Shown here: positions 1 through 64,000 of the stretch, one piece after another
How the letters are laid out: the number at the start of each line of letters is the position of its first letter
Numbering within the stretch: the first letter of the stretch is position 1
Source of the DNA: Magnetospirillum sp.
GTDB lineage: Bacteria; Pseudomonadota; Alphaproteobacteria; CACIAM-22H2
Length of the DNA: 64,000 bases
Assembly (NCBI GenBank): GCA_027532905.1
Contig: JAPZUA010000002.1
Span: 682,001 to 746,000, forward strand
Direction of reading: 5' to 3'
Translations under genes and position numbers: made by a program
Notes under the pieces: generated by a model
Seen by the model: only the letters and a program-made list of their open reading frames with translations
What the model was told of the DNA's origin: nothing
Databases searched by the model: none

Positions 1-1240
1 GGCACGATCGATTTGGCTGCGGGCAACGACCGGCTCGTGCTGGCCGACGGCGCCAATTCGTTGACGGTCGCCAACGTCGAAACGATCGTCGGCGGTTCCG
101 GTGCGGATACGATCACGCTGAATGCCGCGCAAACGGCCGGCCTGGTGGCACTGGGTGCGGGTGCTGACCGTCTCGTGCTTTCAAACAGCGACAATTCGGT
201 CACCGCAACCGGCGTTGAGACGATCCTCGGCGGCACGGGTGCGGACCAAGTGGCGCTCGGCGAAGCGCAGGTCGGCGGTGCGATCAATCTTGGCGCCGGC
301 AACGACCGCCTCGTTCTGGCAGCGGGTACCGACAACAGCTTCACGATGAGCAATGTCGAAACGCTCGTCGCAAATGCCGGCAACGACACGATTACTTTGG
401 GTGCGGCTTATTCTTCCGGTTCCATCGACCTCGCGGGCGGCAACGACACGCTGGTGCTCGGCAATTTTGCGAACGCGCTGACGGTCGCCAATGCCGAGAC
501 GGTGTTGGGCGGCAGCGGTGCGGACAGCGTGACGCTGGCCGCTGGCTACCAGAACGGCCAATTCGTCGATCTTGGCATCGGCAACGACCGTCTCGCGCTT
601 GGCGACGGCGGCAATACGGTTACGGTCGCCAATACCGAGCGCGTGTCCGGCGGCATCGCGGCCGATACTGTCACGCTCGCCGCTGCGCAGACGCTCGGCG
701 CGATCGATCTTGGGGCGGGCAACGACCGGCTCGTGCTGGCGGCCGGCAACAACACGCTGACGGTCGCGAATGTCGAAACGCTCGTCGGCAACACGGGTGC
801 GGACACGATCGTGCTTGGTGCGGCACAGACGGTCGGCGCCGTCGATCTTGGTGCTGGCAGCGACCGGCTGGTTTTGGCGAACGCCGACAACGCGGTGACC
901 GCGACCGGCGTTGAGACGATCCTTGGCGGCACGGGTGCCGACCGGGTGACGCTGGGTGCAGCGCAAGTCGGCGGCGTGATCAATCTGGGTGCGGGCAACG
1001 ACACGCTGATCGTCGCGTCCGGTACCGACAACAGCTTCACGCTGGTCAATGTCGAGACTCTGGTCGCCGGTTCGGGTCGCGATGCGATCACGCTTGGTGC
1101 CGCGGTCACCAGCGGCGCCATCGATCTTGCCCAAGGCGGCGACACGCTCAATCTCGGTAATTTCGCCAATACGCTGACGGTCGCCAACGTCGAGACGTTG
1201 GTCGGCGGCTCCGGCAACGACAACGTCACGCTCGCGACGA
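1..1240 (+). repeat. First block of 46-residue (138-bp) repeats, 9 units
   Basis: Nine units are recognisable by their NVET/NAET/GVET cores. Units 1-4 resemble units 6-9 in order. For example, the TATGVETILGGTGAD segment occurs at about base 200 and again about 696 bp later. This gives a five-unit higher-order period on top of the 138-bp period. Two units carry an extra two residues (TDNSFT). Confidence 0.85.
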
Positions 1241-4200
1241 ACTACAATGTCGGCGCTGTTCCGTATGCGAGCGACCCTGCGTCGGTCGCACCGATGGCCG
1301 CGTCGTCTGCGTTGTCGGTGGCGCTCGGCGCGCCCACAGTCGCGAGCATGGGGACGAGCAGCGTCTCGATGACGTTCCTCGGGGGCTCGGCCGGCTACAA
1401 CAGCAGCTACGGCGTCTACACGATCGGCGCCGACGGTCTGCCGACGACCGGCAAGGTCGTGTGGGCCAATGTCAAGAACGCGAACGCGACTTCGACGCTT
1501 TCGGGCCTCGATCCCGCGACGACGGGCTTCTTCCTGATCCCCGACGGTGCGAGCCAAAACGGCAACCGCATCACAAACGGCGAGACGGTGCGCTTCGAGC
1601 GCAGTTCGCAGGGCGTGTGGACAGCGATCGACGCAGACGGCAATCGTTTCGCCGGGTCCGGCGGTGCGAACGTTATCTTCGACAAGCCCAACCTCAATCC
1701 CGGCAACCGCCGTCTTGAGTTCGACTGGAACCGTGAAACCGGCGACCAGAATTGGGAAGACATTGCGGTCGGCGGCGACGCCGACTTCAACGATGTCAAC
1801 GTGACGACGAGCTGGACGTCGAACAACAACGGCACCGTCAGCATTCCGCTCACCATTGCCGCCCCGGCACCCAATGCCGACGGTTCGCCCGCCGCAATCC
1901 AGGTTGCAGGTCTGCCGACCGGTTCGGTGCTGCGCGACGCGTCGGGCAATGCGATCGCGGCCGGCGTGAACGGCGTCTATTCGCTGAATTCGGCCCAGCT
2001 CACGGGCCTCACGATCGTGACGCCGCCAGGCTACAGCGGCCAAGTCTCGGTGAACGTGACCGCCACGGTCACCAACGCTTCAGGTGCGACTTCGACGACC
2101 GTTACGGGCGTGACACTCGCCGACGTGCGCAACGATGCGCCGGCCACACCCGGCGGCAGCGTCGCGTCGACGGTCAACGCGACGATCAACGGCCAACTTT
2201 CCGCTGCGGATGCCGACGGCGACCGGCTCATCTTCTCGATCGCGCAGAATGGTGCGCCTGCGCGCGGCACGCTTACGATCAATCCGGACGGCAGCTACAG
2301 CTACGTCCCGAACAACAACTACCAGGGGACCGACAGCTTCACCTATCGTGTGTCGGATGGGCGCGGCGGCGTTTCCACCGGTACCATCGCACTCGGCATC
2401 GGCGTGGCCCCGGCCAATGGCGGGTCGGGTACCAATCCCACGAGTGCGGCCTTGGCCACGACGGTCGTCGGCAGCACCGGCAACGACACGTATTTCATGG
2501 GTACATCGCAGGTTGGCGCCACGATTGATTTGGGTGCCGGCAGCGATCGCCTGGTGCTCGGCAATTTCGCCAATACGGTGACGGCCGGCAATGTCGAGAA
2601 TCTCGTCGGCGGCACGGCGGCCGACACAGTCACAGTATCGACCGCGATCGCAGGCGGCACGGTCGATCTGGGGGCAGGCAACGACCGCCTTGTCCTGTCG
2701 GCGACTGGCAACAGCGTGACGATCGCCAATGTCGAGACGCTGATCGGCGGTACCGGTGCGGATACGGTCACGTTCGCTGCGGTTCAAACGTCGGGTTCGA
2801 TCGATCTGGGTGCGGGCAACGATGCCGTGCAGCTGGTCTCGGGCGCCAACAACGTCACGCTGGCGAACGTCGAAACGGTCGTCGGCAGTGCCGCGGCCGA
2901 TGCGATTACGGTTACGGGTATCCAGAATTCTCAGCTCGATGGCGGGGCCGGCAACGACACGCTGGTGGCCGGCAGCGGCAACGACACGCTGGTCGGCGGT
3001 AGCGGTAGTGATCTCATGACCGGCGGTTCGGGCAACGACATGTTCGTCGTGCGTGCCGGTGCCGATACGATTTCCGACTTCGTCTCTGGCAGCGACCGCA
3101 TCGATCTGCGCGCTTTCTGGACCGTGAACTCGCTGGCCGATCTGGCAGCGCGCGCGACGGTCGTCGGCAACGACACGGTCATCGATTTCGGCGGCGGCAA
3201 TACGCTGACTTTGGCAGGTATTACGGCGCCGTTGTCGGCCACCGACGTGCTGCTCAGCGACGGGATATCGATCGAAGGCGGTCTCGGCAACGATCGCCTC
3301 GTGCTCGCCAACGGCGGCAATACGCTGACGGTGCTCAATTTCGAAACAATTGTCGGCGGCACGGGCAGCGACGACATCACGCTTGGCGCTGCCGGTGCGC
3401 GCCTGGTCGATCTCGGAGACGGCAGCGACCGTCTTGTGTTGGGCAACACCATTGCGACGACCGTCACGATCGCGAATGTCGAGACCGTAACGGGCTCGGT
3501 CGCGAGCGATCGCATCGTTCTGGCCGGAACTGCCGGCAACAATATCTCGGTCCTCGGCGATGCGGGTACGCTCGTCGGCTCGACCGGTGCCGATACGGTG
3601 GCTTTGGGCAATGCCCGCACCGGCGGTGTCGTCGATCTCGGTTTGGGCGGCGACAGGCTGGTTCTGGCCGAGGGCGGCAATACGCTGACCGTTGCCAATG
3701 CCGAGACCATTTCGGGTGCGAGCGGTGCGGATACGGTGCAGGTATCGACGGCGCTGAGCGCTGGCTTCGTCGATCTCGGCGGCGGCAACGACGCGCTCAC
3801 GCTCGGCAATTTCGCCAATACGCTGACAGTCGCGAACGTCGAAACGCTGGTTGGCGGCGGTGCGGCCGACATCGTGACGCTTGGCAACGCTACGGCCGCC
3901 GGCCTTACGGTCGATCTCGGCGGCGGGCGCGATGCGCTGACGCTGGCCGCAGGTGCAAACAATCTTACTGCCCTCAACGTCGAAACGGTAACCGGCGGTA
4001 GCGGTAACGACACGCTGGCGCTCGGCAGTGCCACGATCGCGGTGCGCGTCGATCTCGGCGACGGCAACGACGCGCTCGCACTTTCCTCAAGCATCAATAC
4101 GGTCACGATCCTCAATGTCGAAACCGTCCTCGGCGGCAGCGATATGGATACGGTCACGTTGGCCCTGGCCGCCACGGCGGGCTCGATCGATCTGGCGCAA

Positions 4201-7200
4201 GGTGCCGACCGGCTGGTCCTCGCCAACGTGAACAACACGCTCAATGTGAGCAATGTCGAAACAATCGTCGGCGGCAGCGCTGCCGACACGATCGTGCTCG
4301 GTGCGGCACTCACGGCGGGCCTCGTCAATCTGGGTACAGGCGCCGACCGCCTTACGCTTTCGGATGCGGGCGACAATAATCTAACCGTCAGCAACGTCGA
4401 AACGCTCGTCGGCGGCAGCGCCAACGATACGGCAACGCTCGGGGCCGCGCAGACTGCGGGCCTCGTCGATCTGGGCGCGGGCAACGACCGTCTGACGCTT
4501 GCCAATTTCGCGAACAGCGTAACGGTCTCGAACGTCGAAACGCTGATCGGCGGCACGGCGATCGACAATGTCGTGCTGACGACCACACTCGCCGCGGGCA
4601 GCCTCATCGATCTCGGCGGCGGGCGCGACGTGGTCACGCTCGCGACCGGCGGAAATGTCGCCACGCTCGCGAATGTCGAGGTCGTAACCGGTGCGGGCGG
4701 GGCGGATCTGATCACGCTGGCCCCCGGCGTGAACGGCGGCAGCGTCGATCTCGGCGGCGGCAACGACGCGCTGACGCTGGGCGGCATTTCGAACAGCGTG
4801 ACAGTCGCCAATGTCGAAGCGATCGCAGGCGGGACCGGCAACGATACGGTCACGCTGACGACGGCTTCCGTGGGCGCGCAGATCGATCTTGCTGCAGGCA
4901 ACGACCGCCTCAATCTCGGCAATTTCGCCAATACGGCGACCATCGCCAACGCCGAAACGATCATGGGCAATGCAGCGGCCGATACGGTCGTGCTGGCTGC
5001 GGCTGCGACGTCGGGCCTGGTCGATCTTGCTGCCGGCAGCGATGGGCTTTCGCTCGGCAATTTCGCCAACACGCTGACAGTAGCCAATGTCGAAACGCTT
5101 CTCGGCGGCGCTGCAGCCGATACGGTCACGCTGTCGGCAGCCTTAGTCGGCGGCTCGGTCGATCTTGGTGCGGGCAGCGACAGCCTCACGCTCGGCAACT
5201 TTGCAAACAACGTCACGCTCGCGAATATCGAGACCGTCATCGGCCGCGCTGCGGTCGATACCGTTGTGCTGACCACTGCCATGACCGGCGGTCTCGTCGA
5301 TTTGGGTGCGGGCAGCGACACGCTGATCCTGGCTAACGGAGCCAACGTGCTTTCGGTTGGCAACGTCGAAAACATCGTGGCCGGCACCGACGGCGACACG
5401 ATCGCGCTGACGACCGGCTTTGCCGGCGGCACCATCAATCTGGGGGCGGGCAACGACAGCCTCGCACTTGCCAACGCTGCCAACGTCGTGACCCTAGTCA
5501 ACGTTGAGTCGCTGACCGGCGGCTCGGCGAGCGACACCGTCACGCTCGCCACGAGCTTCACGCTCGGCGCAATCGATCTCGGGGCCGGCATCGATCGCCT
5601 CAATCTCGGCAATGCCGGCAATGCGCTAACGGCCTTGAATATCGAGACCGTCATGGGCGGTACCGGTAACGATACGCTGACGCTGGGGGCCGCGCAGACC
5701 GTCGGTCTTGTCGATCTCGGCGGCGGCAGCGATGTGCTCACACTCGGCAATTTCGACAACACGCTGACAGTCGGCAACGTGGAGACGCTCGTCGGCGGTG
5801 CTGCGGCCGACATGGTGACGCTGTCCACGCTTGCCGTCGGCACCACCGTCGATCTGGGTGCCGGCAACGACCGTCTCAATCTCGGAAATTTCGCGAACAC
5901 GCTCGCAATCGCCAACGCCGAAACCATCGTCGGCGGCGGGCTTGCCGATACGGTCGTGCTCACGACGACGCTCAATGCAGGCTCGGTCAATCTGGGTGTC
6001 GGCAACGACCGCCTCACGCTGGCCGACGGCGGCAACAGCCTTACCGTTTCGCTGGTCGAGACGCTCATCGGCGGCAGCGGCAACGACAGCGTTACGCTTG
6101 GCGCCGCGGCTGCGGGCGTGATCGTCGATCTGGGGGCCGGCACGGCCGATGCGCTGACGCTCGCGACGGCTGCAAACAACGTGACGGCCGTCAATGTCGA
6201 GATCCTCGTCGGCGGCGGCATGGCCGACACCGTCACGCTCGGCACGGCCTATGTCGGCGACGCAATCGATCTCGGGGCAGGGGCCGACCGTCTCAATCTC
6301 GGCAATTTCGCGAACACGGCAACCATCGCCAACGTCGAAACGGTGAGCGGCAACAGCGGTGCCGACACGGTGACGCTGGCGACAGCGCTGACCGCTGGGC
6401 TCGTCGATCTTGGTGCGGGCAGCGACGCGCTGATTCTCGGCAATTTCGACAACGCTCTTACGGTTGCCAATGTCGAAACGCTGGTCGGCGGCAGTGGCGC
6501 GGACAATGTGACGCTCGCCTCCGCGCAGAGCGGCAACACGGTCGATCTTGGGGCCGGCAACGACCGCCTTGTGCTGGGCGTATTCGCCAACAATCTCACG
6601 CTCACCAACGTCGAAAATGTTGTCGGCGGCGGTTTGGCCGATACGGTGACCCTGGCGATTTCCGTAAGCGACGTCGTGGTCTCTCTTGCCGCCGGCAACG
6701 ACACGCTTGTGCTCGCCAATGGCGGCAACAGCGTTACGGTCAACAGCGTGGAATCCGTCGTCGGTGGCAGCGACAACGATACGGTCGTGTTCACGACTGG
6801 CGGTGCGGCGATTTCCGTCGATTTGGGCGGCGGTACGGCCGATACGCTGGTTCTGTCCAATACGAGCAATACAGCGACCGCGTCCAACGTCGAATCGATC
6901 ATCGGCGGTACGGCGAACGACATCGTGGCGCTCGGCACAGCCTATGTCGGCAGCGGCATCGATCTGGGTGCGGGCACCGACCGCCTCAATCTCGGAAATT
7001 TCGACAACACCGCAACCGTGACGAATGCCGAAACGGTCATCGGCAATGCCGGGGCCGATACGCTCACGCTTGGCGGCGCGTTTACGGCGGGTATCGTCGA
7101 TCTGGCCGCCGGCAACGACGCGCTAATCCTCGCGGGCGCCGGCAATACGCTGACGGTTTCGAACGTTGAAACGCTGACCGGCGGCAGCATGGCCGACACG

Positions 7201-8661
7201 GTAACGTTCGCCTCGGCGCTTTCGAATGCGGCGATCGATCTCGGCGACGGCAACGATCGCCTGGTTCTTGCCAATACCGCGAACATCGTGACGGTGATCA
7301 ACGTCGAAAACATCGTCGGCGGGATCTCGGCCGATACGGTGGCGCTGGGTGCCGCGACGAGTTCGGCGACGTTCAATCTGGGGCTCGGCAACGACGTGCT
7401 GGTGCTCGCCAACGGCGCCAATCTCGTGACAGCCCTGAGCGTGGAAACCGTGCTGGGCGGTATTGGCGACGACACGGTTGTGCTCGGCGCTGGCCTTACG
7501 GCTGGCTTCATAGATCTCGGTGCTGGCACGGCAGACGCGGTGCAGCTTGCGAGCTTCGCCAACAGCGTGACGCTTGCGAATGTCGAAAACATCTTCGGCG
7601 GCACGCTCGCCGATACGGTCGTGCTCACGACGGCCTATATCGGTGCCGGCATCGATCTGGGCGCCGGGCAGGATCGTCTGACGCTCGCCAATTTTGACAA
7701 CACGGTCACGCTCGGGAATGTCGAAACGTTGGTCGGCGGTTCTGGCATCGACAACATCGCGCTGTCGGCGGCCCAGACCGGCGGTCTCGTCGATCTTGCC
7801 GGCGGCAACGACGTGCTTACGCTCGGCGGCTTTGCCAATACGCTGGCGGTCGCCAATGTCGAAAGTGTGGTCGGCGGCAGTCTCGCCGATACGGTCGTGC
7901 TCGCATCGGCCCAGTCGGGTTCGGTCGTCGATCTGGGTGCTGGCGAAGACCGCCTCACGCTGGGCAATTTCGCCAACACGCTGCAGGTCGGCAATGTCGA
8001 GACGATCGTCGGCGGCAATCTGGCCGATACGGTCACGCTGACGACGACCATGACGGCCGGCTCAGTCAATCTCGGCGTCGGGGCCGACATGCTGATTCTG
8101 GCCGACGGCGGCAACTCGGTGACGGTCGCCAACGTCGAAACGATCGTCGGCGGTACGGGCGACGACACGGTGACGCTGGGCTCGGCGCAGACTTCTGGGC
8201 TTGTCGATCTCGGGGACGGCAGCGACCGCCTGTTCCTGTCGGCGGCCGCGAATTCGATCACGGTCGCGAACATCGAAACGATCACGGGCGGTTCGGGCGT
8301 CGATACGATTACGATTTCGGGTACGCAAGGTGCCTCGGTCGATGGCGGCCTCGGCAACGACACGCTGATCGGCGGAGCCGGCAACGATACGCTTTCGGGC
8401 GGCGTGGGCAACGACGTGCTGCGCGGCAATCTCGGCAACGATGTGTTCGTCGTGTCGGGTGCCGACACGGTCGCCGATTTCACGTCGGGCAACGACCGCA
8501 TCGATCTGCAGTCCTACGCCACGATCAGCAATTTCGCCGACGTTTCGGCGCTGTCCACCGTGTCGGGCGGCAATCTCGTGATCAATCTCGGCGGCGGCAC
8601 CACGGTCACGCTGCTCGGCACGACGGCCATCGCGGCAAGCGACTTTATTTTCCACAGCTGA
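1..8661 (+). CDS. Giant RTX-like repeat protein, probable type I secreted adhesin (5' partial)
   Basis: The reading frame is open from base 1, so the start lies upstream; at least 2,886 residues are visible. The protein is Gly/Asp/Asn/Ala/Thr-rich, essentially Cys-free and very acidic. About 48 copies of a 46-residue unit make up most of it. Each unit carries two RTX-like half motifs, of the types LGAGNDRLVL and GGSGADTITL, joined by an NxLTVANVET segment. Between bases about 1,330 and 2,430 the array is broken by a DUF4114-like region and a cadherin-like domain. RTX nonapeptides and a serralysin-type C-terminal module occur twice, internally and at the end, which finishes in ASDFIFHS. From family knowledge, this layout fits a calcium-binding surface or released protein exported by a type I ABC system. 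No transporter genes are in the window. Its ligand is unknown. Confidence 0.85.
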   Translation, partial: GTIDLAAGNDRLVLADGANSLTVANVETIVGGSGADTITLNAAQTAGLVALGAGADRLVLSNSDNSVTATGVETILGGTGADQVALGEAQVGGAINLGAGNDRLVLAAGTDNSFTMSNVETLVANAGNDTITLGAAYSSGSIDLAGGNDTLVLGNFANALTVANAETVLGGSGADSVTLAAGYQNGQFVDLGIGNDRLALGDGGNTVTVANTERVSGGIAADTVTLAAAQTLGAIDLGAGNDRLVLAAGNNTLTVANVETLVGNTGADTIVLGAAQTVGAVDLGAGSDRLVLANADNAVTATGVETILGGTGADRVTLGAAQVGGVINLGAGNDTLIVASGTDNSFTLVNVETLVAGSGRDAITLGAAVTSGAIDLAQGGDTLNLGNFANTLTVANVETLVGGSGNDNVTLATNYNVGAVPYASDPASVAPMAASSALSVALGAPTVASMGTSSVSMTFLGGSAGYNSSYGVYTIGADGLPTTGKVVWANVKNANATSTLSGLDPATTGFFLIPDGASQNGNRITNGETVRFERSSQGVWTAIDADGNRFAGSGGANVIFDKPNLNPGNRRLEFDWNRETGDQNWEDIAVGGDADFNDVNVTTSWTSNNNGTVSIPLTIAAPAPNADGSPAAIQVAGLPTGSVLRDASGNAIAAGVNGVYSLNSAQLTGLTIVTPPGYSGQVSVNVTATVTNASGATSTTVTGVTLADVRNDAPATPGGSVASTVNATINGQLSAADADGDRLIFSIAQNGAPARGTLTINPDGSYSYVPNNNYQGTDSFTYRVSDGRGGVSTGTIALGIGVAPANGGSGTNPTSAALATTVVGSTGNDTYFMGTSQVGATIDLGAGSDRLVLGNFANTVTAGNVENLVGGTAADTVTVSTAIAGGTVDLGAGNDRLVLSATGNSVTIANVETLIGGTGADTVTFAAVQTSGSIDLGAGNDAVQLVSGANNVTLANVETVVGSAAADAITVTGIQNSQLDGGAGNDTLVAGSGNDTLVGGSGSDLMTGGSGNDMFVVRAGADTISDFVSGSDRIDLRAFWTVNSLADLAARATVVGNDTVIDFGGGNTLTLAGITAPLSATDVLLSDGISIEGGLGNDRLVLANGGNTLTVLNFETIVGGTGSDDITLGAAGARLVDLGDGSDRLVLGNTIATTVTIANVETVTGSVASDRIVLAGTAGNNISVLGDAGTLVGSTGADTVALGNARTGGVVDLGLGGDRLVLAEGGNTLTVANAETISGASGADTVQVSTALSAGFVDLGGGNDALTLGNFANTLTVANVETLVGGGAADIVTLGNATAAGLTVDLGGGRDALTLAAGANNLTALNVETVTGGSGNDTLALGSATIAVRVDLGDGNDALALSSSINTVTILNVETVLGGSDMDTVTLALAATAGSIDLAQGADRLVLANVNNTLNVSNVETIVGGSAADTIVLGAALTAGLVNLGTGADRLTLSDAGDNNLTVSNVETLVGGSANDTATLGAAQTAGLVDLGAGNDRLTLANFANSVTVSNVETLIGGTAIDNVVLTTTLAAGSLIDLGGGRDVVTLATGGNVATLANVEVVTGAGGADLITLAPGVNGGSVDLGGGNDALTLGGISNSVTVANVEAIAGGTGNDTVTLTTASVGAQIDLAAGNDRLNLGNFANTATIANAETIMGNAAADTVVLAAAATSGLVDLAAGSDGLSLGNFANTLTVANVETLLGGAAADTVTLSAALVGGSVDLGAGSDSLTLGNFANNVTLANIETVIGRAAVDTVVLTTAMTGGLVDLGAGSDTLILANGANVLSVGNVENIVAGTDGDTIALTTGFAGGTINLGAGNDSLALANAANVVTLVNVESLTGGSASDTVTLATSFTLGAIDLGAGIDRLNLGNAGNALTALNIETVMGGTGNDTLTLGAAQTVGLVDLGGGSDVLTLGNFDNTLTVGNVETLVGGAAADMVTLSTLAVGTTVDLGAGNDRLNLGNFANTLAIANAETIVGGGLADTVVLTTTLNAGSVNLGVGNDRLTLADGGNSLTVSLVETLIGGSGNDSVTLGAAAAGVIVDLGAGTADALTLATAANNVTAVNVEILVGGGMADTVTLGTAYVGDAIDLGAGADRLNLGNFANTATIANVETVSGNSGADTVTLATALTAGLVDLGAGSDALILGNFDNALTVANVETLVGGSGADNVTLASAQSGNTVDLGAGNDRLVLGVFANNLTLTNVENVVGGGLADTVTLAISVSDVVVSLAAGNDTLVLANGGNSVTVNSVESVVGGSDNDTVVFTTGGAAISVDLGGGTADTLVLSNTSNTATASNVESIIGGTANDIVALGTAYVGSGIDLGAGTDRLNLGNFDNTATVTNAETVIGNAGADTLTLGGAFTAGIVDLAAGNDALILAGAGNTLTVSNVETLTGGSMADTVTFASALSNAAIDLGDGNDRLVLANTANIVTVINVENIVGGISADTVALGAATSSATFNLGLGNDVLVLANGANLVTALSVETVLGGIGDDTVVLGAGLTAGFIDLGAGTADAVQLASFANSVTLANVENIFGGTLADTVVLTTAYIGAGIDLGAGQDRLTLANFDNTVTLGNVETLVGGSGIDNIALSAAQTGGLVDLAGGNDVLTLGGFANTLAVANVESVVGGSLADTVVLASAQSGSVVDLGAGEDRLTLGNFANTLQVGNVETIVGGNLADTVTLTTTMTAGSVNLGVGADMLILADGGNSVTVANVETIVGGTGDDTVTLGSAQTSGLVDLGDGSDRLFLSAAANSITVANIETITGGSGVDTITISGTQGASVDGGLGNDTLIGGAGNDTLSGGVGNDVLRGNLGNDVFVVSGADTVADFTSGNDRIDLQSYATISNFADVSALSTVSGGNLVINLGGGTTVTLLGTTAIAASDFIFHS
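1336..1840 (+). other. DUF4114-like domain inside the giant protein
   Basis: The encoded segment contains AGYNSSYGVYTIGADG, GFFLIPDGA, a stretch with FERSSQGVW, and NWEDIAVGGDADFNDV near the end. The paired GYNxxxGxY and WEDxxxGGDxDFND signatures are typical of DUF4114 domains in bacterial secreted repeat proteins; these acidic clusters are usually thought to bind calcium. It replaces the repeat array completely for about 500 bp. Confidence 0.7.
1850..2412 (+). other. Cadherin-like (VCBS / tandem-95 type) segment inside the giant protein
   Basis: The segment includes ADADGDRLIFSIAQNG, then GTLTINPDGSYSYVPN, then YQGTDSFTYRVSDGRGG. This is the standard signature of the Ig-like cadherin-type repeats common in large adhesins. 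An Ig-like stretch of lower similarity precedes it, with LPTGSVLRDASGNAI followed by VTPPGYSG. Such domains usually act as spacers or adhesive modules. Confidence 0.7.
2461..2930 (+). repeat. Second block of 46-residue repeats, 3 units
   Basis: Three units (cores NVENLVGG, NVETLIGG, NVETVVGS) follow the cadherin-like segment and lead into canonical RTX nonapeptides. They have the same periodicity and half-motif pattern as the other blocks. Confidence 0.8.
2941..3268 (+). other. Internal RTX nonapeptides plus C-terminal-type secretion module
   Basis: GGAGNDTLVAGSGNDTLVGG and two further nonapeptides are followed by NDMFVVRAGADTISDF, SGSDRIDLRAF and NTLTLAGI. The order and spacing match the module that ends the protein at base 8661. 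In RTX families this module normally sits at the C-terminus, where the type I secretion signal is. Here the frame continues for another 5.4 kb. Confidence 0.7.
3268..8335 (+). repeat. Main block of 46-residue (138-bp) repeats, about 37 units
   Basis: The block is near-continuous, with cores such as NVETLVGG, NAETIMGN, NVENIVAG and NIETVMGG every 138 bp. The half motif LGAGNDRL or a variant lies about 23 residues from the GGxGADTVTL half motif, so each unit looks like two 23-residue half turns. One unit near base 3,540 has lost its NVET core. Several units have GNAAADT in place of GGSGADT. Confidence 0.85.
8341..8661 (+). other. Terminal RTX nonapeptides and C-terminal secretion module
   Basis: GGLGNDTLIGGAGNDTLSGG and further nonapeptides are followed by GNDVFVVSGADTVADF, SGNDRIDLQSY, VINLGGGTTVTLLG and the final ASDFIFHS. 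This resembles the M10 serralysin C-terminal/RTX module. A C-terminal uncleaved signal of this kind is the known route into type I secretion. Confidence 0.7.
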
Positions 8662-8740
8662 TCTCGGCGTCGGTTGCGCGCATCGCGTCGCTCGCGTAGC
8701 GTTTGCGCGTTCGAACGACGCGCAAGAGGGATTCGCCACG

Positions 8741-9523
8741 ATGGCTCCCGGAGACGGGCACGGCACGGCTGCAGCGGATATTTCGGTGTTGCTGGCGCTC
8801 TATGCGCAAGGGCGATTCGCCGACGTTGCGGCAGGTGCCGCAAGCTTGGTCGAAAAGCGGTCGAGCGATGCGTTTGCCTGGAAGATCCTCGGCACCGCCC
8901 AGCAGCAGCTCGGGCAAACGCAAGCGGCGCGCGCGGCCCTTTCGCGCGCCTGCGCGCTCGATCCGGCGGACCGCGAGGCGCACAACAATCTGGCCGCCTT
9001 GCTGCGCGATATGGGGGCGCTAGCCGAGGCCGAAACGCATGCCCGCCAAGCCTTGGCGCTTGATCCGAACGCGGTGCCCACCGTGCTCAATCTCGGCCTT
9101 ATCTTGGCCGGTCAAGGCCGCTACGGCGAAGCGCTTGGCTATCTGAACGATGCGCATGCAAGCCTGCCGGGCGACATCTTGACGGCTTTCAATCTCGGTC
9201 TCTGCCATCGCGGCTTGGGCGCGTATGCGGCGGCGATCCAATGTTTCCGGCAAGCTTTGGCCGCGAACCCGAAGTTCGCGGCGGCCCATCTCAATTTGGG
9301 CGCGAGCCTGCTTGATGTGGGCGATGCGGCTGCGGCCGAGGCGAGCCTCCGTGCGGGCCTTGCCCTTGCGCCGAATTCTACCGAAGGCATGGCGACATTA
9401 GGGTCGGCGCTAATGGTTTTGGGCCAGCTGCGCGAAGGCATGACGATGCTGGCCGACGGCTACGGCCTTGTCCGTTTCGACAGATATGCGGGCGTTTCGC
9501 TCTATGAAGGCGTTCCCCCGTGA
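8741..9523 (+). CDS. Tetratricopeptide-repeat protein
   Basis: 260 residues, almost entirely TPR helices: at least five repeats are visible from about residue 35 to 235, each with the A-x-L-x-x-A-L-x-L-x-P pattern, for example AETHARQALALDPNAV and AIQCFRQALAANPKFA. There is no signal peptide or membrane segment, so a cytoplasmic scaffold is likely. It starts 79 bp after the giant repeat gene and its stop overlaps the GTG start of the next gene by 4 bp, so it is translationally coupled to the 2OG oxygenase. From family knowledge, TPR modules are often fused or paired with this oxygenase class as substrate-recognition partners. A role in modifying the upstream secreted protein is only inference. 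Confidence 0.8.
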   Translation: MAPGDGHGTAAADISVLLALYAQGRFADVAAGAASLVEKRSSDAFAWKILGTAQQQLGQTQAARAALSRACALDPADREAHNNLAALLRDMGALAEAETHARQALALDPNAVPTVLNLGLILAGQGRYGEALGYLNDAHASLPGDILTAFNLGLCHRGLGAYAAAIQCFRQALAANPKFAAAHLNLGASLLDVGDAAAAEASLRAGLALAPNSTEGMATLGSALMVLGQLREGMTMLADGYGLVRFDRYAGVSLYEGVPP

Positions 9524-10140
9524 AGCGGCTTGAATTGAACGAAGCCGGAGTGGCTCCCAATTTCATCGGCGCTTGGTCGCTTGAGCCCGATCCGATCTGC
9601 GGCGAACTTGTCGCGTTTTTCGAGGCCAATGCGAGCCGCCATCGCAGCGGGGCGATCGGGGGCGGCATTCTGCCCGACAGCAAAAAATCGATGGATCTCA
9701 CGATCCGGCCGCGCGATCTGGCGCGGCCAGACCATGCGCCAATGCGGCGCTATTTCGATCTGCTGTTCGGCTGCTACGCCGACTATCTCGCGCAATGGCC
9801 GTTTCTGGGCGAGTTGTTCCCCAGCGTCGCGATCGGCAGCTTCAACATCCAGCGCTATCTGCCGGGCGAGCATTTCGCGCGCGTGCATTGCGAGCGCACG
9901 ACACTGGCCTCGCTGCATCGTTCGCTTGCGTGGATGACGTATCTCAACGATGTTGCCGACGGCGGCGCGACGCGTTTCACGCATTACGGGCTTGCCGTGC
10001 AACCGCGCCGGGGTCAGACGCTGATCTGGCCCGCCGACTGGACGCATGCCCACGCCGGCGAGGTTCTGGGGAGCGGCGTCAAATATGTCGTGACAGGCTG
10101 GATGCATTTGGACATACCGACGGGCACAACGCCTCCATAA
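9520..10140 (+). CDS. 2-oxoglutarate/Fe(II)-dependent oxygenase (prolyl-hydroxylase-like)
   Basis: 206 residues. The iron-binding facial triad can be read as His and Glu in the VHCERTT segment plus the distal His in WTHAHAG; the 2-oxoglutarate-anchoring basic residue is probably Lys in GVKYVVTGWMHL. The segments YLNDVADGGATRFTHYG and RRGQTLIWPADWTH match a family of small stand-alone hydroxylases also found in phages and cyanobacteria, in which HxE replaces HxD. The GTG start overlaps the TPR gene stop (GTGA). The likely role is hydroxylation of a protein or small-molecule side chain in the cytoplasm. The substrate is unknown. Confidence 0.8.
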   Translation: MKRLELNEAGVAPNFIGAWSLEPDPICGELVAFFEANASRHRSGAIGGGILPDSKKSMDLTIRPRDLARPDHAPMRRYFDLLFGCYADYLAQWPFLGELFPSVAIGSFNIQRYLPGEHFARVHCERTTLASLHRSLAWMTYLNDVADGGATRFTHYGLAVQPRRGQTLIWPADWTHAHAGEVLGSGVKYVVTGWMHLDIPTGTTPP

Positions 10141-10151
10141 GGATTCCAGGA

Positions 10152-11183
10152 ATGACCAAGATATTGCAGACGACCGTCGCCGGGAGCTTGCCCAAGCCCG
10201 CCTGGCTTGCCGCCCCGCAGATGCTGTGGGCGCCATGGCGCCAGACCGGTGCCGTGCTGGCCGAAGCGCAGTGCGACGCGACGATGCTCGCGGTGCGCCT
10301 GCAACTCGGCGCCGGCATCGACATTCCGAGCGACGGCGAGCAGGCGCGCCAGCATTTCGTGCACGGGTTCCTGGCCGGGCTCGACGGCATCGATTTCGAA
10401 AACAAAGTCACGATGGGGATTCGCAACAACCGTTACGATGCCCAAGTGCCGCAGGTGATCGGTGCTCTGAAGCGCAAGCATTCGGTGCACGCGGCTGAAG
10501 CCAAAGCCGCGCGCGCAGCGACGACGGGCAAGATCAAATTCACGCTGCCGGGGCCGATGACGATCGTCGACACGATTGCCGACCGTTTCTACGGCGACCG
10601 CGTGAAGATGGCGATGGCTTTTGCCGAACTCTTGAATGAGGAAGCAAAGGAACTTGCGGCTCTGGGCATCGACACGATTCAGTTCGACGAACCGGCCTTC
10701 AACGTGTTTACCGACGAAGTGCTCGATTGGGGCATTCCGGCCTTGCTGCGCGCAGCCGAAGGTCTTACCTGCACGACCGCCGTGCATGTATGCTACGGCT
10801 ACGGCATCAAGGCCAACAACGATTGGAAAAAGACCTTGGGCGAGGAATGGCGCCAGTACGAGCGTATCTTCCCCGAGCTTGCCCGCAGCCCGATCAATCA
10901 GGTGAGCCTCGAGGTCGCGAACTCGCGCGTACCTATCGAGTTCATCGGCCTGCTTAAAGGCAAAGACGTGCTGGTCGGTTGCATCGACGTGGCGAGCGAT
11001 ACGGCCGAAACGCCGGAAGCGGTCGCCGCTACGATCCGACGTGCCATGGCCTATGTGGCGCCCGAACGGCTGTTTCCGTGCACGAATTGCGGCATGGCGC
11101 CGATGGCGCGCGATCTGGCGTATGCCAAGCTCGCTGCCTTGAGTGCTGGGGCCGCTTTGATGCGCAGCGAGATCGGCGCATGA
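10152..11183 (+). CDS. Core cobalamin-independent methionine synthase (MetE C-terminal domain type)
   Basis: 343 residues, matching the short single-domain (core MetE) form rather than the approximately 750-residue two-domain MetE. It starts TTVAGSLPKPAWL, as these enzymes do. The zinc-site elements VHVCYGYG (His-x-Cys) and FPCTNCGMAP (Cys) and the acidic IDTIQFDEPAF segment are present. It should transfer a methyl group to homocysteine; the methyl donor in core enzymes may be a corrinoid protein rather than methyl-folate. The ATG is preceded by AGGAATG-type purines. Its stop overlaps the next start (ATGA), so it is coupled to the SDR gene. Confidence 0.85.
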   Translation: MTKILQTTVAGSLPKPAWLAAPQMLWAPWRQTGAVLAEAQCDATMLAVRLQLGAGIDIPSDGEQARQHFVHGFLAGLDGIDFENKVTMGIRNNRYDAQVPQVIGALKRKHSVHAAEAKAARAATTGKIKFTLPGPMTIVDTIADRFYGDRVKMAMAFAELLNEEAKELAALGIDTIQFDEPAFNVFTDEVLDWGIPALLRAAEGLTCTTAVHVCYGYGIKANNDWKKTLGEEWRQYERIFPELARSPINQVSLEVANSRVPIEFIGLLKGKDVLVGCIDVASDTAETPEAVAATIRRAMAYVAPERLFPCTNCGMAPMARDLAYAKLAALSAGAALMRSEIGA

Positions 11184-11956
11184 TTGCCACCGGAAAGGCG
11201 CTGTTCGATCTCGCGGGCAAGACGGCGCTCGTGACCGGATCCTCGCGCGGGCTCGGCTTTGCCATGGCCCAGGGTTTGGCAGAGGCGGGCGCGCGCGTCG
11301 TGCTCAACGGTGTGTCGGCCGGGCATTTGGCCGCTGCACAGGCGCGCTTAAGTGCCGCCGGCTACGACGCGATCGCGGCGCGTTTCGACGTGACCGACGA
11401 GGCTGGCGTGGTCGCGGCGTTCGAGGGTTTCGATCGTGACGGCATTGCGGTCGATATCCTCATCAATAATGCCGGTATCAACATCCGGCGGCCGATCGTC
11501 GAGATGTCGACGGCCGATTGGCGGCGGATCATCGAGACCAACCTCACGGCCGCCTTCGTCGTCGGACGCGAGGCAGCCAAGCGCATGCTGCCGCGCAAAT
11601 CCGGAAAGATCGTCAATATCGGTTCGTTGTTGAGTTCGGCCGGGCGCGCGACGGTTGCCCCCTATGCGGCGGCCAAAGGCGGCATCAAACTTCTCACGCA
11701 GACTATGGCCGCCGAATGGGCGCAGCATGGGCTGCAGGCCAACGCGATCGGCCCGGGCTATATGCGCACCGACCTCAACCAGCCGCTGATGGACGATCCT
11801 GCGTTCGACGCTTGGGTCAAAGCACGCACGCCCGCACGCCGATGGGGCGAACCGCGCGAGCTGGTCGGGGCTGCTGTTTTTCTCTCCTCAGCCGCATCGG
11901 ATTTCGTGAATGGCCAGATCCTTTATGTGGATGGTGGGTTGCTCGCGGTCATGTGA
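11180..11956 (+). CDS. Short-chain dehydrogenase/reductase (gluconate 5-dehydrogenase-like)
   Basis: 258 residues, classical SDR. It has the cofactor motif TGSSRGLG near residue 18, NNAG, the catalytic Ser in NIGSLLSSAG, the YAAAKGG (YxxxK) motif, and the C-terminal GQILYVDGG. Closest in style to IdnO/gluconate 5-dehydrogenase or 3-ketoacyl-ACP reductase-like enzymes; the substrate cannot be read from sequence. The cofactor loop has no clear acidic residue, so NADP is possible. Coupled by ATGA overlap to the MetE-like gene, although no obvious pathway links them. Confidence 0.85.
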   Translation: MIATGKALFDLAGKTALVTGSSRGLGFAMAQGLAEAGARVVLNGVSAGHLAAAQARLSAAGYDAIAARFDVTDEAGVVAAFEGFDRDGIAVDILINNAGINIRRPIVEMSTADWRRIIETNLTAAFVVGREAAKRMLPRKSGKIVNIGSLLSSAGRATVAPYAAAKGGIKLLTQTMAAEWAQHGLQANAIGPGYMRTDLNQPLMDDPAFDAWVKARTPARRWGEPRELVGAAVFLSSAASDFVNGQILYVDGGLLAVM

Positions 11957-12148
11957 TCTTCAGAAACGGGCCCTTTTATCCTCATATTTCAAATTAATTT
12001 TGAATTTTAAAGTATTGAATATTATCAATAATATTGATTGATGTAGGGCTCAGTCGGTACTTCCTGGGGGCACTTTAACGCTCTCTTCACGCAACGCTGG
12101 TCATCTGCGCCGCCCCAACTCCACCGTCATCAGAACGGCGACCGCGCA
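11957..12148. promoter_or_regulatory. AT-rich intergenic island with two inverted repeats
   Basis: This 192-bp gap contains a strongly AT-rich stretch (about 11,985-12,045) in an otherwise GC-rich region. It includes TTCAAA/TTTGAA half-sites (11,988-12,004) and a perfect palindrome AATATTATCAATAATATT (12,018-12,035). It may hold the promoter of the following PAS gene or a protein-binding site. It lacks the GC stem of an intrinsic terminator. Confidence 0.4.
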
Positions 12149-12790
12149 ATGCCAGAGTCTCTTCGTGTCGAGTTGTTCCAAAGTGCGACGCATGCGCTCG
12201 CACCCGAACGCATCGCGCGCCGACACAAATGGCGCGACGAGGTGGCGCGCCTCGAATTGGCGGATATATCGGCCGCATTCAAGAACGGCGGCGCCGCAAC
12301 GCCCGAGCTCGTTTGGGGACCCGTCGCGAGCGACTGCGCCACATCGATCAACGGCTTTCTGATCGCGCACTGGTTCGATCTGGCGCCGGCAGAAGGCATT
12401 CCGCCGGTCACGGCGATCGACCCGTCGTTTTTCAAAGTCGCCCTTGGCTACGTGCATCTGCTCGAACCGATCGATGCAGGTGCTGATTTTCGCTATCGCG
12501 TCTTCGGCAGCCTGATTTCGTCCGTGTCCGGTTTCGACCTGACCGGCCACGAGATGACCGAATTCGACGCCAGCGACTATGTCGTCGATTTCGCCATCGC
12601 GGCATCGGGGGCGGTCATGGATCGCCGCCAGCCGCTGCTGACGCGGCGCGCGCCGCGCGGTGCGGCTCAAACCAACATGTGGGAACGGCTCGCATTGCCC
12701 TTTGCGGACAAAGAAGGGCGCATCCAGCGGCTTTTGATCGGCAATCTGCCGCTCAAGGCGGACGGCCAAGTGATCCGCCCGAATTTTTGA
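12149..12790 (+). CDS. PAS_5-type domain protein
   Basis: 213 residues, soluble. The central part (about residues 85-150), with VALGYVHLLEPIDAGADFRY and FGSLISSVSGFDLTGHEMTE, has the RY(R)xxGTxxxxxxGxDLTG pattern of the PAS_5 family, common and multiplied in Rhodospirillales. The C-terminal LPFADKEGRIQRLLIG fits the end of the same fold. No output domain is attached, so it may be a stand-alone sensor of an unidentified ligand. It lies downstream of the AT-rich island and is followed by the btaAB unit; a functional link is not evident. Confidence 0.7.
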   Translation: MPESLRVELFQSATHALAPERIARRHKWRDEVARLELADISAAFKNGGAATPELVWGPVASDCATSINGFLIAHWFDLAPAEGIPPVTAIDPSFFKVALGYVHLLEPIDAGADFRYRVFGSLISSVSGFDLTGHEMTEFDASDYVVDFAIAASGAVMDRRQPLLTRRAPRGAAQTNMWERLALPFADKEGRIQRLLIGNLPLKADGQVIRPNF

Positions 12791-12819
12791 GCGGTCGCAA
12801 CGGGATTTGCGTCGCAGAA

Positions 12820-12859
12820 GCGTCATCTTTCCACAATCGGCCTGTCATTTCGCATTCCT
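12820..12859 (+). promoter_or_regulatory. Candidate PHO box upstream of btaA
   Basis: A perfect CTGTCAT 7-mer lies at 12,842-12,848. Exactly 22 bp upstream is GCGTCAT (12,820-12,826, 5 of 7 matches), with weaker 7-mers in the 11-bp register between and after them (CCACAAT, CATTCCT). PhoB recognises CTGTCAT direct repeats with 11-bp spacing, and btaAB is PhoB-dependent in Sinorhizobium meliloti. Only one 7-mer is perfect, so this is a candidate. Confidence 0.35.
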
Positions 12860-12912
12860 ATCAAGGGAGGTCAGCCCCGCAACGAGTCGCAAAACAAGAC
12901 AGGCGCTTCCCC

Positions 12913-14169
12913 ATGTTGGCAGAACAACTCGAACATCGTCCGGCGACGCAGCGCAATATCGACCGGGCCGTGAAGCGCAGCCGCCTGCTCTCCAAAGAAG
13001 GGCTGCAGGAGCGCATGTTTGCGCGACTTTTTTCGGGTCTTGTCTACGCGCAGATTTGGGAAGATCCCGGCATCGATCTCGAGGCGCTGAACCTCGCACC
13101 GGGCGAAGATCTGATCGCCATCGCCTCGGGTGGCTGCAACGTTTTGAGCTACCTGACCGCCGACCCGGCCTCGGTCACGGCCGTCGATCTCAACGGCCAT
13201 CACGTGGCCCTCAATCGGCTGAAAATCGCGGGTGCGCGGCACTTGCCGGACCATGCGGCATTCTTCCGCTTCTTCGGCGCCGCCGACAGTCGCGAGAACA
13301 TGGCCGCCTACGATACGTATTTGCGCCCGCATCTCGACGAAGCCACGCGCCGCTATTGGGACCAGACCGATTGGCGCGGCCGTCGGCGCATCGCGCATTT
13401 CGCGGGCAACATCTACAAAAAGGGCCTGCTCGGGCGCTTCATCGGCGCGGGCCATCTGATCGCGCGCCTTTTCCGCAAGAATCCGCGCAAGATCCTGGCG
13501 GCGACGACGCTTGCCGAGCAGCGCGCAATCTTCGACGCCGAGATGCGGCCGATCTTCCGCTCGCGCCTCGTCTCGTTCCTTGCCGACAATCCTTCGTCGC
13601 TCTACGGCCTCGGCATTCCGCCCGCACAATACAAGTCGCTGCTGTCTTCGGCCCCTGCGGGCAAGGGCATGGCGGCCGTGCTCGAACAGCGGCTCGAACG
13701 GCTCGCCTGCGACTTTCCGATCCGCGAAAACTATTTCGCCTGGCAGGCTTTCGGGCGGCGCTATGCGGGCGACGCCGACAGCGCGGCCCCGCCTTATCTG
13801 GCGGCCGAGAATTTCGTGAAGGTTGCCGAACGCGCGCCGCGCGTCGATGTGCGGCACGCCAATCTGATCGACGTGCTCGAACAGGCCAAACCAGGCAGCT
13901 ACGACGCCTACGTGCTGCTCGATGCGCAAGATTGGATGACGGACGCCGTGCTCGACCGCCTGTGGCGGGCGATCCTGCACAGCGCCAAGCCCGGTGCGCG
14001 CGTGATCTTCCGCACGGCTGCCGAAGAGTCGCTGCTGCCGGGGCGGCTCGACGGCGAAATTCTGAGCCGCTTCGAGTACGACGCGGCGCGCTGCAAGGAA
14101 TGGACGCAGCGCGACCGCTCGGCGATCTATGGCGGTTTCCATCTCTATCGTCTGCGCGGCGTCGCCTGA
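12913..14169 (+). CDS. btaA: S-adenosylmethionine:diacylglycerol 3-amino-3-carboxypropyltransferase (BtaA)
   Basis: 418 residues, the usual BtaA length. It catalyses the first step of betaine-lipid (DGTS) synthesis, transfer of the aminocarboxypropyl group of SAM to diacylglycerol at the membrane. Family landmarks include LVYAQIWEDPGIDLEALNL, the SAM-site segment IASGGCNVLSYL, VTAVDLNGHHVALNRLK, and the C-terminal SYDAYVLLDAQDWM. I chose the ATG at 12,913 because it gives the family N-terminus; the strong AAGGGAGG upstream (about 12,863) is 40 bp away and has no start next to it. The stop shares one base with the btaB start. A possible PHO box lies upstream. Confidence 0.9.
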   Translation: MLAEQLEHRPATQRNIDRAVKRSRLLSKEGLQERMFARLFSGLVYAQIWEDPGIDLEALNLAPGEDLIAIASGGCNVLSYLTADPASVTAVDLNGHHVALNRLKIAGARHLPDHAAFFRFFGAADSRENMAAYDTYLRPHLDEATRRYWDQTDWRGRRRIAHFAGNIYKKGLLGRFIGAGHLIARLFRKNPRKILAATTLAEQRAIFDAEMRPIFRSRLVSFLADNPSSLYGLGIPPAQYKSLLSSAPAGKGMAAVLEQRLERLACDFPIRENYFAWQAFGRRYAGDADSAAPPYLAAENFVKVAERAPRVDVRHANLIDVLEQAKPGSYDAYVLLDAQDWMTDAVLDRLWRAILHSAKPGARVIFRTAAEESLLPGRLDGEILSRFEYDAARCKEWTQRDRSAIYGGFHLYRLRGVA

Positions 14170-14816
14170 TGTCGCAAGCACTTTCCAGCCATGCGGCGGC
14201 GATGGATCGCATCTATCGCTGGCAGCGCGCGTTCTACGACGTCACGCGCAAGCACTATCTTTTGGGCCGCGACCGTCTGATCGCCGATCTCGATCCGCCG
14301 CCGGGCGCAAACGTGCTCGAGATCGGCTGCGGCACCGGGCGCAATCTCATTCTCGCCGCCCGGCGCTATCCGCAAGCGCGCTTCTACGGGATCGATATCA
14401 GCCGGGCGATGCTGGCAACGGCCAACGCGTCGGTGCGCCGAGCGGGTCTGCAGTCGCGCATCGTGTTGGCGCAAGGCGATGCCTCGGCGTTCGACGCGGC
14501 TTCCCTGTTTGGCGTGGCGAAGTTCGAGCGCGTCTTTTGCTCCTACACGCTGTCGATGATCCCGCCCTGGCAGGCGGCGTTGGGGCAGGCGGCGCGCATC
14601 GTGTCGCCGGGCGGCACGTTGTCGGTCGTCGATTTCGGACGCATGGAGAACCTGCCGCGCTGGTTCAAAATGTCGATGCGCGCGTGGCTTGCCAAATTCT
14701 CGGTGACGCCGCGCGCCTCGCTCGGCGATGCGATGGTCCATCTCGATGGTTTCGCGACCGCATCCCATGATCTTTATCGCGGCTATGCGCATTACGTCGT
14801 CGCGCGTGCGCGCTAA
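14169..14816 (+). CDS. btaB: Betaine-lipid N-methyltransferase (BtaB)
   Basis: 215 residues, class I SAM-dependent methyltransferase with VLEIGCGTGRN (motif I), FYGIDISRAML and the post-motif CSYTLSMIPPW. Together with BtaA it would trimethylate diacylglyceryl-homoserine to DGTS, a phosphorus-free membrane lipid. The ATG overlaps the btaA stop (TGATG), a standard btaAB arrangement. The product call rests on the adjacency as much as on the methyltransferase fold, which alone is not substrate-specific. Confidence 0.88.
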   Translation: MSQALSSHAAAMDRIYRWQRAFYDVTRKHYLLGRDRLIADLDPPPGANVLEIGCGTGRNLILAARRYPQARFYGIDISRAMLATANASVRRAGLQSRIVLAQGDASAFDAASLFGVAKFERVFCSYTLSMIPPWQAALGQAARIVSPGGTLSVVDFGRMENLPRWFKMSMRAWLAKFSVTPRASLGDAMVHLDGFATASHDLYRGYAHYVVARAR

Positions 14817-14828
14817 TCGCCGGAATAT

Positions 14829-14890
14829 GTAATTTTACTAGATTTTCTGTTTTGAAGAGAGATACACTCTCCAAAACATAGTAAAATTAC
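14829..14890 (+). promoter_or_regulatory. Paired inverted-repeat sites upstream of zwf, candidate RpiR/HexR-type operator
   Basis: GTAATTTTACTA (14,829-14,840) and TAGTAAAATTAC (14,879-14,890) are perfect 12-bp inverted copies. Each is also internally dyadic (GTAA-N2-TTAC). Between them is a second imperfect stem, TGTTTTGAAGAG with CTCTCCAAAACA. The element ends 26 bp before the zwf ATG. HexR-type regulators bind TGTAAT...ATTACA-like palindromes before zwf/edd. It could also form a large hairpin that terminates btaB transcription. Confidence 0.45.
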
Positions 14891-14916
14891 TTTTCGAGCG
14901 GGGGCTTGGCGCGTCG

Positions 14917-16377
14917 ATGGCACAGATCATTCCGGTTGCTCCGTTCGATTACGTTGTGTTCGGCGGTACGGGCGATCTTGCGACCCGCAAATTGCTGCCG
15001 GCCTTGTTCCATCGCGATTACGACGGCCAGATCCCGGCGGAGGCGCGCATCTTTGCGATCTCGCGCAAGGATTTCGACGCACCGGCCTATGTCGCGTTCG
15101 TGAAGTCGGCGCTCGGTTCCAGTTTGGACGGCGCCGACGCCGCGGCCGTGTGGCAGCGATTTGCAGCACGCCTGCACCATGTGACGCTCGATGCCCAGAG
15201 CGATACTGGCTGGGAGCGGTTGCAAGCGGCATTGGGGCCGCCGAACGGCCATGTGCGCGTGTTCTATCTGGCGACGTCGCCGCAATTTTACGGCCCGATC
15301 GCGCGCCGTTTGGGGCAAGCGGGGCTTGCGGGCGGCGATGCGCGCCTCGTCGTCGAAAAGCCGATTGGCAGCGATCTTGCGAGTGCGCGCCGCATCAACG
15401 ACGACATCGGTGCCGTGTTCGCCGAGAGCCAGATTTACCGCATCGACCATTATCTCGGTAAAGAGGCGGTGCAGAATCTGATCGCGATGCGCTTTGCCAA
15501 CTCGCTGTTCGAGCCCTTGTGGAACTCGCTGTGGATCGACCATGTGCAGATCACGGTCGCCGAAACGGTCGGGCTCGAGGGACGTGCGGGCTATTACGAC
15601 ACGGCCGGTGCGGTGCGCGACATGGTGCAGAACCATTTGCTGCAGCTCACTTGCCTTGTCGCGATGGAACCGCCGCAGACGCTGAGTGCGGACGCGGTGC
15701 GCGACGAGAAGCTCAAGATATTGCGTGCCCTCGATGCGCTCGGCGACGGTGCGGTTGTGCGCGGCCAGTACGGGGCAGGGGCCATCGCCGGCGCGGCCGT
15801 GCCGGGCTATGCACAAGAGCTCGCCACGGGTGCGCCGAGCCGCACCGAGACCTTCGTGGCGATGCGCCTTGGAATTGCCAATTGGCGCTGGGCGGGCGTG
15901 CCGTTCTATTTGCGCACCGGCAAGCGCATGGCGCGCAAGACGTCCGAGATCGTCGTGCAGTTCAAGCCTGTGCCGCATTCGATCTTCGGAGCAGGGGCGG
16001 GCTTGCTTGCCAACCGCCTGGTCGTGCGCCTGCAACCCGACGAGGGCATCACGCTGCGCCTGATGACCAAAGAGCCCGGCCCCGGCGGCTTGCGCTTGCG
16101 CTCGGTGCCGCTCGATCTGAGCTTCGCCGATACGTTCTCGACCCGCTTTCCCGAGGCCTATGAGCGGCTGCTGATGGATGTTGTGCGCGGCAATCCCACT
16201 CTGTTTATGCGTCGCGACGAGGTCGAGGCGGCGTGGTCGTGGATTGGCCCTGCGATCCTCGCCTGGGAGCGCGGCAGCGAGGCGCCGAAGAGCTATGTCG
16301 CGGGCGGCTGGGGTCCGGCGGCGGCGACCGCTTTGATCGAGCGCGACGGCCGAACCTGGCACGAGGAGCTCGCCTGA
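14917..16377 (+). CDS. zwf: Glucose-6-phosphate 1-dehydrogenase
   Basis: 486 residues, normal length. Oxidises glucose-6-phosphate to 6-phosphogluconolactone with NAD(P). The cofactor motif [15 protein letters not shown] is at the N-terminus, VEKPIGSDL in the middle, and the substrate-site signature RIDHYLGKE is intact, as is FYLRTGKRM. It is the first gene of a zwf-edd-rpiR-greB run with overlapping ends, feeding the Entner-Doudoroff route. A 6-phosphogluconolactonase gene (pgl), often between zwf and edd, is absent here. Probably controlled by the RpiR-family regulator two genes downstream through the upstream GTAA/TTAC sites. Confidence 0.95.
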
Positions 16378-18188
16378 TGGTCTATTCCGTCATCGCCGAC
16401 ATCACCGCCAAGATCGTCGCGCGCAGTGCCAAGAGCCGGGCGGCCTATTTGGCGCAGCTCGACAAACACGCGCAGCAGGGCCCGCGTCGTTTCGGTCTCG
16501 GCTGCGCCAATCTCGCACACGGCTTTGCCGCGTGCCCGAGCGACGACAAGGCGGCTCTCAAGGGCCAACCTGTGCCGAACATCGCGATCGTGTCGGCCTA
16601 CAACGACATGCTCTCGGCCCACCAACCGCTCGAAACCTATCCGGCCGCGATCAAGGAGGCGGTACGCGCGGCCGGTGCCGTGGCGCAATTTGCGGGTGGT
16701 GTACCCGCGATGTGCGACGGGGTCACGCAAGGTGCGCCCGGCATGGAATTGTCGCTGTTCAGCCGCGACACGATCGCGCTTTCGACCGCGATCGCACTGT
16801 CGCACGACATGTTCGATGCCGTGCTGTGTCTCGGCGTGTGCGACAAGATCGTGCCGGGGCTTGTGATGGGGGCACTCAGCTACGGCCATCTGCCGTGCAT
16901 CTTCATTCCCGCCGGTCCGATGACCTCGGGCCTCGGCAATTCCGAAAAGTCGCGCATTCGCCAGCTCTATGCCGAAGGCAAAGTCGATCGCGCGGCCCTG
17001 CTCGAAGCGGAATCGTCCGCCTATCATGGGCCGGGAACCTGCACCTTCTACGGCACTGCGAATTCGAACCAATTGCTGATGGAGGCCATGGGCCTGCATC
17101 TGCCCGGTGCGACCTTCCACAATCCGGGCACGCCGATGCGCGAGGCCTTCACGCGGGCCGCCGCCATGCGCGCGGTCGAACTTGCGAAGACCAAGACGCT
17201 GCCGATGGGCCGCATGATCGACGCGCGCTCGTTCGTGAACGCGATCGTGGCGTTGCTTGCGACCGGCGGATCGACGAACCACACGATCCATCTGATCGCG
17301 ATGGCGCGCGTGGCCGGCATCCAGCTCAATTGGGACGATTTCGACGCAGCCTCGCAGATCGTGCCGCTTTTGACGCGCATCTACCCAAATGGCTCGGCCG
17401 ACGTGAACCATTTCCAGGCGGCCGGCGGCATCGGATTCCTGATCCGCGAACTGCTTGCGGCCGGTCTTCTGCATGAAGACGTTGCGACCGTCGCAGGCCA
17501 AGGCTTGGGCGCCTACGCGACCGAAGCGCGGCTTGAGGCAGGCAATCTCGCTTGGGGGCCGTGTCCTGCCGCCAGTGCCGACGAAAAAGTGCTGCGCCCG
17601 GTCGCCCGGCCGTTCGACGCGCATGGCGGCCTCAAAACCCTGTCGGGCAATCTTGGGCGTGCGGTGGTCAAGGTCTCGGCCGTGGCACCCGCCCACCAGC
17701 GGATCGATGCGCCTGCGCGCGTGTTCGCAAGCCAGAAGGCGCTGCAGACGGCCTTCGACGCAGGCGAACTGGTTGGCGATTTCGTCGCGGTCGTGCGCTT
17801 CCAGGGCCCGCGCGCCAACGGCATGCCGGAATTGCACAAGCTCACGCCGGTCTTGGGCATTCTGCAGGATCGCGGCCAACGCGTAGCACTGCTCACCGAC
17901 GGGCGCATGTCAGGCGCTTCGGGCAAGGTTCTGGCGGCGATTCATCTGTCGCCCGAAGCAATGGCGGGCGGCTTGATCGCGCGCATTTGCGACGGCGACA
18001 GGATCCGGATCGACACGCAAGCCGGCACGATCGATTTGGACGTGTCGCAGGAAATATTGGCGGCACGCGTGCCCGCCACGGCTGAGCCTGGCAGTGATGT
18101 GGGCTACGGGCGCGAATTGTTCGGCGGGTTTCGCCAACTCGTCGGATCGGCCGACCAAGGTGCGAGCATCGTCGCTCCATGCATGTGA
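16377..18188 (+). CDS. edd: 6-phosphogluconate dehydratase
   Basis: 603 residues, the family's usual size. It converts 6-phosphogluconate to KDPG, the committed Entner-Doudoroff step. Iron-sulfur-cluster and active-site signatures of the IlvD/Edd family are present: [24 protein letters not shown] and [23 protein letters not shown] sits in the C-terminal part. The ATG overlaps the zwf stop by one base. The final codons overlap the start of the RpiR regulator by 10 bp. KDPG aldolase (eda) is not in the window. Confidence 0.95.
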
Positions 18189-19024
18189 GCGTGGTCGACG
18201 CACTGCGCGCGCATATGCGCACCTTGCCGCGCCAGGAGGCGGCCGTCGCGCGTGCGATCTTGGCCGACCCTGGTGCGAGCCTGCACATCGCGATCGCTTC
18301 TTTGGCGCGCAACGCCAATGTGAGCCAGCCGACCGTGCTGCGGCTGTGCCGTACGCTCGGCTATGCCGGGTTCCCCGAGTTCAAAGTAGCGCTGGCGCAA
18401 AGCCTCGTGCCGAGCGGCTATGCCTATGTAAGTGCGCATGTGGCTGCCGGCGACGATGCGGCCGCCTATGCGCCCAAAGTGCTCGACGCGACGATCGCGG
18501 CCTTGCGGCGGTCGCGCGACAATGTCGATACGAGTGCTGTCGCTGCCGTCGTCGCGTGTTTTGCGGCGAGCCGTCAGATTCTGGTGGCGGGGTTCGGCGG
18601 CTCGAGCGCGACGGCGGCCGACGCCGTGCATAAGCTCGGCCGTTTTCCGATCCCGTGCCGAGCGCTTGGCGACCCCATCCTGGCGTCGATGGCGATCGAA
18701 GCGGCGGGTGCTGGCGACGTGCTGTTCCTCTTGTCCAACAGCGGCAAGACGGTGGCGATGCTCGAACTGGCCGAGCAGGCGCGCGCGCGCAAGCTTGCGT
18801 GCGTCGCGTTGACGGCCCCGGGCTCGCCGCTCGCCGCGCGCGCCGACATTGCCATTCTGGCCGAACCGACCGAGGATACGGCGATGTTCACACCGATGGC
18901 CTCGCGCATCGTGCATTTGGGCTTGATCGACGTGCTCGCAACCGGGCTCGCACTGCATTTGGGCGCGGCGGGCCAGGATGCGCTTGCGCGCGTCAAAGGT
19001 GCGGTTGCACGCACGCGCGCATGA
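18179..19024 (+). CDS. RpiR-family transcriptional regulator (HexR-like), HTH plus SIS domain
   Basis: 281 residues. The N-terminal HTH (about residues 1-75) includes [20 protein letters not shown]; the SIS sugar-phosphate-binding domain (about 120-260) includes [18 protein letters not shown] and [14 protein letters not shown]. From family and context it is expected to sense KDPG or another sugar phosphate and repress zwf-edd, as HexR does. The start overlaps the end of edd, and the stop overlaps greB (ATGA), so it autoregulates if the zwf promoter is its own. Calling it HexR is inference; other RpiR proteins have the same architecture. Confidence 0.85.
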
Positions 19025-19578
19025 GCAAGGCCTTCACCCGCGAAGACAGCCCGGCCGTCGAGCCCGACGACGAAGCGGCCCTGCCGCCTTTGCCGCCGGG
19101 TACCCGCAACTACATCACGCCGGCCGGCTGGCAGCGCTTGCAGGACGAGCTGCGCCAACTGGGGCGCGTGGAACGGCCCAAAGTCGTCGAGACGGTTTCG
19201 TGGGCGGCCGGCAACGGCGACCGTTCGGAGAACGGCGACTACATCTACGGCAAGCGGCGCCTACGCGAGATTGATCGGCGCATGCGTTATTTGATGAAGC
19301 GGCTCGAGATCGCCGAGATCGTCGATCCGCAGGCGCAGAAAAACCGCACCCAGATCTTTTTCGGCGCGCGCGTGACATACGTGAACGCGCGCGACGAGAC
19401 GCTGTGCGTGCGCATCGTCGGCATCGACGAGGCGCGCAGCGAGCACGCCGAGATCGCCTGGATATCGCCGGTCGCCCGCGCGCTTCTGCGCGCGCGCGTG
19501 GGCGACACGGTCGAACTGCGCACCCCGCAAGGCCAAGATACGCTCGAAGTCTTGAAGATCGAGTACCCCGACGCTTAG
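19021..19578 (+). CDS. greB: Transcription elongation factor GreB
   Basis: 185 residues. The N-terminal coiled-coil domain has the acidic tip region NGDRSENGDYIYGKRRLREID, and the C-terminal domain contains IVGIDEARSEHAEIAWISPVARALL. GreB rescues backtracked RNA polymerase by stimulating transcript cleavage through two acidic residues at the coiled-coil tip. YIYGKRRLREIDRRMRYL is more typical of GreB than GreA. An approximately 25-residue N-terminal extension, acidic and Pro-rich, precedes the core. The start overlaps the regulator's stop; the stop overlaps that of the convergent gene by 4 bp (TTAG). Confidence 0.88.
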   Translation: MSKAFTREDSPAVEPDDEAALPPLPPGTRNYITPAGWQRLQDELRQLGRVERPKVVETVSWAAGNGDRSENGDYIYGKRRLREIDRRMRYLMKRLEIAEIVDPQAQKNRTQIFFGARVTYVNARDETLCVRIVGIDEARSEHAEIAWISPVARALLRARVGDTVELRTPQGQDTLEVLKIEYPDA

Positions 19579-20591
19579 TGCGAGAGCGTCCATTCCTGGT
19601 TGGCGGGGAAGTTGCGCGCAACGAACCGGTACGTGAGGAGCAGCAGCGTCTCGAGGCGCTTCGAGCGTTTCTGCGCGTCTTCGTCGCGCCATTGCTCGAC
19701 GAGACGGTCCCAGATCATCAGGCGCTGGTGCAGCTCGTCGCGGTTCTTGCGCACGAACGACACCATCTCGTCGGTCTTGCGCAAGACGTTCGCAATCTCG
19801 GCGCACTGGCCGTCGACATTTTCGAAACTCATATTGAACGCATCGACCGGTGCTTTCATAAGCAGGCGCACGCGGTAGATCTCTTCGGACAGCGTGCCGG
19901 AGTTTTTGTAGACCCGGGCCGACGAGGTGATGCGCTCGGCGATCTTGCCGACGAGCGTGTAGCGGTCGCGCAAGCCTTCGATGTACGACAATTCGCGCGC
20001 AAGGCGGTCCATGACGCCTTGCAGATGCTTGCGCTCGCCGAGGGCCCCGAAACGCTCGGCCATGATGTCGAAGGCCGCGTCGCGGCGGGCGACGAATTTG
20101 GGGTCGCGCTCGAGTAGGGTGGCACCGGCTTTGCCGGCATCCTGCGGCGGCGGCATTTTGTCGATCGTCACGAGCGACGCCAACATCATGCCGCGTGCCC
20201 GGTCGAGATGTTCGGGCCCCACCGACCACGAGGCCGAACCGTCCAGAATTTCGGCCGGGATCGAATCCCCGGGCCGGATTTCGCGAACATGGCTAAGGCC
20301 GTTGATCGCCAGATTGAGCAGCTTGATGTCGTCGGCTGACAGATCCTTGAACATCTTCATCAGCGGTCCGAGCGGCAGGAACGCACGCACCTCGCCGAGC
20401 GGCAAGGACAGGCCCGGATCGTCGGTGTTCGGGTCTTTGCCGAGGAAGCAGTCGGGGATCGCAAAGAGCTTGTGGTCGAAGATGAAATGCGTGCTTTTGG
20501 ACGCTTCGAGCGGCGGCGGAATGTCCTTGGGCAGCTCGGGCGGATCGCCGAGCTTCAAAGGATCCGGGGCATCTGGCGTCGTATCGGTCAT
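19575..20591 (-). CDS. Conserved hypothetical protein, helical
   Basis: 338 residues, not recognised. The N-terminus is Pro/Asp/Leu-rich (DPPELPKDIPPPLE). After about residue 150 it is mostly amphipathic helix with many charged residues, such as DRLARELSYIEGLRDRYTLV and SFVRKNRDELHQRL. No signal peptide, membrane span or Cys pattern. Coding character is good and it is read from its own divergent promoter region, shared with the DnaA-box-containing gap. The stop overlaps the greB stop. Possibly a soluble scaffold or regulatory protein. Confidence 0.65.
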   Translation of the reverse strand: MTDTTPDAPDPLKLGDPPELPKDIPPPLEASKSTHFIFDHKLFAIPDCFLGKDPNTDDPGLSLPLGEVRAFLPLGPLMKMFKDLSADDIKLLNLAINGLSHVREIRPGDSIPAEILDGSASWSVGPEHLDRARGMMLASLVTIDKMPPPQDAGKAGATLLERDPKFVARRDAAFDIMAERFGALGERKHLQGVMDRLARELSYIEGLRDRYTLVGKIAERITSSARVYKNSGTLSEEIYRVRLLMKAPVDAFNMSFENVDGQCAEIANVLRKTDEMVSFVRKNRDELHQRLMIWDRLVEQWRDEDAQKRSKRLETLLLLTYRFVARNFPANQEWTLSH

Positions 20592-20706
20592 CGGGTGGGG
20601 TGAGCGTGCTTTCGCCGCAACAAGGGAAAATCAAGACAGACGGAAATACTTTAACGATTGCTGGGCTTTAGACAAGTCACACAAAAAGGCAGCAAAAGAT
20701 CGCTGT

Positions 20707-20715
20707 TTATCCACA
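20707..20715 (+). promoter_or_regulatory. Single consensus DnaA box
   Basis: TTATCCACA, a perfect match to the high-affinity DnaA box, lies in the gap between divergent genes starting at 20,591 and 20,787. No second consensus box, AT-rich unwinding element or replication gene is visible nearby, so an origin is unlikely. It may mediate DnaA control of one of the flanking genes or be chance. Confidence 0.35.
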
Positions 20716-20786
20716 GATTCTTTAACGTATCGATAACCGGCGGCGCCCAAACTAGTCTCGAGATGGCACATGAACGGGGGGCCGCA

Positions 20787-21134
20787 ATGCCGCAGCGTTT
20801 AGACATTCTGCATCTGCTGCCGAGCGAGCAGCCCTTTGCGATGCTGGCGCGTGCGGTTCGCGACGTGCTGGTCGAGGACACCCCTGATGTCTACGACCAG
20901 CTGCGCCAGGCGCGCCGGGCAGACATGGAAAAGCTTGTTGGTGTCGCTGCAGCGCATTTCCGCCTTATCGCTGCGGACCAGCGCACGGCGATCGCGGATC
21001 GCCTGGAGTTGTTGGCCCGCGCGCAGTCGGTGGCGAACCTTGCCGACAACCCCGCCCGCGCGGTCAACGACGACGCGCCGTTCCCGCCGCCGGAGCTGCA
21101 AGCTTTGCTGATGGATCGAACGGCTGCGGAGTAG
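20787..21134 (+). CDS. Small hypothetical helical protein
   Basis: 115 residues from the ATG at 20,787, chosen because a GGGGGG run lies 5-6 bp upstream; an in-frame ATG at 20,763 would add eight residues but has no clear ribosome site. Helical and charged, with VYDQLRQARRADMEKL and ADRLELLARAQSVANL. No signal or membrane segment. Family not recognised. It converges with the next small gene, separated by 3 bp. Confidence 0.55.
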   Translation: MPQRLDILHLLPSEQPFAMLARAVRDVLVEDTPDVYDQLRQARRADMEKLVGVAAAHFRLIAADQRTAIADRLELLARAQSVANLADNPARAVNDDAPFPPPELQALLMDRTAAE

Positions 21135-21137
21135 GGC

Positions 21138-21377
21138 TTAGCGGGCCTTGGTAGCGGCTGCAATATTCTGCTGCGAGCGCAGCTGGTCTTCGGCGAGCCA
21201 GCGCGCCATATCGGCAATTTCCTGACGCTGCGGGCGGGTAAGTGCTTCGAAGGCGGCCTTCGCGATCAGCCAATCGAGGCCATCGTCTGTGCGCATGGCC
21301 TTCTCGACGTCGCGGACAACGGCATTGTCCGGGCCAAGTACCGATGCCATTGCGCGTAAGACGATCTCGTTTTGCAT
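21138..21377 (-). CDS. Small hypothetical protein
   Basis: 79 residues, helical throughout, with LDWLIAKAAFEALTRPQRQE and DMARWLAEDQLRSQQN. No recognisable domain. It converges on the 115-residue gene and is divergent from the pentapeptide-repeat gene. It is either a small conserved protein of this lineage or, less likely, a chance frame; the amino-acid composition looks genuine. Confidence 0.5.
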   Translation of the reverse strand: MQNEIVLRAMASVLGPDNAVVRDVEKAMRTDDGLDWLIAKAAFEALTRPQRQEIADMARWLAEDQLRSQQNIAAATKAR

Positions 21378-21542
21378 ACCTACCCGCGTTCCAGAAGACT
21401 ACATTCTATGCCCTGGGCAGTCCGATTCGGTCAACAGACGACATGGATTTTTTCGTTTCACTGTTGCAAAATGCGAACCGATCGGAGTGCTTACAACTTG
21501 CGACTCGCCCGGTGATCCGCGCGCTAAAGAGAGCCATCGACG

Positions 21543-22001
21543 ATGAAATGGATGCTTCGTTCGCTTCTGGGCCTGCTGGCTTTGGCAACGTTTCTTGCCG
21601 TTTGGCCGCAAGCGCAGGCCCAAACCGCATGCCGTTTGCAGCGCGACGCCAAATGCGCTGGTGCCGACCTTGAAGGGCGTGATTTGCGCGGGATCAATCT
21701 GCGCGGCGCCGATCTCAAGGGGGCGAAGCTGCGCGGCGCCAATCTTGCCGGTGCCGATCTTGGCGGTGCCGATCTGTCGGACGCCGATCTGCGCTTTGCC
21801 AATCTCGGCGGTGCGGCGTTGTTCTCGACAAAGATGGTTAATGCGGACCTTACCGGTGCGGGCTTGCGCTACGCAGACCTGCGCAGCGACACCGACATTT
21901 CGGGTGCCGTGATGCCGGACGGCAAACGCTGCCAAACGCCTTCGATCGGCGACTGCAAGAATCCCGCTCCGGTTCCGCCCGGCCGCCAGCCGCTGCGCTA
22001 G
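21543..22001 (+). CDS. Exported pentapeptide-repeat protein
   Basis: 152 residues. A Sec signal peptide (MKWMLRSLLGLLALATFLAV, cleavage probably after AQAQ) leads to about 15 A(D/N)LxG pentapeptides, from GADLEGRDLRGINLRGADLK to about residue 125. Two Cys flank the repeat region (TACRL, KCAG) and two more follow (KRCQ, GDCK), compatible with disulfides in the periplasm. Pentapeptide repeats form a right-handed square beta-helix; the role is unknown. It lies 23 bp upstream of the hybrid kinase and may be cotranscribed with it. Confidence 0.8.
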   Translation: MKWMLRSLLGLLALATFLAVWPQAQAQTACRLQRDAKCAGADLEGRDLRGINLRGADLKGAKLRGANLAGADLGGADLSDADLRFANLGGAALFSTKMVNADLTGAGLRYADLRSDTDISGAVMPDGKRCQTPSIGDCKNPAPVPPGRQPLR

Positions 22002-22024
22002 TCGGCATCTCCACGAAAGCCGCG

Positions 22025-24439
22025 ATGGACGATCCCACGCCGAAGGAAAAGCCGGAAACCACGATCGCGCGCCTGACCCGCGAATTGGCGCGCGAACGCG
22101 CTTTGCTGCGCGCTGTGCTCGACAACATGGACGAGGGCGTGGTCGTTTCGGACGCAGGCTTCCGCGTCATCGCCTACAACCAGCGCTTCGTCGAATATTA
22201 CGCGGTGCCAAAAACGGTCACGCAAGCCGCTGATCCGCAGGGCGAGATGACGCGCTTTCTGGTGGCGCGCGGGGCCCTCGACGTTCAGGCGGCGTTCCGT
22301 ACGTGGCGCTCGGGCCTTCAGAGCCCGAGCTTCGAGGTGACGCGACCCGACGGCCGCGTGCTCGAAGTGCACTCGAACCCGCTGCCTGAAGGCGGCTTCG
22401 TTTCGACCTACATGGACGTGACCGACCGCAAGCGCGTGCAGGCCGAGCTCGTGTCGATGCGCCACGTGGCCGAGGCCGCCAATGAAGCCAAGTCGCGCTT
22501 TCTGGCCGCGATGAGCCACGAGATCCGCACGCCGATGAACGGCGTCATCGCAATGCTCGAGCTCATGTCCGATACCGGGCTCGACCCCGAGCAGAACTCG
22601 ATGCTCGACGTCGTGCGCGACAGCGCTTCCTCGCTGCTCACGATCATCGACGACATTCTCGACTTCTCCAAGATTGAGGCAGGCCGCCTCGATCTCGAGC
22701 GCATCGACCTGTCGCTGCGAGCGATCGTCGAGAGCGTGGTCGAAACGCTGGCACCGCAAGCGCGGCGCAAGGCGCTGAGCCTTGCCTGTTTCGTCGATCC
22801 GAATCTGCCAACCGTCATCAAAGGCGATCCGGTACGGCTGCGGCAGATCCTGTTCAATCTGATCGGCAACGCGATCAAATTCACCGAAAACGGCCATGTG
22901 GTGGTGGAGGCGGGGCCGGTCGCGGCGGGCGCCGGATCCGAACCAGGGGCACGGCCGCGTCTGCGCGTGGCCGTGCGCGATACCGGCATCGGCATGGACG
23001 AGACCGCGCTCAAGCGCCTGTTTAAACCCTTCAGCCAGGCTGACAGCTCGACCAATCGGCGCTACGGCGGCACGGGGCTCGGCCTGTCGATCTGCAAGCA
23101 TCTTGTCGATCTGATGGGCGGGCGCATCGCCGTTGCGAGTGCGCCGGCCCAAGGTTCGGAATTCGCGTTCGAAATCGATCTCGAGTCCGGCGAGGCGAGC
23201 CCGATGGCGGCGGCGGCACCGATGCTCGCAGGTTTGCGCGTGGCGTTGGTGGCAACCCCCTCGGTCGCGCGCGACTTTGCCGAACGCTATCTGCGCGCTG
23301 CCGATGCCGAGATCGTGATTGCCGAAGAGGCGCATGCCGCCCTCGATCTGCTCGAGCAGGCGGCCGATGCCGGGCGGCCGTTCGATGCGGCACTCGTGGC
23401 GTACGCGCTGCCCGGAATCGATGGGCTCGTGCTCGGCGAGACCATTCGCGGCACGCCCGTGCTCTACGGCACGCGGTTGGTTCTCGCCAGCGACGCCGAT
23501 ATTGCGGATTTGCGCAAGAAAGCCCTCGACCGCGGTTTCGATGCTTATCTGCTCAGTCCCGTGCGGCGCGACACGCTCGTGCGCGCAGTGTCGGGTGAAA
23601 TTCTGGCGCCGAAAAAACGCGTTGCGGCCGCGGCCGTACGCCCGGCCAACCGCTATTGCATCCTGGTCGCCGAAGACAACGCCACCAATCGCGCCGTCCT
23701 GTCGCGCCAGCTCGCCAAGCTCGGCTATTCGAGCGACAGCGCCGTCGACGGCAGCCTCGCTTTTGCGCGCTGGCAGCAGGGCGGCATCGACGCGATCGTG
23801 ACTGACTGCCACATGCCGGTTTGCGACGGGTTCGAGTTTGCGCGAATGGTTCGTAGCCACGAGCAGCGCAACGGCATGGCGCGCACGCCGATCCTGGCGC
23901 TGACCGCCAATGCGCTCGCGGGCGAGGCGGCGCGCTCGCTTGCGGCCGGCATGGACGATTTCATTTCCAAGCCCGTGACGCTGTCCGCCCTTGACGGTGC
24001 GTTGGCGCGCGCACTCGGCCGCACTGAGGTCCAAACCGTCGACGACGAGACGCCGCCGCCGGCCGTCGGCGGTGCGGTCGATGCGACGGCGCTGGCATTG
24101 CTCTACGAAGACGCGGCCGCCGACCGCGACCAGGTCGTCGCCTTGTTCGCCGAAGGCGGGCGCCAGATGATCGCGGCCTTGCGCGCGGCCGTCGACCAAG
24201 GCGATGCGAGCGAGGCGGCGCAAGCCGCTCACGCATTGACCGGTGCCGCACGCTCGATCGGCACGATCGGCGTGGGCGCTATCGCGCGGCGGATCGAGGC
24301 GGCGGCCTTGCGCGCCGACATGGCGAGTGTGGCGGCCGAGCTTGCCGGTCTCGAGCCCGGCTTCGAGAATGCCTGCGAGCAGCTGCGCGCGGCATTGGCG
24401 GCAGCAACCCCTGTCGGTGCGGAGCCGCAGCGCGCATGA
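22025..24439 (+). CDS. Hybrid sensor histidine kinase (PAS-HisKA-HATPase-pseudoREC-REC-Hpt)
   Basis: 804 residues, no membrane segment, so a cytoplasmic sensor. Order: PAS (about 28-135), HisKA with the phosphoacceptor His165 in MSHEIRTPMNGVIAML, HATPase_c with NLIGNAIKFTENG and GGTGLGLSICKHLVD, a degenerate receiver (about 400-535) in which the phosphorylation site reads ALVAYALPGIDG with Tyr in place of Asp, a normal receiver with VTDCHMPVCDG and LTANAL, and an Hpt domain with AAHALTGAARSIG. The layout is that of BarA/EvgS-type phosphorelays. The next gene, overlapping by 4 bp, is a stand-alone receiver and the likely partner. The signal is unknown. Confidence 0.9.
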   Translation: MDDPTPKEKPETTIARLTRELARERALLRAVLDNMDEGVVVSDAGFRVIAYNQRFVEYYAVPKTVTQAADPQGEMTRFLVARGALDVQAAFRTWRSGLQSPSFEVTRPDGRVLEVHSNPLPEGGFVSTYMDVTDRKRVQAELVSMRHVAEAANEAKSRFLAAMSHEIRTPMNGVIAMLELMSDTGLDPEQNSMLDVVRDSASSLLTIIDDILDFSKIEAGRLDLERIDLSLRAIVESVVETLAPQARRKALSLACFVDPNLPTVIKGDPVRLRQILFNLIGNAIKFTENGHVVVEAGPVAAGAGSEPGARPRLRVAVRDTGIGMDETALKRLFKPFSQADSSTNRRYGGTGLGLSICKHLVDLMGGRIAVASAPAQGSEFAFEIDLESGEASPMAAAAPMLAGLRVALVATPSVARDFAERYLRAADAEIVIAEEAHAALDLLEQAADAGRPFDAALVAYALPGIDGLVLGETIRGTPVLYGTRLVLASDADIADLRKKALDRGFDAYLLSPVRRDTLVRAVSGEILAPKKRVAAAAVRPANRYCILVAEDNATNRAVLSRQLAKLGYSSDSAVDGSLAFARWQQGGIDAIVTDCHMPVCDGFEFARMVRSHEQRNGMARTPILALTANALAGEAARSLAAGMDDFISKPVTLSALDGALARALGRTEVQTVDDETPPPAVGGAVDATALALLYEDAAADRDQVVALFAEGGRQMIAALRAAVDQGDASEAAQAAHALTGAARSIGTIGVGAIARRIEAAALRADMASVAAELAGLEPGFENACEQLRAALAAATPVGAEPQRA

Positions 24440-24837
24440 GCAACGAACGCTACGCCAAACTTGGCGCCATGGTGATCGACGACCAGGCCGTCGTGCGCGC
24501 GATGATGGGCCGAATGCTGACGCAGCTCGGCTTCGGCTTCGTCGCCGAAGCGCGCGACGGCGCGCAAGCGATGGCCGATATCGAAGCGGCCGAGCGGTTG
24601 CCCAGCGTCATTCTGTGCGACATCGGCATGAAGCCGATGGACGGCATGTCGTTCCTGGCGGCATTGCGCGAGCGGCCTGAGATCCATATCGCGCGGATCC
24701 CCGTGATCCTGCTGACGGCAACGGCAACCGGCGAACTCGCCGAACGCGCGCGCGCCTTGCGCGCCAACGGTTACATCGTGAAGCCGGTGACGCCGGACGT
24801 GCTGGCACTCCGCGTCGAACGCGCGATGGCACGCTGA
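24436..24837 (+). CDS. Single-domain response regulator (CheY-like)
   Basis: 133 residues, one receiver domain. The acidic pair is in MVIDDQAVVR, the phosphoacceptor Asp in ILCDIGMKPMDGM, the Thr in LLTATATG and the Lys in YIVKPVTPDVL. No output domain, so it acts by protein-protein contact or as a phosphate relay. Start overlaps the kinase stop (ATGA), which makes it the probable acceptor from the kinase's Hpt domain. Confidence 0.9.
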   Translation: MSNERYAKLGAMVIDDQAVVRAMMGRMLTQLGFGFVAEARDGAQAMADIEAAERLPSVILCDIGMKPMDGMSFLAALRERPEIHIARIPVILLTATATGELAERARALRANGYIVKPVTPDVLALRVERAMAR

Positions 24838-24858
24838 TCGGGATTTTGACCCGCGGCT

Positions 24859-25122
24859 CTACGCTTCGACGTCGAGGATGTGGGCACCAGGACGGAAATG
24901 GGCCTTGGCGTCGAGCGTGTTGGTCTCTTCGTCGAGACTGTCGTCAGTTTCGGTCGATCGACGTGAAACGCGGGAATTTGTGGTCGCCGCACTGGGCTTG
25001 ATCGCCTTGGCGGTTTGCGCACCTTGAATCGCCGCAGCAAATGCGCCGGGTGCGGGCGGCGGTTGCGTGTGATGGCCGGTCACAGACGCCGGCACAATCG
25101 GCAGGACGGGGACAATCGGCAT
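24859..25122 (-). CDS. Small hypothetical protein, low-complexity N-terminus
   Basis: 87 residues. The N-terminal half is Pro/Ala-rich (MPIVPVLPIVPASV), the middle is Ser/Thr-rich and the end acidic, finishing FRPGAHILDVEA. Probably disordered. No family recognised. It sits between the response regulator and the SH3 protein on the opposite strand. Moderate confidence only. Confidence 0.45.
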   Translation of the reverse strand: MPIVPVLPIVPASVTGHHTQPPPAPGAFAAAIQGAQTAKAIKPSAATTNSRVSRRSTETDDSLDEETNTLDAKAHFRPGAHILDVEA

Positions 25123-25183
25123 TCATACAGTCTATTGCAATTTGCGAGGATTGTCCGGAAACGCCCACAACAGATTGAATTCG

Positions 25184-26407
25184 TTATCTTCCGACGGCGA
25201 TCTCGAATTCCAGAACCGCCGGTGGACCGGCAGTGAACTGCGCTTCGATGCGCACGCGTCGTCCCTCGCGTTCGACGGGGACCACGGCCGTAAAGCTGCC
25301 GTCGCGGTTGGAAACGGTTTGCGCATCGGCAATGCGCACCTCGCGCAACGTGCCGTCGCCGCGCACGCGCCCGACGAGGCTGATGAAGCCCGGCTCGGCA
25401 ACAGTCATGCGTCGCCCGATGCGTCCCGTGTCCCAACTCGGGAAACTTACGGAAATTTCGCGTGCCGCACGCGCGGCAGCGGCCGTAGCGGACGTCTGCG
25501 CGATCGGGCCGATCTCGCCGTTTGCAACATAGCCGACCGTTCCTTGCGCGGTCGCAACCAAGCTCCAGCCGCCGCGTGCGGCGTCGCCGAGTTTGGCGAG
25601 CGGTTGGCCTGTTTGCAGAGCTGCGATTTGCGGAGCGGCTGCATCCGGCGCACTGCGAAGGCGGGCGACCCCGCGCGTCTGCAGGTCGAGGCCAAGGCCG
25701 CGCATGGCGATCTGGCCGCCCAAAGCAGCGCTCGGCGCCGGGCTTGCGGCGGGGGCGGCACGGTTCGGGGCGCGTGCCGCAAGTTCGCCTTCGACGCGGC
25801 GGATGCGCTCGATCAGCACGATGTTTTCGAGCCGCAGTTTTTCGATCTCGGGGATCGCGTAGGGCCCGTCGATTTCGTCGAGGCGCGCGCGTGCCGCGAC
25901 CAATGCCTCGCGCAGGGCTGCGACCGACGGCGGCGGGCGTCCCTCAAGCGACAGCGTAAAGCCTTCGAAGGCGAGCGTACCGGCAAGCTGGCCGTTGGCG
26001 ATGCGCACTTCGAGGCGCACGCGTGTGTTCGGATTGTCGGGTGCAAGCGTCTCGGCCGTCAACGCTTCGCCGGCAACCGCGACGTTGCGGAACAAGAGAT
26101 CGCGCGGGCGGATTTGGATCGAAAGCGAGTTGTCCGCCTCGCGCCTTATGTCCCAGACGGCGCGCGGATTGCCGATTTGCGCGCGCGCGGCCGCACCGAA
26201 AATCGGGATGGCGGCAAGCCCGGTGCTGACCGGCGGCCCGGTTTCCGCCACCAGCCAAAAGCCGGTCGGATCCTCCAGGATCGCACGCACATCCTGGGCA
26301 CGCGTTGTTTGTGCGTTGCCGACGAGCGCGAGCGTCGCAAGTACGAGCCCTGCGAGTGCATAGCCGACCCGCTTTGCCCGGGCGCGAAGCCGCAGCGCCA
26401 GGCTCAT
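25184..26407 (-). CDS. Exported protein with bacterial SH3 domain
   Basis: 407 residues from the ATG at 26,407, which gives a Sec signal peptide (basic start, then GYALAGLVLATLALVG) with cleavage near TTRAQ and overlaps the upstream gene by ATGA. After an N-terminal beta-rich region (about 30-215) and a short coiled coil (ALREALVAARARLDEI), an SH3b-like domain spans about 245-300, with TRGVARLRSAPDAAAPQI and GYVANGEIG. The C-terminal domain (about 320-407) looks like a beta-sandwich. SH3b domains in exported proteins often bind peptidoglycan. Specific role unknown. Confidence 0.75.
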   Translation of the reverse strand: MSLALRLRARAKRVGYALAGLVLATLALVGNAQTTRAQDVRAILEDPTGFWLVAETGPPVSTGLAAIPIFGAAARAQIGNPRAVWDIRREADNSLSIQIRPRDLLFRNVAVAGEALTAETLAPDNPNTRVRLEVRIANGQLAGTLAFEGFTLSLEGRPPPSVAALREALVAARARLDEIDGPYAIPEIEKLRLENIVLIERIRRVEGELAARAPNRAAPAASPAPSAALGGQIAMRGLGLDLQTRGVARLRSAPDAAAPQIAALQTGQPLAKLGDAARGGWSLVATAQGTVGYVANGEIGPIAQTSATAAAARAAREISVSFPSWDTGRIGRRMTVAEPGFISLVGRVRGDGTLREVRIADAQTVSNRDGSFTAVVPVEREGRRVRIEAQFTAGPPAVLEFEIAVGR

Positions 26408-26628
26408 TCGCCCGTTATTTCGCGGCAGGCCAGGATTACAAAGCCCTGGTCTTGGGGATAGCGCGCGCGGATGCGCATCATCGCTTCCTTTTCGTTCGCG
26501 GCGGCAATCTCGATAAAATGCTGGTTCTGCCACTCATCTTTGTAGTGCTTGTGCTGTTCGCCGCGCGATACGGCGGCGCGCACATGCTCGTTATAGACTG
26601 CGATCTCGAATTTCGGACGTTTGAACAT
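26404..26628 (-). CDS. Small conserved hypothetical protein
   Basis: 74 residues: MFKRPKFEIAVYNEHVRAAV, then a charged centre (HKHYKDEWQNQHFIEI) and AMMRIRARYPQDQGFVIL. It looks like a compact alpha/beta fold of about 70 residues. It overlaps the 3' end of the MFS gene by 38 bp in another frame and the SH3 gene by 4 bp, so all three appear to be one transcript. No family name recognised. Confidence 0.65.
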   Translation of the reverse strand: MFKRPKFEIAVYNEHVRAAVSRGEQHKHYKDEWQNQHFIEIAAANEKEAMMRIRARYPQDQGFVILACREITGE

Positions 26629-27880
26629 GGTTTTCGCTGTCTCCGGCCGGGGCGCTCGCAGGCGCCAGTACGGACTTGGTTCTGGCTAGCATAAACCAGA
26701 GCAGCGATGCAATTTGCAAGGCGATGGCGACCGCAAGCGCCGTGCCATGGCCCAGGACCGGGTCTTGGGCGAAGGCGGCGAGCACGCCGCCGATGCCGGC
26801 TTGGGCTGCGAACGCCATGCCGAAGACAAAAAGATTCAGCGTCGCGTTGACCCGGCCCGAGAGCGCGGCGGCGAAGCTCTGCGTCAAAACCGCGTAGCCG
26901 AGAATCGTACCGCAACCCAGGAACCCGAACCCGGCCCACAAGGCGTGCGCGTATCCGGGCGGATTGGCGAGCAGCAGCAGTTGCACGGCGACAAACAGCG
27001 CGCAATAGAAGCCGAATGTGCGCACTGGCGGAATGCCGCGCTGGCGCAACCAATCGGCAAGGGCGCCCAGCATCGGATAGCCGAACGCCATCGCCCCCGT
27101 GACGAGCGCCATGCCGATGCCGACGTCGCCGCGGTTCATGCCGGACATTTCGCGCATGTGCGGCCCGGCCCACAATGTCTGGTAAGCCAAGAAAACCGCG
27201 TGCGTTGCGACCGTCAGTGGCGCAAAGCGCCAAAAGGCCGCACTGCCGAGAATGCGCCCGACATCGGCCAATTCGCTTGCCGCCGTCTCGCTGCCGCCGC
27301 GGCGCGGGGAGTCGGGGCTGAAAAACCAAATCGCAGCGGCCGTGACGACCGTCAATACGCCCATGCCGTAGATGACAAAGCGCCAATCGACGATTCCGAG
27401 CAGCCAATCGACCGGCAGTGTGGCACTTGCGGCCCCGAGGCCGCCGAAGCCGAGTAGCAGACCGTTGGCAAGCGGCAGTCGCTCGATCGGCCAGTAGAGC
27501 GTGTTGGCCTTGAATGCAGCCATGAGGCTGGCCGACACACCGAGCCCGATCAACGCGCGCCCGACCGCAAGTCCCATGATCGTGTCGGCCGACGCGAAGA
27601 TGCAGGCCCCCGCAACTGCAAAAAGAAGCAGAAACGCGTGCGTGCGCCGCGGTCCCCAGCGGTCGAGGGCGATGCCGAGCGGCACTTGGGCCAGCGCAAA
27701 GGTCGCGAAATAGGCGGACGTGATCGTGCCGAAAGCGGCCGGCTGCAGTCCCAATTCGGCCGAAAGATCGGGGCCGATCGCTGCATTGACCGTGCGGAAC
27801 GAATAGGACAGGAAATAGCCGGCGGCAAAAGGCAGAAAGCAGCGCGCGACGCGCGCGCCGAAGCCGCTTGGAACTGCCAT
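26591..27880 (-). CDS. Major facilitator superfamily transporter
   Basis: 429 residues with about 12 hydrophobic segments. The loop 2-3 motif is GIALDRWGPRRTHAF, a recognisable MFS signature A, and a second copy appears as GALADWLRQRGI. The N-terminus FAAGYFLSYSFRTVNAAIGPDL is like those of nitrate/organic-anion MFS members. Substrate not predictable. It begins 4 bp after the stop of the 111-residue gene and leads the small-protein/SH3 run. Confidence 0.85.
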   Translation of the reverse strand: MAVPSGFGARVARCFLPFAAGYFLSYSFRTVNAAIGPDLSAELGLQPAAFGTITSAYFATFALAQVPLGIALDRWGPRRTHAFLLLFAVAGACIFASADTIMGLAVGRALIGLGVSASLMAAFKANTLYWPIERLPLANGLLLGFGGLGAASATLPVDWLLGIVDWRFVIYGMGVLTVVTAAAIWFFSPDSPRRGGSETAASELADVGRILGSAAFWRFAPLTVATHAVFLAYQTLWAGPHMREMSGMNRGDVGIGMALVTGAMAFGYPMLGALADWLRQRGIPPVRTFGFYCALFVAVQLLLLANPPGYAHALWAGFGFLGCGTILGYAVLTQSFAAALSGRVNATLNLFVFGMAFAAQAGIGGVLAAFAQDPVLGHGTALAVAIALQIASLLWFMLARTKSVLAPASAPAGDSENHVQTSEIRDRSL

Positions 27881-27884
27881 TGTC

Positions 27885-28220
27885 TCAACCCGCCTCGAAC
27901 AAGCGCCGACCGTCCGGCGTGAGTTTGCAGACGAGCCAGTCGGGCTTCAACGGGTTGGCGTACCATGGTTCGCACCAACCTTTGTCGAGGCAGGCTTTGA
28001 CTGTGCGCGGATCGATCTTGCGGCCATCGCCGACGAAAAGCGGAAGTTTGCCGCCCGGTTCGCCGAGGCCGCGTGCCAGCCACGCGCGCTGCAAGGCTGT
28101 CGGTTGCCCGGGGCCCGGCGGCAAGCCTTTGGGACGACCGTCGCCGTCGCGTTTGGGTGCAGGGGGTTCGTCGAAGCCGGAGACGCGGCGCGCCGGAAAA
28201 GGTATGGGAACGGAAGACAT
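27885..28220 (-). CDS. Hypothetical protein, Pro/Gly-rich N-terminus
   Basis: 111 residues from the ATG at 28,220 (an in-frame ATG at 28,262 would add 14 basic residues). The N-terminus is Pro/Gly-rich (PPAPKRDGDGRPKGLPPGPG), followed by a more ordered part with TVKACLDKGWCEPWYANPLK and LVCKLTPDGRRLF. The C-terminal half resembles a small winged-helix-type sequence ending in TxxGRxL, seen in short alphaproteobacterial proteins. Upstream member of the MFS operon. Function unknown. Confidence 0.6.
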   Translation of the reverse strand: MSSVPIPFPARRVSGFDEPPAPKRDGDGRPKGLPPGPGQPTALQRAWLARGLGEPGGKLPLFVGDGRKIDPRTVKACLDKGWCEPWYANPLKPDWLVCKLTPDGRRLFEAG

Positions 28221-28543
28221 TCTTGCTTTTGTGTTTCTTGTGTTCTCGTGCGTCGCGCGCACAACGCGACGAGTGTAGCCTCAATACGTCACTTTGAGCA
28301 ATTTGAAGTCGCGTCGCGCGCGCCGCATTAGTTTACTTCATCGCCGATGCAATTTTTGTAATCGCACAACTTAATGGTCTTGGCGCGAGGTTACTGCGGA
28401 TGTAAAACTGAAAGTGCGGTGTGTTGCGGCGCAACGCCCGCAGCGGGTACTACAATCGTGGTCCAAATATGTTGTGTTCACCATACAAATGGCGTTAAAA
28501 AAAAGACATCCCCCTTGCGAGTCGATTAACAGGAGAAGAGACG
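28221..28543. promoter_or_regulatory. Divergent intergenic region, 323 bp
   Basis: No gene is seen. It is less GC-rich than its surroundings and separates the leftward MFS operon from the rightward XRE gene, so it must hold both promoters. A run of eight A's lies about 40 bp before the XRE ATG. A clear AGGAG ribosome site (acaggagaagagacg) precedes that ATG. No convincing tRNA or riboswitch was found. Confidence 0.4.
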
Positions 28544-28981
28544 ATGGCTACATCCGAAAATGCATCGCGCGGCAAGGTCAAGCGCCGCAAGTCGCGCGCC
28601 GAGGCCCGCCGCACGACGCCGGTCGATGTCCAGGTCGGGCGCAACGTGCGCCGTCGCCGCATTGAACTCGGTATGTCGCAGACGTCGCTTGCGCAGGCCT
28701 GCGGGATCACCTTTCAGCAGATCCAGAAATACGAAAACGGCGCCAACCGCGTTTCGGCGTCGCGTCTGTGGCAGTTTGCCGCCGTGCTCGGCGTGCCGGT
28801 CGTTTATTTCTTTGACGGTCTCGGAACCCCGAAGGCCGAAGTGAAGGGCACCAACCCGAGCAAGCTCGAACGCAAGATCGACGACGACACGGCCAAAATT
28901 GCGCGCAAGATTGCTTCGATTCAGGACGAGAAACTGAAGCGTCGCCTGAAGACGATGCTGGCGGCACTCGCGGCCAAGTAG
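28544..28981 (+). CDS. XRE-family transcriptional regulator
   Basis: 145 residues. A basic N-terminal arm (GKVKRRKSRAEARR) precedes a cro/C1-type HTH at about residues 33-88: IELGMSQTSLAQACGITFQQ, then KYENGANRVSASRLWQFAAV. This belongs to a widespread alphaproteobacterial family with the FQQIQKYENGxNRVSASRL signature. The C-terminal helix (LERKIDDDTAKIARKIASIQ) is probably a dimerisation or RsaL/SinR-like tail. A strong AGGAG ribosome site and the long upstream region suggest independent regulation. Confidence 0.88.
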   Translation: MATSENASRGKVKRRKSRAEARRTTPVDVQVGRNVRRRRIELGMSQTSLAQACGITFQQIQKYENGANRVSASRLWQFAAVLGVPVVYFFDGLGTPKAEVKGTNPSKLERKIDDDTAKIARKIASIQDEKLKRRLKTMLAALAAK

Positions 28982-29082
28982 GCGCGCGGAAACGGTATGA
29001 CGGACGGCGGAGCGGTTAGGCGGCGTAAGTCGCAAGGCTCTCTGCCGTTCGCCGTTCGCCGTGCGTTGCTGCGTGCTTGCCG

Positions 29083-29865
29083 TCAGGCAGGGCGTTTGAT
29101 TGCTTCTTCGGGGCGCCCTGCAGGTGCCGGAGCCAGTTCGATCTCCGCGTAGCCCGGCGACATAGCGCACGCCTCAAGATAGCGGCGCGGCGACGTCATC
29201 AGCATAAAGCGGCGGTCGCCTCGGCGGATGTCGGCTTCCGCACTCGCGAAACCGTAGATGTCGTGCGCGCGCGAGAACGGCTTTTCGCGGTTCTCGACAT
29301 AGGCGATCTCAGGTTCGGCGATGCCCACGCAGGTCGTCCAGCGCCAGTTTGCAAGCGCGTAGAGATTGACGAGGCGGATCATCGGCAGGATGGCGCCTTT
29401 TTCGCCGCTTAAATTGCTGCCCGCCCCAACCCACGCGATATGTACATGCTCGAGCATGCGCGCACTCGGTGCGGTCACAAGGCAGGTTTCGGCGCCGCGC
29501 GGCGCGCCGTCGTCGCCGAACCAGAAGCGTTGGTTTTCCATCGCGTCGGCGAGGTTGGTGCCGAGCCAGATCAGCCGCGCGCCGCAGCTCGCGACGGCTT
29601 GGTCGCCGCGCAGGCCGTACAGCATCATTGTGTCGGCCGTGCCGCCGGAGTGGTAGGCGCCGTCGAAAACCGGCGAAAGCGACATTCTTTGCGAATTCTC
29701 TTTCGCGTAGATTGAATATTCGGCCAGCGAATGTCCGACCTCCGGTTCCAAACCCACCTTCCGCAAAGCCCCCACAAGTCGGACCGCCTTCATCGATGCT
29801 GCTCGCCGCAGATGTGCGGGCAATGCCTCAGCCGAGAATGCATCGAGGAAGGGGACAGTTTTCAT
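29083..29865 (-). CDS. Hypothetical GNAT-fold-like protein
   Basis: 260 residues from the ATG at 29,865, which overlaps the stop of the upstream HTH gene (ATGA). I do not recognise a named family. The order MMLYGLRGDQAVASCGARLI, then VHIAWVGAGSN, then ILPMIRLVNLYALANWRWTT resembles the beta4/acceptor-CoA-site part of GNAT acyltransferases or autoinducer-synthase-like folds, but the R/Q-x-x-G-x-G/A pyrophosphate motif is only weakly matched (SGEKGA). Soluble, no signal. Paired with an HTH gene, so it may make or modify a signal. Confidence 0.5.
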   Translation of the reverse strand: MKTVPFLDAFSAEALPAHLRRAASMKAVRLVGALRKVGLEPEVGHSLAEYSIYAKENSQRMSLSPVFDGAYHSGGTADTMMLYGLRGDQAVASCGARLIWLGTNLADAMENQRFWFGDDGAPRGAETCLVTAPSARMLEHVHIAWVGAGSNLSGEKGAILPMIRLVNLYALANWRWTTCVGIAEPEIAYVENREKPFSRAHDIYGFASAEADIRRGDRRFMLMTSPRRYLEACAMSPGYAEIELAPAPAGRPEEAIKRPA

Positions 29866-30977
29866 GTCTGGCTCTCCGGCGGTTCCCAGGGGGCGGAAAC
29901 GACGATGCCCGAATTGCGGTCTGGCAGGGCAAGCCGCCAATAGTTGCGGCGATTTCCGCCGATACGCAACGAAAGCTTGTAGAGGGTCGCTGAATTTTCA
30001 CGCAGCGATTCGGTCAGATGGCGGTCGACGAGTGCGGCGAAGTCGCGGTCGGTCGGCCGGTCGAGGACCCGGCGGCCGACATAGCGCGCGGTCGGCAGTT
30101 CGTGCGCCGAACTCATCTGAAGCGACACAGCCTCTCCGTCGATGACCGAATAGATGTGCGCCGCGCGGAGCTTGTTCGCGGCGGCAAGCCCGGTCATCGG
30201 CGAACTGCCGGCATGCGCCAACCGCAGCGTGTCGCGCAGCGGATCCGGCGTTTCGTCAATGCTCCGGCGCTCGACCACCCATTCGCCGGGGGGCAGCGGC
30301 GTCGCCGCGAGAATGCGCCGACCCAAAGCAGCGATCGCATCGGACGGCGTCTCGCTTTCCGGCAAGTCGAACGCGTCGCCGTTCGCAAAGCGGTTGCGCA
30401 GCACGCGCTTGATCCCCGCGCTATGCTCGCCGAGCCAGTCGCGTGCCGCCGTCAGCGCCTGGCGCGTGGCGACGTTGGGGGCGTAGTGAAGACGCAGCGT
30501 GCCGATGGCGTCGAGGCTCATGCCGACGAAACCGAGATTGCGGCAGGCAAACGCGACGATGTCTTCCCGCCCTGGTTTCAGTCCGAGGATCTCGTAAGCG
30601 AGAGCCGCAAGATCGGTGCGCGGATGGCGCGTGGCGATGCCGCTTTCGTCGAACCAAAGGCACGTCGGTTGCGGCAGCGACAGCCGCTCGAGACGCACGA
30701 TTCGGCGGTCGAGATCCGCGTCCTGTGCGGAAGGCTTGCTGTCGATTTCGAAGACCTCGAAGAGGAAACGGTCGCGCTCTGCGGCGTCGCTGCGCTCTTC
30801 GGCAACGGCGGTCGCGATCGCGACGATGTCTTGCGCGTCGAGCTTTGCGGTTCGGCCCTGGAAGATGCGCTGGATCGTATCGGCACTGCGCCCGCACATG
30901 CGCGCTGCCGCTTTGAAAGTGATGCGACGCCGCTCCAACGCAGCACGAAGATTCGAGACCAAATCCATTCCAGGCAT
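29862..30977 (-). CDS. HTH (XRE-like) regulator with C-terminal PAS-like domain
   Basis: 371 residues from the ATG at 30,977; GAGGG lies 7 bp upstream in the transcript, and an in-frame ATG follows three codons later. The N-terminal part, ALERRRITFKAAARMCGRSA then DTIQRIFQGRTAKL, is a lambda-repressor-like HTH. The middle (about 75-240) is helical and unrecognised. The C-terminal 100 residues (HIYSVIDGEAVSLQMSSAHE, YKLSLRIGGNRRNYWRLALP) look PAS-like. It overlaps the downstream GNAT-like gene and is divergent from the ribbon-helix-helix gene, with 87 bp between them. Probably a ligand-responsive regulator. Confidence 0.6.
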   Translation of the reverse strand: MPGMDLVSNLRAALERRRITFKAAARMCGRSADTIQRIFQGRTAKLDAQDIVAIATAVAEERSDAAERDRFLFEVFEIDSKPSAQDADLDRRIVRLERLSLPQPTCLWFDESGIATRHPRTDLAALAYEILGLKPGREDIVAFACRNLGFVGMSLDAIGTLRLHYAPNVATRQALTAARDWLGEHSAGIKRVLRNRFANGDAFDLPESETPSDAIAALGRRILAATPLPPGEWVVERRSIDETPDPLRDTLRLAHAGSSPMTGLAAANKLRAAHIYSVIDGEAVSLQMSSAHELPTARYVGRRVLDRPTDRDFAALVDRHLTESLRENSATLYKLSLRIGGNRRNYWRLALPDRNSGIVVSAPWEPPESQT

Positions 30978-31064
30978 TTCTGCACCCTCGAAGCGGTGGA
31001 AGTGCGGAGGCAGACCGCGTTTGTATGCAGGATACCTGAAATTCTTTAGCAAGGAATGGCCCAT

Positions 31065-31463
31065 ATGCCCCTTTTGCAGTCGCTGCGTGCGTCTCGGATC
31101 AAAAACGGCCATGGGAATGCCGACTCCACGATGGACTACGCGCGGTCGACGTCGAGAAACAGTTCCGGCGCGCGCCCCCTTGATGGGCTGGCCGGGCGCG
31201 GTCGGCAAGGCAAAGTCCTGACGCGCGGACGGGGGCGCAAATCTGCCTACGAATGTATTGAAATCACACCGCGTTCAGTTTGGATCGGTGGGCGGCGCAC
31301 GTCGATTCGCCTCGAGCCGGAGTTTTGGGAGGCGCTTTCCTACATTGCAAAGCGCGAAGCAACCGATCCGCCGGGCGTGTTGCTGGAAATCGAGCGAATC
31401 CACGGACGTAGCCGATTCGCATCGAAAGTCCGCGTTGCGATTCTGAACTATTTCCGACCCTGA
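31065..31463 (+). CDS. Ribbon-helix-helix (RHH_4-type) DNA-binding protein
   Basis: 132 residues if started at 31,065, where AAGGA sits 9 bp upstream; an ATG at 31,056 abuts that site directly and is less likely. The C-terminal 65 residues carry the RHH_4 signature: RSVWIGGRRTSIRLEPEFWE, AKREATDPPGVLLEIE and SRFASKVRVAILNYFR. The N-terminal 60 residues are basic and Ser/Gly-rich, probably disordered, so the true start could be further in. RHH_4 proteins are small alphaproteobacterial DNA-binding proteins of mostly unknown target. Confidence 0.75.
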   Translation: MPLLQSLRASRIKNGHGNADSTMDYARSTSRNSSGARPLDGLAGRGRQGKVLTRGRGRKSAYECIEITPRSVWIGGRRTSIRLEPEFWEALSYIAKREATDPPGVLLEIERIHGRSRFASKVRVAILNYFRP

Positions 31464-31468
31464 ACAGG

Positions 31469-31485
31469 ACGGCCCGTGCGGCCGT
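31469..31485 (+). terminator. Hairpin after the RHH gene
   Basis: ACGGCC-CGTGC-GGCCGT forms a 6-bp perfect GC stem 5 bp after the RHH stop codon. There is no following T-run, so intrinsic termination would be weak. Confidence 0.3.
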
Positions 31486-31754
31486 TCCGCTCGGCGGGGA
31501 CGGCACGGGAGAAAACAGTTGCAGTGAGTTCTCGATAACGGCTGAATGGTTGTATACATCTGACTACGTCCGTAATCACGAACGCCGTGTTTTTTGCGGT
31601 TTCGACGTTCGGATTCGGCCTTGACAATGCCTTGTATGTTGCAATTCTTGCCGAGTCGGGCCGCATCGTTGATGTCGGAAGTCATATGCGGTTCGAAATG
31701 TTCGGCGACAATTCCATGCTTGTTCCGGCTGCGTCCGGGGATCATTCTGCGGAT

Positions 31755-32987
31755 ATGGCACAGGCACAACCGTCGCACGGGCTCGCCCAAGCATTTTCGA
31801 ATGTCGGGCACAGCTATTCGCATCTGCTGACGATGCTGTTCCCAACCGTCGTACTCGCCCTCGAGAGCGCGTGGTCGATGAGTTACGGCGAACTGATCGC
31901 GCTGATGCTGGCAGGCCAGATTCTGTTCGGTGCGGCGGCCTTGCCGGCGGGGTGGATTGGCGATCGCTGGTCGGCCGTCGGCATGATGGTAGTTTACTTC
32001 ATCTGTAGCGGTCTTGCCGCGATCGCGACGGGTTTTGCGAGCTCGCCGCTGCAGATCGCGGTCGGGCTTGGCGCCATCGGCATGTTCGCCGCGATCTACC
32101 ATCCGGTCGGCATGGCGTGGCTGGTGCGCACGGCCGTGGATCGCGGCAAGGCGCTCGGCGTCAACGGCGTCTACGGGGCCGTTGGCATTGCACTCGCACC
32201 GCTTGCGGCGGGTTTGCTGACGGACTGGATATCGTGGCGCGCGGCCTTCATCGTGCCCGGCGTCACCGCCTTTGCGATTGGCCTTGCCTTATGGGTGTGT
32301 GCGGCACAAGGGCGCGTTGTCGACACGCCGCGCGACGTGAATCCGACGCCTGAGCCCACGCGTGGGGATGCGGTGCGCGCCTTCGTTTTGCTGTCTTTCA
32401 CGATGACGTTTGTCGGCCTCATCGGTTCGACTTTCATGGTCATGCTGCCCAAACTCTTCGACGACCGTCTGCGCGACATCACGGCGGGCGGCGTGTTCGG
32501 CACCGGCGCGCTCGTCACGACGGTCTATCTGATTGCGGCGTCGGCGCAGTATTTTGGCGGGCGATTGGCCGACCGCTATGCGATGAAGCGGGTCTATGTG
32601 GCGGCCTTTGCGATCCAAGCACCCGTGCTATTCGTCGCGGCGTTTCTCGACTCGTGGCCGCTTCTGGCGATCGCGATCGCGATGGTGTTCGTGAATGTCG
32701 GCGCATTGCCGGCCGAAAACGGCATGCTTGCGCATTTCACGCCGGGCAAATGGCGTGGCACGGCATACGGCGCCAAATTCGTGCTCGCCCTTGGCGTCGC
32801 GGCCGCGTGCGTGCCGCTGATCGGGCAGGTCTACGACCGCACCGGCGGCTTCTTCTGGCTCTTCATGGTGCTGTCGGCAGCGGCTGCCTTTGTTGCGGCG
32901 ATCGGCGCGTTCTTGCCGAACGACCGTGCGGGGGCGGCACCGCGTGCGACCATACCTGCCCAGCCCGGCGCTGTCGCGGCCGAATAG
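31755..32987 (+). CDS. Major facilitator superfamily transporter (fosmidomycin-resistance-like)
   Basis: 410 residues from the ATG at 31,755, chosen because it begins shortly before the first membrane helix (SHLLTMLFPTVVLALE); upstream in-frame ATGs at 31,587 and 31,716 would add a non-membrane extension. About 12 hydrophobic segments. Signature AGWIGDRWSAVGMM after helix 2 and FGGRLADRYAMKRVY in the second half. The helix-1 start resembles the Fsr efflux family. Substrate unknown. It converges with the metY gene, with only 3 bp between stops. Confidence 0.8.
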   Translation: MAQAQPSHGLAQAFSNVGHSYSHLLTMLFPTVVLALESAWSMSYGELIALMLAGQILFGAAALPAGWIGDRWSAVGMMVVYFICSGLAAIATGFASSPLQIAVGLGAIGMFAAIYHPVGMAWLVRTAVDRGKALGVNGVYGAVGIALAPLAAGLLTDWISWRAAFIVPGVTAFAIGLALWVCAAQGRVVDTPRDVNPTPEPTRGDAVRAFVLLSFTMTFVGLIGSTFMVMLPKLFDDRLRDITAGGVFGTGALVTTVYLIAASAQYFGGRLADRYAMKRVYVAAFAIQAPVLFVAAFLDSWPLLAIAIAMVFVNVGALPAENGMLAHFTPGKWRGTAYGAKFVLALGVAAACVPLIGQVYDRTGGFFWLFMVLSAAAAFVAAIGAFLPNDRAGAAPRATIPAQPGAVAAE

Positions 32988-32990
32988 CGC

Positions 32991-34283
32991 TTAGCCGCCC
33001 GCGCGCGCCAAGGCGCGGTCGAGATCGCGTATCAGATCGTCGCTGCCCTCAAGCCCGACCGACAGGCGGATCGTGTCGGGACCGGCGCCTGCCGCAATCT
33101 GCTGGGCTTGCGTGAGTTGGCGATGCGTGGTCGAGGCGGGGTGGATGATAAGCGAGCGCGTGTCGCCGACATTGGCAAGATGGCTGAACAACTCGACGCC
33201 TTCGACGATGCGCACGCCTGCATCAAAGCCGCCTTTGACGCCGAAGGTGAACACGGCCCCGGGCCCCTTCGGCAGATATTTTTTGGCAAGCGCGTGGTAG
33301 GGGCTTGTTTTGAGGCCCGCATACGAGACCCACGCGACGGCAGGATGGGCCGCCAGATATTCGGCGACTGCTTGTGCGTTTTCCACGTGCCGCGCCATGC
33401 GCAGATGCAGCGTTTCGATGCCGGTGATGGTCAAAAATGCATTGAGCGGTGCCATGGTAGGGCCGAGATCGCGCAAGCCCACCGCGCGCGTTTTCATTGA
33501 ATAGCCGAAGTCGCCGAACGTCTCGGCGAATTTGAGGCCGTGATAGGCCGGGTCCGGTTCGGTCATCGACGGGAATTTGCCGTTCGCACCGAGCCAGTCG
33601 AAGCGGCCGCTTTCGATCACCGCACCGCCCATCGCGTTGCCGTGCCCAGCAAGGAACTTGGTGGTCGAATGGAGCACAATGTCGGCGCCCCATTCGAAGG
33701 GCCGGCACAAAAACGGCGTGGCGAGCGTGTTGTCGACCATCAGCGGTATGCGGGCGGCATTGGCGATCGCGGCGATCGGTTCGAGATCGACGATCGAACC
33801 GCCGGGATTGGCGAGCGCCTCGCAGAAAATCGCTTTGGTCTTGGGCGTGAGGGCGGCCGCGAAATTCTGCGGATCGGCCGGATCGACGAAATGGCAGATC
33901 CAGCCGAACTTCTTGAAGGCATGCGCAAACTGCGTGATCGAACCGCCATAGAGATTGCGGCTGGCGAGGAACTCGTCGCCCGGCTCCATCAGCGAGAAAA
34001 ACGCGAGCAGCTGGGCGGCATGGCCCGATGCCGCGCATACGGCAGCTCGCCCGCCTTCGAGGCTCGCCAGCCGTTCTTCCAGGACTGCGACCGTCGGATT
34101 GGTCAGGCGCGAATAGATGTAGCCGAAGGTCTGCAGGTTGAACAAAGACGCGGCATGGTCCACGTCGTCGAAGACGTAGGCCGTGGTCTGGTAGATCGGC
34201 GTGCTGCGCGCACCCGTCGTGGGATCGGGTGCGGCACCGGCATGGATCGCGCGCGTCGCAAAATCGTACGGGTCATTGGCCAT
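32991..34283 (-). CDS. metY: O-acetylhomoserine sulfhydrylase (Cys/Met metabolism PLP enzyme)
   Basis: 430 residues, typical of the family. It makes homocysteine from O-acetylhomoserine and sulfide using PLP. The N-terminus reads TRAIHAGAAPDPTTGARSTP and YQTTAYVFDD, SRLTNPT follows, and the PLP-binding Lys lies in LHSTTKFLAGHGN. IPLMVDNTLATPF is also diagnostic. Start at 34,283 fits the family; an in-frame ATG 13 codons earlier is less likely. The short leader shows no recognisable SAM riboswitch. The homocysteine could feed the core MetE at 10,152. Confidence 0.9.
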   Translation of the reverse strand: MANDPYDFATRAIHAGAAPDPTTGARSTPIYQTTAYVFDDVDHAASLFNLQTFGYIYSRLTNPTVAVLEERLASLEGGRAAVCAASGHAAQLLAFFSLMEPGDEFLASRNLYGGSITQFAHAFKKFGWICHFVDPADPQNFAAALTPKTKAIFCEALANPGGSIVDLEPIAAIANAARIPLMVDNTLATPFLCRPFEWGADIVLHSTTKFLAGHGNAMGGAVIESGRFDWLGANGKFPSMTEPDPAYHGLKFAETFGDFGYSMKTRAVGLRDLGPTMAPLNAFLTITGIETLHLRMARHVENAQAVAEYLAAHPAVAWVSYAGLKTSPYHALAKKYLPKGPGAVFTFGVKGGFDAGVRIVEGVELFSHLANVGDTRSLIIHPASTTHRQLTQAQQIAAGAGPDTIRLSVGLEGSDDLIRDLDRALARAGG

Positions 34284-34342
34284 TGCAGTCCCTCGTCTGT
34301 TTAGGGCCGCATGGTGCCGCATCGACGCGCGTTTTGAAAGCG

Positions 34343-34504
34343 CTAGCGGGTTGGTGCTGGCCGCATCGCGCCGCCGCTACGCAGTGCGGCGCGCAACCAT
34401 CGGCGAATATCCGCCAGAATGGCGGCAAGCGCTTCGGCGCGAAGTTTGTGGGCCTTCTGGACATAGGCCGGATAGTCGATCGGGTTGCGGGCGGGGGGCG
34501 TCAT
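34343..34504 (-). CDS. Small protein of the RSP_7527 type
   Basis: 53 residues from the ATG at 34,504, preceded by GGAG six bases upstream. The core IDYPAYVQKAHKLRAEALAA followed by ILADIRRWLRAAL resembles a family of tiny alphaproteobacterial proteins (RSP_7527-like), which resemble DUF1127 proteins in size. No enzymatic motif. It is divergent from the LysR gene, 131 bp away, and could be its target. Confidence 0.6.
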   Translation of the reverse strand: MTPPARNPIDYPAYVQKAHKLRAEALAAILADIRRWLRAALRSGGAMRPAPTR

Positions 34505-34635
34505 GGCGATCTCCGGGACCGGTGTTTGCGACGTCCCCACTGTCGGCGCGATCTTCGCTGGCGATAATCGGGTGATTCGGACTATCGTTTGTGAAATTCC
34601 ATCACGAATAGACGTTAGCGTCGGGGGGAGGGGCG

Positions 34636-35559
34636 GTGGATTCGGCGGGCGAGATGGCGGCTTTTGTCGAGACGGCCGAACGCGCCAGTTTTTCGGCGGC
34701 CGCGCGCGCGCTCAAACTCACCCCGTCGGCACTGTCCAAACTCGTGGCGCGGCTCGAGGCGCGGTTGGGCGTGCGCCTCCTGCAGCGCACCACGCGGCGC
34801 GTAACGCTCACGCCGGAGGGCGACGTGTTTTTCCGCCGTGCGCAGCGCATCGTCGCGGATATTCGCGAGGCGGAAAACGAAGCGGCATCGTTTCGCCAGC
34901 GCCCGCGCGGGCTGCTGCGCATCAATGTCGGCAATTCCTTTGGCATCCAGCAACTTGCACCGGCCTTGCCGGAGTTTCTGGCGCGACATCCCGAGTTGAA
35001 GGTCGAGATGGCGTTGATCGATGCGCATGTCGATCTGGTGGCCGTCGGTGCGGATCTTGCCGTGCGCGTCGGGCCGATCGGCGACGAGCGCATGATCGCG
35101 CGCAAGATCTGCGATGCGCATCGCATCGTCTGTGCGGCCCCTTCTTACCTTGCCGAGCGCGGCCGACCGCTTCTGCCGGGCGACCTGCTCGCGCACGACT
35201 GCATTGTGATGGCGGGCATGCCCGCTTTGGCGCGCTGGCCGTTTCGCGATGGCAGCATTACGGTTTCGGGCCCTGCGACCTCCGACAGCGCTTCGGGGGT
35301 GCTCGAACTCGGCGTGCGCGGGCTGGGGCTTGTGCGGCTTGCGGATTTCGCCTTGGCGAATTTTGTGCGCGACGGGCGCCTGGTGCCGGTGCTCGAAGAA
35401 CACAACATCGTCGAGAGCCTGCCGATTTCGGTGCTGTATCCGCCCGCGCGGCATCGCACACCGAAGATTGCCGCCTTCGTCGATTTTATGATGCGCCGCT
35501 TTGCCCATCGCCCTTGGCGGCTCGACTCGGCACCCAAGCCGCCGAGGAAAGCGCGATGA
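34636..35559 (+). CDS. LysR-family transcriptional regulator
   Basis: 307 residues. N-terminal winged HTH: FVETAERASFSAAARALKLT, then SALSKLVARLEARLGV and LLQRTTRRVTLTPEG. The C-terminal effector domain has the LRINVGNSFG and DLAVRVG segments of LysR members of the DsdC/AaeR-like subgroup. GTG start at 34,636 follows a GGGGGGAGGGG run; an in-frame ATG at 34,654 would lose six residues. The stop overlaps the channel gene start (ATGA), an unusual cotranscribed partner. Inducer unknown. Confidence 0.88.
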   Translation: MDSAGEMAAFVETAERASFSAAARALKLTPSALSKLVARLEARLGVRLLQRTTRRVTLTPEGDVFFRRAQRIVADIREAENEAASFRQRPRGLLRINVGNSFGIQQLAPALPEFLARHPELKVEMALIDAHVDLVAVGADLAVRVGPIGDERMIARKICDAHRIVCAAPSYLAERGRPLLPGDLLAHDCIVMAGMPALARWPFRDGSITVSGPATSDSASGVLELGVRGLGLVRLADFALANFVRDGRLVPVLEEHNIVESLPISVLYPPARHRTPKIAAFVDFMMRRFAHRPWRLDSAPKPPRKAR

Positions 35560-36716
35560 TCCGGTCGGCCCGCGCGCGCGCTTTCTCGCTGCTCGAGAAC
35601 GACGGCATTCCCTCACGTCTGCGCCGGAGTTGCGACGCGCTGTTCACGCTCGCGATATTCGCGTGGTTGGCAGAAGGCGTGTTCCGCACGGTGCCGACCT
35701 TCGGGCGCGACGTTCTCGGTACCTTTGGATGGCTCGAACTGTCGATCGGGCTGCTGTTTGCATGCGAGTGGGGATTGCGCCTCTGGATAGCACCCGAGCA
35801 GTACCACGAAGGTGCGATGACGGCGTCGAACGCGCGCCGCCTATATCTTCATTCGCCGCTCGGCCTGCTCGATGCGGCGATCCCGCTGGTGTATTTCTTC
35901 GGCGACCGCGTGTTGGGGCTCGGCGGCGCTGTGATCGAGATCGTCGAGCTGCTTGCGGTCTTCAAACTCACGCGCTATTTCCCGGGGCTCGATCTCGTTT
36001 TCTCCGTGCTGCGCACCGAGATTCGCCCGCTCGGCGCCGCCCTTGCGGCGATGCTTACGTTGCTGCTGCTTGCCTCGAGCGTGATGTACTATCTCGAACG
36101 CGACGCCCAACCCGACATGTTTGCCTCGATCCCGGCGTCGATGTGGTGGGGCATCGTCACGATTGCGACGGTCGGCTACGGCGACATGGCGCCGGTGACA
36201 CCCTTCGGGCGGCTTGCGACCGGCGTGGTCATGCTTATCGGCATTGCGCTGTTCGCACTCCCCGCCGGCATTCTCGCCAACGGCTTTGCGGTCGAACTCA
36301 AGCGCCGCGATTTTCTCGTTACCTGGCGCTTGGTCGCGAAGCTACCGATTTTCGCCGATCTCGATGCGGCCGTGATCGCGTCGATCGCGCGCCTGCTGCA
36401 GCCGCGCGCGATGCCCAAGGACAGCGTGGTGATCCGCAAGGGCGAGCCCGCGCACGGCATGTATTTCGTGCTGAGTGGCGAGCTCGAAGTGCATGTGCCG
36501 GGCCGCACCGTGCGGCTTGGGCAGGGCAGCTACTTCGGCGAAATGGCGCTGCTCTCGGATCGGCCGCGCTCCGCGACGGTCGTTGCCAATGTCGATTGCG
36601 AGCTGCTCGAGCTTGGATCGGCAGAATTCAAACGCGTCTGCGCCGAGTATCCGCTGCTCAAAGAGCGGGTCGAAGCAGAAGCGGCGCGCCGGTTGGCGGC
36701 ATCGGCCCAATCGTGA
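35556..36716 (+). CDS. Cyclic-nucleotide-gated potassium channel (MlotiK1-like)
   Basis: 386 residues. Six hydrophobic segments form a voltage-sensor-like S1-S4 and a pore. The selectivity filter is intact (TIATVGYGDMAPVTP), so K+ selectivity is expected. The C-terminal cyclic-nucleotide-binding domain (about 255-375) includes GMYFVLSGELEVHV and the phosphate-binding cassette GEMALLSDRPRSATVVA, with the key Gly-Glu and Arg present. Length and layout match bacterial CNG channels such as MloK1. It overlaps the LysR stop and the next start, so three genes form one operon. Confidence 0.92.
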   Translation: MIRSARARAFSLLENDGIPSRLRRSCDALFTLAIFAWLAEGVFRTVPTFGRDVLGTFGWLELSIGLLFACEWGLRLWIAPEQYHEGAMTASNARRLYLHSPLGLLDAAIPLVYFFGDRVLGLGGAVIEIVELLAVFKLTRYFPGLDLVFSVLRTEIRPLGAALAAMLTLLLLASSVMYYLERDAQPDMFASIPASMWWGIVTIATVGYGDMAPVTPFGRLATGVVMLIGIALFALPAGILANGFAVELKRRDFLVTWRLVAKLPIFADLDAAVIASIARLLQPRAMPKDSVVIRKGEPAHGMYFVLSGELEVHVPGRTVRLGQGSYFGEMALLSDRPRSATVVANVDCELLELGSAEFKRVCAEYPLLKERVEAEAARRLAASAQS

Positions 36717-37618
36717 GCGTTTGGCGTTCCGACAATATCCGTGCCGCAGGTGCGATGACGCTTGCATCGGCCGTGTTCGTGTTCAACGACGCCGCGATGA
36801 AGCACGTAGCCGAGAGCGTGCCGATGATGCAGGCGATGTCGGTGCGCGGGCTCGCGGTTTCCTTCGTGCTCGCCGTTCTCGCCTACGCGACCGGGGCTTT
36901 CAAGCGGGTCGGCATGCTCGCAAGCCCACTCGTCTGGGCGCGCGCGCTGAGCGAGACGATCGGCTCGCTCGGCTTCATGTCGGCGCTACCGCACGTTCCG
37001 CTCGCGATCGCGACGGCACTCGGCATGGCCACACCTTTGCTGCTGCTGCCGCTGGCATGGATCTTCCTCGGCCAGAAGATCGGCATACGGCGCGTGGGCG
37101 CCATCTTTGCGGGCTTTGTGGGCGTGCTGCTGATCGTGCGGCCGACCGCCGACGGCGTGGATCTATGGCTGCTGCTCGCGGCGTCCTCGGTGCTTTTTTT
37201 CGCCCTTCGCGACGTGGCCACGCGCCGCCTGCCGCCCGAATTGCCAGCCTTGCTGATCGCCCTCGTGATGTCCTTGACTGTGACGGCGGCCACCAGCGTG
37301 CTTGCTTTGTCGGCGGGCTGGCAGCCAATGGGGCCGAGCGCGTGGATCGGCGTGTCTGCGGCGGCCCTGCTCGTCGGCACCGGGTATCTGCTGATGGTGC
37401 AGGCGATGCGCATCGGGGACATCGCGATGACCGGCAGCTTCCGCTACACGGCGATGGTATTCGCCGTGGCTCTCGGCTGGTGGGTGTGGGGCGAACTGCC
37501 CGATTTTGCGGCGTGGTGCGGCATTGGGCTCATTCTCGCGTCGGGGTTGTATGCGCTGCATCGCGAGCGCGTGCGCGCCCTCAGCGCCACAGCCCGCGCG
37601 CCGCAAGCCAGCGATTGA
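36713..37618 (+). CDS. DMT-superfamily (EamA) transporter
   Basis: 301 residues from a GTG that overlaps the channel stop (GTGA). About ten hydrophobic segments in two EamA halves, with the first ending in ALGMATPLLLLPLAWIFLGQ followed by FAGFVGVLLIVRP, a very characteristic sequence. Likely a metabolite exporter; substrate unknown. Its last 38 bp overlap the convergent lipoprotein gene. Confidence 0.88.
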   Translation: MSVWRSDNIRAAGAMTLASAVFVFNDAAMKHVAESVPMMQAMSVRGLAVSFVLAVLAYATGAFKRVGMLASPLVWARALSETIGSLGFMSALPHVPLAIATALGMATPLLLLPLAWIFLGQKIGIRRVGAIFAGFVGVLLIVRPTADGVDLWLLLAASSVLFFALRDVATRRLPPELPALLIALVMSLTVTAATSVLALSAGWQPMGPSAWIGVSAAALLVGTGYLLMVQAMRIGDIAMTGSFRYTAMVFAVALGWWVWGELPDFAAWCGIGLILASGLYALHRERVRALSATARAPQASD

Positions 37619-38618
37619 TGATCTCGGCGACGGCCGCGTTGTTCTTGTCCATCATCGGCAGATGGCTGTTGCCGAGGATGCCGAGCTGCGGCAGGTCGAT
37701 CGCCTCGGCAGCGCCGCCGGCGGCCCGCAGCGCTTCGAGATAGCGCAGGCCGTTGCCCTTGATGGCGGGCCAGCGGGCATCCTGGTCGATGAAATCGCCG
37801 TAGACGGAAGCGACCGGCACGCCAGCGAGGCTCGCGGCCTTGGCCGGATCGCCGAAGCCTGCGGGCTCGATCGCCACGATCGCGCGCACCTTTGTGGGCA
37901 GCGTTTCGGCGACGCGAAAGGCGAATTGCGCGCCTTGCGCATGGGCCAGCAGCACGCACGGGCAGATGCGCTCGGCCAACGCCACATAGGCCGCGAGTAC
38001 GGCGGCGTCGGTCGTTGTCCAGCGGGGCACAAATTGTTTGGCGAACGCGTCGTAATATTCGACCGGGAACTGCGTGCCTTCGAGCGCTTCGCGCTTCGCG
38101 TAGGTGCCGGGGCCGCCGCCGATGCGGAAGCGCTCGAACGGCTCGGGCTTGGCGAGAAACACGGGCTCGCCCGCGAACACCAGCGGCGACTGCGCGAAGC
38201 CCGCCCGACCGCGCTCGACCGCGTCGGCGTTGTAGACGGGCCAGCCCCGGCGCAGAAAGAAATTGAGCCAGCCTTCGCGCCCGTCGGGCGTGGTTTCGAA
38301 GGCAACGCCGGTCATGCCGCCGCCATGCATCAGCAGCAAGGGCACGTCGCTGCGCACGGCGGCGGGCACGAAATACTGCACATAGGCATGTTCGACCGCG
38401 AACACGCCGTTGGGATCGATGCGCGCGACGGGGCCTCCAGGTGCCACCGGCGTTTCGCGCACCGGCTGGCCTGAAATCGCGACATCGCGCCCGCCGACAT
38501 GGAACGAGCCCATCTCTGCCAACCGGATCGGTCCGTCGATGCTGGGGGCAGGGGCGCCGCCGCAGGCCGCAAGGAGAGCGGTCAGTGCGATCACGGCGAG
38601 TGTCGAAAAACTGCGCAT
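37581..38618 (-). CDS. Lipoprotein alpha/beta-hydrolase-fold protein lacking the nucleophile Ser
   Basis: 345 residues. A lipoprotein signal (MRSFSTLAVIALTALLAACG) predicts lipidation at the Cys, so it acts in the periplasm. The fold signature LLLMHGGGMTGVAFETTPDG resembles the large bacterial esterases of the 1QLW (esterase 713) type. The nucleophile elbow reads LLAHAQGAQFAF: the position normally held by Ser (HSQG) is Ala. The C-terminal GNSHLPMMDKN contains a possible catalytic His. It is either inactive or binds substrate without hydrolysis. Start chosen at the lipobox-bearing ATG. Last gene of the pseudokinase operon, 4 bp after its neighbour. Confidence 0.75.
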   Translation of the reverse strand: MRSFSTLAVIALTALLAACGGAPAPSIDGPIRLAEMGSFHVGGRDVAISGQPVRETPVAPGGPVARIDPNGVFAVEHAYVQYFVPAAVRSDVPLLLMHGGGMTGVAFETTPDGREGWLNFFLRRGWPVYNADAVERGRAGFAQSPLVFAGEPVFLAKPEPFERFRIGGGPGTYAKREALEGTQFPVEYYDAFAKQFVPRWTTTDAAVLAAYVALAERICPCVLLAHAQGAQFAFRVAETLPTKVRAIVAIEPAGFGDPAKAASLAGVPVASVYGDFIDQDARWPAIKGNGLRYLEALRAAGGAAEAIDLPQLGILGNSHLPMMDKNNAAVAEIINRWLAARGLWR

Positions 38619-38622
38619 GGCC

Positions 38623-39063
38623 TCAGCCCTTTGTTTCGGGCGGATCGAACGCATCGCCCCACGCGGCGCGCAATTCGTCTTGGCGCGTCTGCAGCTGCGT
38701 GAAATTGTCGACCTGGCCGCGCGCGCGCAGCAGCTGCACGATCAGCGGGCTGATGAACGCGATCGACATGCCGAAGCCTCCCGCCAGGATCGGCACGAGC
38801 CACGCCGATGGCTCGGCGACCGGATTGCGCGTGGGATCGAGGAGGCCTGCAAGGATAACCGGCCCTGCGGCGGCGAAGGTCATGGTTGCACAGCCCAGCG
38901 ACACGAAGCGATTGCCGCTCGATTCGAGGGCGAGCACCGCACCTGCCGGCGCGAATACGCCGACCACGTAGATCAGCATCGTCGGCCGGAAGATGAACAC
39001 GCCCACCAGCAGAATCGAAACTGCGAGAATGGCGAACGCATTGTAGGCTGTGCTGAGCTGCAT
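38623..39063 (-). CDS. Small membrane protein in the pseudokinase operon
   Basis: 146 residues with three or four hydrophobic segments: NAFAILAVSILLVGVFIF, MLIYVVGVFAPAGAVLAL, ATMTFAAAGPVILAGLL and PILAGGFGMSIAFISPLI. A cytoplasmic-looking charged C-terminus ends PPETKG. No family recognised. Sits 4 bp after the pseudokinase gene and 4 bp before the hydrolase-like gene. Likely forms a membrane complex with one or both products. Confidence 0.7.
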   Translation of the reverse strand: MQLSTAYNAFAILAVSILLVGVFIFRPTMLIYVVGVFAPAGAVLALESSGNRFVSLGCATMTFAAAGPVILAGLLDPTRNPVAEPSAWLVPILAGGFGMSIAFISPLIVQLLRARGQVDNFTQLQTRQDELRAAWGDAFDPPETKG

Positions 39064-39067
39064 GGGA

Positions 39068-41101
39068 TCACCCGCTGCGAACGAGTTGGAAGAAAAGTTG
39101 CACGAGCACGGTGATCACCGCCGCTGCCGACAGAATCAGCAGCGCGATTTCCTGGCCCTTGTCCCGCGCCATGCGCCGGTTGGCGTCTTCGATCGATTCG
39201 CGCATGTCGAGGATGCGTTGGTTGGCGTCCCATTCGTGTTTGGCGCGCATGAACTCCGCACCGTCGCCGCCGAACACGACCGGGTCGGTCGCGAGGTCGG
39301 CGAGGGTCTGGATGTCGTTGGCGCTTGCCGCTGCATCGGCCTTCTGCATCTGCTCTTCGCGCACATGCGGCTGGCGCAGCCGCCCGATCAGCGCCTGTGC
39401 GGCCTTGAGGCAGAGCCGGCACAGATTGGGGAGCTGGCGGCCGGCCGCTTCGATCTGCAGCTTCACGCCGAGCTTCAGCACCGTTGCCGCCGCGCGCGGA
39501 TCCTTGCCGTCGAAGGTTTTGAGCGCCATGAGGTCGGCGGGCTTGATGCCGCCGCGCGCACTCAAGAAGGCCACGATATGCGGATCGGGATCGAAGCTGC
39601 CGTTCTGCAACTGGTGCTCGATGACCGGCAAGAGATCACCCACCGCATCGACCCAGGTGCCCGAGACTGCCGGCGAAAGGCAGGGCGCATCGGGATTGAG
39701 GATGTAGAGGGCGCTCTCGATCTTCTCGAGCCCGTGCGAGATGCGGTCTTCGACGTCGAGCAGCATCTTGGCTTGCTCGTCGACGAGGCCAAGCGGGGTG
39801 GCGGCCTTCGCCCACAGATGCACGAGGCGCGCGCCGAACAGCTCCTGCATCTGGTCCCGCTTGCCCGGATCGAGCAGGGCCGCGTACATGACGGCCCCGG
39901 CCCCGTTCGGGAAAAACGACAGATCGCGATAGCGCACGGGCCCCATCGGATCGCAGCGCACCGCCTCGCGGCCGAGCTGCACGGCATCGCTCGCGAGCAG
40001 TTCCTGCGCTTCCTTCTTGCCGGTTTCATCGACGGCAAGGGCGAGCACACGCTGGACGTCGTTGGCCTTGAGCCACACGGCGATGTCGCCGCGATGCAAG
40101 GCCGCCGCGGCCGGACCCGGATAGCGGGTGATCGCGTAGGAGAGTTCGCGCGGCTCCAGGCACGCGACCGGGCCGATCTGGATCGTGGTGCCGCGCCGTG
40201 CAGCCGGCCGCCGGTTCGACAGTTCGGGACGGCGACCGTTGCACCAATCGGTGAGGGCGGCGAGCGACCAGCGTTCTTTGATGTCGTCGTCGAGCAGCGA
40301 GACGACGGCGTCCAGGAGTTCGCTTGGCACCTGCGAGGTATCGACCATGGCGCTGATCGAGCCGTAAGCGAGGCGCCGTGCCATCAGCGCGTCGGGGTCC
40401 TGGCCTTCGCCTGGATATTTACCGGTGGCAAAACAATAGAGCGTCATGCCGAGGCCGAACATGTCGTCGATGCTGCCGCCGGCACCTTTGCCGTCGGGTG
40501 TGGCGAGGGCTCGCTCGATCGTTTCGAAAGCTGCGGGCTGGTCGAAGCCGGGCGGGCCCAGCACGCAAGGACCCAGCGCAAACATCTGGCCCTTGGTGTC
40601 CTGGTGGAAGACGTTGTTGGGCCGGATCGAGCCGTGAATCGCATCGCGCTCGGCAAGTTCGGCCAAAGCAGCGCATGCCGGCTTCAGAAAATTGTTGATG
40701 AGCACCTTGGGCGTCCAGCCACCCCAGGCACGGCGGGCGGGCGTGAGGCCGACCGGCTTTTCGAACACGAAGCCGTAGGCATCGCGCCCGCTCGGCCGCC
40801 GCAGAACCCCGGAATCGAGCAGATTGAGCAGGCCAGACCGGTTGAAGCCGCGCAGGCGCTGGGCCGTGCGAATGCGCACCGAGCGGTCCGGCTCGCACAC
40901 ATAGGCAACGTGCTCGGCGTCGGCGAAGCGCTTGTCGATCGCGGAAAACGCTTCCGCACCGGGCCGATTGAACGCCGTGAGCGGCTTGGCGAGGTCGATC
41001 AGAATATGGTCGCCGAGGGCCACATTGCTGCCCGAGGCGCCGCCGGCGCCATCGTCGGCAGCGCGCACGGCGCGCCGGTATCGGGACATGGATTCCGACA
41101 T
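39068..41101 (-). CDS. Tail-anchored protein-kinase-like protein (pseudokinase)
   Basis: 677 residues. Residues about 20-260 show a protein-kinase fold: the catalytic-loop position reads IHGSIRPNNVFHQD instead of HRDxKxxN, and the metal-binding DFG is replaced by ALGPCVLG; subdomain IX remains (SIDDMFGLGMTLYCFATGKY). The VAIK lysine is not apparent (HVAYVCEP). So phosphotransfer is unlikely. The central 300 residues are helical and unknown. A coiled coil (about 600-645) precedes one C-terminal membrane helix (IALLILSAAAVITVLVQLFF), so the kinase-like domain faces the cytoplasm. First gene of a tightly spaced three-gene operon. An ATG five codons in is an alternative start. Confidence 0.75.
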   Translation of the reverse strand: MSESMSRYRRAVRAADDGAGGASGSNVALGDHILIDLAKPLTAFNRPGAEAFSAIDKRFADAEHVAYVCEPDRSVRIRTAQRLRGFNRSGLLNLLDSGVLRRPSGRDAYGFVFEKPVGLTPARRAWGGWTPKVLINNFLKPACAALAELAERDAIHGSIRPNNVFHQDTKGQMFALGPCVLGPPGFDQPAAFETIERALATPDGKGAGGSIDDMFGLGMTLYCFATGKYPGEGQDPDALMARRLAYGSISAMVDTSQVPSELLDAVVSLLDDDIKERWSLAALTDWCNGRRPELSNRRPAARRGTTIQIGPVACLEPRELSYAITRYPGPAAAALHRGDIAVWLKANDVQRVLALAVDETGKKEAQELLASDAVQLGREAVRCDPMGPVRYRDLSFFPNGAGAVMYAALLDPGKRDQMQELFGARLVHLWAKAATPLGLVDEQAKMLLDVEDRISHGLEKIESALYILNPDAPCLSPAVSGTWVDAVGDLLPVIEHQLQNGSFDPDPHIVAFLSARGGIKPADLMALKTFDGKDPRAAATVLKLGVKLQIEAAGRQLPNLCRLCLKAAQALIGRLRQPHVREEQMQKADAAASANDIQTLADLATDPVVFGGDGAEFMRAKHEWDANQRILDMRESIEDANRRMARDKGQEIALLILSAAAVITVLVQLFFQLVRSG

Positions 41102-41145
41102 CGGCGCGCCGTCTTAGGCTTGCTGCGCAGCGCTGCGCATCGCGG

Positions 41146-42360
41146 TCAGTTCATCGCCTTGACGAGGTTCTCGTCGATCTTGGCGAGGAACGCGTTGGTC
41201 GAGAGGTACGGCGCGTCCGGTGCGATCAGCACGGCGAGGTCCTTGGTCATGAAACCCTGCTCGACCGTTTCGACGCACACGCGCTCGAGCGTCTTGGCGA
41301 AGAGGCAGACCTCGGGCGTCTGATCGAACTGCCCGCGATACCAGATGCCGCGCGACCAAGCGAAGATCGACGCGATCGGGTTGGTCGAGGTTTCCTTGCC
41401 CTTCTGGTGCTCGCGATAGTGGCGCGTGACGGTGCCGTGGGCGGCTTCCGATTCCACGCACTGGCCATCGGGCGTGGTCAGCACCGAGGTCATGAGGCCG
41501 AGCGAGCCGTAGCCTTGCGCGACCGTATCGGACTGCACGTCGCCGTCGTAGTTCTTGGTCGCCCACAGGAAGCCGCCGGGCCATTTGAGGGCCGAGGCCA
41601 CCATGTCGTCGATCAGGCGATGTTCGTAGGTGAGGCCCTTTTCCTTGAACTTGGCCGCGAACTCGGCGTCGAACACTTCCTGGAACAGATCCTTGAAGCG
41701 CCCGTCGTACGCCTTGAGGATCGTGTTCTTGGTCGACAGATACACAGGGTACCCGCGGTTCAAACCGTAATTGAACGAAGCGCGGGCGAAGCCGCGGATC
41801 GATTCGTCGACGTTGAACATCGCCATGGCCACACCCGGACCTGGGAAGTCGAACACCTGATGGCGGATGTTGGTCTCGCCGTCCTTCGAGGTGAAGGTGA
41901 TCGAGAGCTTGCCCGCCGACGGGATCGTGAAGTCGGTGGCGCGATACTGGTCGCCGAAGGAATGGCGGCCGATCACGATGGGCTTGGTCCAGCCCGGGAT
42001 CAGGCGCGGCACGTTCTTGCAGATGATCGGTTCGCGGAAGATTGTGCCGTCGAGAATGTTGCGGATCGTGCCGTTGGGCGAGCGCCACATCTGCTTGAGG
42101 CCGAACTCCTTCACGCGCGCTTCGTCGGGCGTGATCGTCGCGCACTTGACGCCGACGCGGTACTTCTTGATCGCGTTGGCCGCATCGACCGTGACCTGGT
42201 CGTCGGTGGCGTCGCGATGCTCGATGCCGAGATCGAAGTATTTGAGATCGATATCGAGATAGGGAAGGATCAGACGCTCGCGGATCATCTTCCAGATGAT
42301 GCGGGTCATTTCGTCGCCGTCGAGCTCGACAACCGGATTTGCGACCTTGATCTTCTGCAT
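41146..42360 (-). CDS. icd: NADP-dependent isocitrate dehydrogenase
   Basis: 404 residues, the homodimeric eukaryotic-type enzyme found in Rhizobiales and Rhodospirillales. It converts isocitrate to 2-oxoglutarate in the TCA cycle. Signatures: [16 protein letters not shown] at the N-terminus, [15 protein letters not shown], the active-site Tyr region [20 protein letters not shown] and [19 protein letters not shown]. The 413-bp region upstream holds its promoter. It produces the co-substrate of the window's 2OG oxygenases, but no direct link is implied. Confidence 0.95.
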
Positions 42361-42773
42361 TGGAACGGAGCTCCCCCTGGGGCACGTCTGTGGTCTGGAA
42401 CGGCACGGGGATACACCGTTGCCGCGCGGAGTTCCAGGGGCTTAACGGCGCATCTGCGCAGCACTTGCCGCGATCCCAGAAAACGCGCGGCCAGTCGATC
42501 CGCCCACGACCACAAAGAATAGGTTACCAAACGCGACAACTCGCGACGGTCGCCTATTTAAGCTATTGAAAAACAAAAGATGTAACCGCCCCGACGATTT
42601 TCGGTTACCGATTTTGGCGAGCGCATTGCGGCGCTTCGCCTCGCTAAAAATTATTCACATGTCAAACAGCGCCCGCCGCCGAGCAGAACCCGACGCCGAT
42701 AGCCGATTCGATCACACTGAAAGGAATTTTTCAAGAACGGAAAATTTTGCGGAAGTAGGTAAATAGAAGCCAC
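42361..42773. promoter_or_regulatory. Intergenic region of 413 bp between the amidohydrolase 3' end and icd
   Basis: No gene is supported here. The right half is AT-richer (from about 42,640) and contains AAAATTTT-type runs just after the amidohydrolase stop. GGCGAGCG and CGCTTCGCC at about 42,616-42,642 could pair into a weak stem. The icd promoter must lie in the left part. The longest open frames are short and unconvincing. Confidence 0.35.
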
Positions 42774-44237
42774 TCAAAGCCGTCGCCGCATTGGCAGGGC
42801 GGAGGGATAGATGTGGTTGGCCGCATCGCCGGCCCAACTCGCAAGCCGGGCTTTGTATTTGTCCCATGCGATCTGGGCGCGGTGCATCAATTCGGCCTCG
42901 TCGAGGCCGGGGATCTTGCCGCCTTTCAGCACTTCGCGGCCCGCGACGATCACCGTGTCGCAATCGCGCCCGCTGCCGAAATGCACGAGGCTGCGCATCG
43001 GATCGTCGCTCGGGCCGTGGCGAAAGTCGGAAATGTTCCAGATACAGATGTCGGCGGCGGCTCCGGCCGCGAGCCGCCCCAAATCGGGCCGGGCGAGGGC
43101 GGTCGCACCGCCGACCGTTGCGGCATGGAAAAACGCGGCCACACTGCCCGCACCGCGCTTTTTGTCCGCGACCTTGCACAACAGCGAGCCGATGCGCATT
43201 TCTTCGATCAAGTCCGGCGGAAACGTATCGGTGCCGATGCCGAGATTGAGGCCGGCCGCACGGTAGCGGTCGAACGAGGCAAGCAGATCGCCCTCGCGCG
43301 CATTCACGAGCGGGCAATGGCAAACGCTCGTCCCCGTCTGCGCCAGCGCTTCGACCTCCGCAAAATCGCGCGTGTAGATCGCGTGGGTAAGGCACACATT
43401 GGGGCCCACCATGCCGGTGTCGATAAGCCATTCGAGCGGCGCCTTGCCGGTGCGCGCGAGCGACGCGGCCAGATCGTCGGCATATTCGGCGATATGCGTG
43501 CGGATATGCACGTCGCCCAACGCGCGCGCCTGGCGCATCGTTTCGCGCAGCAAATCGGCCGAGCAATTGCCGGCCTGGTACGGAAACAAGAAGCCCGTCA
43601 GACGCGGATTGCCGCGTGCACGCAGGCGCTCGATCAGGGCGACGTTGCGCTCGAGCCCGGCATAAGCGCGTTTTTCGTCCCACAATTTCGTGCGCGTGCC
43701 GTCGGGTTCGATCGCATCGACCGCTTCGCGATAGAAATGCGCCAACCATGCGCGCACGCCAAAACGGTCGGCGGCGTCGGCGATCGCGTCGGGTTCGCCT
43801 ACGTGTTCGTCCCACAGCTTGGCGGCCCCGCCCGTGACCATGGCAAAACTTGTGGTGCCGTTCTTGAGCAAAGTCGCCATCGCGTATTCGGCACTCGCGC
43901 GCAGATCGTCGGCATCCCAATAATGGCGGGCATCCCCATCGCGCACGAATGCGAGCGGCTTCGGCACGCCTGGAACGTTTGCATCGCTGCGGAAGACCTG
44001 CGCATCGAGATTGGCGATGCAATGCAGATTGACAAGACCCGGCGTTACGAGCCGGTCGCCTGCATCGATCGTGCGGTCGGCGGCTGGGCAGGCAGCGTCG
44101 CGCGGATCGCCCGCAAACAGGATCGTCCCGTCGCAATAGACGAGCCTGCCGCCTTCGATCGCGACATGCTGCGTGCCGTCCCACGCGACGAGCCAGCCCG
44201 CATCGATCGCAACTCGCTCGGTGGACGCTGCCGCCAT
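42774..44237 (-). CDS. Amidohydrolase-family deaminase/hydrolase
   Basis: 487 residues, TIM-barrel metal-dependent hydrolase of the ATZ/TRZ, guanine-deaminase and hydroxydechloroatrazine-like group. Metal-site motifs HIRTHIAE, CLTHAIYT and GIGTDT are present. The N-terminal HxH motif, usually PGxVNxHxH, here reads PGLVNLHCIAN, so the second His is Ile. KLAAGAAADICIWN-like sequence closes the barrel. The substrate is probably a ring or amide compound taken up by the operon's binding protein. It is the last of four genes transcribed leftwards. Loss of one His suggests altered metal binding. Confidence 0.8.
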   Translation of the reverse strand: MAAASTERVAIDAGWLVAWDGTQHVAIEGGRLVYCDGTILFAGDPRDAACPAADRTIDAGDRLVTPGLVNLHCIANLDAQVFRSDANVPGVPKPLAFVRDGDARHYWDADDLRASAEYAMATLLKNGTTSFAMVTGGAAKLWDEHVGEPDAIADAADRFGVRAWLAHFYREAVDAIEPDGTRTKLWDEKRAYAGLERNVALIERLRARGNPRLTGFLFPYQAGNCSADLLRETMRQARALGDVHIRTHIAEYADDLAASLARTGKAPLEWLIDTGMVGPNVCLTHAIYTRDFAEVEALAQTGTSVCHCPLVNAREGDLLASFDRYRAAGLNLGIGTDTFPPDLIEEMRIGSLLCKVADKKRGAGSVAAFFHAATVGGATALARPDLGRLAAGAAADICIWNISDFRHGPSDDPMRSLVHFGSGRDCDTVIVAGREVLKGGKIPGLDEAELMHRAQIAWDKYKARLASWAGDAANHIYPSALPMRRRL

Positions 44238-44330
44238 GCTTATGCTCCTGGTGGAAAGCCGTGTTCAGACTACTTTATCGACACACGGTTTCCCAACGCC
44301 AAGGACATGGGGGGCAATCGCTTTGGCGTA

Positions 44331-44729
44331 TCACCCGCGATGGTTCAGGCGGAACACGTTGCCCTCGGGATCTTCCGCGACGATCTGCCAAGCACCGTAA
44401 TAGGTGCGGTAGGGGCCCTTGATTACGCGACCGCCGGCTGCGGCCACGCGTGCCGCGACGGTTTCGATTTCTTCGGCGCGCGCGAAGACGAACGTGGCAT
44501 AGGCGCGTATACCCTTGTCGCTGGGCACGCGATCGGCAAGATCGAGCAGCGCGTAAGCGTCGGTCTTGTTGAAGCCGAGTTCGGCTTCGCCCAAACGCAA
44601 GGCGCGGTAGATGGGCGAGCGCGCGGCTTCGTTCTCGGGCAGGCCCAGCACCGCGCGGTAGAACGCCAACAACGCCACCGGATCGGCGCAGAAAAGGTTG
44701 ACGTCAAGGCAGACGGGCGCGTCGCTCAT
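44331..44729 (-). CDS. VOC-superfamily (glyoxalase-like) protein
   Basis: 132 residues. Starts CLDVNLFCADPVALLAFYRA, followed by VLGLPENEAARSP, and ends IVAEDPEGNVFRLNH, the usual paired beta-alpha-beta-beta-beta module with a C-terminal Glu/Asp-rich strand. Metal ligands are not clearly conserved, so it could be a dioxygenase-like, isomerase or binding protein. The start overlaps the 2OG oxygenase stop (ATGA), and 93 bp separate it from the amidohydrolase. Role in the same pathway is inferred. Confidence 0.8.
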   Translation of the reverse strand: MSDAPVCLDVNLFCADPVALLAFYRAVLGLPENEAARSPIYRALRLGEAELGFNKTDAYALLDLADRVPSDKGIRAYATFVFARAEEIETVAARVAAAGGRVIKGPYRTYYGAWQIVAEDPEGNVFRLNHRG

Positions 44730-45661
44730 GCGGCTTTGGCGTAGGTCTTGCGGTACATCTCGGCCATATGTTCGCCCGCCGTGCAGGAATCGTAGGCGGG
44801 CGCTTGGCCGGGTGCAACGCTGCCGGGCACGGGCTCGATGCGCGCATCGTAGTTCGGCGAATAGAAAAACGGGATCGAATAGCGGTCGCGGCCCGATGCG
44901 TTGGCGTTGACCACGCGATGCGGGTTCGAGCGGTAGCGCCCGTTGGTCCAGCGCGGGATCATGTCGCCGAAATTGACGACGAAGCTGCCTTTGATCGGCG
45001 TTGCGTCGATCCAGCCGCCGTCGGCAGCCTGCACCTGCAGCCCGCCGAGATCGTCTTGAGCAAGGATCGTGATCGAGCCCCAATCCGTATGCGCGCCGGC
45101 ACCGAACAGATCGGCGGGGGCTTGCGCCGGATGCGGCGGATAGCGCAAGAGACGCAGTGTCACCATCGGATCGGCCATCGTGCGGTCGAACCAATCGGGT
45201 GCCAATCCGAGCGAACGTGCGAGATCGCGCATCAGGCGTTCGGCGAGTTTCTGCATCGCGTCGATGTAGCGGGCCGTGTGCGCCGCCATGTCAGGCAGCG
45301 CCGCGGGCCATTGGTTTTCGCCGTAGAAGGCGATACCGGCTTTCACGTAAGGATGCTCGGGCGCGTAGGGCACGCCGCAATAGAAACTTTCTTTCTGGTC
45401 GGGCTTGGCCGCGAGATCGAGCGTCTGGTCGCCGATCGACTCGTAGCCGCGCCGCGTGGGCGAGTTGAACATCGAGATGGCGAGTTTTTCTTCGTGCGGC
45501 AGGGCGAAGAGTTTGGCGGCCCAATCGTATTGCCCGGCCACGAGAGCCTCGGGCACGCCGTGGTCGACCGCGTAGAAAAACCCGTGCGCTTCGCCGGCCG
45601 CGCGGATGGCGGCGGCGACATCGTCCGGGCTCTGGGCAAGACTGATGACCGGGATCGCCAT
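44726..45661 (-). CDS. Isopenicillin-N-synthase-like 2OG/Fe(II) oxygenase
   Basis: 311 residues from the ATG at 45,661, giving the family start MAIPVISLAQSPDDVAAAIR. DIOX_N-like N-terminus with GFFYAVDHGVP; the iron site is AHTDWGSITIL (His-x-Asp) and SNPHRVVN (His), and RYSIPFFY is the RxS 2-oxoglutarate anchor. Likely hydroxylates a small molecule. It is flanked by a periplasmic binding protein (14 bp upstream) and a VOC protein, which suggests catabolism of an imported compound. Confidence 0.88.
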   Translation of the reverse strand: MAIPVISLAQSPDDVAAAIRAAGEAHGFFYAVDHGVPEALVAGQYDWAAKLFALPHEEKLAISMFNSPTRRGYESIGDQTLDLAAKPDQKESFYCGVPYAPEHPYVKAGIAFYGENQWPAALPDMAAHTARYIDAMQKLAERLMRDLARSLGLAPDWFDRTMADPMVTLRLLRYPPHPAQAPADLFGAGAHTDWGSITILAQDDLGGLQVQAADGGWIDATPIKGSFVVNFGDMIPRWTNGRYRSNPHRVVNANASGRDRYSIPFFYSPNYDARIEPVPGSVAPGQAPAYDSCTAGEHMAEMYRKTYAKAA

Positions 45662-45674
45662 GGTGCAAGCACCC

Positions 45675-46751
45675 CTAGCTGCGCACGCCGCGCAGCGTGC
45701 GGTCGGCCACCGGGGCAAGGAAGCGGTCGGAATAGACGTCGGCCGGGGAAAGCGTGCCCTGCAGGCCGAAAGTCTGCACGGTTTCGGCAATTGACGCAGC
45801 CAGGCGCGCTTCGGTGGCCGCCCCCCAGCCGCGCGCGCGCGTGTCGGCTGTGGTCATGCAGCCCTCGGTCACCATCTTGAGACGGTCGGTTTCGATCGCG
45901 AGATCGACCAGCGGATCGCGCGCCTTGACGGCGCGGCCGCCGGCCTCCGGATCGGCGATGCAGTCGATCCAGCCACGCGTGATGCCGCGGATGAAGCCCT
46001 GCACGAGGCGCGGATTTTCGGACGCAAGACGCGCGGAGACGACGAGCGCGTTGCCGTAGCTCTGCAGGCCGTAGTCGGAATAGCGGAAGGTGCGCGTCTG
46101 CTCGAGCGGCATGCCGGCCGCCTTGAGGCTCATTAGGCCGCTCATGAAGAAGAACGCCAGAGCGTCCATCTCGCCGCGCACGAAAAGCTGGATGCCGATG
46201 CCCGGATCGACCGACTGCCATTGCACGGAATCGACCGGGATGTTGTTGGCCTTGGCGAAGATCGGGAACAATGCACGCGAGGCGTTGGCGGGCTGGCCCG
46301 CAATGCGCTTGCCGATGAAGTCGCGTGGCTCGCGGATGGTCGAGTTGGCGCGCACAATCAGCGAATTGGCGTTGGTGTCGTACATGATGGCGGCGGCGAT
46401 CAGGCGCCGGTCGGGGGTCGCGACATTGTGCTGGATCATCGACGCGAAATCGGCCGACGCCGCTTCGTAGGCGCCACTGGCCACAGCCGTGATCGCGCCG
46501 GTCGAGCCGTTGCCGGCATCGACCACGATGTCGATGCCTTCTTCGCGGAAATAGCCGCGTTCCGCCGCCAGGAGGACGCCGGCCGCACCGGCATCGACGC
46601 GCCAGCCGAGATTGAAGCGAAAGCGTGCACCTTGCGCATTTGCGCGCCCGCTGCCGAGCGTCAGGGCGACGGCCGGGGCGGCGAGCAACAGCGAGCGGCG
46701 CGAGACGGGAAGGGCGCTGCGTGTCGGCGGCAGGGGCGAAGAACGCGACAT
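45675..46751 (-). CDS. Periplasmic ABC-type substrate-binding protein (NMT1/SsuA-like)
   Basis: 358 residues from the ATG at 46,751, with AAGGAAA seven bases upstream in the transcript. The N-terminus carries SRRSLLLAAPAVALTLG and a cleavage site at ANAQ, a twin-arginine-like or Sec signal. Mature protein: RFRFNLGWRVDAGAAGVLLA, AAERGYFREEGIDIVV, then GSTGAITAVASGAYEAASAD, typical of the NMT1/THI5 family. No permease or ATPase gene is adjacent, so its transporter must be elsewhere. First gene of the leftward four-gene unit. Confidence 0.85.
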   Translation of the reverse strand: MSRSSPLPPTRSALPVSRRSLLLAAPAVALTLGSGRANAQGARFRFNLGWRVDAGAAGVLLAAERGYFREEGIDIVVDAGNGSTGAITAVASGAYEAASADFASMIQHNVATPDRRLIAAAIMYDTNANSLIVRANSTIREPRDFIGKRIAGQPANASRALFPIFAKANNIPVDSVQWQSVDPGIGIQLFVRGEMDALAFFFMSGLMSLKAAGMPLEQTRTFRYSDYGLQSYGNALVVSARLASENPRLVQGFIRGITRGWIDCIADPEAGGRAVKARDPLVDLAIETDRLKMVTEGCMTTADTRARGWGAATEARLAASIAETVQTFGLQGTLSPADVYSDRFLAPVADRTLRGVRS

Positions 46752-46830
46752 GGGATTTTCCTTTCGGCGGCCGAGACGGGAAATCGGATGTGCCGAAAAT
46801 GTGCAAACGCCATGCCGCGTGCGGAATCTA

Positions 46831-46838
46831 TTGTACAA
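46831..46838. promoter_or_regulatory. TTGTACAA palindrome upstream of the binding-protein operon
   Basis: An 8-bp perfect palindrome, extended as ATTGTACAAAT, lies 80 bp before the binding-protein start in the 108-bp gap. It sits in a locally AT-richer stretch and could be an operator of a GntR-like or other dimeric regulator. No cognate regulator gene is adjacent. Confidence 0.25.
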
Positions 46839-46859
46839 ATGTAATGCGTATATCTCTCT

Positions 46860-47465
46860 TTAGAACTTTGCAGGCTGGGCTTCGATGCGCGCAGCAGGGG
46901 CGGCGCGTAGGGCGGGAAGCAGGGCGTCGATCGTGTCGACCACACGGTAGAAGTCGCGAAAGCTCGGCTTTGCGTAGCGGCTCTCGATGATGCCGTCGAT
47001 CGCCCCCAAGAGCTTGCCCCAGTAATTGTCGAGATTGCACACGACCAAGGGCTTGTCGTGCAGGCTCAATTGCCGCCAGGTCAGGATTTCGAACATTTCG
47101 TCGAGCGTGCCGGGGCCGCCGGGCAAGACGGCGAACCCGTCGGATCGCGCGAACATCATTTCCTTGCGCACATGCATCGAAGGAACCACGTGCAGCTCCG
47201 AGACTTGGCCGTGGCCGACTTCGGCGCGCATCAGATGCTCAGGGATAATGCCGACGACGCGGCCGCCTGCCGAAATGGCACCGTCCGCGACCGCGCCCAT
47301 GAGGCCCACGCGCCCGCCGCCATAGACGAGGTCGATGCCTTCGGATGCGAGCTGGGTGCCGAATGTGAAGGCCGCTTCGCGGTGGCTGGGCGGGCCGTCG
47401 TTCGAAGAGCCGCAATAAACGCAGACTGCGCGAAGAGGGGGAGCTGCAGGAGGCGGAGTAGTCAT
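46860..47465 (-). CDS. LOG-family protein (cytokinin-riboside phosphoribohydrolase / Rossmann-fold nucleotide-binding)
   Basis: 201 residues. YGGGRVGLMG and the catalytic PGGxGTxxE motif (LPGGPGTLDEMFE) are intact, with the upstream MHVRKEMM. The family hydrolyses nucleoside 5'-monophosphates such as cytokinin ribotides to the free base. It is broadly conserved in bacteria; the physiological substrate here is uncertain. The C-terminus is rich in Ala-Pro. Divergent from the cytochrome c' gene. Confidence 0.88.
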   Translation of the reverse strand: MTTPPPAAPPLRAVCVYCGSSNDGPPSHREAAFTFGTQLASEGIDLVYGGGRVGLMGAVADGAISAGGRVVGIIPEHLMRAEVGHGQVSELHVVPSMHVRKEMMFARSDGFAVLPGGPGTLDEMFEILTWRQLSLHDKPLVVCNLDNYWGKLLGAIDGIIESRYAKPSFRDFYRVVDTIDALLPALRAAPAARIEAQPAKF

Positions 47466-47630
47466 TGATTGTTGCCGATCCTTGAACGGTCTATTCACAA
47501 ACGGTGGATTGTTCGTTGCCTTGTTCTTAATCGCAGGACAATGTTTAAATCGCTCCGCGTTTTGCAGACTCGCCGTTTGCGAAAAGCCAACAATCTCGAA
47601 ACCTTCCCCCATAAAGCAGAGGCTGCCCCG

Positions 47631-48092
47631 ATGAAAATGTCCATGCGTTCGACAAGCTTTGCATTCGCCCTTGGTGTTGCCCTGCTTGGCGCCGTCGCCG
47701 GCGCTTCCGCTCAGGCGCCCGAAATCGCCGCGCGCCAGGATTTGATGAAGGCCAACGGTGCGGCCTTGCGCGTGCTGGTGCCGATGGTTCGCGGCGAAGC
47801 GCCGTGGAACGCCGCGGCCGCAGGCCAAGCGGCGGCAACCGTACAAAGCGATGCCGCAAAGGGCAAGGGCCTGTTCCCGGCCGGCTCGACGGCGGCGAAC
47901 TCGGCGGCACTGCCCGCGATCTGGGAGCGCAAGGCCGAATTCGACGCAATCTTCGACCGCCAGCGCGATGCTGCCGCCAATCTCGTGCGTCTGGCTGCGG
48001 CCGGCGACGAGGCGGGCTTCAAGGCCGCATTCCCGGCATTGGGCCAGACCTGCGGTGCCTGCCACACGCCGTTCCGCCGTCCGGCCAACTGA
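47631..48092 (+). CDS. Cytochrome c' (c-prime) family protein
   Basis: 153 residues from the ATG at 47,631, with AGAGG eight bases upstream. Sec signal SFAFALGVALLGAVAGASAQ is cleaved after ASAQ. The mature part is a four-helix bundle with a single C-terminal haem site, QTCGACHTPFRR, the class II cytochrome c position. It is a periplasmic haem protein, in family terms NO-binding or electron carrying. It precedes a diheme cytochrome gene by 13 bp, so both are probably one unit. Confidence 0.9.
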   Translation: MKMSMRSTSFAFALGVALLGAVAGASAQAPEIAARQDLMKANGAALRVLVPMVRGEAPWNAAAAGQAAATVQSDAAKGKGLFPAGSTAANSAALPAIWERKAEFDAIFDRQRDAAANLVRLAAAGDEAGFKAAFPALGQTCGACHTPFRRPAN

Positions 48093-48105
48093 GGATAACG
48101 CCGCT

Positions 48106-48999
48106 ATGCATGCAAGCGCCCGCCTGGGCTTCATCGTCGCCCTGGCGGGCGTTTTGTTTTTGGCAGCACGCCCGGCGGCAGCGGCGGGCGACGCCAAACG
48201 CGGCGAATACATATTTGCTGCCGGTGGTTGTGCGGGCTGCCACACCGACGTCAAGAATAGCGGTCAGCTTTTGGCCGGCGGGCGCGAGCTCAAAACGCCG
48301 TTCGGCAGTTTCTACGGCCCCAACATCACGGCCCACCCGACGGCCGGCATCGGCCGCTGGTCGGACGATGATTTCGTGCGTGCGCTGCGCCTTGGTCGTC
48401 GCCCCGACGGGGCGCATTACTTCCCGGTGTTCCCGTATACGTCGTTTACGAAAATGACGGATCAGGACATGGTCGATCTCAAAGCCTACATCTTCACGCT
48501 GCCGGTGTCGGACAAGCCGAGCCGGCCGCACGATGTGGGCTTTCCTTTCAATCTGCGGCCGCTGCAATTCGGCTGGAAGCTGCTGAATTTCACGCCCGGC
48601 GCCTTCGTCGCCGATCCGGCCAAATCGGCCGAAATCAATCGCGGCGCCTATCTTGCCCAAGCCCTCGGCCATTGCGCCGAATGCCATTCGCCGCGCAATG
48701 CGATGGGCGGGCTCAAGCGCGACATGCTCTACGCGGGCGACCGCGCGCATCCAGGCGGCGGGCGCGTGCCCAACATCACGCCCGACCGCGACACCGGCAT
48801 CGGCAAATGGTCGCCGGCCGATTACCAAGATCTTCTGTCGATGGGCATGACGCCGGTGGGCGATTTTGTGGGCGGCGACATGGGCGAAGTCGTCAAGAAC
48901 AGCACGGGGCCGCTGACGCCGGCCGACCGATCGGCAATGGTTGCGTATCTGCGCCAATTGCCCGCCATCGCCAATCGCGTTTCGGGTCCCGCCCCCTAA
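48106..48999 (+). CDS. Diheme c-type cytochrome
   Basis: 297 residues, ATG after GAGGATAACG. A signal peptide of about 25 residues (GFIVALAGVLFLAARPAAA) precedes two haem sites, CAGCH in the first domain and CAECH in the second. Sixth-ligand candidates: Met in LLSMGMTP and DMVDLKAYI-type segments. This resembles the cytochrome subunit of periplasmic alcohol/aldehyde/nicotinate-type dehydrogenases, but no dehydrogenase subunit is adjacent. Likely an electron carrier with the preceding cytochrome c'. Confidence 0.88.
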   Translation: MHASARLGFIVALAGVLFLAARPAAAAGDAKRGEYIFAAGGCAGCHTDVKNSGQLLAGGRELKTPFGSFYGPNITAHPTAGIGRWSDDDFVRALRLGRRPDGAHYFPVFPYTSFTKMTDQDMVDLKAYIFTLPVSDKPSRPHDVGFPFNLRPLQFGWKLLNFTPGAFVADPAKSAEINRGAYLAQALGHCAECHSPRNAMGGLKRDMLYAGDRAHPGGGRVPNITPDRDTGIGKWSPADYQDLLSMGMTPVGDFVGGDMGEVVKNSTGPLTPADRSAMVAYLRQLPAIANRVSGPAP

Positions 49000-49092
49000 A
49001 ATGGGGCGGCGATTGCGGGGGCAGGCGAAAGGGGCCTAAGCTGAGGTCTCGTTTCCCAAATTCGTTTCGAGTCGCCCGGGTAATACACGCGC

Positions 49093-50097
49093 ATGAATCG
49101 CACCACGTTCTTGGCATTGTTCGGCGTCGCAGCCCTTATTGCGGCTGTAATATTCGGCCTGCGCAGCTGGCAGCCCGATCCGCCACCGCGCGCGATCGCA
49201 CCGACGTCGGCGCCCACGGTTGCGGCCACGGCACCTGCGCAAGCGCCGGCACCGGCGGCGACGCGCACGCGGCCGAGTTTCGACGTCGTGCGCGTGAGCC
49301 CGTCGGGCGATGCGGTGATCGCCGGGCGTGCGGCCCCGAACTCAAGCGTTTCAATTCTCGACGGCGGCAAGGAAATCGGCCGCGTGACCGCCGACGGGCG
49401 CGGCGAATGGGTGTTCGTCACCGTCGAACCGTTGGCGGAGGGGGCGCACGATCTCACGCTGTCCGCGCGCGACAGCGACGGCACCGAGGCGACCAGCGAG
49501 CGCAGCGTTGCGATCGTCGTGCCGCCGCGCGGCGCGATTGCGGGCAGCGGCGGCGGGCCGCTGGCTGCCTTGTTGCCGACCGAGCCGGGGCGGGCAGGGC
49601 CGAACTTGCTGCAAACGCCCGGCGGCGGTGTGGCGTCGCTTGGCGCGGGCGGGCCGCGCGTGACGATCGACGCGATCGACTATGGCGAGAAGGGCGAGGT
49701 TACGATTGCCGGGCGCGGCACGCCGGGGGCTGCCTTGCGCCTCTATCTCGACAATCGCCCGGTGGGCGAAGCACGCATCGATGCCGACGGCAAATGGGTC
49801 GTGCGCATCCCGGAACTCGCACCTGGCTTCTACATGATGCGCGCCGACGAGCTCGGCGGCGACGGCAAGGTTGCCGCACGCGCCGAAACGCGTTTCCAGC
49901 GCGATTCCATGGTTGCGTTTGCACCCGGTCAGAACATCGTCGTGGTGCAGCCCGGCAATTCGCTGTGGCGCATTGCGCGCCGCGTCTATGGCGACGGCGT
50001 GCGCTTCACCACGATTTACGACGCCAATCGCGACCAGATCGGCGACCCGGATTTGATCTTCCCCGGCCAAGTCTTCGCGGTGCCGAAGACCAACTGA
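49093..50097 (+). CDS. LysM-domain membrane-anchored protein
   Basis: 334 residues. The N-terminal hydrophobic segment TFLALFGVAALIAAVIFGL acts as an anchor. A Pro/Ala-rich linker follows, then two Ig-like beta domains (SVSILDGGKEIGRVTADGRG; LRLYLDNRPVGEARIDADGK). The C-terminal LysM (about 282-330) reads VVVQPGNSLWRIARRVYGDG, then YDANRDQIGDPDLIFPGQVF, with the typical W/I/L pattern. It is expected to bind peptidoglycan from the periplasm, as in many alphaproteobacterial LysM proteins. Confidence 0.9.
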   Translation: MNRTTFLALFGVAALIAAVIFGLRSWQPDPPPRAIAPTSAPTVAATAPAQAPAPAATRTRPSFDVVRVSPSGDAVIAGRAAPNSSVSILDGGKEIGRVTADGRGEWVFVTVEPLAEGAHDLTLSARDSDGTEATSERSVAIVVPPRGAIAGSGGGPLAALLPTEPGRAGPNLLQTPGGGVASLGAGGPRVTIDAIDYGEKGEVTIAGRGTPGAALRLYLDNRPVGEARIDADGKWVVRIPELAPGFYMMRADELGGDGKVAARAETRFQRDSMVAFAPGQNIVVVQPGNSLWRIARRVYGDGVRFTTIYDANRDQIGDPDLIFPGQVFAVPKTN

Positions 50098-50174
50098 ACT
50101 GGCGTCTTTGACGGCTTGGCGCTAAACTCTTCGGCCGAAGTCAAAGTTTTGCCTTAAGAGTGGTGCACAAGTCT

Positions 50175-50870
50175 ATGAGCGATATGTGGAAATCGGTTTC
50201 AGCGCCGATTCATCGGGCTGGCGTGCCGTTTGTTGCCGGCGGTGTTGTTGCGACGTTTTTGGCCGCTTTTGCCTGGGCGCCCTTGGCGGCAGTGCTGGCG
50301 CTTGTCACGGCCTGGATGATCTATTTCTTCCGCGATCCCGATCGCGTGGTGCCGACAAGGCCGGGCCTCATCGTGAGCCCAGCCGACGGCATGGTGCAAT
50401 TGATCGTCCCGGCCGTCCCGCCGCCCGAGCTCGAGATGGGCGACCAGCCGCTGACGCGCATCTCGGTATTCCTCAATGTGTTCAACGTGCATGTGAACCG
50501 CGTTCCCGTCGCAGGGCGCGTGGTGAAGGCGCGTTACATGGCGGGCAAGTTCCTGAATGCGGCCCTCGACAAAGCGTCCGACGAGAACGAGCGTATGTCG
50601 GTGCGGCTTGCGATGGCCGACGGCCGCGAGATTGCGTTTGTTCAGATCGCGGGCCTCGTCGCACGGCGCATCCTTTACGACATCAAAGACGACCAGCAGG
50701 TCAAAACCGGCGAGCGCTACGGGCTGATCCGCTTCGGCAGCCGCTGCGACGTGTATCTTCCTGCGGGCGTGGTTCCGCTCGTATGCGTGGGCCAAAGCAC
50801 GATCGGCGGCGAAACGGTGTTGGCCGATCTTGCCGCAAGCGAACCGCAACGCACGGGGGAGACGATCTGA
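50175..50870 (+). CDS. psd: Phosphatidylserine decarboxylase proenzyme
   Basis: 231 residues from ATG 50,175 (GTG codons upstream at 50,160 and 50,163 are possible). Converts phosphatidylserine to phosphatidylethanolamine at the inner membrane. It has an N-terminal hydrophobic stretch, then [15 protein letters not shown] and the SPADGMVQ motif, and the autocleavage segment [11 protein letters not shown]: self-processing at Gly-Ser generates the pyruvoyl group. The size and the GSR site match the short bacterial PSD-A type. The next gene, pssA, overlaps its stop. Confidence 0.93.
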
Positions 50871-51730
50871 TGTTCGGGCGCAATCGCGAAAAACGCGCGC
50901 GGTTGCGTGCGCAACGGGTCGGCGGCGGCAACATGAACCGCCTGATCCCGAACGCGATCACGGTCGGCGCTTTGTGCGCCGGCCTCTCGGGCATTCGCTT
51001 TGCGATCGACGGCCGCTTCGAGATGGCGGTCGCGGCGATCATGGTCGCAGCCGTGCTCGACGGGCTCGACGGGCGCATGGCGCGCCTGCTCAACGGCACA
51101 TCTAAATTCGGCGCCGAGCTTGACTCGCTGTCCGATTTTTTGAGCTTCGGCGTGGCCCCGGCGGTGATCGTGTATCTTTGGGTGCTCAGCGCTTGGGGCG
51201 GCTTGGGCTGGATCGTCGCACTCGCCTACGCGGTGTGTTGTGCGCTGCGCTTGGCGCGCTTCAATACGATGCTGTCCGAGCCCAACCAGCCGAGCTGGGC
51301 AGGCCACTTCTTTACGGGCGTGCCGGCCCCCGCCGGTGCGGGGCTTGCGTTGATGCCGATGATGGCGCATTTCGAATTCGGCGCCGGCGTTGCCGATCGC
51401 GCGTGGCTGGGGGCCGTCGTGCTCGCCCTCGTCGCGTTCTTGATGGTAAGCCGCCTGCCGACTTTCTCGGGCAAGAAGCTGCATGTGCCGCGCGGCTGGC
51501 TTGTACCGGCACTTGTCGGTGTCGGGCTGTTCTTCGCAGCACTTGCGAACGCGCCGTGGGCGACGCTGCTGGCGTTTGGCCTGTTCTATCTGGCGCTGAT
51601 CCCGCTTGCCTATCTGCGCCAGCAGAAGCTGCGCCTGGCCGAACCGGCCCCGGTCGCATCGTCGAAAAATCCGGCGCAGACGCCCAAGCCCACTTTAAGC
51701 ATTGTGCCCGAGCGCAGCGACAGCGCCTAA
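50870..51730 (+). CDS. pssA: CDP-diacylglycerol-serine O-phosphatidyltransferase
   Basis: 286 residues with six to eight hydrophobic segments. The CDP-alcohol phosphotransferase signature is complete: DGLDGRMARLLNGTSKFGAE followed by LDSLSD. Makes phosphatidylserine for the PSD encoded directly upstream; psd-pssA is the standard alphaproteobacterial order. The start overlaps psd by one base. Betaine-lipid synthesis (btaAB) would supply a phosphorus-free complement. Confidence 0.92.
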   Translation: MFGRNREKRARLRAQRVGGGNMNRLIPNAITVGALCAGLSGIRFAIDGRFEMAVAAIMVAAVLDGLDGRMARLLNGTSKFGAELDSLSDFLSFGVAPAVIVYLWVLSAWGGLGWIVALAYAVCCALRLARFNTMLSEPNQPSWAGHFFTGVPAPAGAGLALMPMMAHFEFGAGVADRAWLGAVVLALVAFLMVSRLPTFSGKKLHVPRGWLVPALVGVGLFFAALANAPWATLLAFGLFYLALIPLAYLRQQKLRLAEPAPVASSKNPAQTPKPTLSIVPERSDSA

Positions 51731-51850
51731 GTACGCACGTCGCAACGCGTTGGAATGGCAGTCGAATTCGCCAACGTTACCAAATGTTAACTGTCGTGCC
51801 ATAGTATGAGGCATTGAGATTCGTATCCCGTGGGTCCCAGGGAGGGCCGA

Positions 51851-52717
51851 ATGTTTGCGATCATTGGCTTGCTGCTGGTGCTGTTTTGCGTGTTCGGCGG
51901 CTACATCATCGCCGGCGGCAAAATCGGCATCATCCTGAAAGCGCTGCCGTTCGAGTTCCTGATCATCGGCGGTTCGGCGGCGGGCTCGTTCCTCGTCGGC
52001 AATTCCGGCAGCGTCATCAGCCACGCGATCAAGGATTTCGGCCGCGTCTTCAGCGGCCCCAAATACAAGCGCGAAGACTATATCGATCTTTTGTGCCTGA
52101 TCTTCACGATCCTGAAGCTCGCGCGCTCGAAGGGCACGCTCGCGGTCGAACCGCACATCGAGAAGCCGGACGAGTCCAATATCTTCATGGCCTATCCGAA
52201 GGTGCTGGCCAACAAATACGCGATCCTGCTGATCTGCGACCATATGCGCATGCTCTCCATGGGCGTGGAAGACGCGCACCAGCTCGAAGAAATCTTCAAC
52301 AAAGAGCTCGAGAAGCACCATCACGAAGTGATGCGCGGCTCGAGCGCACTTTCGACCACGGCCGATGCGTGCCCGGCACTCGGCATCGTCGCCGCCGTCA
52401 TGGGCGTCATCAAGACCATGTCGTCGATCGACCAGCCGCCGATCGTGCTGGGCGGCCTGATCGGTTCGGCCCTCGTCGGCACGTTCTTGGGCGTGTTGCT
52501 GTCCTACGGGATTTTGGGGCCGATGGCCGGCCGCTTGAAGCAGGTCTACGAGGACGAGTTCAAATTCTACGAGATCATCCGCGACACGTTCGTGGCCCAT
52601 CTCCAGGGCAACGCGCCGCAGATCTCGACCGAGATCGGCCGCAAGAGCGTGCCCTCTGAACTGCAGCCGACCTTCTACGAACTCGAAGAGGCGATCGCCT
52701 CCAAGCCTGCCGCGTGA
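51851..52717 (+). CDS. motA: Flagellar motor stator protein MotA
   Basis: 288 residues, start ATG 51,851 with GGAGGG immediately before. N-terminal MFAIIGLLLVLFCVFGGYII; EAHQLEEIFNKELEKHHHEV-like region and the conserved PALGIVAAVMGVIKTM of the stator transmembrane helices follow. A large cytoplasmic loop contains the charged residues that touch FliG. motB, usually next, is not here; instead a glycosyltransferase-like gene overlaps its stop (GTGA). Other flagellar genes are absent from the window. Confidence 0.92.
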   Translation: MFAIIGLLLVLFCVFGGYIIAGGKIGIILKALPFEFLIIGGSAAGSFLVGNSGSVISHAIKDFGRVFSGPKYKREDYIDLLCLIFTILKLARSKGTLAVEPHIEKPDESNIFMAYPKVLANKYAILLICDHMRMLSMGVEDAHQLEEIFNKELEKHHHEVMRGSSALSTTADACPALGIVAAVMGVIKTMSSIDQPPIVLGGLIGSALVGTFLGVLLSYGILGPMAGRLKQVYEDEFKFYEIIRDTFVAHLQGNAPQISTEIGRKSVPSELQPTFYELEEAIASKPAA

Positions 52718-54546
52718 GTGCAAAGCTGGCGGCCCTGGCGCAAGCCGGGGCCTGGGACGAGGCGCTGCGTCTGGCGCGCTCGCTCGACGCGGATCCCGCG
52801 AATGAAGCCGACGGCCAGGTCCAATTCGGCTGCGCACAAGTTTTTCTCGCCATGGACGACAAGGTGCGTGCGGCCGTTTGTGCTGCGCGCGCCGTCGCCT
52901 TGCTGCCGGGGCAGGCGGGCCCTTTGATGGTGCGCGCGAGGCTGCATGCGGCCTCGGGCAATGCCGATGCCTCCTTGGCCGATCTGGCCGCCGCCGCCCG
53001 CATCGCCCCCGCCAATGCCGACATACGCGCCCTGCAGGTCGAAATCCTGCACCGCCGCGACCGCTACGCCGAAGCCGCCCGCATCCTCGACGACGCGGCG
53101 GCCGCAGGGGCATCGTCGCCGGCTTTGTTCCATTTCCGCTCGGTGACCGACCTTGCCTTCGGCGACATCACGAAGGCCGAGATTGCCGCGCGCCAAGCGC
53201 TCGTGAGCGCCGCCGATCCGGCGGCCGCACAGCGCTGGCTCGGCACGGTGCTGCTGCAAGACGGCCGCGTGGTCGAGGCGCGCGCGGCTTTTGCCGCCGC
53301 CATCGCCGCCAATCCCAACGACGAGCAGGCCTGGACCGACGATCTGTTTGCGGCCAATTACGATCCCACGCTCGATGAAGCGGCCCTCAAAGCCTGCTAC
53401 GTCGCGTGGGGGCAGCGCTTCGTGCCGGTGCGCGCGGCAAAGCTCGCAGCACCGGCGCTCGGCGGTCGGCGCCTGCGCGTGGGCTACGTGTCGCAGGATC
53501 TGCGGCTGCACTCGATCCGCCATTTCCTGAGCCCCGTCGTTCCGCACCACGACCGCGCGAAGGTCGAGACCTTTGCTTATGCCTCGGTCGCGCGCCCCGA
53601 TGCAGGCACGGCCGCACTGCGCCCGCTGTTCGAAAACTGGCGCGATGCTTCAGCACTCGACGATGCGGCGCTGCTCGATGCAATCCGCCGCGACGGCATC
53701 GACGTGCTCGTCGATCTTGCGGGCCACACGGCGGCCACGCGTTTGAAACTGTTTGCGCGGCGTGCCGCACCCGTGCAGGTCACATGGCTCGGCTATGGCG
53801 GTACGACGGGCGTGCCGGAGATGGACTATTATCTCGGCGATGCGCAGATGCTGCCGCCCGGTGCCGAAGCTGCACTCACCGAGAAACCCTGGCGCTTGCC
53901 GCGCGCGTGCTTCGCCTACGACCCGCCGACGGACATGCCCGATCCCGGGCCGCTGCCCGCACTGGCCGCAGGCTACGTCAAGTTTGCGAGCTTTTCGCGC
54001 CTCGTGCGTCTCAACGACGATGTGATCGCCGCATGGGCGCGCATCCTTGGCGCCGTGCCGAAATCGCGCCTGTTCCTGAACGCTTTGGCTTTCGTCGATG
54101 CGGGTGCGGTTGCGCGCATGCAAGCACGCTTTGCCAAGTATGGGATCGCACCCGAACGCCTTGAACTGCGCTACACGCGCCCACAACCCAAAACGTGGGA
54201 TGCGTATCGAACCGTCGATATAGCCCTCGACCCGTTCGCGCATAATGGCGGCGTCACCAGCTTCGAAGCCTTGTGGATGGGCGCACCTTTGGTGAGTTTG
54301 CGTGCTCGTCCGCCTTTGGGCCGCTATGGCGATTGCCTTCTGTCGGCCCTCAACCTCGCCGACTGGTGCACCGACACCCTGGACGCATATGTCGCCCGCG
54401 CAATTGCCGCTGCACACGATCTCGACAGGCTGGCGGCCTTGCGCGAAGGCATGCGCATCCGCATGCGTGCGAGCGCACTTTGCGACGGCCCCGGCCTCGC
54501 CGCCGCTATGGACGCGGCGTTCAGGGAAATGCGCGAAGCGGCTTAA
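52714..54546 (+). CDS. TPR plus O-GlcNAc-transferase-like glycosyltransferase (GT41)
   Basis: 610 residues, GTG start overlapping motA. N-terminal TPR-like helices (about 1-220) precede a SPINDLY/OGT catalytic region: [19 protein letters not shown], then [19 protein letters not shown] and [20 protein letters not shown], ending [20 protein letters not shown]. The family transfers sugars from UDP- or NDP-donors to Ser/Thr of proteins. By coupling to motA it may glycosylate flagellar or surface proteins, but that is inference. The stop overlaps glcB's by 4 bp (TTAA). Confidence 0.9.
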
Positions 54547-56711
54547 CCGGCCGCTTTGAGCTTGCGGCGGTAGGCGTGTAGCAGCGGTTCGGTGTAGCCG
54601 CTGGGCTGGACCGTGCCCTCGAACACGAGCGCGCAGGCGGCTTGGAAGGCGATGCTCGTGTCGAAATTCGGCGCCATCGGGCGGTAGAGCTTGTCGCCGG
54701 CGTTCTGGCCGTCGACCACGGCCGCCATGCGCTTCATCGTGTCCATGACCTGGTCCTTCGTGCACACGCCGTGCACGAGCCAGTTTGCGATGTGTTGGCT
54801 CGAGATGCGCAAGGTCGCGCGGTCTTCCATGAGGCCGACATTGTGGATGTCCGGCACCTTCGAGCAGCCGATACCCTGGTCGATCCAGCGCACCACGTAG
54901 CCCAGAATGCCTTGCGCGTTGTTTTCGAGTTCGGCCGTGATGTCGGCAGCCGACCAGTTGATGCCGCGGGCGAGCGGGATTGTCAGCAGGTCCGAGAGTT
55001 TGGCGGGTGCACGCTTGGCGATTTCGGCTTGCCGCGCGGCAACGTCGATCTGGTGGTAGTGCAACGCATGCAGCGTCGCGGCGGTGGGCGAGGGCACCCA
55101 CGCCGTGTTGGCCCCCGCCATCGGGTGGGCCGCCTTGGCCTTCAGCATGTCGGCCATGCGGTCGGGCATCGCCCACATGCCCTTGCCGATCTGCGCCTTG
55201 CCGGCCAGTCCGCAGGCAAGGCCGATATCGACGTTGCGGTCTTCGTAGGCGGATATCCAGGCGGCGTTTTTCATGTCGGCTTTGCGCACCATGGCACCCG
55301 CCTGCATCGAGGTGTGCATCTCGTCGCCGGTACGGTCGAGGAAGCCAGTATTGATGAACGCAACCCGGTCCTTCACGGCGCGGATGCATTCTTTGAGGTT
55401 CGCACTCGTGCGGCGCTCCTCGTCCATGATGCCGATCTTTATCGTGTTGGCTGGCAGGCCAAGCAGCGTTTCGATGCGCGCGAACAATTCGCCCGCAAAG
55501 GCGGCTTCGGCGGGCCCGTGCATTTTGGGCTTCACGATATAGACCGAGCCCGTGCGGCTGTTGCGAAGCTTGCCGCTTCCCTTGAGATCGTGAAGCGCCA
55601 CGAGGGAAGTAACGATACCGTCGAGAATGCCTTCAGGCGTCTCGGAGCCGTCTTCCATCAGCACGGCGTCCATCGTCATCAGATGGCCGACATTGCGGAT
55701 GAACATGAGGCTGCGCCCGTGCAGTGCCAGCGAGCCGCCATTGGCGCTCGTGTAGACGCGGTCGGGATTGAGTGCCCGCGCGACGGTTTTGCCGCCTTTT
55801 TCGAAGTTCGCTTCGAGCGTGCCCTGCATAAGGCCGAGCCAATTGCGATAGACGACCACCTTGTCGGCGGCATCGACGGCGGCGATGCTGTCTTCGCAGT
55901 CCATGATCGTCGTGAGGGCGGATTCGAGCACAATGTCGGCCACGTGTGCGGCATCGGTCTTGCCGATCGGATGGCCAGCGTCGACGACGATCTCGAAATG
56001 CAGGCCGTTGTTCTTGAGCAGCACGCACGACGGGGCGCCCGCATTGCCGCGATAGCCAACGAACTTGGCGGGATCCGAAAGGCATGCCTTAGTGCCGTTC
56101 TTGAGCGTGACCGACAACGCACCGCCCTCGACCGCATACAGCGCGGCATCCTTGTGCGAAGCCCCTTTGAGCGGGGCCGCCTCGTCGAGGAAAGCACGCG
56201 CGCGCGCGATGACTTGGGCCCCGCGCTTGGCATCGAAACCTTTGACCGTCGGGTCGGGCAGGGTGCCCATTGCGTCGGTACCGTAGAACGCATCGTAGAG
56301 CGAACCCCAGCGCGCATTGGCGGCGTTGAGCGCAAAACGCGTGTTCATGACCGGTACAACAAGCTGCGGGCCTGCCATGCGCGCGACTTCGTCGTCCGTA
56401 CCGGTCGTCCCCACCGTGAAGGCCGGGCCCTCGGGTGCGAGATAGCCGATCTCGCGCAGATAGGCTTCGTAGGCCGCCGGATCGACCGGCTTGCCAGCGT
56501 GCTTCCTGTGCCACGCGTCGATCTGGCTCTGCAGCCGGTCGCGTTCGGCGAGCAAGGCGCGGTTCTTCGGCGTGAGGTCGCGGAAGATCGCGGCGAACCC
56601 GGCCCAGAAAGCGGCCGCATCGAGGCCCGTCCCCGGCAGCGCTTCGGCTTCGACGAAGCGGTAGAGCTCGGCATCGATCTTGAGACCGGCAAGGTCGCGC
56701 ATCTGGGGCAT
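54543..56711 (-). CDS. glcB: Malate synthase G
   Basis: 722 residues, typical GlcB size. Condenses glyoxylate with acetyl-CoA to malate. Signatures: [20 protein letters not shown] (Mg-binding Glu/Asp region), [20 protein letters not shown] and [16 protein letters not shown]. It also includes [17 protein letters not shown]. Divergent from an IclR-family gene over a 133-bp gap that contains a 15-bp palindrome. Isocitrate lyase is not in the window, so glycolate or glyoxylate disposal is as likely as the full glyoxylate cycle. Confidence 0.96.
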
Positions 56712-56792
56712 GGGATTTCCTCGGGGGCAAAACGGAGACGAGACTGGCGGATAGACGCTTTATCGGCCGAACGCAACGCCCGACAGAACTCT

Positions 56793-56807
56793 TTCCGCAT
56801 TGTGGAA
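56793..56807. promoter_or_regulatory. Candidate IclR-type operator between glcB and iclR-family gene
   Basis: TTCCGCA-T-TGTGGAA is a 15-bp dyad with a single mismatch pair, 38 bp before the regulator ATG and 82 bp before the glcB start. IclR-family operators are palindromes with TTCC/GGAA-like arms. Position fits divergent control by the adjacent regulator. Confidence 0.4.
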
Positions 56808-56844
56808 GGGATGGGATAAGGGGCGGTTTCCGGGAGATATCGAA

Positions 56845-57630
56845 ATGGCGATGCGAAAGTCCGAACGTTCAGGTCAGGTCCAGGTTCTGAGCCGTGCGCT
56901 CGCGATCCTCAATCGCCTGGCGGCGGCCGACGGCGGCTTGTCGCTGACCGAGATCGCCAAGGCGGCGTCGCTTGCCCCTTCGACCGCGCACCGCATCCTC
57001 ACCTCGCTGCAGGCCGAGCGTTTCGTGCGCTACGACGCCGAAACGCGCGGCTGGACGGTCGGCGTGCAGGCCTTCATGGCCGGGGCGGCGTTTCTCAAAA
57101 CCCGCAACGTGGCGCAGATGGCGCGCGCGCCCATGCGCAGCCTCATGGAGCGCAGCGGCGAGACCGTCAATCTCGCCCTCGAAGACCAGGGGGCGGCCGT
57201 CTATGTGGCGCAGATCGAATGCCGCGAGATGATGCGCAGCTTCGCGCGGCTGGGGGCACGCGTGCCGCTGCATTGCTCGGGCGTGGGCAAGGCGCTGCTC
57301 GCGGCGATGGACGAGGCCGCCTTCGCCGCCTTCGCGCGCAAACGCACGCTTGTGCCGGCAACCAAGCATTCGCTGAAGACCGCATCGGCCTTGCGCGCCG
57401 ACATCGAGCGCACGCGCCAACGCGGCTATGCGCTCGACGACGAGGAACATGCGGTGGGCTTGCGCTGCGTGGCGGCTGCCGTTACCGACGAGCAGGGACG
57501 GGCGGCCTGTGCGGTATCGCTGTCGGGGCCCAAGGCGCGCATTGCCGACGCGCGGCTTGCCGAGCTTGGCGCCATGGTCGCCGAAACTGCTCGGCTGATT
57601 ACGGCCGAAATCGGTGGCAGGGCGCCTTAA
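56845..57630 (+). CDS. IclR-family transcriptional regulator
   Basis: 261 residues from ATG 56,845, with GGGAG eight bases upstream. Winged HTH (about 12-80): VLSRALAILNRLAAADGGLS, then LTEIAKAASLAPSTAHRILT. The effector domain (about 90-255) contains SGETVNLALEDQGAAVYVAQ, RVPLHCSGVGKALLAAM and GYALDDEEHAVGLRCVAAAV. Divergent from glcB and so the likely controller of glyoxylate use, perhaps sensing glyoxylate or allantoin-like ligands. The stop overlaps the convergent small gene (TTAA). Confidence 0.9.
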   Translation: MAMRKSERSGQVQVLSRALAILNRLAAADGGLSLTEIAKAASLAPSTAHRILTSLQAERFVRYDAETRGWTVGVQAFMAGAAFLKTRNVAQMARAPMRSLMERSGETVNLALEDQGAAVYVAQIECREMMRSFARLGARVPLHCSGVGKALLAAMDEAAFAAFARKRTLVPATKHSLKTASALRADIERTRQRGYALDDEEHAVGLRCVAAAVTDEQGRAACAVSLSGPKARIADARLAELGAMVAETARLITAEIGGRAP

Positions 57631-57935
57631 CGCTTGGGCGGCAGCGACTTCGGCAGCGGCGTTTTGGTCGGGGTCGTGTAGCGCTTGGCCGGCACGGTCT
57701 GGCCCGGCAACCATTTTTTGAGATTCTGCGGCTTGGTTGGGCGTTTGCCGACAGTCGCCTCTTCGAGCTTGTCGGCCAGGCTCTTGTAGGCGTCCATAGT
57801 CATGGCGAGCATGTCCTTGCCAGCAATGCCCATGGCGATCGCCGAATCGCCCTTCATCTGCGCCTGGCGCAGCAGATAGACCATCAATTTGGCCTCGTCG
57901 GCCGAGATTTTGAGTGTAAAAACTGGCCCTGACAT
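57627..57935 (-). CDS. Small hypothetical protein, basic C-terminus
   Basis: 102 residues. The first 65 form helices (ISADEAKLMVYLLRQAQMKG; MDAYKSLADKLEEATVG) and the rest is Lys/Pro/Thr-rich tail (TKTPLPKSLPPKR). No signal peptide. Family not recognised. Its stop overlaps that of the IclR gene, and its start is divergent from rodA across 91 bp. Confidence 0.55.
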   Translation of the reverse strand: MSGPVFTLKISADEAKLMVYLLRQAQMKGDSAIAMGIAGKDMLAMTMDAYKSLADKLEEATVGKRPTKPQNLKKWLPGQTVPAKRYTTPTKTPLPKSLPPKR

Positions 57936-58026
57936 TGCCGCTGCTCCGGTCGATTCGCCGATATCGGCCAGTTTAACACGTTCAATGGCGCGGATGCGGC
58001 GGCTGGGTTATTCTTGCGGGATCATC

Positions 58027-59175
58027 ATGGCTATCGGTCTCACAACCCAACGCGCGCGCCCCAGTCTGCTCGCCCGGCTCAAAGACGTGCCGTGGCTGCT
58101 GGTTCTGCTCGTGGTCGGGCTCACGGGTGTGAGCTGCGGAATGCTCTATTCGGCCGCCGGCGGCGATTGGGAGCCGTGGGCGCAGCGCCAGGCGATCTTT
58201 GTGGCCGTCGGCGTGGTGCTGATGCTGGCTGCGGCCTTGCTCGACATCCGCACCTGGTTTCGCTTTGCTTATCTGTTCTACGTGGCGGGCGTGCTGCTGC
58301 TGCTCGGCGTCGAGATTGCGGGCGTGGCCGGCATGGGCGCCAAGCGCTGGCTCGATTTGGGCTTCGTTCGCATCCAGCCGTCGGAATTCGTGAAGATCGG
58401 CGTGGTGCTTGTGCTCGCGCGCTATTTCCACGGCATGCCGCAGGAGCGCATCGGCAATCCGCTGTTTTTGCTGTGGCCGGCGTTCTTGGTGCTGCTGCCC
58501 GCAGTCCTCGTGCTGGTGCAGCCGAAGCTCGGCTCGGCCGTGCTGATCGGCTTCACCGCCCTTGTCGTGTTTTTTGTGGCCGGCGTGCGGCTGTGGAAAT
58601 TCGTCGTGCTGGGCGGGCTCGTGGCGGCGGCGGTCCCCATCGCGTGGAGTTTCCTGCACGACTACCAGAAGCGCCGCGTGTTGACGTTCCTCAACCCCGA
58701 GAGCGATCCGCTGGGTTCGGGCTACCACATCATCCAGTCGCGCATTGCGCTGGGTTCGGGCGGCATCTGGGGCAAGGGCTTTGCGCAAGGCTCGCAGAGC
58801 CAGCTGCAGTTCCTGCCCGAAAAACAGACCGACTTCATCTTCGCGGTGCTGGCCGAGGAGTTCGGCCTTGCGGGCTCGTTGGGGCTGCTTGTCGTTTATC
58901 TGTGCATTCTCGCGTTTCTGCTCGGCATTGCGGCGCGCACGCGCAGCCAGTTCGCGCGCCTGCTCGCGATTGGCGTGGCGGCGATGTTCTTCGCCAACGT
59001 GTTCGTGAACATCGCGATGGTCACGGGCCTGCTGCCCGTGGTCGGCGAACCGCTGCCGCTGATGTCGCTCGGCGGCTCGGCCATGATCGCGACCTTGACG
59101 GCCCTCGGCCTTGCGATGAGCGCGTTCGTCGGCCGCGACCGCACGATCTCGCGCTCGGGCGACGACACGGTCTAA
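58027..59175 (+). CDS. rodA: Rod-shape-determining protein RodA (SEDS peptidoglycan polymerase)
   Basis: 382 residues, ten membrane segments. SEDS signatures: KRWLDLGFVRIQPSEFVKI, RVLTFLNPESDPLGSGYHII, QFLPEKQTDFIFAVLAEEFG and EPLPLMSLGGSAM. FtsW and RodA are close relatives; the FLNPESDPLGSGYHI and GIWGKGFAQGSQ wording favours RodA. Polymerises peptidoglycan for cell elongation with a class B PBP, which is not in this window. The usual QPDLGT reads QPKLGS here. Stop overlaps the cupin gene (CTAA). Confidence 0.9.
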   Translation: MAIGLTTQRARPSLLARLKDVPWLLVLLVVGLTGVSCGMLYSAAGGDWEPWAQRQAIFVAVGVVLMLAAALLDIRTWFRFAYLFYVAGVLLLLGVEIAGVAGMGAKRWLDLGFVRIQPSEFVKIGVVLVLARYFHGMPQERIGNPLFLLWPAFLVLLPAVLVLVQPKLGSAVLIGFTALVVFFVAGVRLWKFVVLGGLVAAAVPIAWSFLHDYQKRRVLTFLNPESDPLGSGYHIIQSRIALGSGGIWGKGFAQGSQSQLQFLPEKQTDFIFAVLAEEFGLAGSLGLLVVYLCILAFLLGIAARTRSQFARLLAIGVAAMFFANVFVNIAMVTGLLPVVGEPLPLMSLGGSAMIATLTALGLAMSAFVGRDRTISRSGDDTV

Positions 59176-59537
59176 TCGGGCCTTACGTACCGCGTTTCCC
59201 AAGGCCCCGAGGCCACGCCGAAGATCAGCGTGTCGACATCCGCACCGTCGAAATGGATTTCGTCGCGCGGCACGATCAGCAGCGACTGCGCCGGATAGAC
59301 GCGCGTTGCGGCGCGATCGAAAGCGGGCCCGAGCCCGAACTTTAGAGCGCCCTCGAGAACGAGGATGCGCGCGTCGCCCGTGTGCCAATGCGGGCGGTCC
59401 CACAACCCGGCGGGCAGAAAAAACAGATAGCTGAAACTGCCGCCCGGGACGGTCTTGTCGCCTTCAAGCAACGCGTATTTGGAACCGTCGGCGGCGATTT
59501 CCTGCCACGCGATGCGGGCGAGATCGAAACTTTGCAT
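59172..59537 (-). CDS. Cupin-domain protein
   Basis: 121 residues, single small beta-barrel cupin. GGSFSYLFFLPAGLWDRPHW includes the first metal-binding HxH-type element (RPHWHTGDARILVLEG). The second His is probably in PRDEIHFDG. ChrR- or DUF4437-like; a metal-dependent function is possible but not identified. Transcribed leftward, convergent with rodA. The next gene upstream lies 30 bp away and may share a transcript. Confidence 0.75.
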   Translation of the reverse strand: MQSFDLARIAWQEIAADGSKYALLEGDKTVPGGSFSYLFFLPAGLWDRPHWHTGDARILVLEGALKFGLGPAFDRAATRVYPAQSLLIVPRDEIHFDGADVDTLIFGVASGPWETRYVRPD

Positions 59538-59567
59538 GCGCGATGGAAACGCGCCTGCGGTGTCGCG

Positions 59568-60818
59568 TCATTCCGATTCTTGCGGCGATTTCGGCTTTTC
59601 GCCCGCACTTGCTTCAAGCCCGTAGGGGCGCACGAGGTTCCAGACATGGGCCGGCACCATGTTGCGCAAGCGTCGCGGCTTTTCGCGGCGCAGATGCACG
59701 ACCGTTTCGCATGCCTTCATCTCCACGCGTGCGCGCGCGAATTCGATCCCGCGCGGGCCGATGCGCGGCATGAGGAAGCTCACGATCGGGCGCAGCCAAT
59801 TGGGCATGCGCCGCAAAGGCAGGCCGCCCGCCGCCCGCAGCGTATTGGCAAGGAAGCCTTTGACCGCCCCTTGGCGCTTGCCGGCAGTACCCGGTGCTTG
59901 CGCCACAAGCTCGTCGCCAAGCAGATCCACAAGCTCCTGGCCGCGCACGTTGCGCACCAGCAGCCATTGCGCACCCTGGCCGCCCATATAGCCCACCGTG
60001 ATGTCGGCGAGCACGTTTGTGTAGTCCACACAGGTGCGGCAGGTCAGCGGGAAAAAATCGGCGGGCAATTTCGAGATCGGCAGATCGAGGAACGGCACGG
60101 TGCGATGCGTGCCGTCGTCGAAGCGCAGCTCGACGCGGTAGTCGGCGCGGAATTCGAGATACGAAATCGAGCCGGGATTGGGATCGAGAAGGTCGAGAAA
60201 TTTGTGGAAGTTTTCGGTCGTGGTGTTGTCCGAACACGGCGTGCCGATAACGTAGAGCCGCTCGAAACCGAACTCGGCCTCAAGTGCTCGCAGTGCATAG
60301 ACTTGGCACGGGATGCCGACGATCGCGAGACGCTTGAAGCCGCGCGCGCGCGCGGGCTCGAGCAACGCCAGCAGCGGCGCATAGCCCATGCGCATGCCGC
60401 GACACGCCGCCATGCCGGCCGCCGTCGTCACGAGCACGGGCACGGGGCGCCAGCGGTCGTTTTTGTCGGGGGCAACGGCGAGAACCGCGTCCACCGCTTT
60501 TGTCTCAAGCAGCTTCTCGGCGATGCGCGTGGCGATGCCGGTCCATTGCGCGCCTTCGATGGGCGTTTTTAGACGCGCGCGCAGCATGCGCTGGAAGGGT
60601 CCGAAATGCATTTCGTCGACGCGCGCCGGATCGCGCGTGCGACCATGCACCTGTTCTTCGAGCCGCGCATAGTCGGGCTTGATGAACTGGCACGCACTCC
60701 CGCATTGCTTGGGATTCGCCATGCGCGAAACGCCGCAATCTGTGCACAGATCGCGCGGGGCTGCGGCGGCAAGGGGCGGGGCCCAGACGGGGGCGGCGGA
60801 ATCGTCGGAATAGCGCAT
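59568..60818 (-). CDS. FrhB/BciB-like iron-sulfur flavoprotein (candidate 8-vinyl reductase)
   Basis: 416 residues. N-terminal Cys cluster: LCTDCGVSRMANPKQCGSAC; further Cys in GIPCQVYALRALEAEFG, GTPCSDN and LTCRTCVDYTN, consistent with two [4Fe-4S] clusters. FrhB N- and C-terminal flavoprotein regions are visible, including SISYLEFRADYRVELRF and DITVGYMGGQGAQWLLVRN. This architecture is that of BciB (divinyl chlorophyllide 8-vinyl reductase) and plant HCAR. If BciB, the organism could make bacteriochlorophyll; F420-dependent relatives are an alternative. No other pigment genes are in the window. Confidence 0.7.
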   Translation of the reverse strand: MRYSDDSAAPVWAPPLAAAAPRDLCTDCGVSRMANPKQCGSACQFIKPDYARLEEQVHGRTRDPARVDEMHFGPFQRMLRARLKTPIEGAQWTGIATRIAEKLLETKAVDAVLAVAPDKNDRWRPVPVLVTTAAGMAACRGMRMGYAPLLALLEPARARGFKRLAIVGIPCQVYALRALEAEFGFERLYVIGTPCSDNTTTENFHKFLDLLDPNPGSISYLEFRADYRVELRFDDGTHRTVPFLDLPISKLPADFFPLTCRTCVDYTNVLADITVGYMGGQGAQWLLVRNVRGQELVDLLGDELVAQAPGTAGKRQGAVKGFLANTLRAAGGLPLRRMPNWLRPIVSFLMPRIGPRGIEFARARVEMKACETVVHLRREKPRRLRNMVPAHVWNLVRPYGLEASAGEKPKSPQESE

Positions 60819-60889
60819 CGCTTGGAGACTAACAGCCCCCGGCGCGGCTACAATGGTTTCCGTTGCCAGCTCGGGGGGAAACAGACGCC

Positions 60890-61273
60890 ATGGCCGTAAC
60901 GGGGATGAACCATTTCACGATCATCGCGCGCGATCTCGAAGAGACGAGGCGCTTCTATAGCGACGTGATCGGGCTTGCCGAGGGCTTTCGCCCCGATCTG
61001 GGGTTTCCCGGCGCCTGGTTCTATGTCGGCGAGCATTGGGTGCTGCATGTCGTGGCCGGGCGCGCCGTGCCCGAGCCGCCAGCAGGCGTAATCGACCATA
61101 TGGCTTTTTCGGCGACCGGGCTTGCCGCCACACAAACCAAGCTCAAGGCGCTGGGCCTGCCGCACCGCCTGATCCGCCAGCCTGAAACGCTTGTCTGGCA
61201 GATATTCTTGACCGATCCCAACGGTGCCAAGGTCGAGCTCGATTTTGCGCCCGACGAAGTTAGCGCCGCATAG
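60890..61273 (+). CDS. VOC-superfamily (glyoxalase-like) protein
   Basis: 127 residues from ATG 60,890, with a GGGGGGAA ribosome site. It begins MNHFTIIARDLEETRRFYSD and has FYVGEHWVLHVVAG in the first half and FLTDPNGAKVELDF at the end. The His in MNHFT, the His in VLHVV and the Glu in KVELDF could form a metal site. Probably a dioxygenase, isomerase or resistance-type VOC enzyme; substrate unknown. 8 bp before the DUF486 gene, likely one transcript. Confidence 0.85.
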   Translation: MAVTGMNHFTIIARDLEETRRFYSDVIGLAEGFRPDLGFPGAWFYVGEHWVLHVVAGRAVPEPPAGVIDHMAFSATGLAATQTKLKALGLPHRLIRQPETLVWQIFLTDPNGAKVELDFAPDEVSAA

Positions 61274-61281
61274 AGGCCCCA

Positions 61282-61650
61282 ATGCTGAGTATTCTGGGCT
61301 CGCCCGCCGTCGCGCCGTTCTTGCTGCTGATCGCGTCCAACGCCTTCATGACGTTCGCGTGGTACGGCCATCTCAAATTCCCGGACCGGGCCTTGTGGCT
61401 CGTGGTGCTGGCAAGCTGGGGGATCGCATTTTTCGAATATTGTTTGGCGGTCCCTGCTAACCGCATCGGCCACCAGGTCTATTCGGCGGCCCAACTCAAG
61501 ACGATCCAGGAGGTCGTCACACTCGGCGTCTTCGCGTTGTTCTCGGTCTTTTGGCTTGGCGAGAAACTGACGATCAACCACGCGATCGGTTTTGCGCTGA
61601 TCTGTGCGGGCGCGTTCTTCGTGTTCAAGGCGCCGATCGAGATCGGTTGA
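61282..61650 (+). CDS. DUF486 (DMT-like) membrane protein
   Basis: 122 residues with four hydrophobic helices: PFLLLIASNAFMTFAWYGHL, LWLVVLASWGIAFFEYCLAV, VVTLGVFALFSVFWLG and NHAIGFALICAGAFFVF. The conserved RIGHQVYSAAQLKTIQEVVT of DUF486 is intact. The family looks like a half-size drug/metabolite transporter that dimerises. Substrate unknown. The stop abuts that of the convergent chemoreceptor (TGATCA). Confidence 0.9.
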   Translation: MLSILGSPAVAPFLLLIASNAFMTFAWYGHLKFPDRALWLVVLASWGIAFFEYCLAVPANRIGHQVYSAAQLKTIQEVVTLGVFALFSVFWLGEKLTINHAIGFALICAGAFFVFKAPIEIG

Positions 61651-63690
61651 TCAGTTTTTGCCGCGCGCGGCGTTGCCGCGGAAGCTCGACACGGCGGCGA
61701 CGAGGTTCGTCGCTTGCGCTGCAAGCGAGCTGGCCGAGGCCGAGCTCTGCTCGACCAATGCGGCATTCTGCTGCGTGGCGGCGTCGAGATCGCCGATCAC
61801 GCGGTTGATCTCGGCAATGCTGACGGATTGCTCGCGGCTGCCGGTCGCGATCTCGGGTGCTATCGCGGCAAGCTGGCGCACGATGTCGATGATGCTGGCA
61901 AGTGCGGATCCGGCCGCTCCCGCCAGATGCACGCCCTGGCCCACGTCGCGCGAGCTTTGCGCGATCTGGGTGCGGATCTGCTGGGCGGCGTCGCGCGAGC
62001 GGTCGGCAAGCTGGCGCACTTCCTGGGCCACGATCGCGAAACCGCGCCCGGCTTCGCCGGCGCGCGCTGCCTCGACCGCAGCGTTGAGGGCCAACATCTT
62101 CGTCTGGAAGGCAATCTCTTCCATCACCTGCACGATCTTGCCGATGCGCGCGGACGAGCCCTCGATTTCCGACATGGCGCCCACCACGCTCGAGACCGCG
62201 CGGTCGCCGCTTTCGGCACGCGCCAGCGCGTCGGTCGCAAGCTTGCGCGCATCGTCGGACTTGCGCGCGTTGGCGGCGACGGTCGCCGAAATGTCGGCCA
62301 TCGTCGACACGGCCTCCTGCAACGCTGTCGCTTGGCGCTCGGTGCGGGCTGCAAGATCGTCGCTGCCTTGCGAGATCTCGGTCGCGGCAGCGCGGATCGC
62401 CTCGACCGATTCGGCGATGCGCATCGCGGTTTCGGCCAATTGCCGTGCCAGCGCCTTCTCTTTTTCCTGGTCGGCGCGCTGCACGATCGAATTGCGCCGC
62501 AGCACTTCGACCGAGCGCGACAGGCCGCCGACCGCATCGCGCCGTTCGGTGCCGACGATTTCGATGTCGAGCTCGCCCGCGGCGATGCGGCGCGTGAGCC
62601 GGTCCATCGTGCCGATGTCGCGTGCGGCTCGCCGTCCGCGGATCGAAGACAAGGCGATCACCGTCAGCACCAACAGCAGCGACCCCAGGATCGCCAGATT
62701 GAGCCTTAGATCGCCGAGTTGCTTTTCCGTGAGCGCTTCGATCGGAATCGCCACCTCGAGCGCCATCGGCAGGCCGAGCGACGCGCGCAAGGGGACGGCC
62801 CCCACATAGTGGAGGCGGCCGTCGATCGCGACCGTATCGGCCTCAGCCTTGCCGTTTTTCGACAGGATGCCGGGCTCGGGCACGGTCGCACCGCCCGGCG
62901 GTTGCACCATCGCCGTGCCGGTCTCATCGACAATGCGCAGATACGATCCCGGCGGCAATCGGCCGTCGCGCAAACGCGCCAATGTCGTGCCCAAGGGAGC
63001 GATCAGGAAATCGATCGCGACCACGCCCCAGACCCGCCCGTCGAGCCCCTTTAAGTCATGTACCAGCGTGAGCGCATAGTCGCTCGACGAGGCGGTGCGA
63101 TAGGGGGCTGTCCAGGTCGGCAGATCCGCCCCTTCGGCGGTGCGGAACCAGGGGCGGGTGCGCGGATCGTAGTCGAAATCGGGCTCGGCAACGGAAGTCC
63201 AGTTCTGGCGCGGACCCGAAAAATAGAACCAGGTCGAGCGGCGGCCGCCGGATGTTTCGAAGATCGTACGCCGGTAGCCGCGCGCTTCGACGTGGCCGGC
63301 ATCCATGCGGTTCTTGAGAAAATCCGGGAGGACCTTGCGATGCTGCCAAAACTCGCCGTTCTCGAACCCGATATAGGCCGAACTGATCTGGTCGATGCGC
63401 TGCACCGGGCCTTGCGAGAGCGCTTGGAAAGTGCGCAGCGCTTCCTCGCGCACCATGCGCATCAAAAACGCGTCCGAAATCGTGCCGACGAGATCGATAG
63501 CGGGCTGGAACAGCTCGCTCGTGTCGTCGCCGAGCTGGGCCAGCGTGTGCTCGGCGTCTGCGACCGCTTCGGCGCGGATCGTCTCGGTTCGCACCGTATA
63601 GATCCCGGCCACGGCGCCGCTGCCCAGCAGCACGACGAAGAGGCCGATTAGAAAATCGCGTGTGCGGATCGTTCCCAAGCCCAAAGCCAT
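61651..63690 (-). CDS. Methyl-accepting chemotaxis protein
   Basis: 679 residues from ATG 63,690. One membrane helix near the start ([20 protein letters not shown]), a large periplasmic double-Cache-like sensor (about 40-325), a second helix ([20 protein letters not shown]), HAMP ([20 protein letters not shown]), and a cytoplasmic signalling domain whose hairpin tip is [20 protein letters not shown], then [18 protein letters not shown]. It should control the flagellar motor through CheA/CheW. The ligand is not evident; the Cache domain has [10 protein letters not shown], typical of dCache_1. Upstream ATG 63,738 would add 16 residues. Confidence 0.93.
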
Positions 63691-63895
63691 TTTATTGGAA
63701 TTGCCCCCGTCGACTCTTGCCCGCCGAACACCAGTCATTCAATTAGCACGCGACCGCGCGGGATTGAACCCTATTGCGATTCCAGCCGCTTGCGGCCCAC
63801 CGACGCGTGCCGTGCAACGATGCGACCGGCGGCAATCTCCTGGTTTAAGTAGATGCCGATCCTTTTTGCGTTGTTGGATCGTCGTATTATTGGTT

Positions 63896-63918
63896 CGGTT
63901 ACAAGATTACCGTAACCG
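63896..63918. promoter_or_regulatory. Inverted repeat upstream of the terminal lipoprotein gene
   Basis: CGGTTAC-N9-GTAACCG, seven-base perfect arms, ends 25 bp before the ATG at 63,944. The position suits an operator or a hairpin in the leader. It is followed by a run of T's (CTGCTTTTTT) before the ribosome site. Confidence 0.3.
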
Positions 63919-63943
63919 CTCTGCTTTTTTCAAAGGATGTGCC

Positions 63944-64000
63944 ATGAAATATTTAACCTCGGCGATCATTGTTCTTGCCGCCGTCGGTGCTGCGGCCTGC
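63944..64000 (+). CDS. Small lipoprotein, N-terminus only (3' partial)
   Basis: Nineteen codons up to the window edge: MKYLTSAIIVLAAVGAAAC, a complete lipoprotein signal peptide ending in the Cys expected to be lipidated (entericidin-like proteins start this way). AAAGGA lies six bases before the ATG. The rest is outside the window, so no function can be assigned. Confidence 0.6.
   Translation, partial: MKYLTSAIIVLAAVGAAAC

Follow-up and report, generated by a model that had tools for sequence, protein, structure and literature searches.

The locus raises two nested questions: whether a TPR protein and a small 2OG-Fe(II) oxygenase encoded by overlapping genes act together as one enzyme, and whether the giant repeat protein encoded immediately upstream is what they act upon. 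The original prediction answered both positively, proposing that the pair hydroxylates Asp/Asn or other side chains in the repeats before export and constitutes a new system of adhesin modification. The analysis presented here supports this idea in part: the pair itself is a wider discovery than was stated, and its link to the adhesin is a weaker one. A search of the literature for TPR-oxygenase modification of adhesins, or for hydroxylation of bacterial surface giants, found none, and to our knowledge the latter is undescribed.

Gene Arrangement and Conservation

Reading of the ORFs in the window (the whole analyzed stretch of 64,000 nucleotides of Magnetospirillum sp. DNA) places all genes of interest on the forward (+) strand. 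The 3' part of the giant ORF with 46-residue repeats (positions 1–8661), our candidate substrate, ends with a stop at 8661 and is followed, after an intergenic stretch of 79 bp (8662–8740), by the gene of the TPR protein P0001 (260 aa, approximately seven TPRs; 8741–9523, ATG start) and then by the gene of the oxygenase P0002 (206 aa; 9520–10140, GTG start). The two latter genes are separate ORFs in different frames, which have the bases GTGA (9520–9523) in common; both this overlap and the 79-bp gap had been predicted with exact coordinates. The order of TPR gene and oxygenase gene is kept 3' of the orthologous giant in two genomes of the genus (G002 and G004) and, thus, is not a product of chance, while in G003 the contig end falls inside the oxygenase gene. 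Both genes are under purifying selection, with dN/dS ratios (G000 vs. G002) of 0.084/0.512 = 0.16 for the TPR gene and 0.041/0.387 = 0.11 for the oxygenase gene. The presence of the pair in only four of the 11 analyzed genomes of the genus could be taken to mean that it is a relic or a neutral passenger, transferred in and devoid of a present role. Nevertheless, this reading is already disfavored by the purifying selection (dN/dS of about 0.11–0.16), as well as by intact catalytic residues and the conserved gene order, and we consider it very improbable.

Some neighboring features were evaluated and set aside. The 79-bp intergenic stretch has a strong predicted fold, which was rejected as a terminator, having no T-run and a sequence that is not conserved among G000, G002, G003, and G004. 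A MetE-like methionine synthase gene (10152–11183, +; NF006589, 547 bits) is unspecific, as in G002 and G004 it is located 3' of the pair but in G006 and G008 elsewhere, and is probably outside the system. In the window it is followed by a short-chain dehydrogenase gene (10152–11956 for both), and this order behind the pair is also kept in G002 and G004. An apparent TPR-oxygenase fusion in G002 (461 aa) is an open frame only, since separate TPR and oxygenase ORFs are present there too.

Predicted Structures and Known Analogs

P0001 is a TPR protein, as originally proposed, by sequence profile (Pfam TPR_2, 91.6 bits, five stretches) as well as by the superhelical fold of its AlphaFold2 model (pLDDT 94). 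The modeled superhelix ends with a beta-hairpin coinciding exactly with a conserved C-terminal tail (residues 242–255; 9464–9505, +), which carries the motif G-x-[IV]-x-F...G and is conserved in the partners of P0002-type oxygenases. This tail may dock P0001, the proposed substrate-binding subunit, onto the oxygenase, and it provides a direct handle on partner recognition.

P0002, the proposed catalytic subunit, is a member of the 2OG-Fe(II) oxygenase superfamily with a predicted fold of the P4H/PHD type. Its sole Pfam match at E-values up to 0.1 is PF13640 (2OG-FeII_Oxy_3; 43.8 bits with a cut-off of 27), and the AspH-type oxygenase domain profile is not matched. The AlphaFold2 model (pLDDT 90, from an alignment of 58 sequences) is a double-stranded beta-helix. 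The structure that it matches best is that of the P. putida prolyl hydroxylase (PHD, or PPHD), an EF-Tu hydroxylase, in its complex with EF-Tu (Z 20.0 over 182 residues). This enzyme is likewise bacterial and small, although it shares only 16% identity with P0002 and its solved complex is with EF-Tu, no TPR partner being named. Further matches include Trichoplax PHD (Z 19.8), an algal P4H (19.3), a viral collagen P4H (18.7), and PHD2 (Foldseek/structure comparison). Most of the matched proteins are protein hydroxylases, PolD being one exception by name. The model and the alignment together predict an H-x-[DE]...H triad and a basic 2OG-binding residue, namely the metal motif H123-C124-E125 (9886–9894, +) and, by alignment to bacterial P4H, the distal His178 and the 2OG-binding Lys188, 10 residues apart (10051–10083, +); H123, E125, H178, and K188 are invariant in the 58 sequences. 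In all 58 the metal motif is H-x-E and not the H-x-D of P4H and PHD, and with Glu instead of Asp as the metal carboxylate P0002 is not classified here as a prolyl hydroxylase. The fold agrees with the earlier description of a small prolyl-hydroxylase-like Fe(II)/2OG enzyme, but likeness of fold to hydroxylases does not establish the substrate.

A TPR unit combined with an oxygenase is familiar from eukaryotes, where collagen P4H and AspH, in which the TPR part presents the substrate, are the nearest analogs in function. In collagen P4H, a TPR-type peptide-substrate-binding domain accompanies the P4H catalytic domain, and the substrates are repeat proteins. The collagen P4H alpha chain resembles our pair in that a P4H fold is combined with a substrate-binding TPR unit; it differs in having both within one chain (with PDI as a partner), an H-x-D motif, and a proline substrate, whereas here we find two overlapping genes, H-x-E, and neighboring repeats free of proline. 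Human AspH also joins a TPR unit with a 2OG oxygenase and acts on repeated extracellular modules, and while its oxygenase domain alone turns over 2OG, hydroxylation of the EGF substrate needs the TPR domain (PMC6817910). However, AspH is a single chain, located in the ER, and belongs to another oxygenase family with two protein Fe ligands, as opposed to the H-x-E...H triad and P4H-type fold predicted for P0002. In Caulobacter, the TPR domain of FlmG binds flagellins and thereby captures, still within the cytosol, an exported protein that is to be modified (PMC7591256), although FlmG is a single-chain glycosyltransferase with a flagellin substrate rather than an oxygenase.

Distribution and Phylogeny of the TPR-Oxygenase Pair

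Most bacterial P4H-fold oxygenases lack an assigned function. A scan of 84,980 species genomes with the oxygenase alignment yielded 243 confirmed relatives of P0002, of which the best 80 were used. The TPR protein and the oxygenase constitute an ancient, near-obligate, and widespread bacterial pair: among these best 80 of 243, a TPR gene with the tail G-x-[ILVAF]-x-F abuts the oxygenase gene in 66 of the 77 bacterial loci with upstream sequence, and the most common spacing (21/66) is −4, as in the window. The TPR gene is the only near-universal neighbor across the 80 loci, in which TonB-dependent receptors recur mainly in gammaproteobacteria. In the gammaproteobacterial locus L069 (10790–15827), genes of a TonB-dependent receptor and of a tryptophan halogenase (PF04820, 443.6 bits) are located 3' of the pair, and the gammaproteobacterial loci L089, L090, and L098 are similar. 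In the phylogenetic analysis, a single clade (100/100) unites the 56 cellular rows; it is TPR-partnered with few exceptions and stands apart from the viral rows as well as from two TPR-less members of the family. The cyanophage and pelagiphage 2OG-Fe(II) oxygenases (PHROG 61) belong to the sequence family of P0002 (about 40% identity or less) but lie outside the cellular clade; in none of the 80 viral loci does a TPR gene lie within 5 kb of the homolog (0/80), and a TPR-oxygenase fusion is likewise absent from them.

From the clade-wide pairing and the tail modeled as a hairpin, we infer an enzyme of two subunits, and these observations, taken together with the fold matches to protein hydroxylases and the precedents of AspH and FlmG, indicate that the pair is quite likely a TPR-guided, two-subunit protein hydroxylase. 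In the proposed mechanism, P0001 would hold the polypeptide substrate, its C-terminal beta-hairpin would dock the small P4H-fold oxygenase, and P0002, with Fe(II), O2, and 2-oxoglutarate at H123/E125/H178/K188, would oxidize side chains. Through the pairing, a so far anonymous family of oxygenases that is widespread among marine bacteria becomes a testable two-subunit enzyme. One could also envision an oxygenase acting on a small molecule or on a surface glycan or lipid, with the TPR protein serving as a scaffold amid envelope-biosynthetic enzymes; this would agree with the TPR-glycosyltransferase, TPR-sulfotransferase, and TPR-methyltransferase genes that surround the pair in Prochlorococcus and in marine alphaproteobacteria, and with PolD, by name not a protein hydroxylase, among the fold matches. 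We consider it rather improbable given that the structural neighbors are overwhelmingly protein hydroxylases and that the TPR domains of AspH, C-P4H, and FlmG bind protein substrates.

The Neighboring Giant as a Candidate Substrate

The frame of the giant runs upstream past the window start to about −779 (~780 bp), which would give ~3,146 aa with a TTG start. Sixty repeat copies were matched by a model derived from the units of the giant itself, and in 30 of 45 intervals the repeats are spaced 46 residues apart. According to Pfam, the giant contains calcium-binding RTX nonapeptides (PF00353, 60.5 bits) and Big_9, with a weak match to DUF4114; the RTX and Big_9 matches suggest that it may be secreted and may function as an adhesin. 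No type I exporter was recognized beside it, either in the stretch L207 inspected by eye or among ten window ORFs scanned with profiles. Homologs of the repeat on plasmids, all below 60% identity, were found in 15 records, of which 13 are from Azospirillum.

Composition of the giant limits the chemistry that can be considered. Proline is absent from its 37 regular repeat units, and the entire protein contains 0.9% Pro and 0.1% Lys; therefore, prolyl hydroxylation of the repeats is excluded, and lysyl hydroxylation is as good as excluded. Giants adjoining other TPR enzymes are equally proline-poor. The repeat features invariant Asn, Asp, and Glu columns, and if the repeats are the target, Asn/Asp or another non-proline residue would be required, which makes Asn/Asp hydroxylation a candidate reaction.

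The originally suggested check of genomic co-occurrence of the pair with 46-repeat proteins came out in favor within the genus but not beyond it. Among the 11 genomes of the genus, the oxygenase is confined to G000, G002, G003, and G004, as are the 46-repeat proteins (4/4 vs. 0/7); the seven others (L141–L151) have different giants, DUF4114-like or cadherin/Big_9-like, without 46-residue repeats. One event in the evolution of a single subclade may account for this co-occurrence. Beyond the genus, three genomes with 46-repeat giants (G286, G150, and G124) lack the oxygenase, and no other oxygenase-bearing alphaproteobacteria were found among the genomes with a 46-repeat protein. Within the best 80 of 243 relatives, a 46-repeat giant is located nearby in two (L035 and L036), both from the genus of the window, and most relatives, especially in gammaproteobacteria, have no giant within 10 kb of the pair. 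In the genome of the organism itself, at least four more large 46-repeat ORFs (C2:526–538k, C2:998–1005k, C2:1201–1208k, and C1:536–542k) are not accompanied by the pair.

These data bring up a serious alternative, to which we ascribe a substantial but clearly less than even probability: a two-subunit protein hydroxylase whose substrate is encoded elsewhere and which is located 3' of the giant only incidentally. Such a substrate could be a translation factor (e.g., EF-Tu, as with P. putida PHD), a receptor of the outer membrane, or a different secreted protein. This alternative is consistent with the P. putida PHD-EF-Tu complex as the best structural match, with the proline-free repeats, and with the pairs of Pelagibacter and several Alphaproteobacteria, which have no giant or exporter nearby. 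Many gammaproteobacterial loci continue with a TonB-dependent receptor, and some with a tryptophan halogenase, instead of a giant; however, TonB receptors are probably abundant in those genomes, and their adjacency may be due to chance. Moreover, a patchy distribution would be odd for a housekeeping substrate, and in other lineages the pair adjoins type I export or RTX genes.

Linkage to RTX Proteins, Exporters, and Other TPR Enzymes

The pair is linked to a complete type I exporter in two marine genomes. In G263, genes for outer-membrane efflux (OEP), a type I-like ABC transporter, and HlyD begin 430 bp downstream of it in the same orientation, and a 2086-aa RTX protein is encoded on the contig as well; a contig of G071 combines the pair with an OEP/ABC/HlyD exporter and with several enzymes of the TPR-2OG_5 type. 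In L340/L344, L343/L027, and L095, the pair has an RTX protein and/or a type I exporter in its vicinity, L095 having a 1743-aa RTX protein at a distance of ~3 kb and a TPR-methyltransferase beside the pair. In L073, a DUF4214 subtilase is encoded 138 bp upstream of the pair. An RTX protein, a type I exporter, and the pair share one contig of a 1.4-Mb genome (L344:873–7133 and L340:4497–10277), and with a gap of ~430 bp an operon of the pair and the exporter in L340 is not established.

Several 46-repeat giants without the pair have other TPR enzymes as neighbors. TPR-GT9 genes are located before giant 3 of the own genome and near the giants of G150 and G681, three TPR-GT41 genes come after a giant of G286, and a radical-SAM-TPR-GT41 fusion lies two genes from giant 4 of the own genome (L333:7796–10750; ortholog L341:4513–7416 in G004). 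Overall, TPR genes, mostly TPR-GT9/TPR-GT41, are present within two genes of approximately 5 of the 13–14 distinct 46-repeat giants (orthologs counted once), as called by profile-guided gene prediction in GC-rich loci. The rough expectation per giant is 1–2% (~19 TPR loci in 4.26 Mb), and the binomial tail (n = 13) of 1e-7 to 4e-6 serves as a guide only, as it assumes independence and uses the rate of one genome for loci that were not chosen blind.

The case for the giant as a substrate draws on the co-occurrence within the genus (4/4 vs. 0/7), the linkages in G263, G071, and L095, and the TPR genes near other giants. It is weakened by the lack of proline in the repeats and the scarcity of lysine in the giant, Pro and Lys being the main targets of the enzymes closest in structure, as well as by the absence of a nearby giant for most pairs and by the giants of the own genome without a pair. 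With a linkage that is repeated but confined to a minority of loci, and with repeats that fit the relatives of the enzyme poorly, we give modest weight to the giant as the substrate of the pair, somewhat under an even chance. The explanation that we prefer, with a probability approaching but not reaching one half, is that of a cytosolic two-subunit protein hydroxylase, for which the neighboring giant, prior to its export, is the likeliest single substrate in this lineage. The giant would then be hydroxylated on Asn/Asp or another non-proline residue of the repeats, or in its few non-repeat domains. Of the original proposal that a TPR-hydroxylase pair modifies the repeats of the giant, the near-obligate pair with its AspH and collagen P4H analogs and its RTX/exporter linkage elsewhere stands, as does the co-occurrence within the genus; the missing co-occurrence beyond the genus, the giants of the own genome without a pair, and the proline-free repeats count against the rest. 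Should the giant prove to be the substrate, this would represent a prokaryotic parallel to the hydroxylation of EGF modules and collagen.

A broader view, which we find conceivable but unlikely, is a general bacterial tailoring of giant repeat proteins, in which TPR adaptors would bring varied cytosolic enzymes (the two-gene oxygenase, TPR-GT9, TPR-GT41, radical-SAM-TPR-GT41, TPR-methyltransferase, and TPR-2OG_5) to the unfolded chain before type I export. If true, such a system would yield hydroxylated or glycosylated repeats and be a bacterial counterpart of AspH and collagen P4H.

Other TPR enzymes were also observed in different settings. The window itself has a TPR-GT41 gene (52714–54546; PF13844, 136.7 bits) with no giant nearby. 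In Prochlorococcus single-cell genomes (L092, L096, L099, and L101), the pair is located amid TPR-GT41, TPR-sulfotransferase, and TPR-methyltransferase genes, in clusters that also hold a TPR protein whose end resembles that of the TPR-GT9 proteins. Ahead of a second 46-repeat giant, of 2414 aa (L198; G000:C2:1180000–1208137), TPR-GT9 and methyltransferase-TPR-GT9 genes are arrayed in tandem.

Follow-up and report, generated by a model that had tools for sequence, protein, structure and literature searches.

The excerpted text of PMC4344238 describes the transcriptional regulator HexR from beta- and gammaproteobacteria, while excerpts of PMC5507952 describe HexR for gammaproteobacteria and a second regulator, CceR, for the Rhodobacteraceae. 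As is proposed for the system considered here, CceR controls central carbon genes of the zwf and edd kind in alphaproteobacteria, but it is an unrelated protein of the LacI family which senses 6-phosphogluconate (PMC5507952, in excerpt). Closer parallels are found in the HexR regulon of beta- and gammaproteobacteria (excerpts of PMC5343134 and PMC5902321), which shares with the present locus the targets zwf and edd and a linked regulator gene; paired sites were also seen in the HexR loci analysed. There are also differences. The hexR gene of Pseudomonas is transcribed divergently from zwf-pgl-eda (excerpt of PMC5902321) whereas here zwf-edd-hexR form one operon, without pgl or eda, and a single target is visible by motif. 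Moreover, the consensus TTGT-N7/8-ACAA given for P. putida in that literature has a different spacing from the sites described below. A further relative, RccR of Pseudomonas fluorescens, is a KDPG-binding protein of the RpiR family for which KDPG lowers the affinity for 15-bp sites. It resembles the present case in that two 15-bp sites of the TGTAGT-N3-ACTACA type lie tens of base pairs apart before aceE, but it differs in targeting pyruvate and glyoxylate genes, in a separation of 68 bp and in also using 28-bp sites (PMC5489143, in excerpt). No description of an alphaproteobacterial HexR operator was found in the literature searched, most subscription papers and RegPrecise lying outside its scope. 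With its clear operator pair, the locus described here very probably extends the HexR-type switch, a familiar one, to a less studied bacterial branch, the alphaproteobacteria of the Rhodospirillales type; in other respects this is ordinary sugar-catabolism regulation.

The window, by which we mean the whole 64-kb stretch of DNA analysed, carries three tightly packed genes on the forward strand. The first, zwf, encoding glucose-6-phosphate dehydrogenase (14917..16377; TIGR00871, 561 bits against a cut-off of 400.6), is followed by edd, encoding phosphogluconate dehydratase (16377..18188; TIGR01196, 951 bits against a cut-off of 708), with a start, assigned from the reading frame, that overlaps the zwf stop. 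The third gene, for a HexR-like regulator of the RpiR family (18179..19024; domains PF01418 HTH_6 and PF01380 SIS), overlaps the end of edd with its start. Upstream, and on the same strand, lies a methyltransferase gene (14166..14816; PF13649 and relatives), for which the original prediction used the name btaB. The repeat studied here occupies the AT-rich gap of 100 bp between the stop of this gene (14816) and the start of zwf (14917), and the gap has a G+C content of 41% as against 65% for the window. A sigma-70 scan detected no promoter-like site, and a search for similarity to plasmids gave no match. A KDPG aldolase of the eda family (PF01081) is encoded at G000:C4:406797-407378, on another contig than zwf and edd.

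The repeat was confirmed: as in the original prediction, two perfect 12-bp inverted copies, spaced by 50 bp, flank a second imperfect stem. The arms, GTAATTTTACTA at 14829-14840 and its exact reverse complement TAGTAAAATTAC at 14879-14890, show the 50-bp spacing when measured from start to start and, if mismatches are allowed, they lengthen to 18 nt each with 89% complementarity. The inner stem pairs 14848-14859 with 14867-14878 (span 14848..14878, unstranded) over 12 nt with 92% complementarity. Over 64 kb it is not unusual to meet perfect inverted pairs of 12 bp: with loops of up to 100 bp the window holds two, and at least one occurred in 85 of 100 Markov-1 sequences (mean 2.68). The second pair of the window, TTCGAGCGCTTC at 38079-38138, accords with chance expectation. 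Within shuffles of the 100-bp gap upstream of zwf such a pair arose twice in 20,000, and the 12-mer has only three matches genome-wide at one mismatch or fewer, two of which are the arms themselves, both exact. What argues more strongly against chance is that the repeat is conserved in relatives and resembles HexR sites.

Each arm forms the core of its own 15-bp pseudo-palindrome, TGTAATTTTACTAGA on the left (14828..14842, + strand) and, as read on the + strand, CATAGTAAAATTACT on the right (14877..14891, - strand), the methyltransferase gene ending 12 bp before the left one. These predicted HexR-type operators are inverted relative to one another and their starts are 49 bp apart. The arms resemble a HexR-like consensus, a 15-bp site of the TGTARTNNNAYTACA type which we take to be that of HexR; Leyn 2011 reportedly defined the HexR regulon. 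Relative to the TGTARTNNNAYTACA-type site near zwf, edd and hexR, 11 of the 12 specified positions are matched on the left and 9 of 12 on the right. Moreover, the left site is a single base away from TGTAATTTTACTACA, a sequence found beside the HexR genes of Marinomonas and one other gammaproteobacterium.

The likeness was quantified with a position weight matrix (PWM) derived from 25 of 52 beta- and gammaproteobacterial HexR loci, which contributed 26 distinct sites and no alphaproteobacterial sequence, each training site agreeing with this consensus at 11 or more of 12 positions. In the window the left and right sites rank first and second, with scores of 21.35 and 13.11. The third-best match, TGTATTGAAATCACA at 31254-31268, scores 11.06 and falls inside the range of chance maxima. 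Among 30 Markov-1 sequences of 64 kb the highest maximum was 14.68, and the left site thus exceeds all 30, while two of the 30 maxima exceed the right site, which by itself is within the chance maxima for 64 kb. A check that is free of the consensus used the 12-mer of the window itself: at one mismatch or fewer it gave 50 matches in the 52 HexR loci, covering 13 of their 17 genera or groups, and none of 200 permuted 12-mers reached this number (mean 4.1, maximum 17). The full motif, with one mismatch, occurs at four places in its own genome as against nine for a reversed-pattern control, and one match, on contig C6, falls inside a frame read by eye as tyrosyl-tRNA synthetase; we therefore claim no wider regulon.

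Phylogenetic footprinting of the zwf upstream regions, which had been suggested with the original prediction, revealed the motif in relatives. Both 15-mers are invariant at 15 of 15 positions in G000, G002 and G003, compared with 15 of the 30 bases upstream of them and 21 of the 34 in the spacer, these three genomes being close relatives and not independent. In the more diverged G007, with a regulator 65% identical, two weaker sites are present and the 49-bp spacing is retained, so that this spacing is common to four genomes of the genus. Of the 23 zwf matches collected, L016 and L023, which have no 5' end, were dropped, leaving 21 rows for comparison. The best upstream scores at the six loci with a close HexR-like gene, three of which are from near-identical relatives, were 21.1, 21.1, 21.1, 14.7, 13.6 and 7.8, whereas the 15 loci without one ranged from -13.0 to 9.0, absence here signifying no match at 50% identity or above; distant RpiR proteins of 29-39% occur in some of the latter group (G005, G010, G016, G022 and G059). 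The exception is G008, where a HexR-like gene adjoins zwf and the site is weak, its score of 7.8 being equalled in 127 of 1000 shuffles. Within the same genus, G004, G005, G009 and G010 carry zwf without a linked HexR-like gene, without operators and with other upstream sequence; the regulator and its sites are present or absent as a unit inside a single genus. Among more distant alphaproteobacteria with the gene, a single site precedes zwf in G179 and G269, while two sites lie 62 bp apart before zwf in G338 and 52 bp apart in each of G036, G164 and L050, and three weaker sites each precede zwf in G278 and G189.

Taken on this sequence evidence, the nested inverted repeat is very likely a pair of 15-bp HexR-type operators before zwf-edd-hexR and not an RNA hairpin or terminator. 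The original suggestion of an operator for an RpiR or HexR protein is strongly supported by the PWM, the footprint, the co-occurrence with the HexR-like gene and the 12-mer test, but its geometry is to be revised, with one operator in each arm.

The operon does encode an RpiR/SIS regulator (281 aa), as originally noted, with an N-terminal HTH_6 domain (PF01418, 5.1e-19) and a C-terminal SIS domain (PF01380, 2.8e-13). Its best NCBIfam model is HexR (PRK11302) at 257 bits, the next model reaching 166, and all seven members of set A1 match the HexR model. We use the label HexR-like because 257 bits is below the cut-off of 296, and the protein is a diverged HexR-like protein rather than a model-certified HexR. 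The cut-off is passed by L074, L052, L094, L100 and L069, while L168 fails at 293.9; the proteins above it are gammaproteobacterial together with one from Azospirillum. In a tree of 37 rows, hand-picked from the loci, the regulator falls in an alphaproteobacterial clade (100/98) that is joined to gammaproteobacterial HexR (89/85). It is not grouped with PaRccR, and the fork on the RccR side, which includes betaproteobacterial rows, is poorly resolved.

Of the nine KDPG contacts of P. aeruginosa RccR listed in the excerpted PMC10810197, seven are identical in the regulator, the changes being S188 to T191 and H164 to I167, and gammaproteobacterial HexR rows also carry L or M at the position equivalent to H164. 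Two DNA-recognition arginines are kept; for P. putida HexR, Arg-54 and Arg-57 have been proposed to contact DNA (PMC5902321, in excerpt), and they would correspond to R55 and R58 of the regulator, an assignment made by motif through the RccR alignment. In the literature searched, Arg54 and Ser140 gave no match. Relatives of the regulator in the PDB are 8ju9 and 8k3b, which on account of PMC10810197 are taken to be P. aeruginosa RccR, the entry code being absent from the excerpted text.

A mechanism can be proposed in which the HexR-like protein, the product of the third gene, would bind each 15-bp site as a dimer and repress zwf-edd-hexR and hence its own synthesis. The right site may overlie the -10 region, a possible -10 element, TAAAAT, having been picked out by eye inside it (14882..14887, + strand). 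When the Entner-Doudoroff pathway is active, KDPG would bind to the SIS domain and lower DNA binding, such that KDPG made via Edd would relieve repression in a feedback loop. The sites, their likeness to HexR sites, their conservation and the linkage of the regulator are computational results. Binding, repression and the effector KDPG are proposed by analogy with HexR in Pseudomonas, as treated in the excerpts of PMC5489143 and PMC5902321, and the choice of KDPG is also suggested by the conserved residues and the neighbouring edd.

The two sites may, in addition, be bound cooperatively, either by two dimers or by a tetramer, looping or bending the 34-bp spacer which would hold the promoter. 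We regard this as a reasonable possibility that falls somewhat short of an even chance. Retention of the 49-bp spacing across four genomes of the genus, even in the diverged G007, speaks in its favour, as do paired sites recurring at 51-52, 62 and 70-73 bp in other HexR loci. According to excerpts of the RccR literature, binding to the aceE pair 68 bp apart appeared cooperative, with indications of bending (PMC5489143), and an RccR-KDPG crystal was tetrameric (PMC10810197), and cooperation is plausible by analogy with this case. However, the spacings show no significant agreement with helical phase (12 arrangements grouped by hand, R 0.46, p 0.075 at 10.5 bp, a score equalled by 9% of random sets), and G179 and G269 manage with a single site. 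The compact two-site promoter would be one in which cooperative binding of an RpiR-family protein could be measured.

The alternative that the nested stem folds as RNA, in the zwf leader or in a btaB-zwf transcript, and there stops transcription or shields or stabilises an end, appears very improbable. The region 14820-14900 does fold well, at -24.8 kcal/mol with a z of -5.78 that none of 200 dinucleotide shuffles equalled, and folds better than those of mononucleotide shuffles are likewise predicted in G003 (z -3.7), G002 (-3.6), G007 (-3.2) and G036 (-3.5). An outer stem is expected in any case, because any pseudo-palindromic site that is present twice will pair with its second copy. Other relatives that bear sites show no special fold (z -0.2 in G164, -0.8 in G338, 0.0 in both G179 and G269), and the last two have one site only. 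Moreover, pairing in the inner stem, the one part that does not follow from the operators, erodes from 11 of 12 here to 10 of 12 in G002, with G-U pairs counted, and 7 of 12 in G003, and this stem is probably not functional as RNA but a promoter spacer. The strong terminator between btaB and zwf that was originally envisaged fared no better. A scan of 14600-15100 found no intrinsic terminator, with its G+C-rich stem and trailing T run, where shuffles give 0.7, and only four T follow the stem; in G007 the upstream gene runs the opposite way and therefore no upstream transcript would end there. A terminator or RNA element was rejected as the main reading on these grounds: the lack of a terminator-like site, the erosion of the inner stem and the relatives that have a single site or no fold. 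Still less probable is that the sites belong to another regulator such as the second RpiR-family paralog of the genome (G000:C1:1289713-1290531, L150), which is 36% identical and scores 248 bits with the HexR model, but carries A and Q in place of the KDPG-contact serine and histidine at S139 and H148 and is present in G005 where the linked gene and the site are both absent, the sites following the linked HexR-like gene.

Returning to the pair of HexR-type operators, a wider generalisation is conceivable, although we consider it rather unlikely as a whole. In Rhodospirillales and relatives, a HexR-like branch would control the Entner-Doudoroff operon via a promoter-bracketing double operator, bound cooperatively by a KDPG-sensitive tetramer, with the palindrome of Azospirillum shifted to TGAAGA...TCTTCA. 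If true, an autoregulated HexR circuit of local reach would exist in a class where CceR is the HexR counterpart described so far. The Azospirillum HexR loci yielded no good matches, and a shift of operator motif on this branch is possible from the sequences. In the Azospirillum edd-hexR gaps (L069:7740-7810, L056:7831-7850 and others), palindromes of the TGAAGAAGATTTTCTTCA type occur instead of TGTAAT sites, and L069 carries two of them, 52 bp apart.
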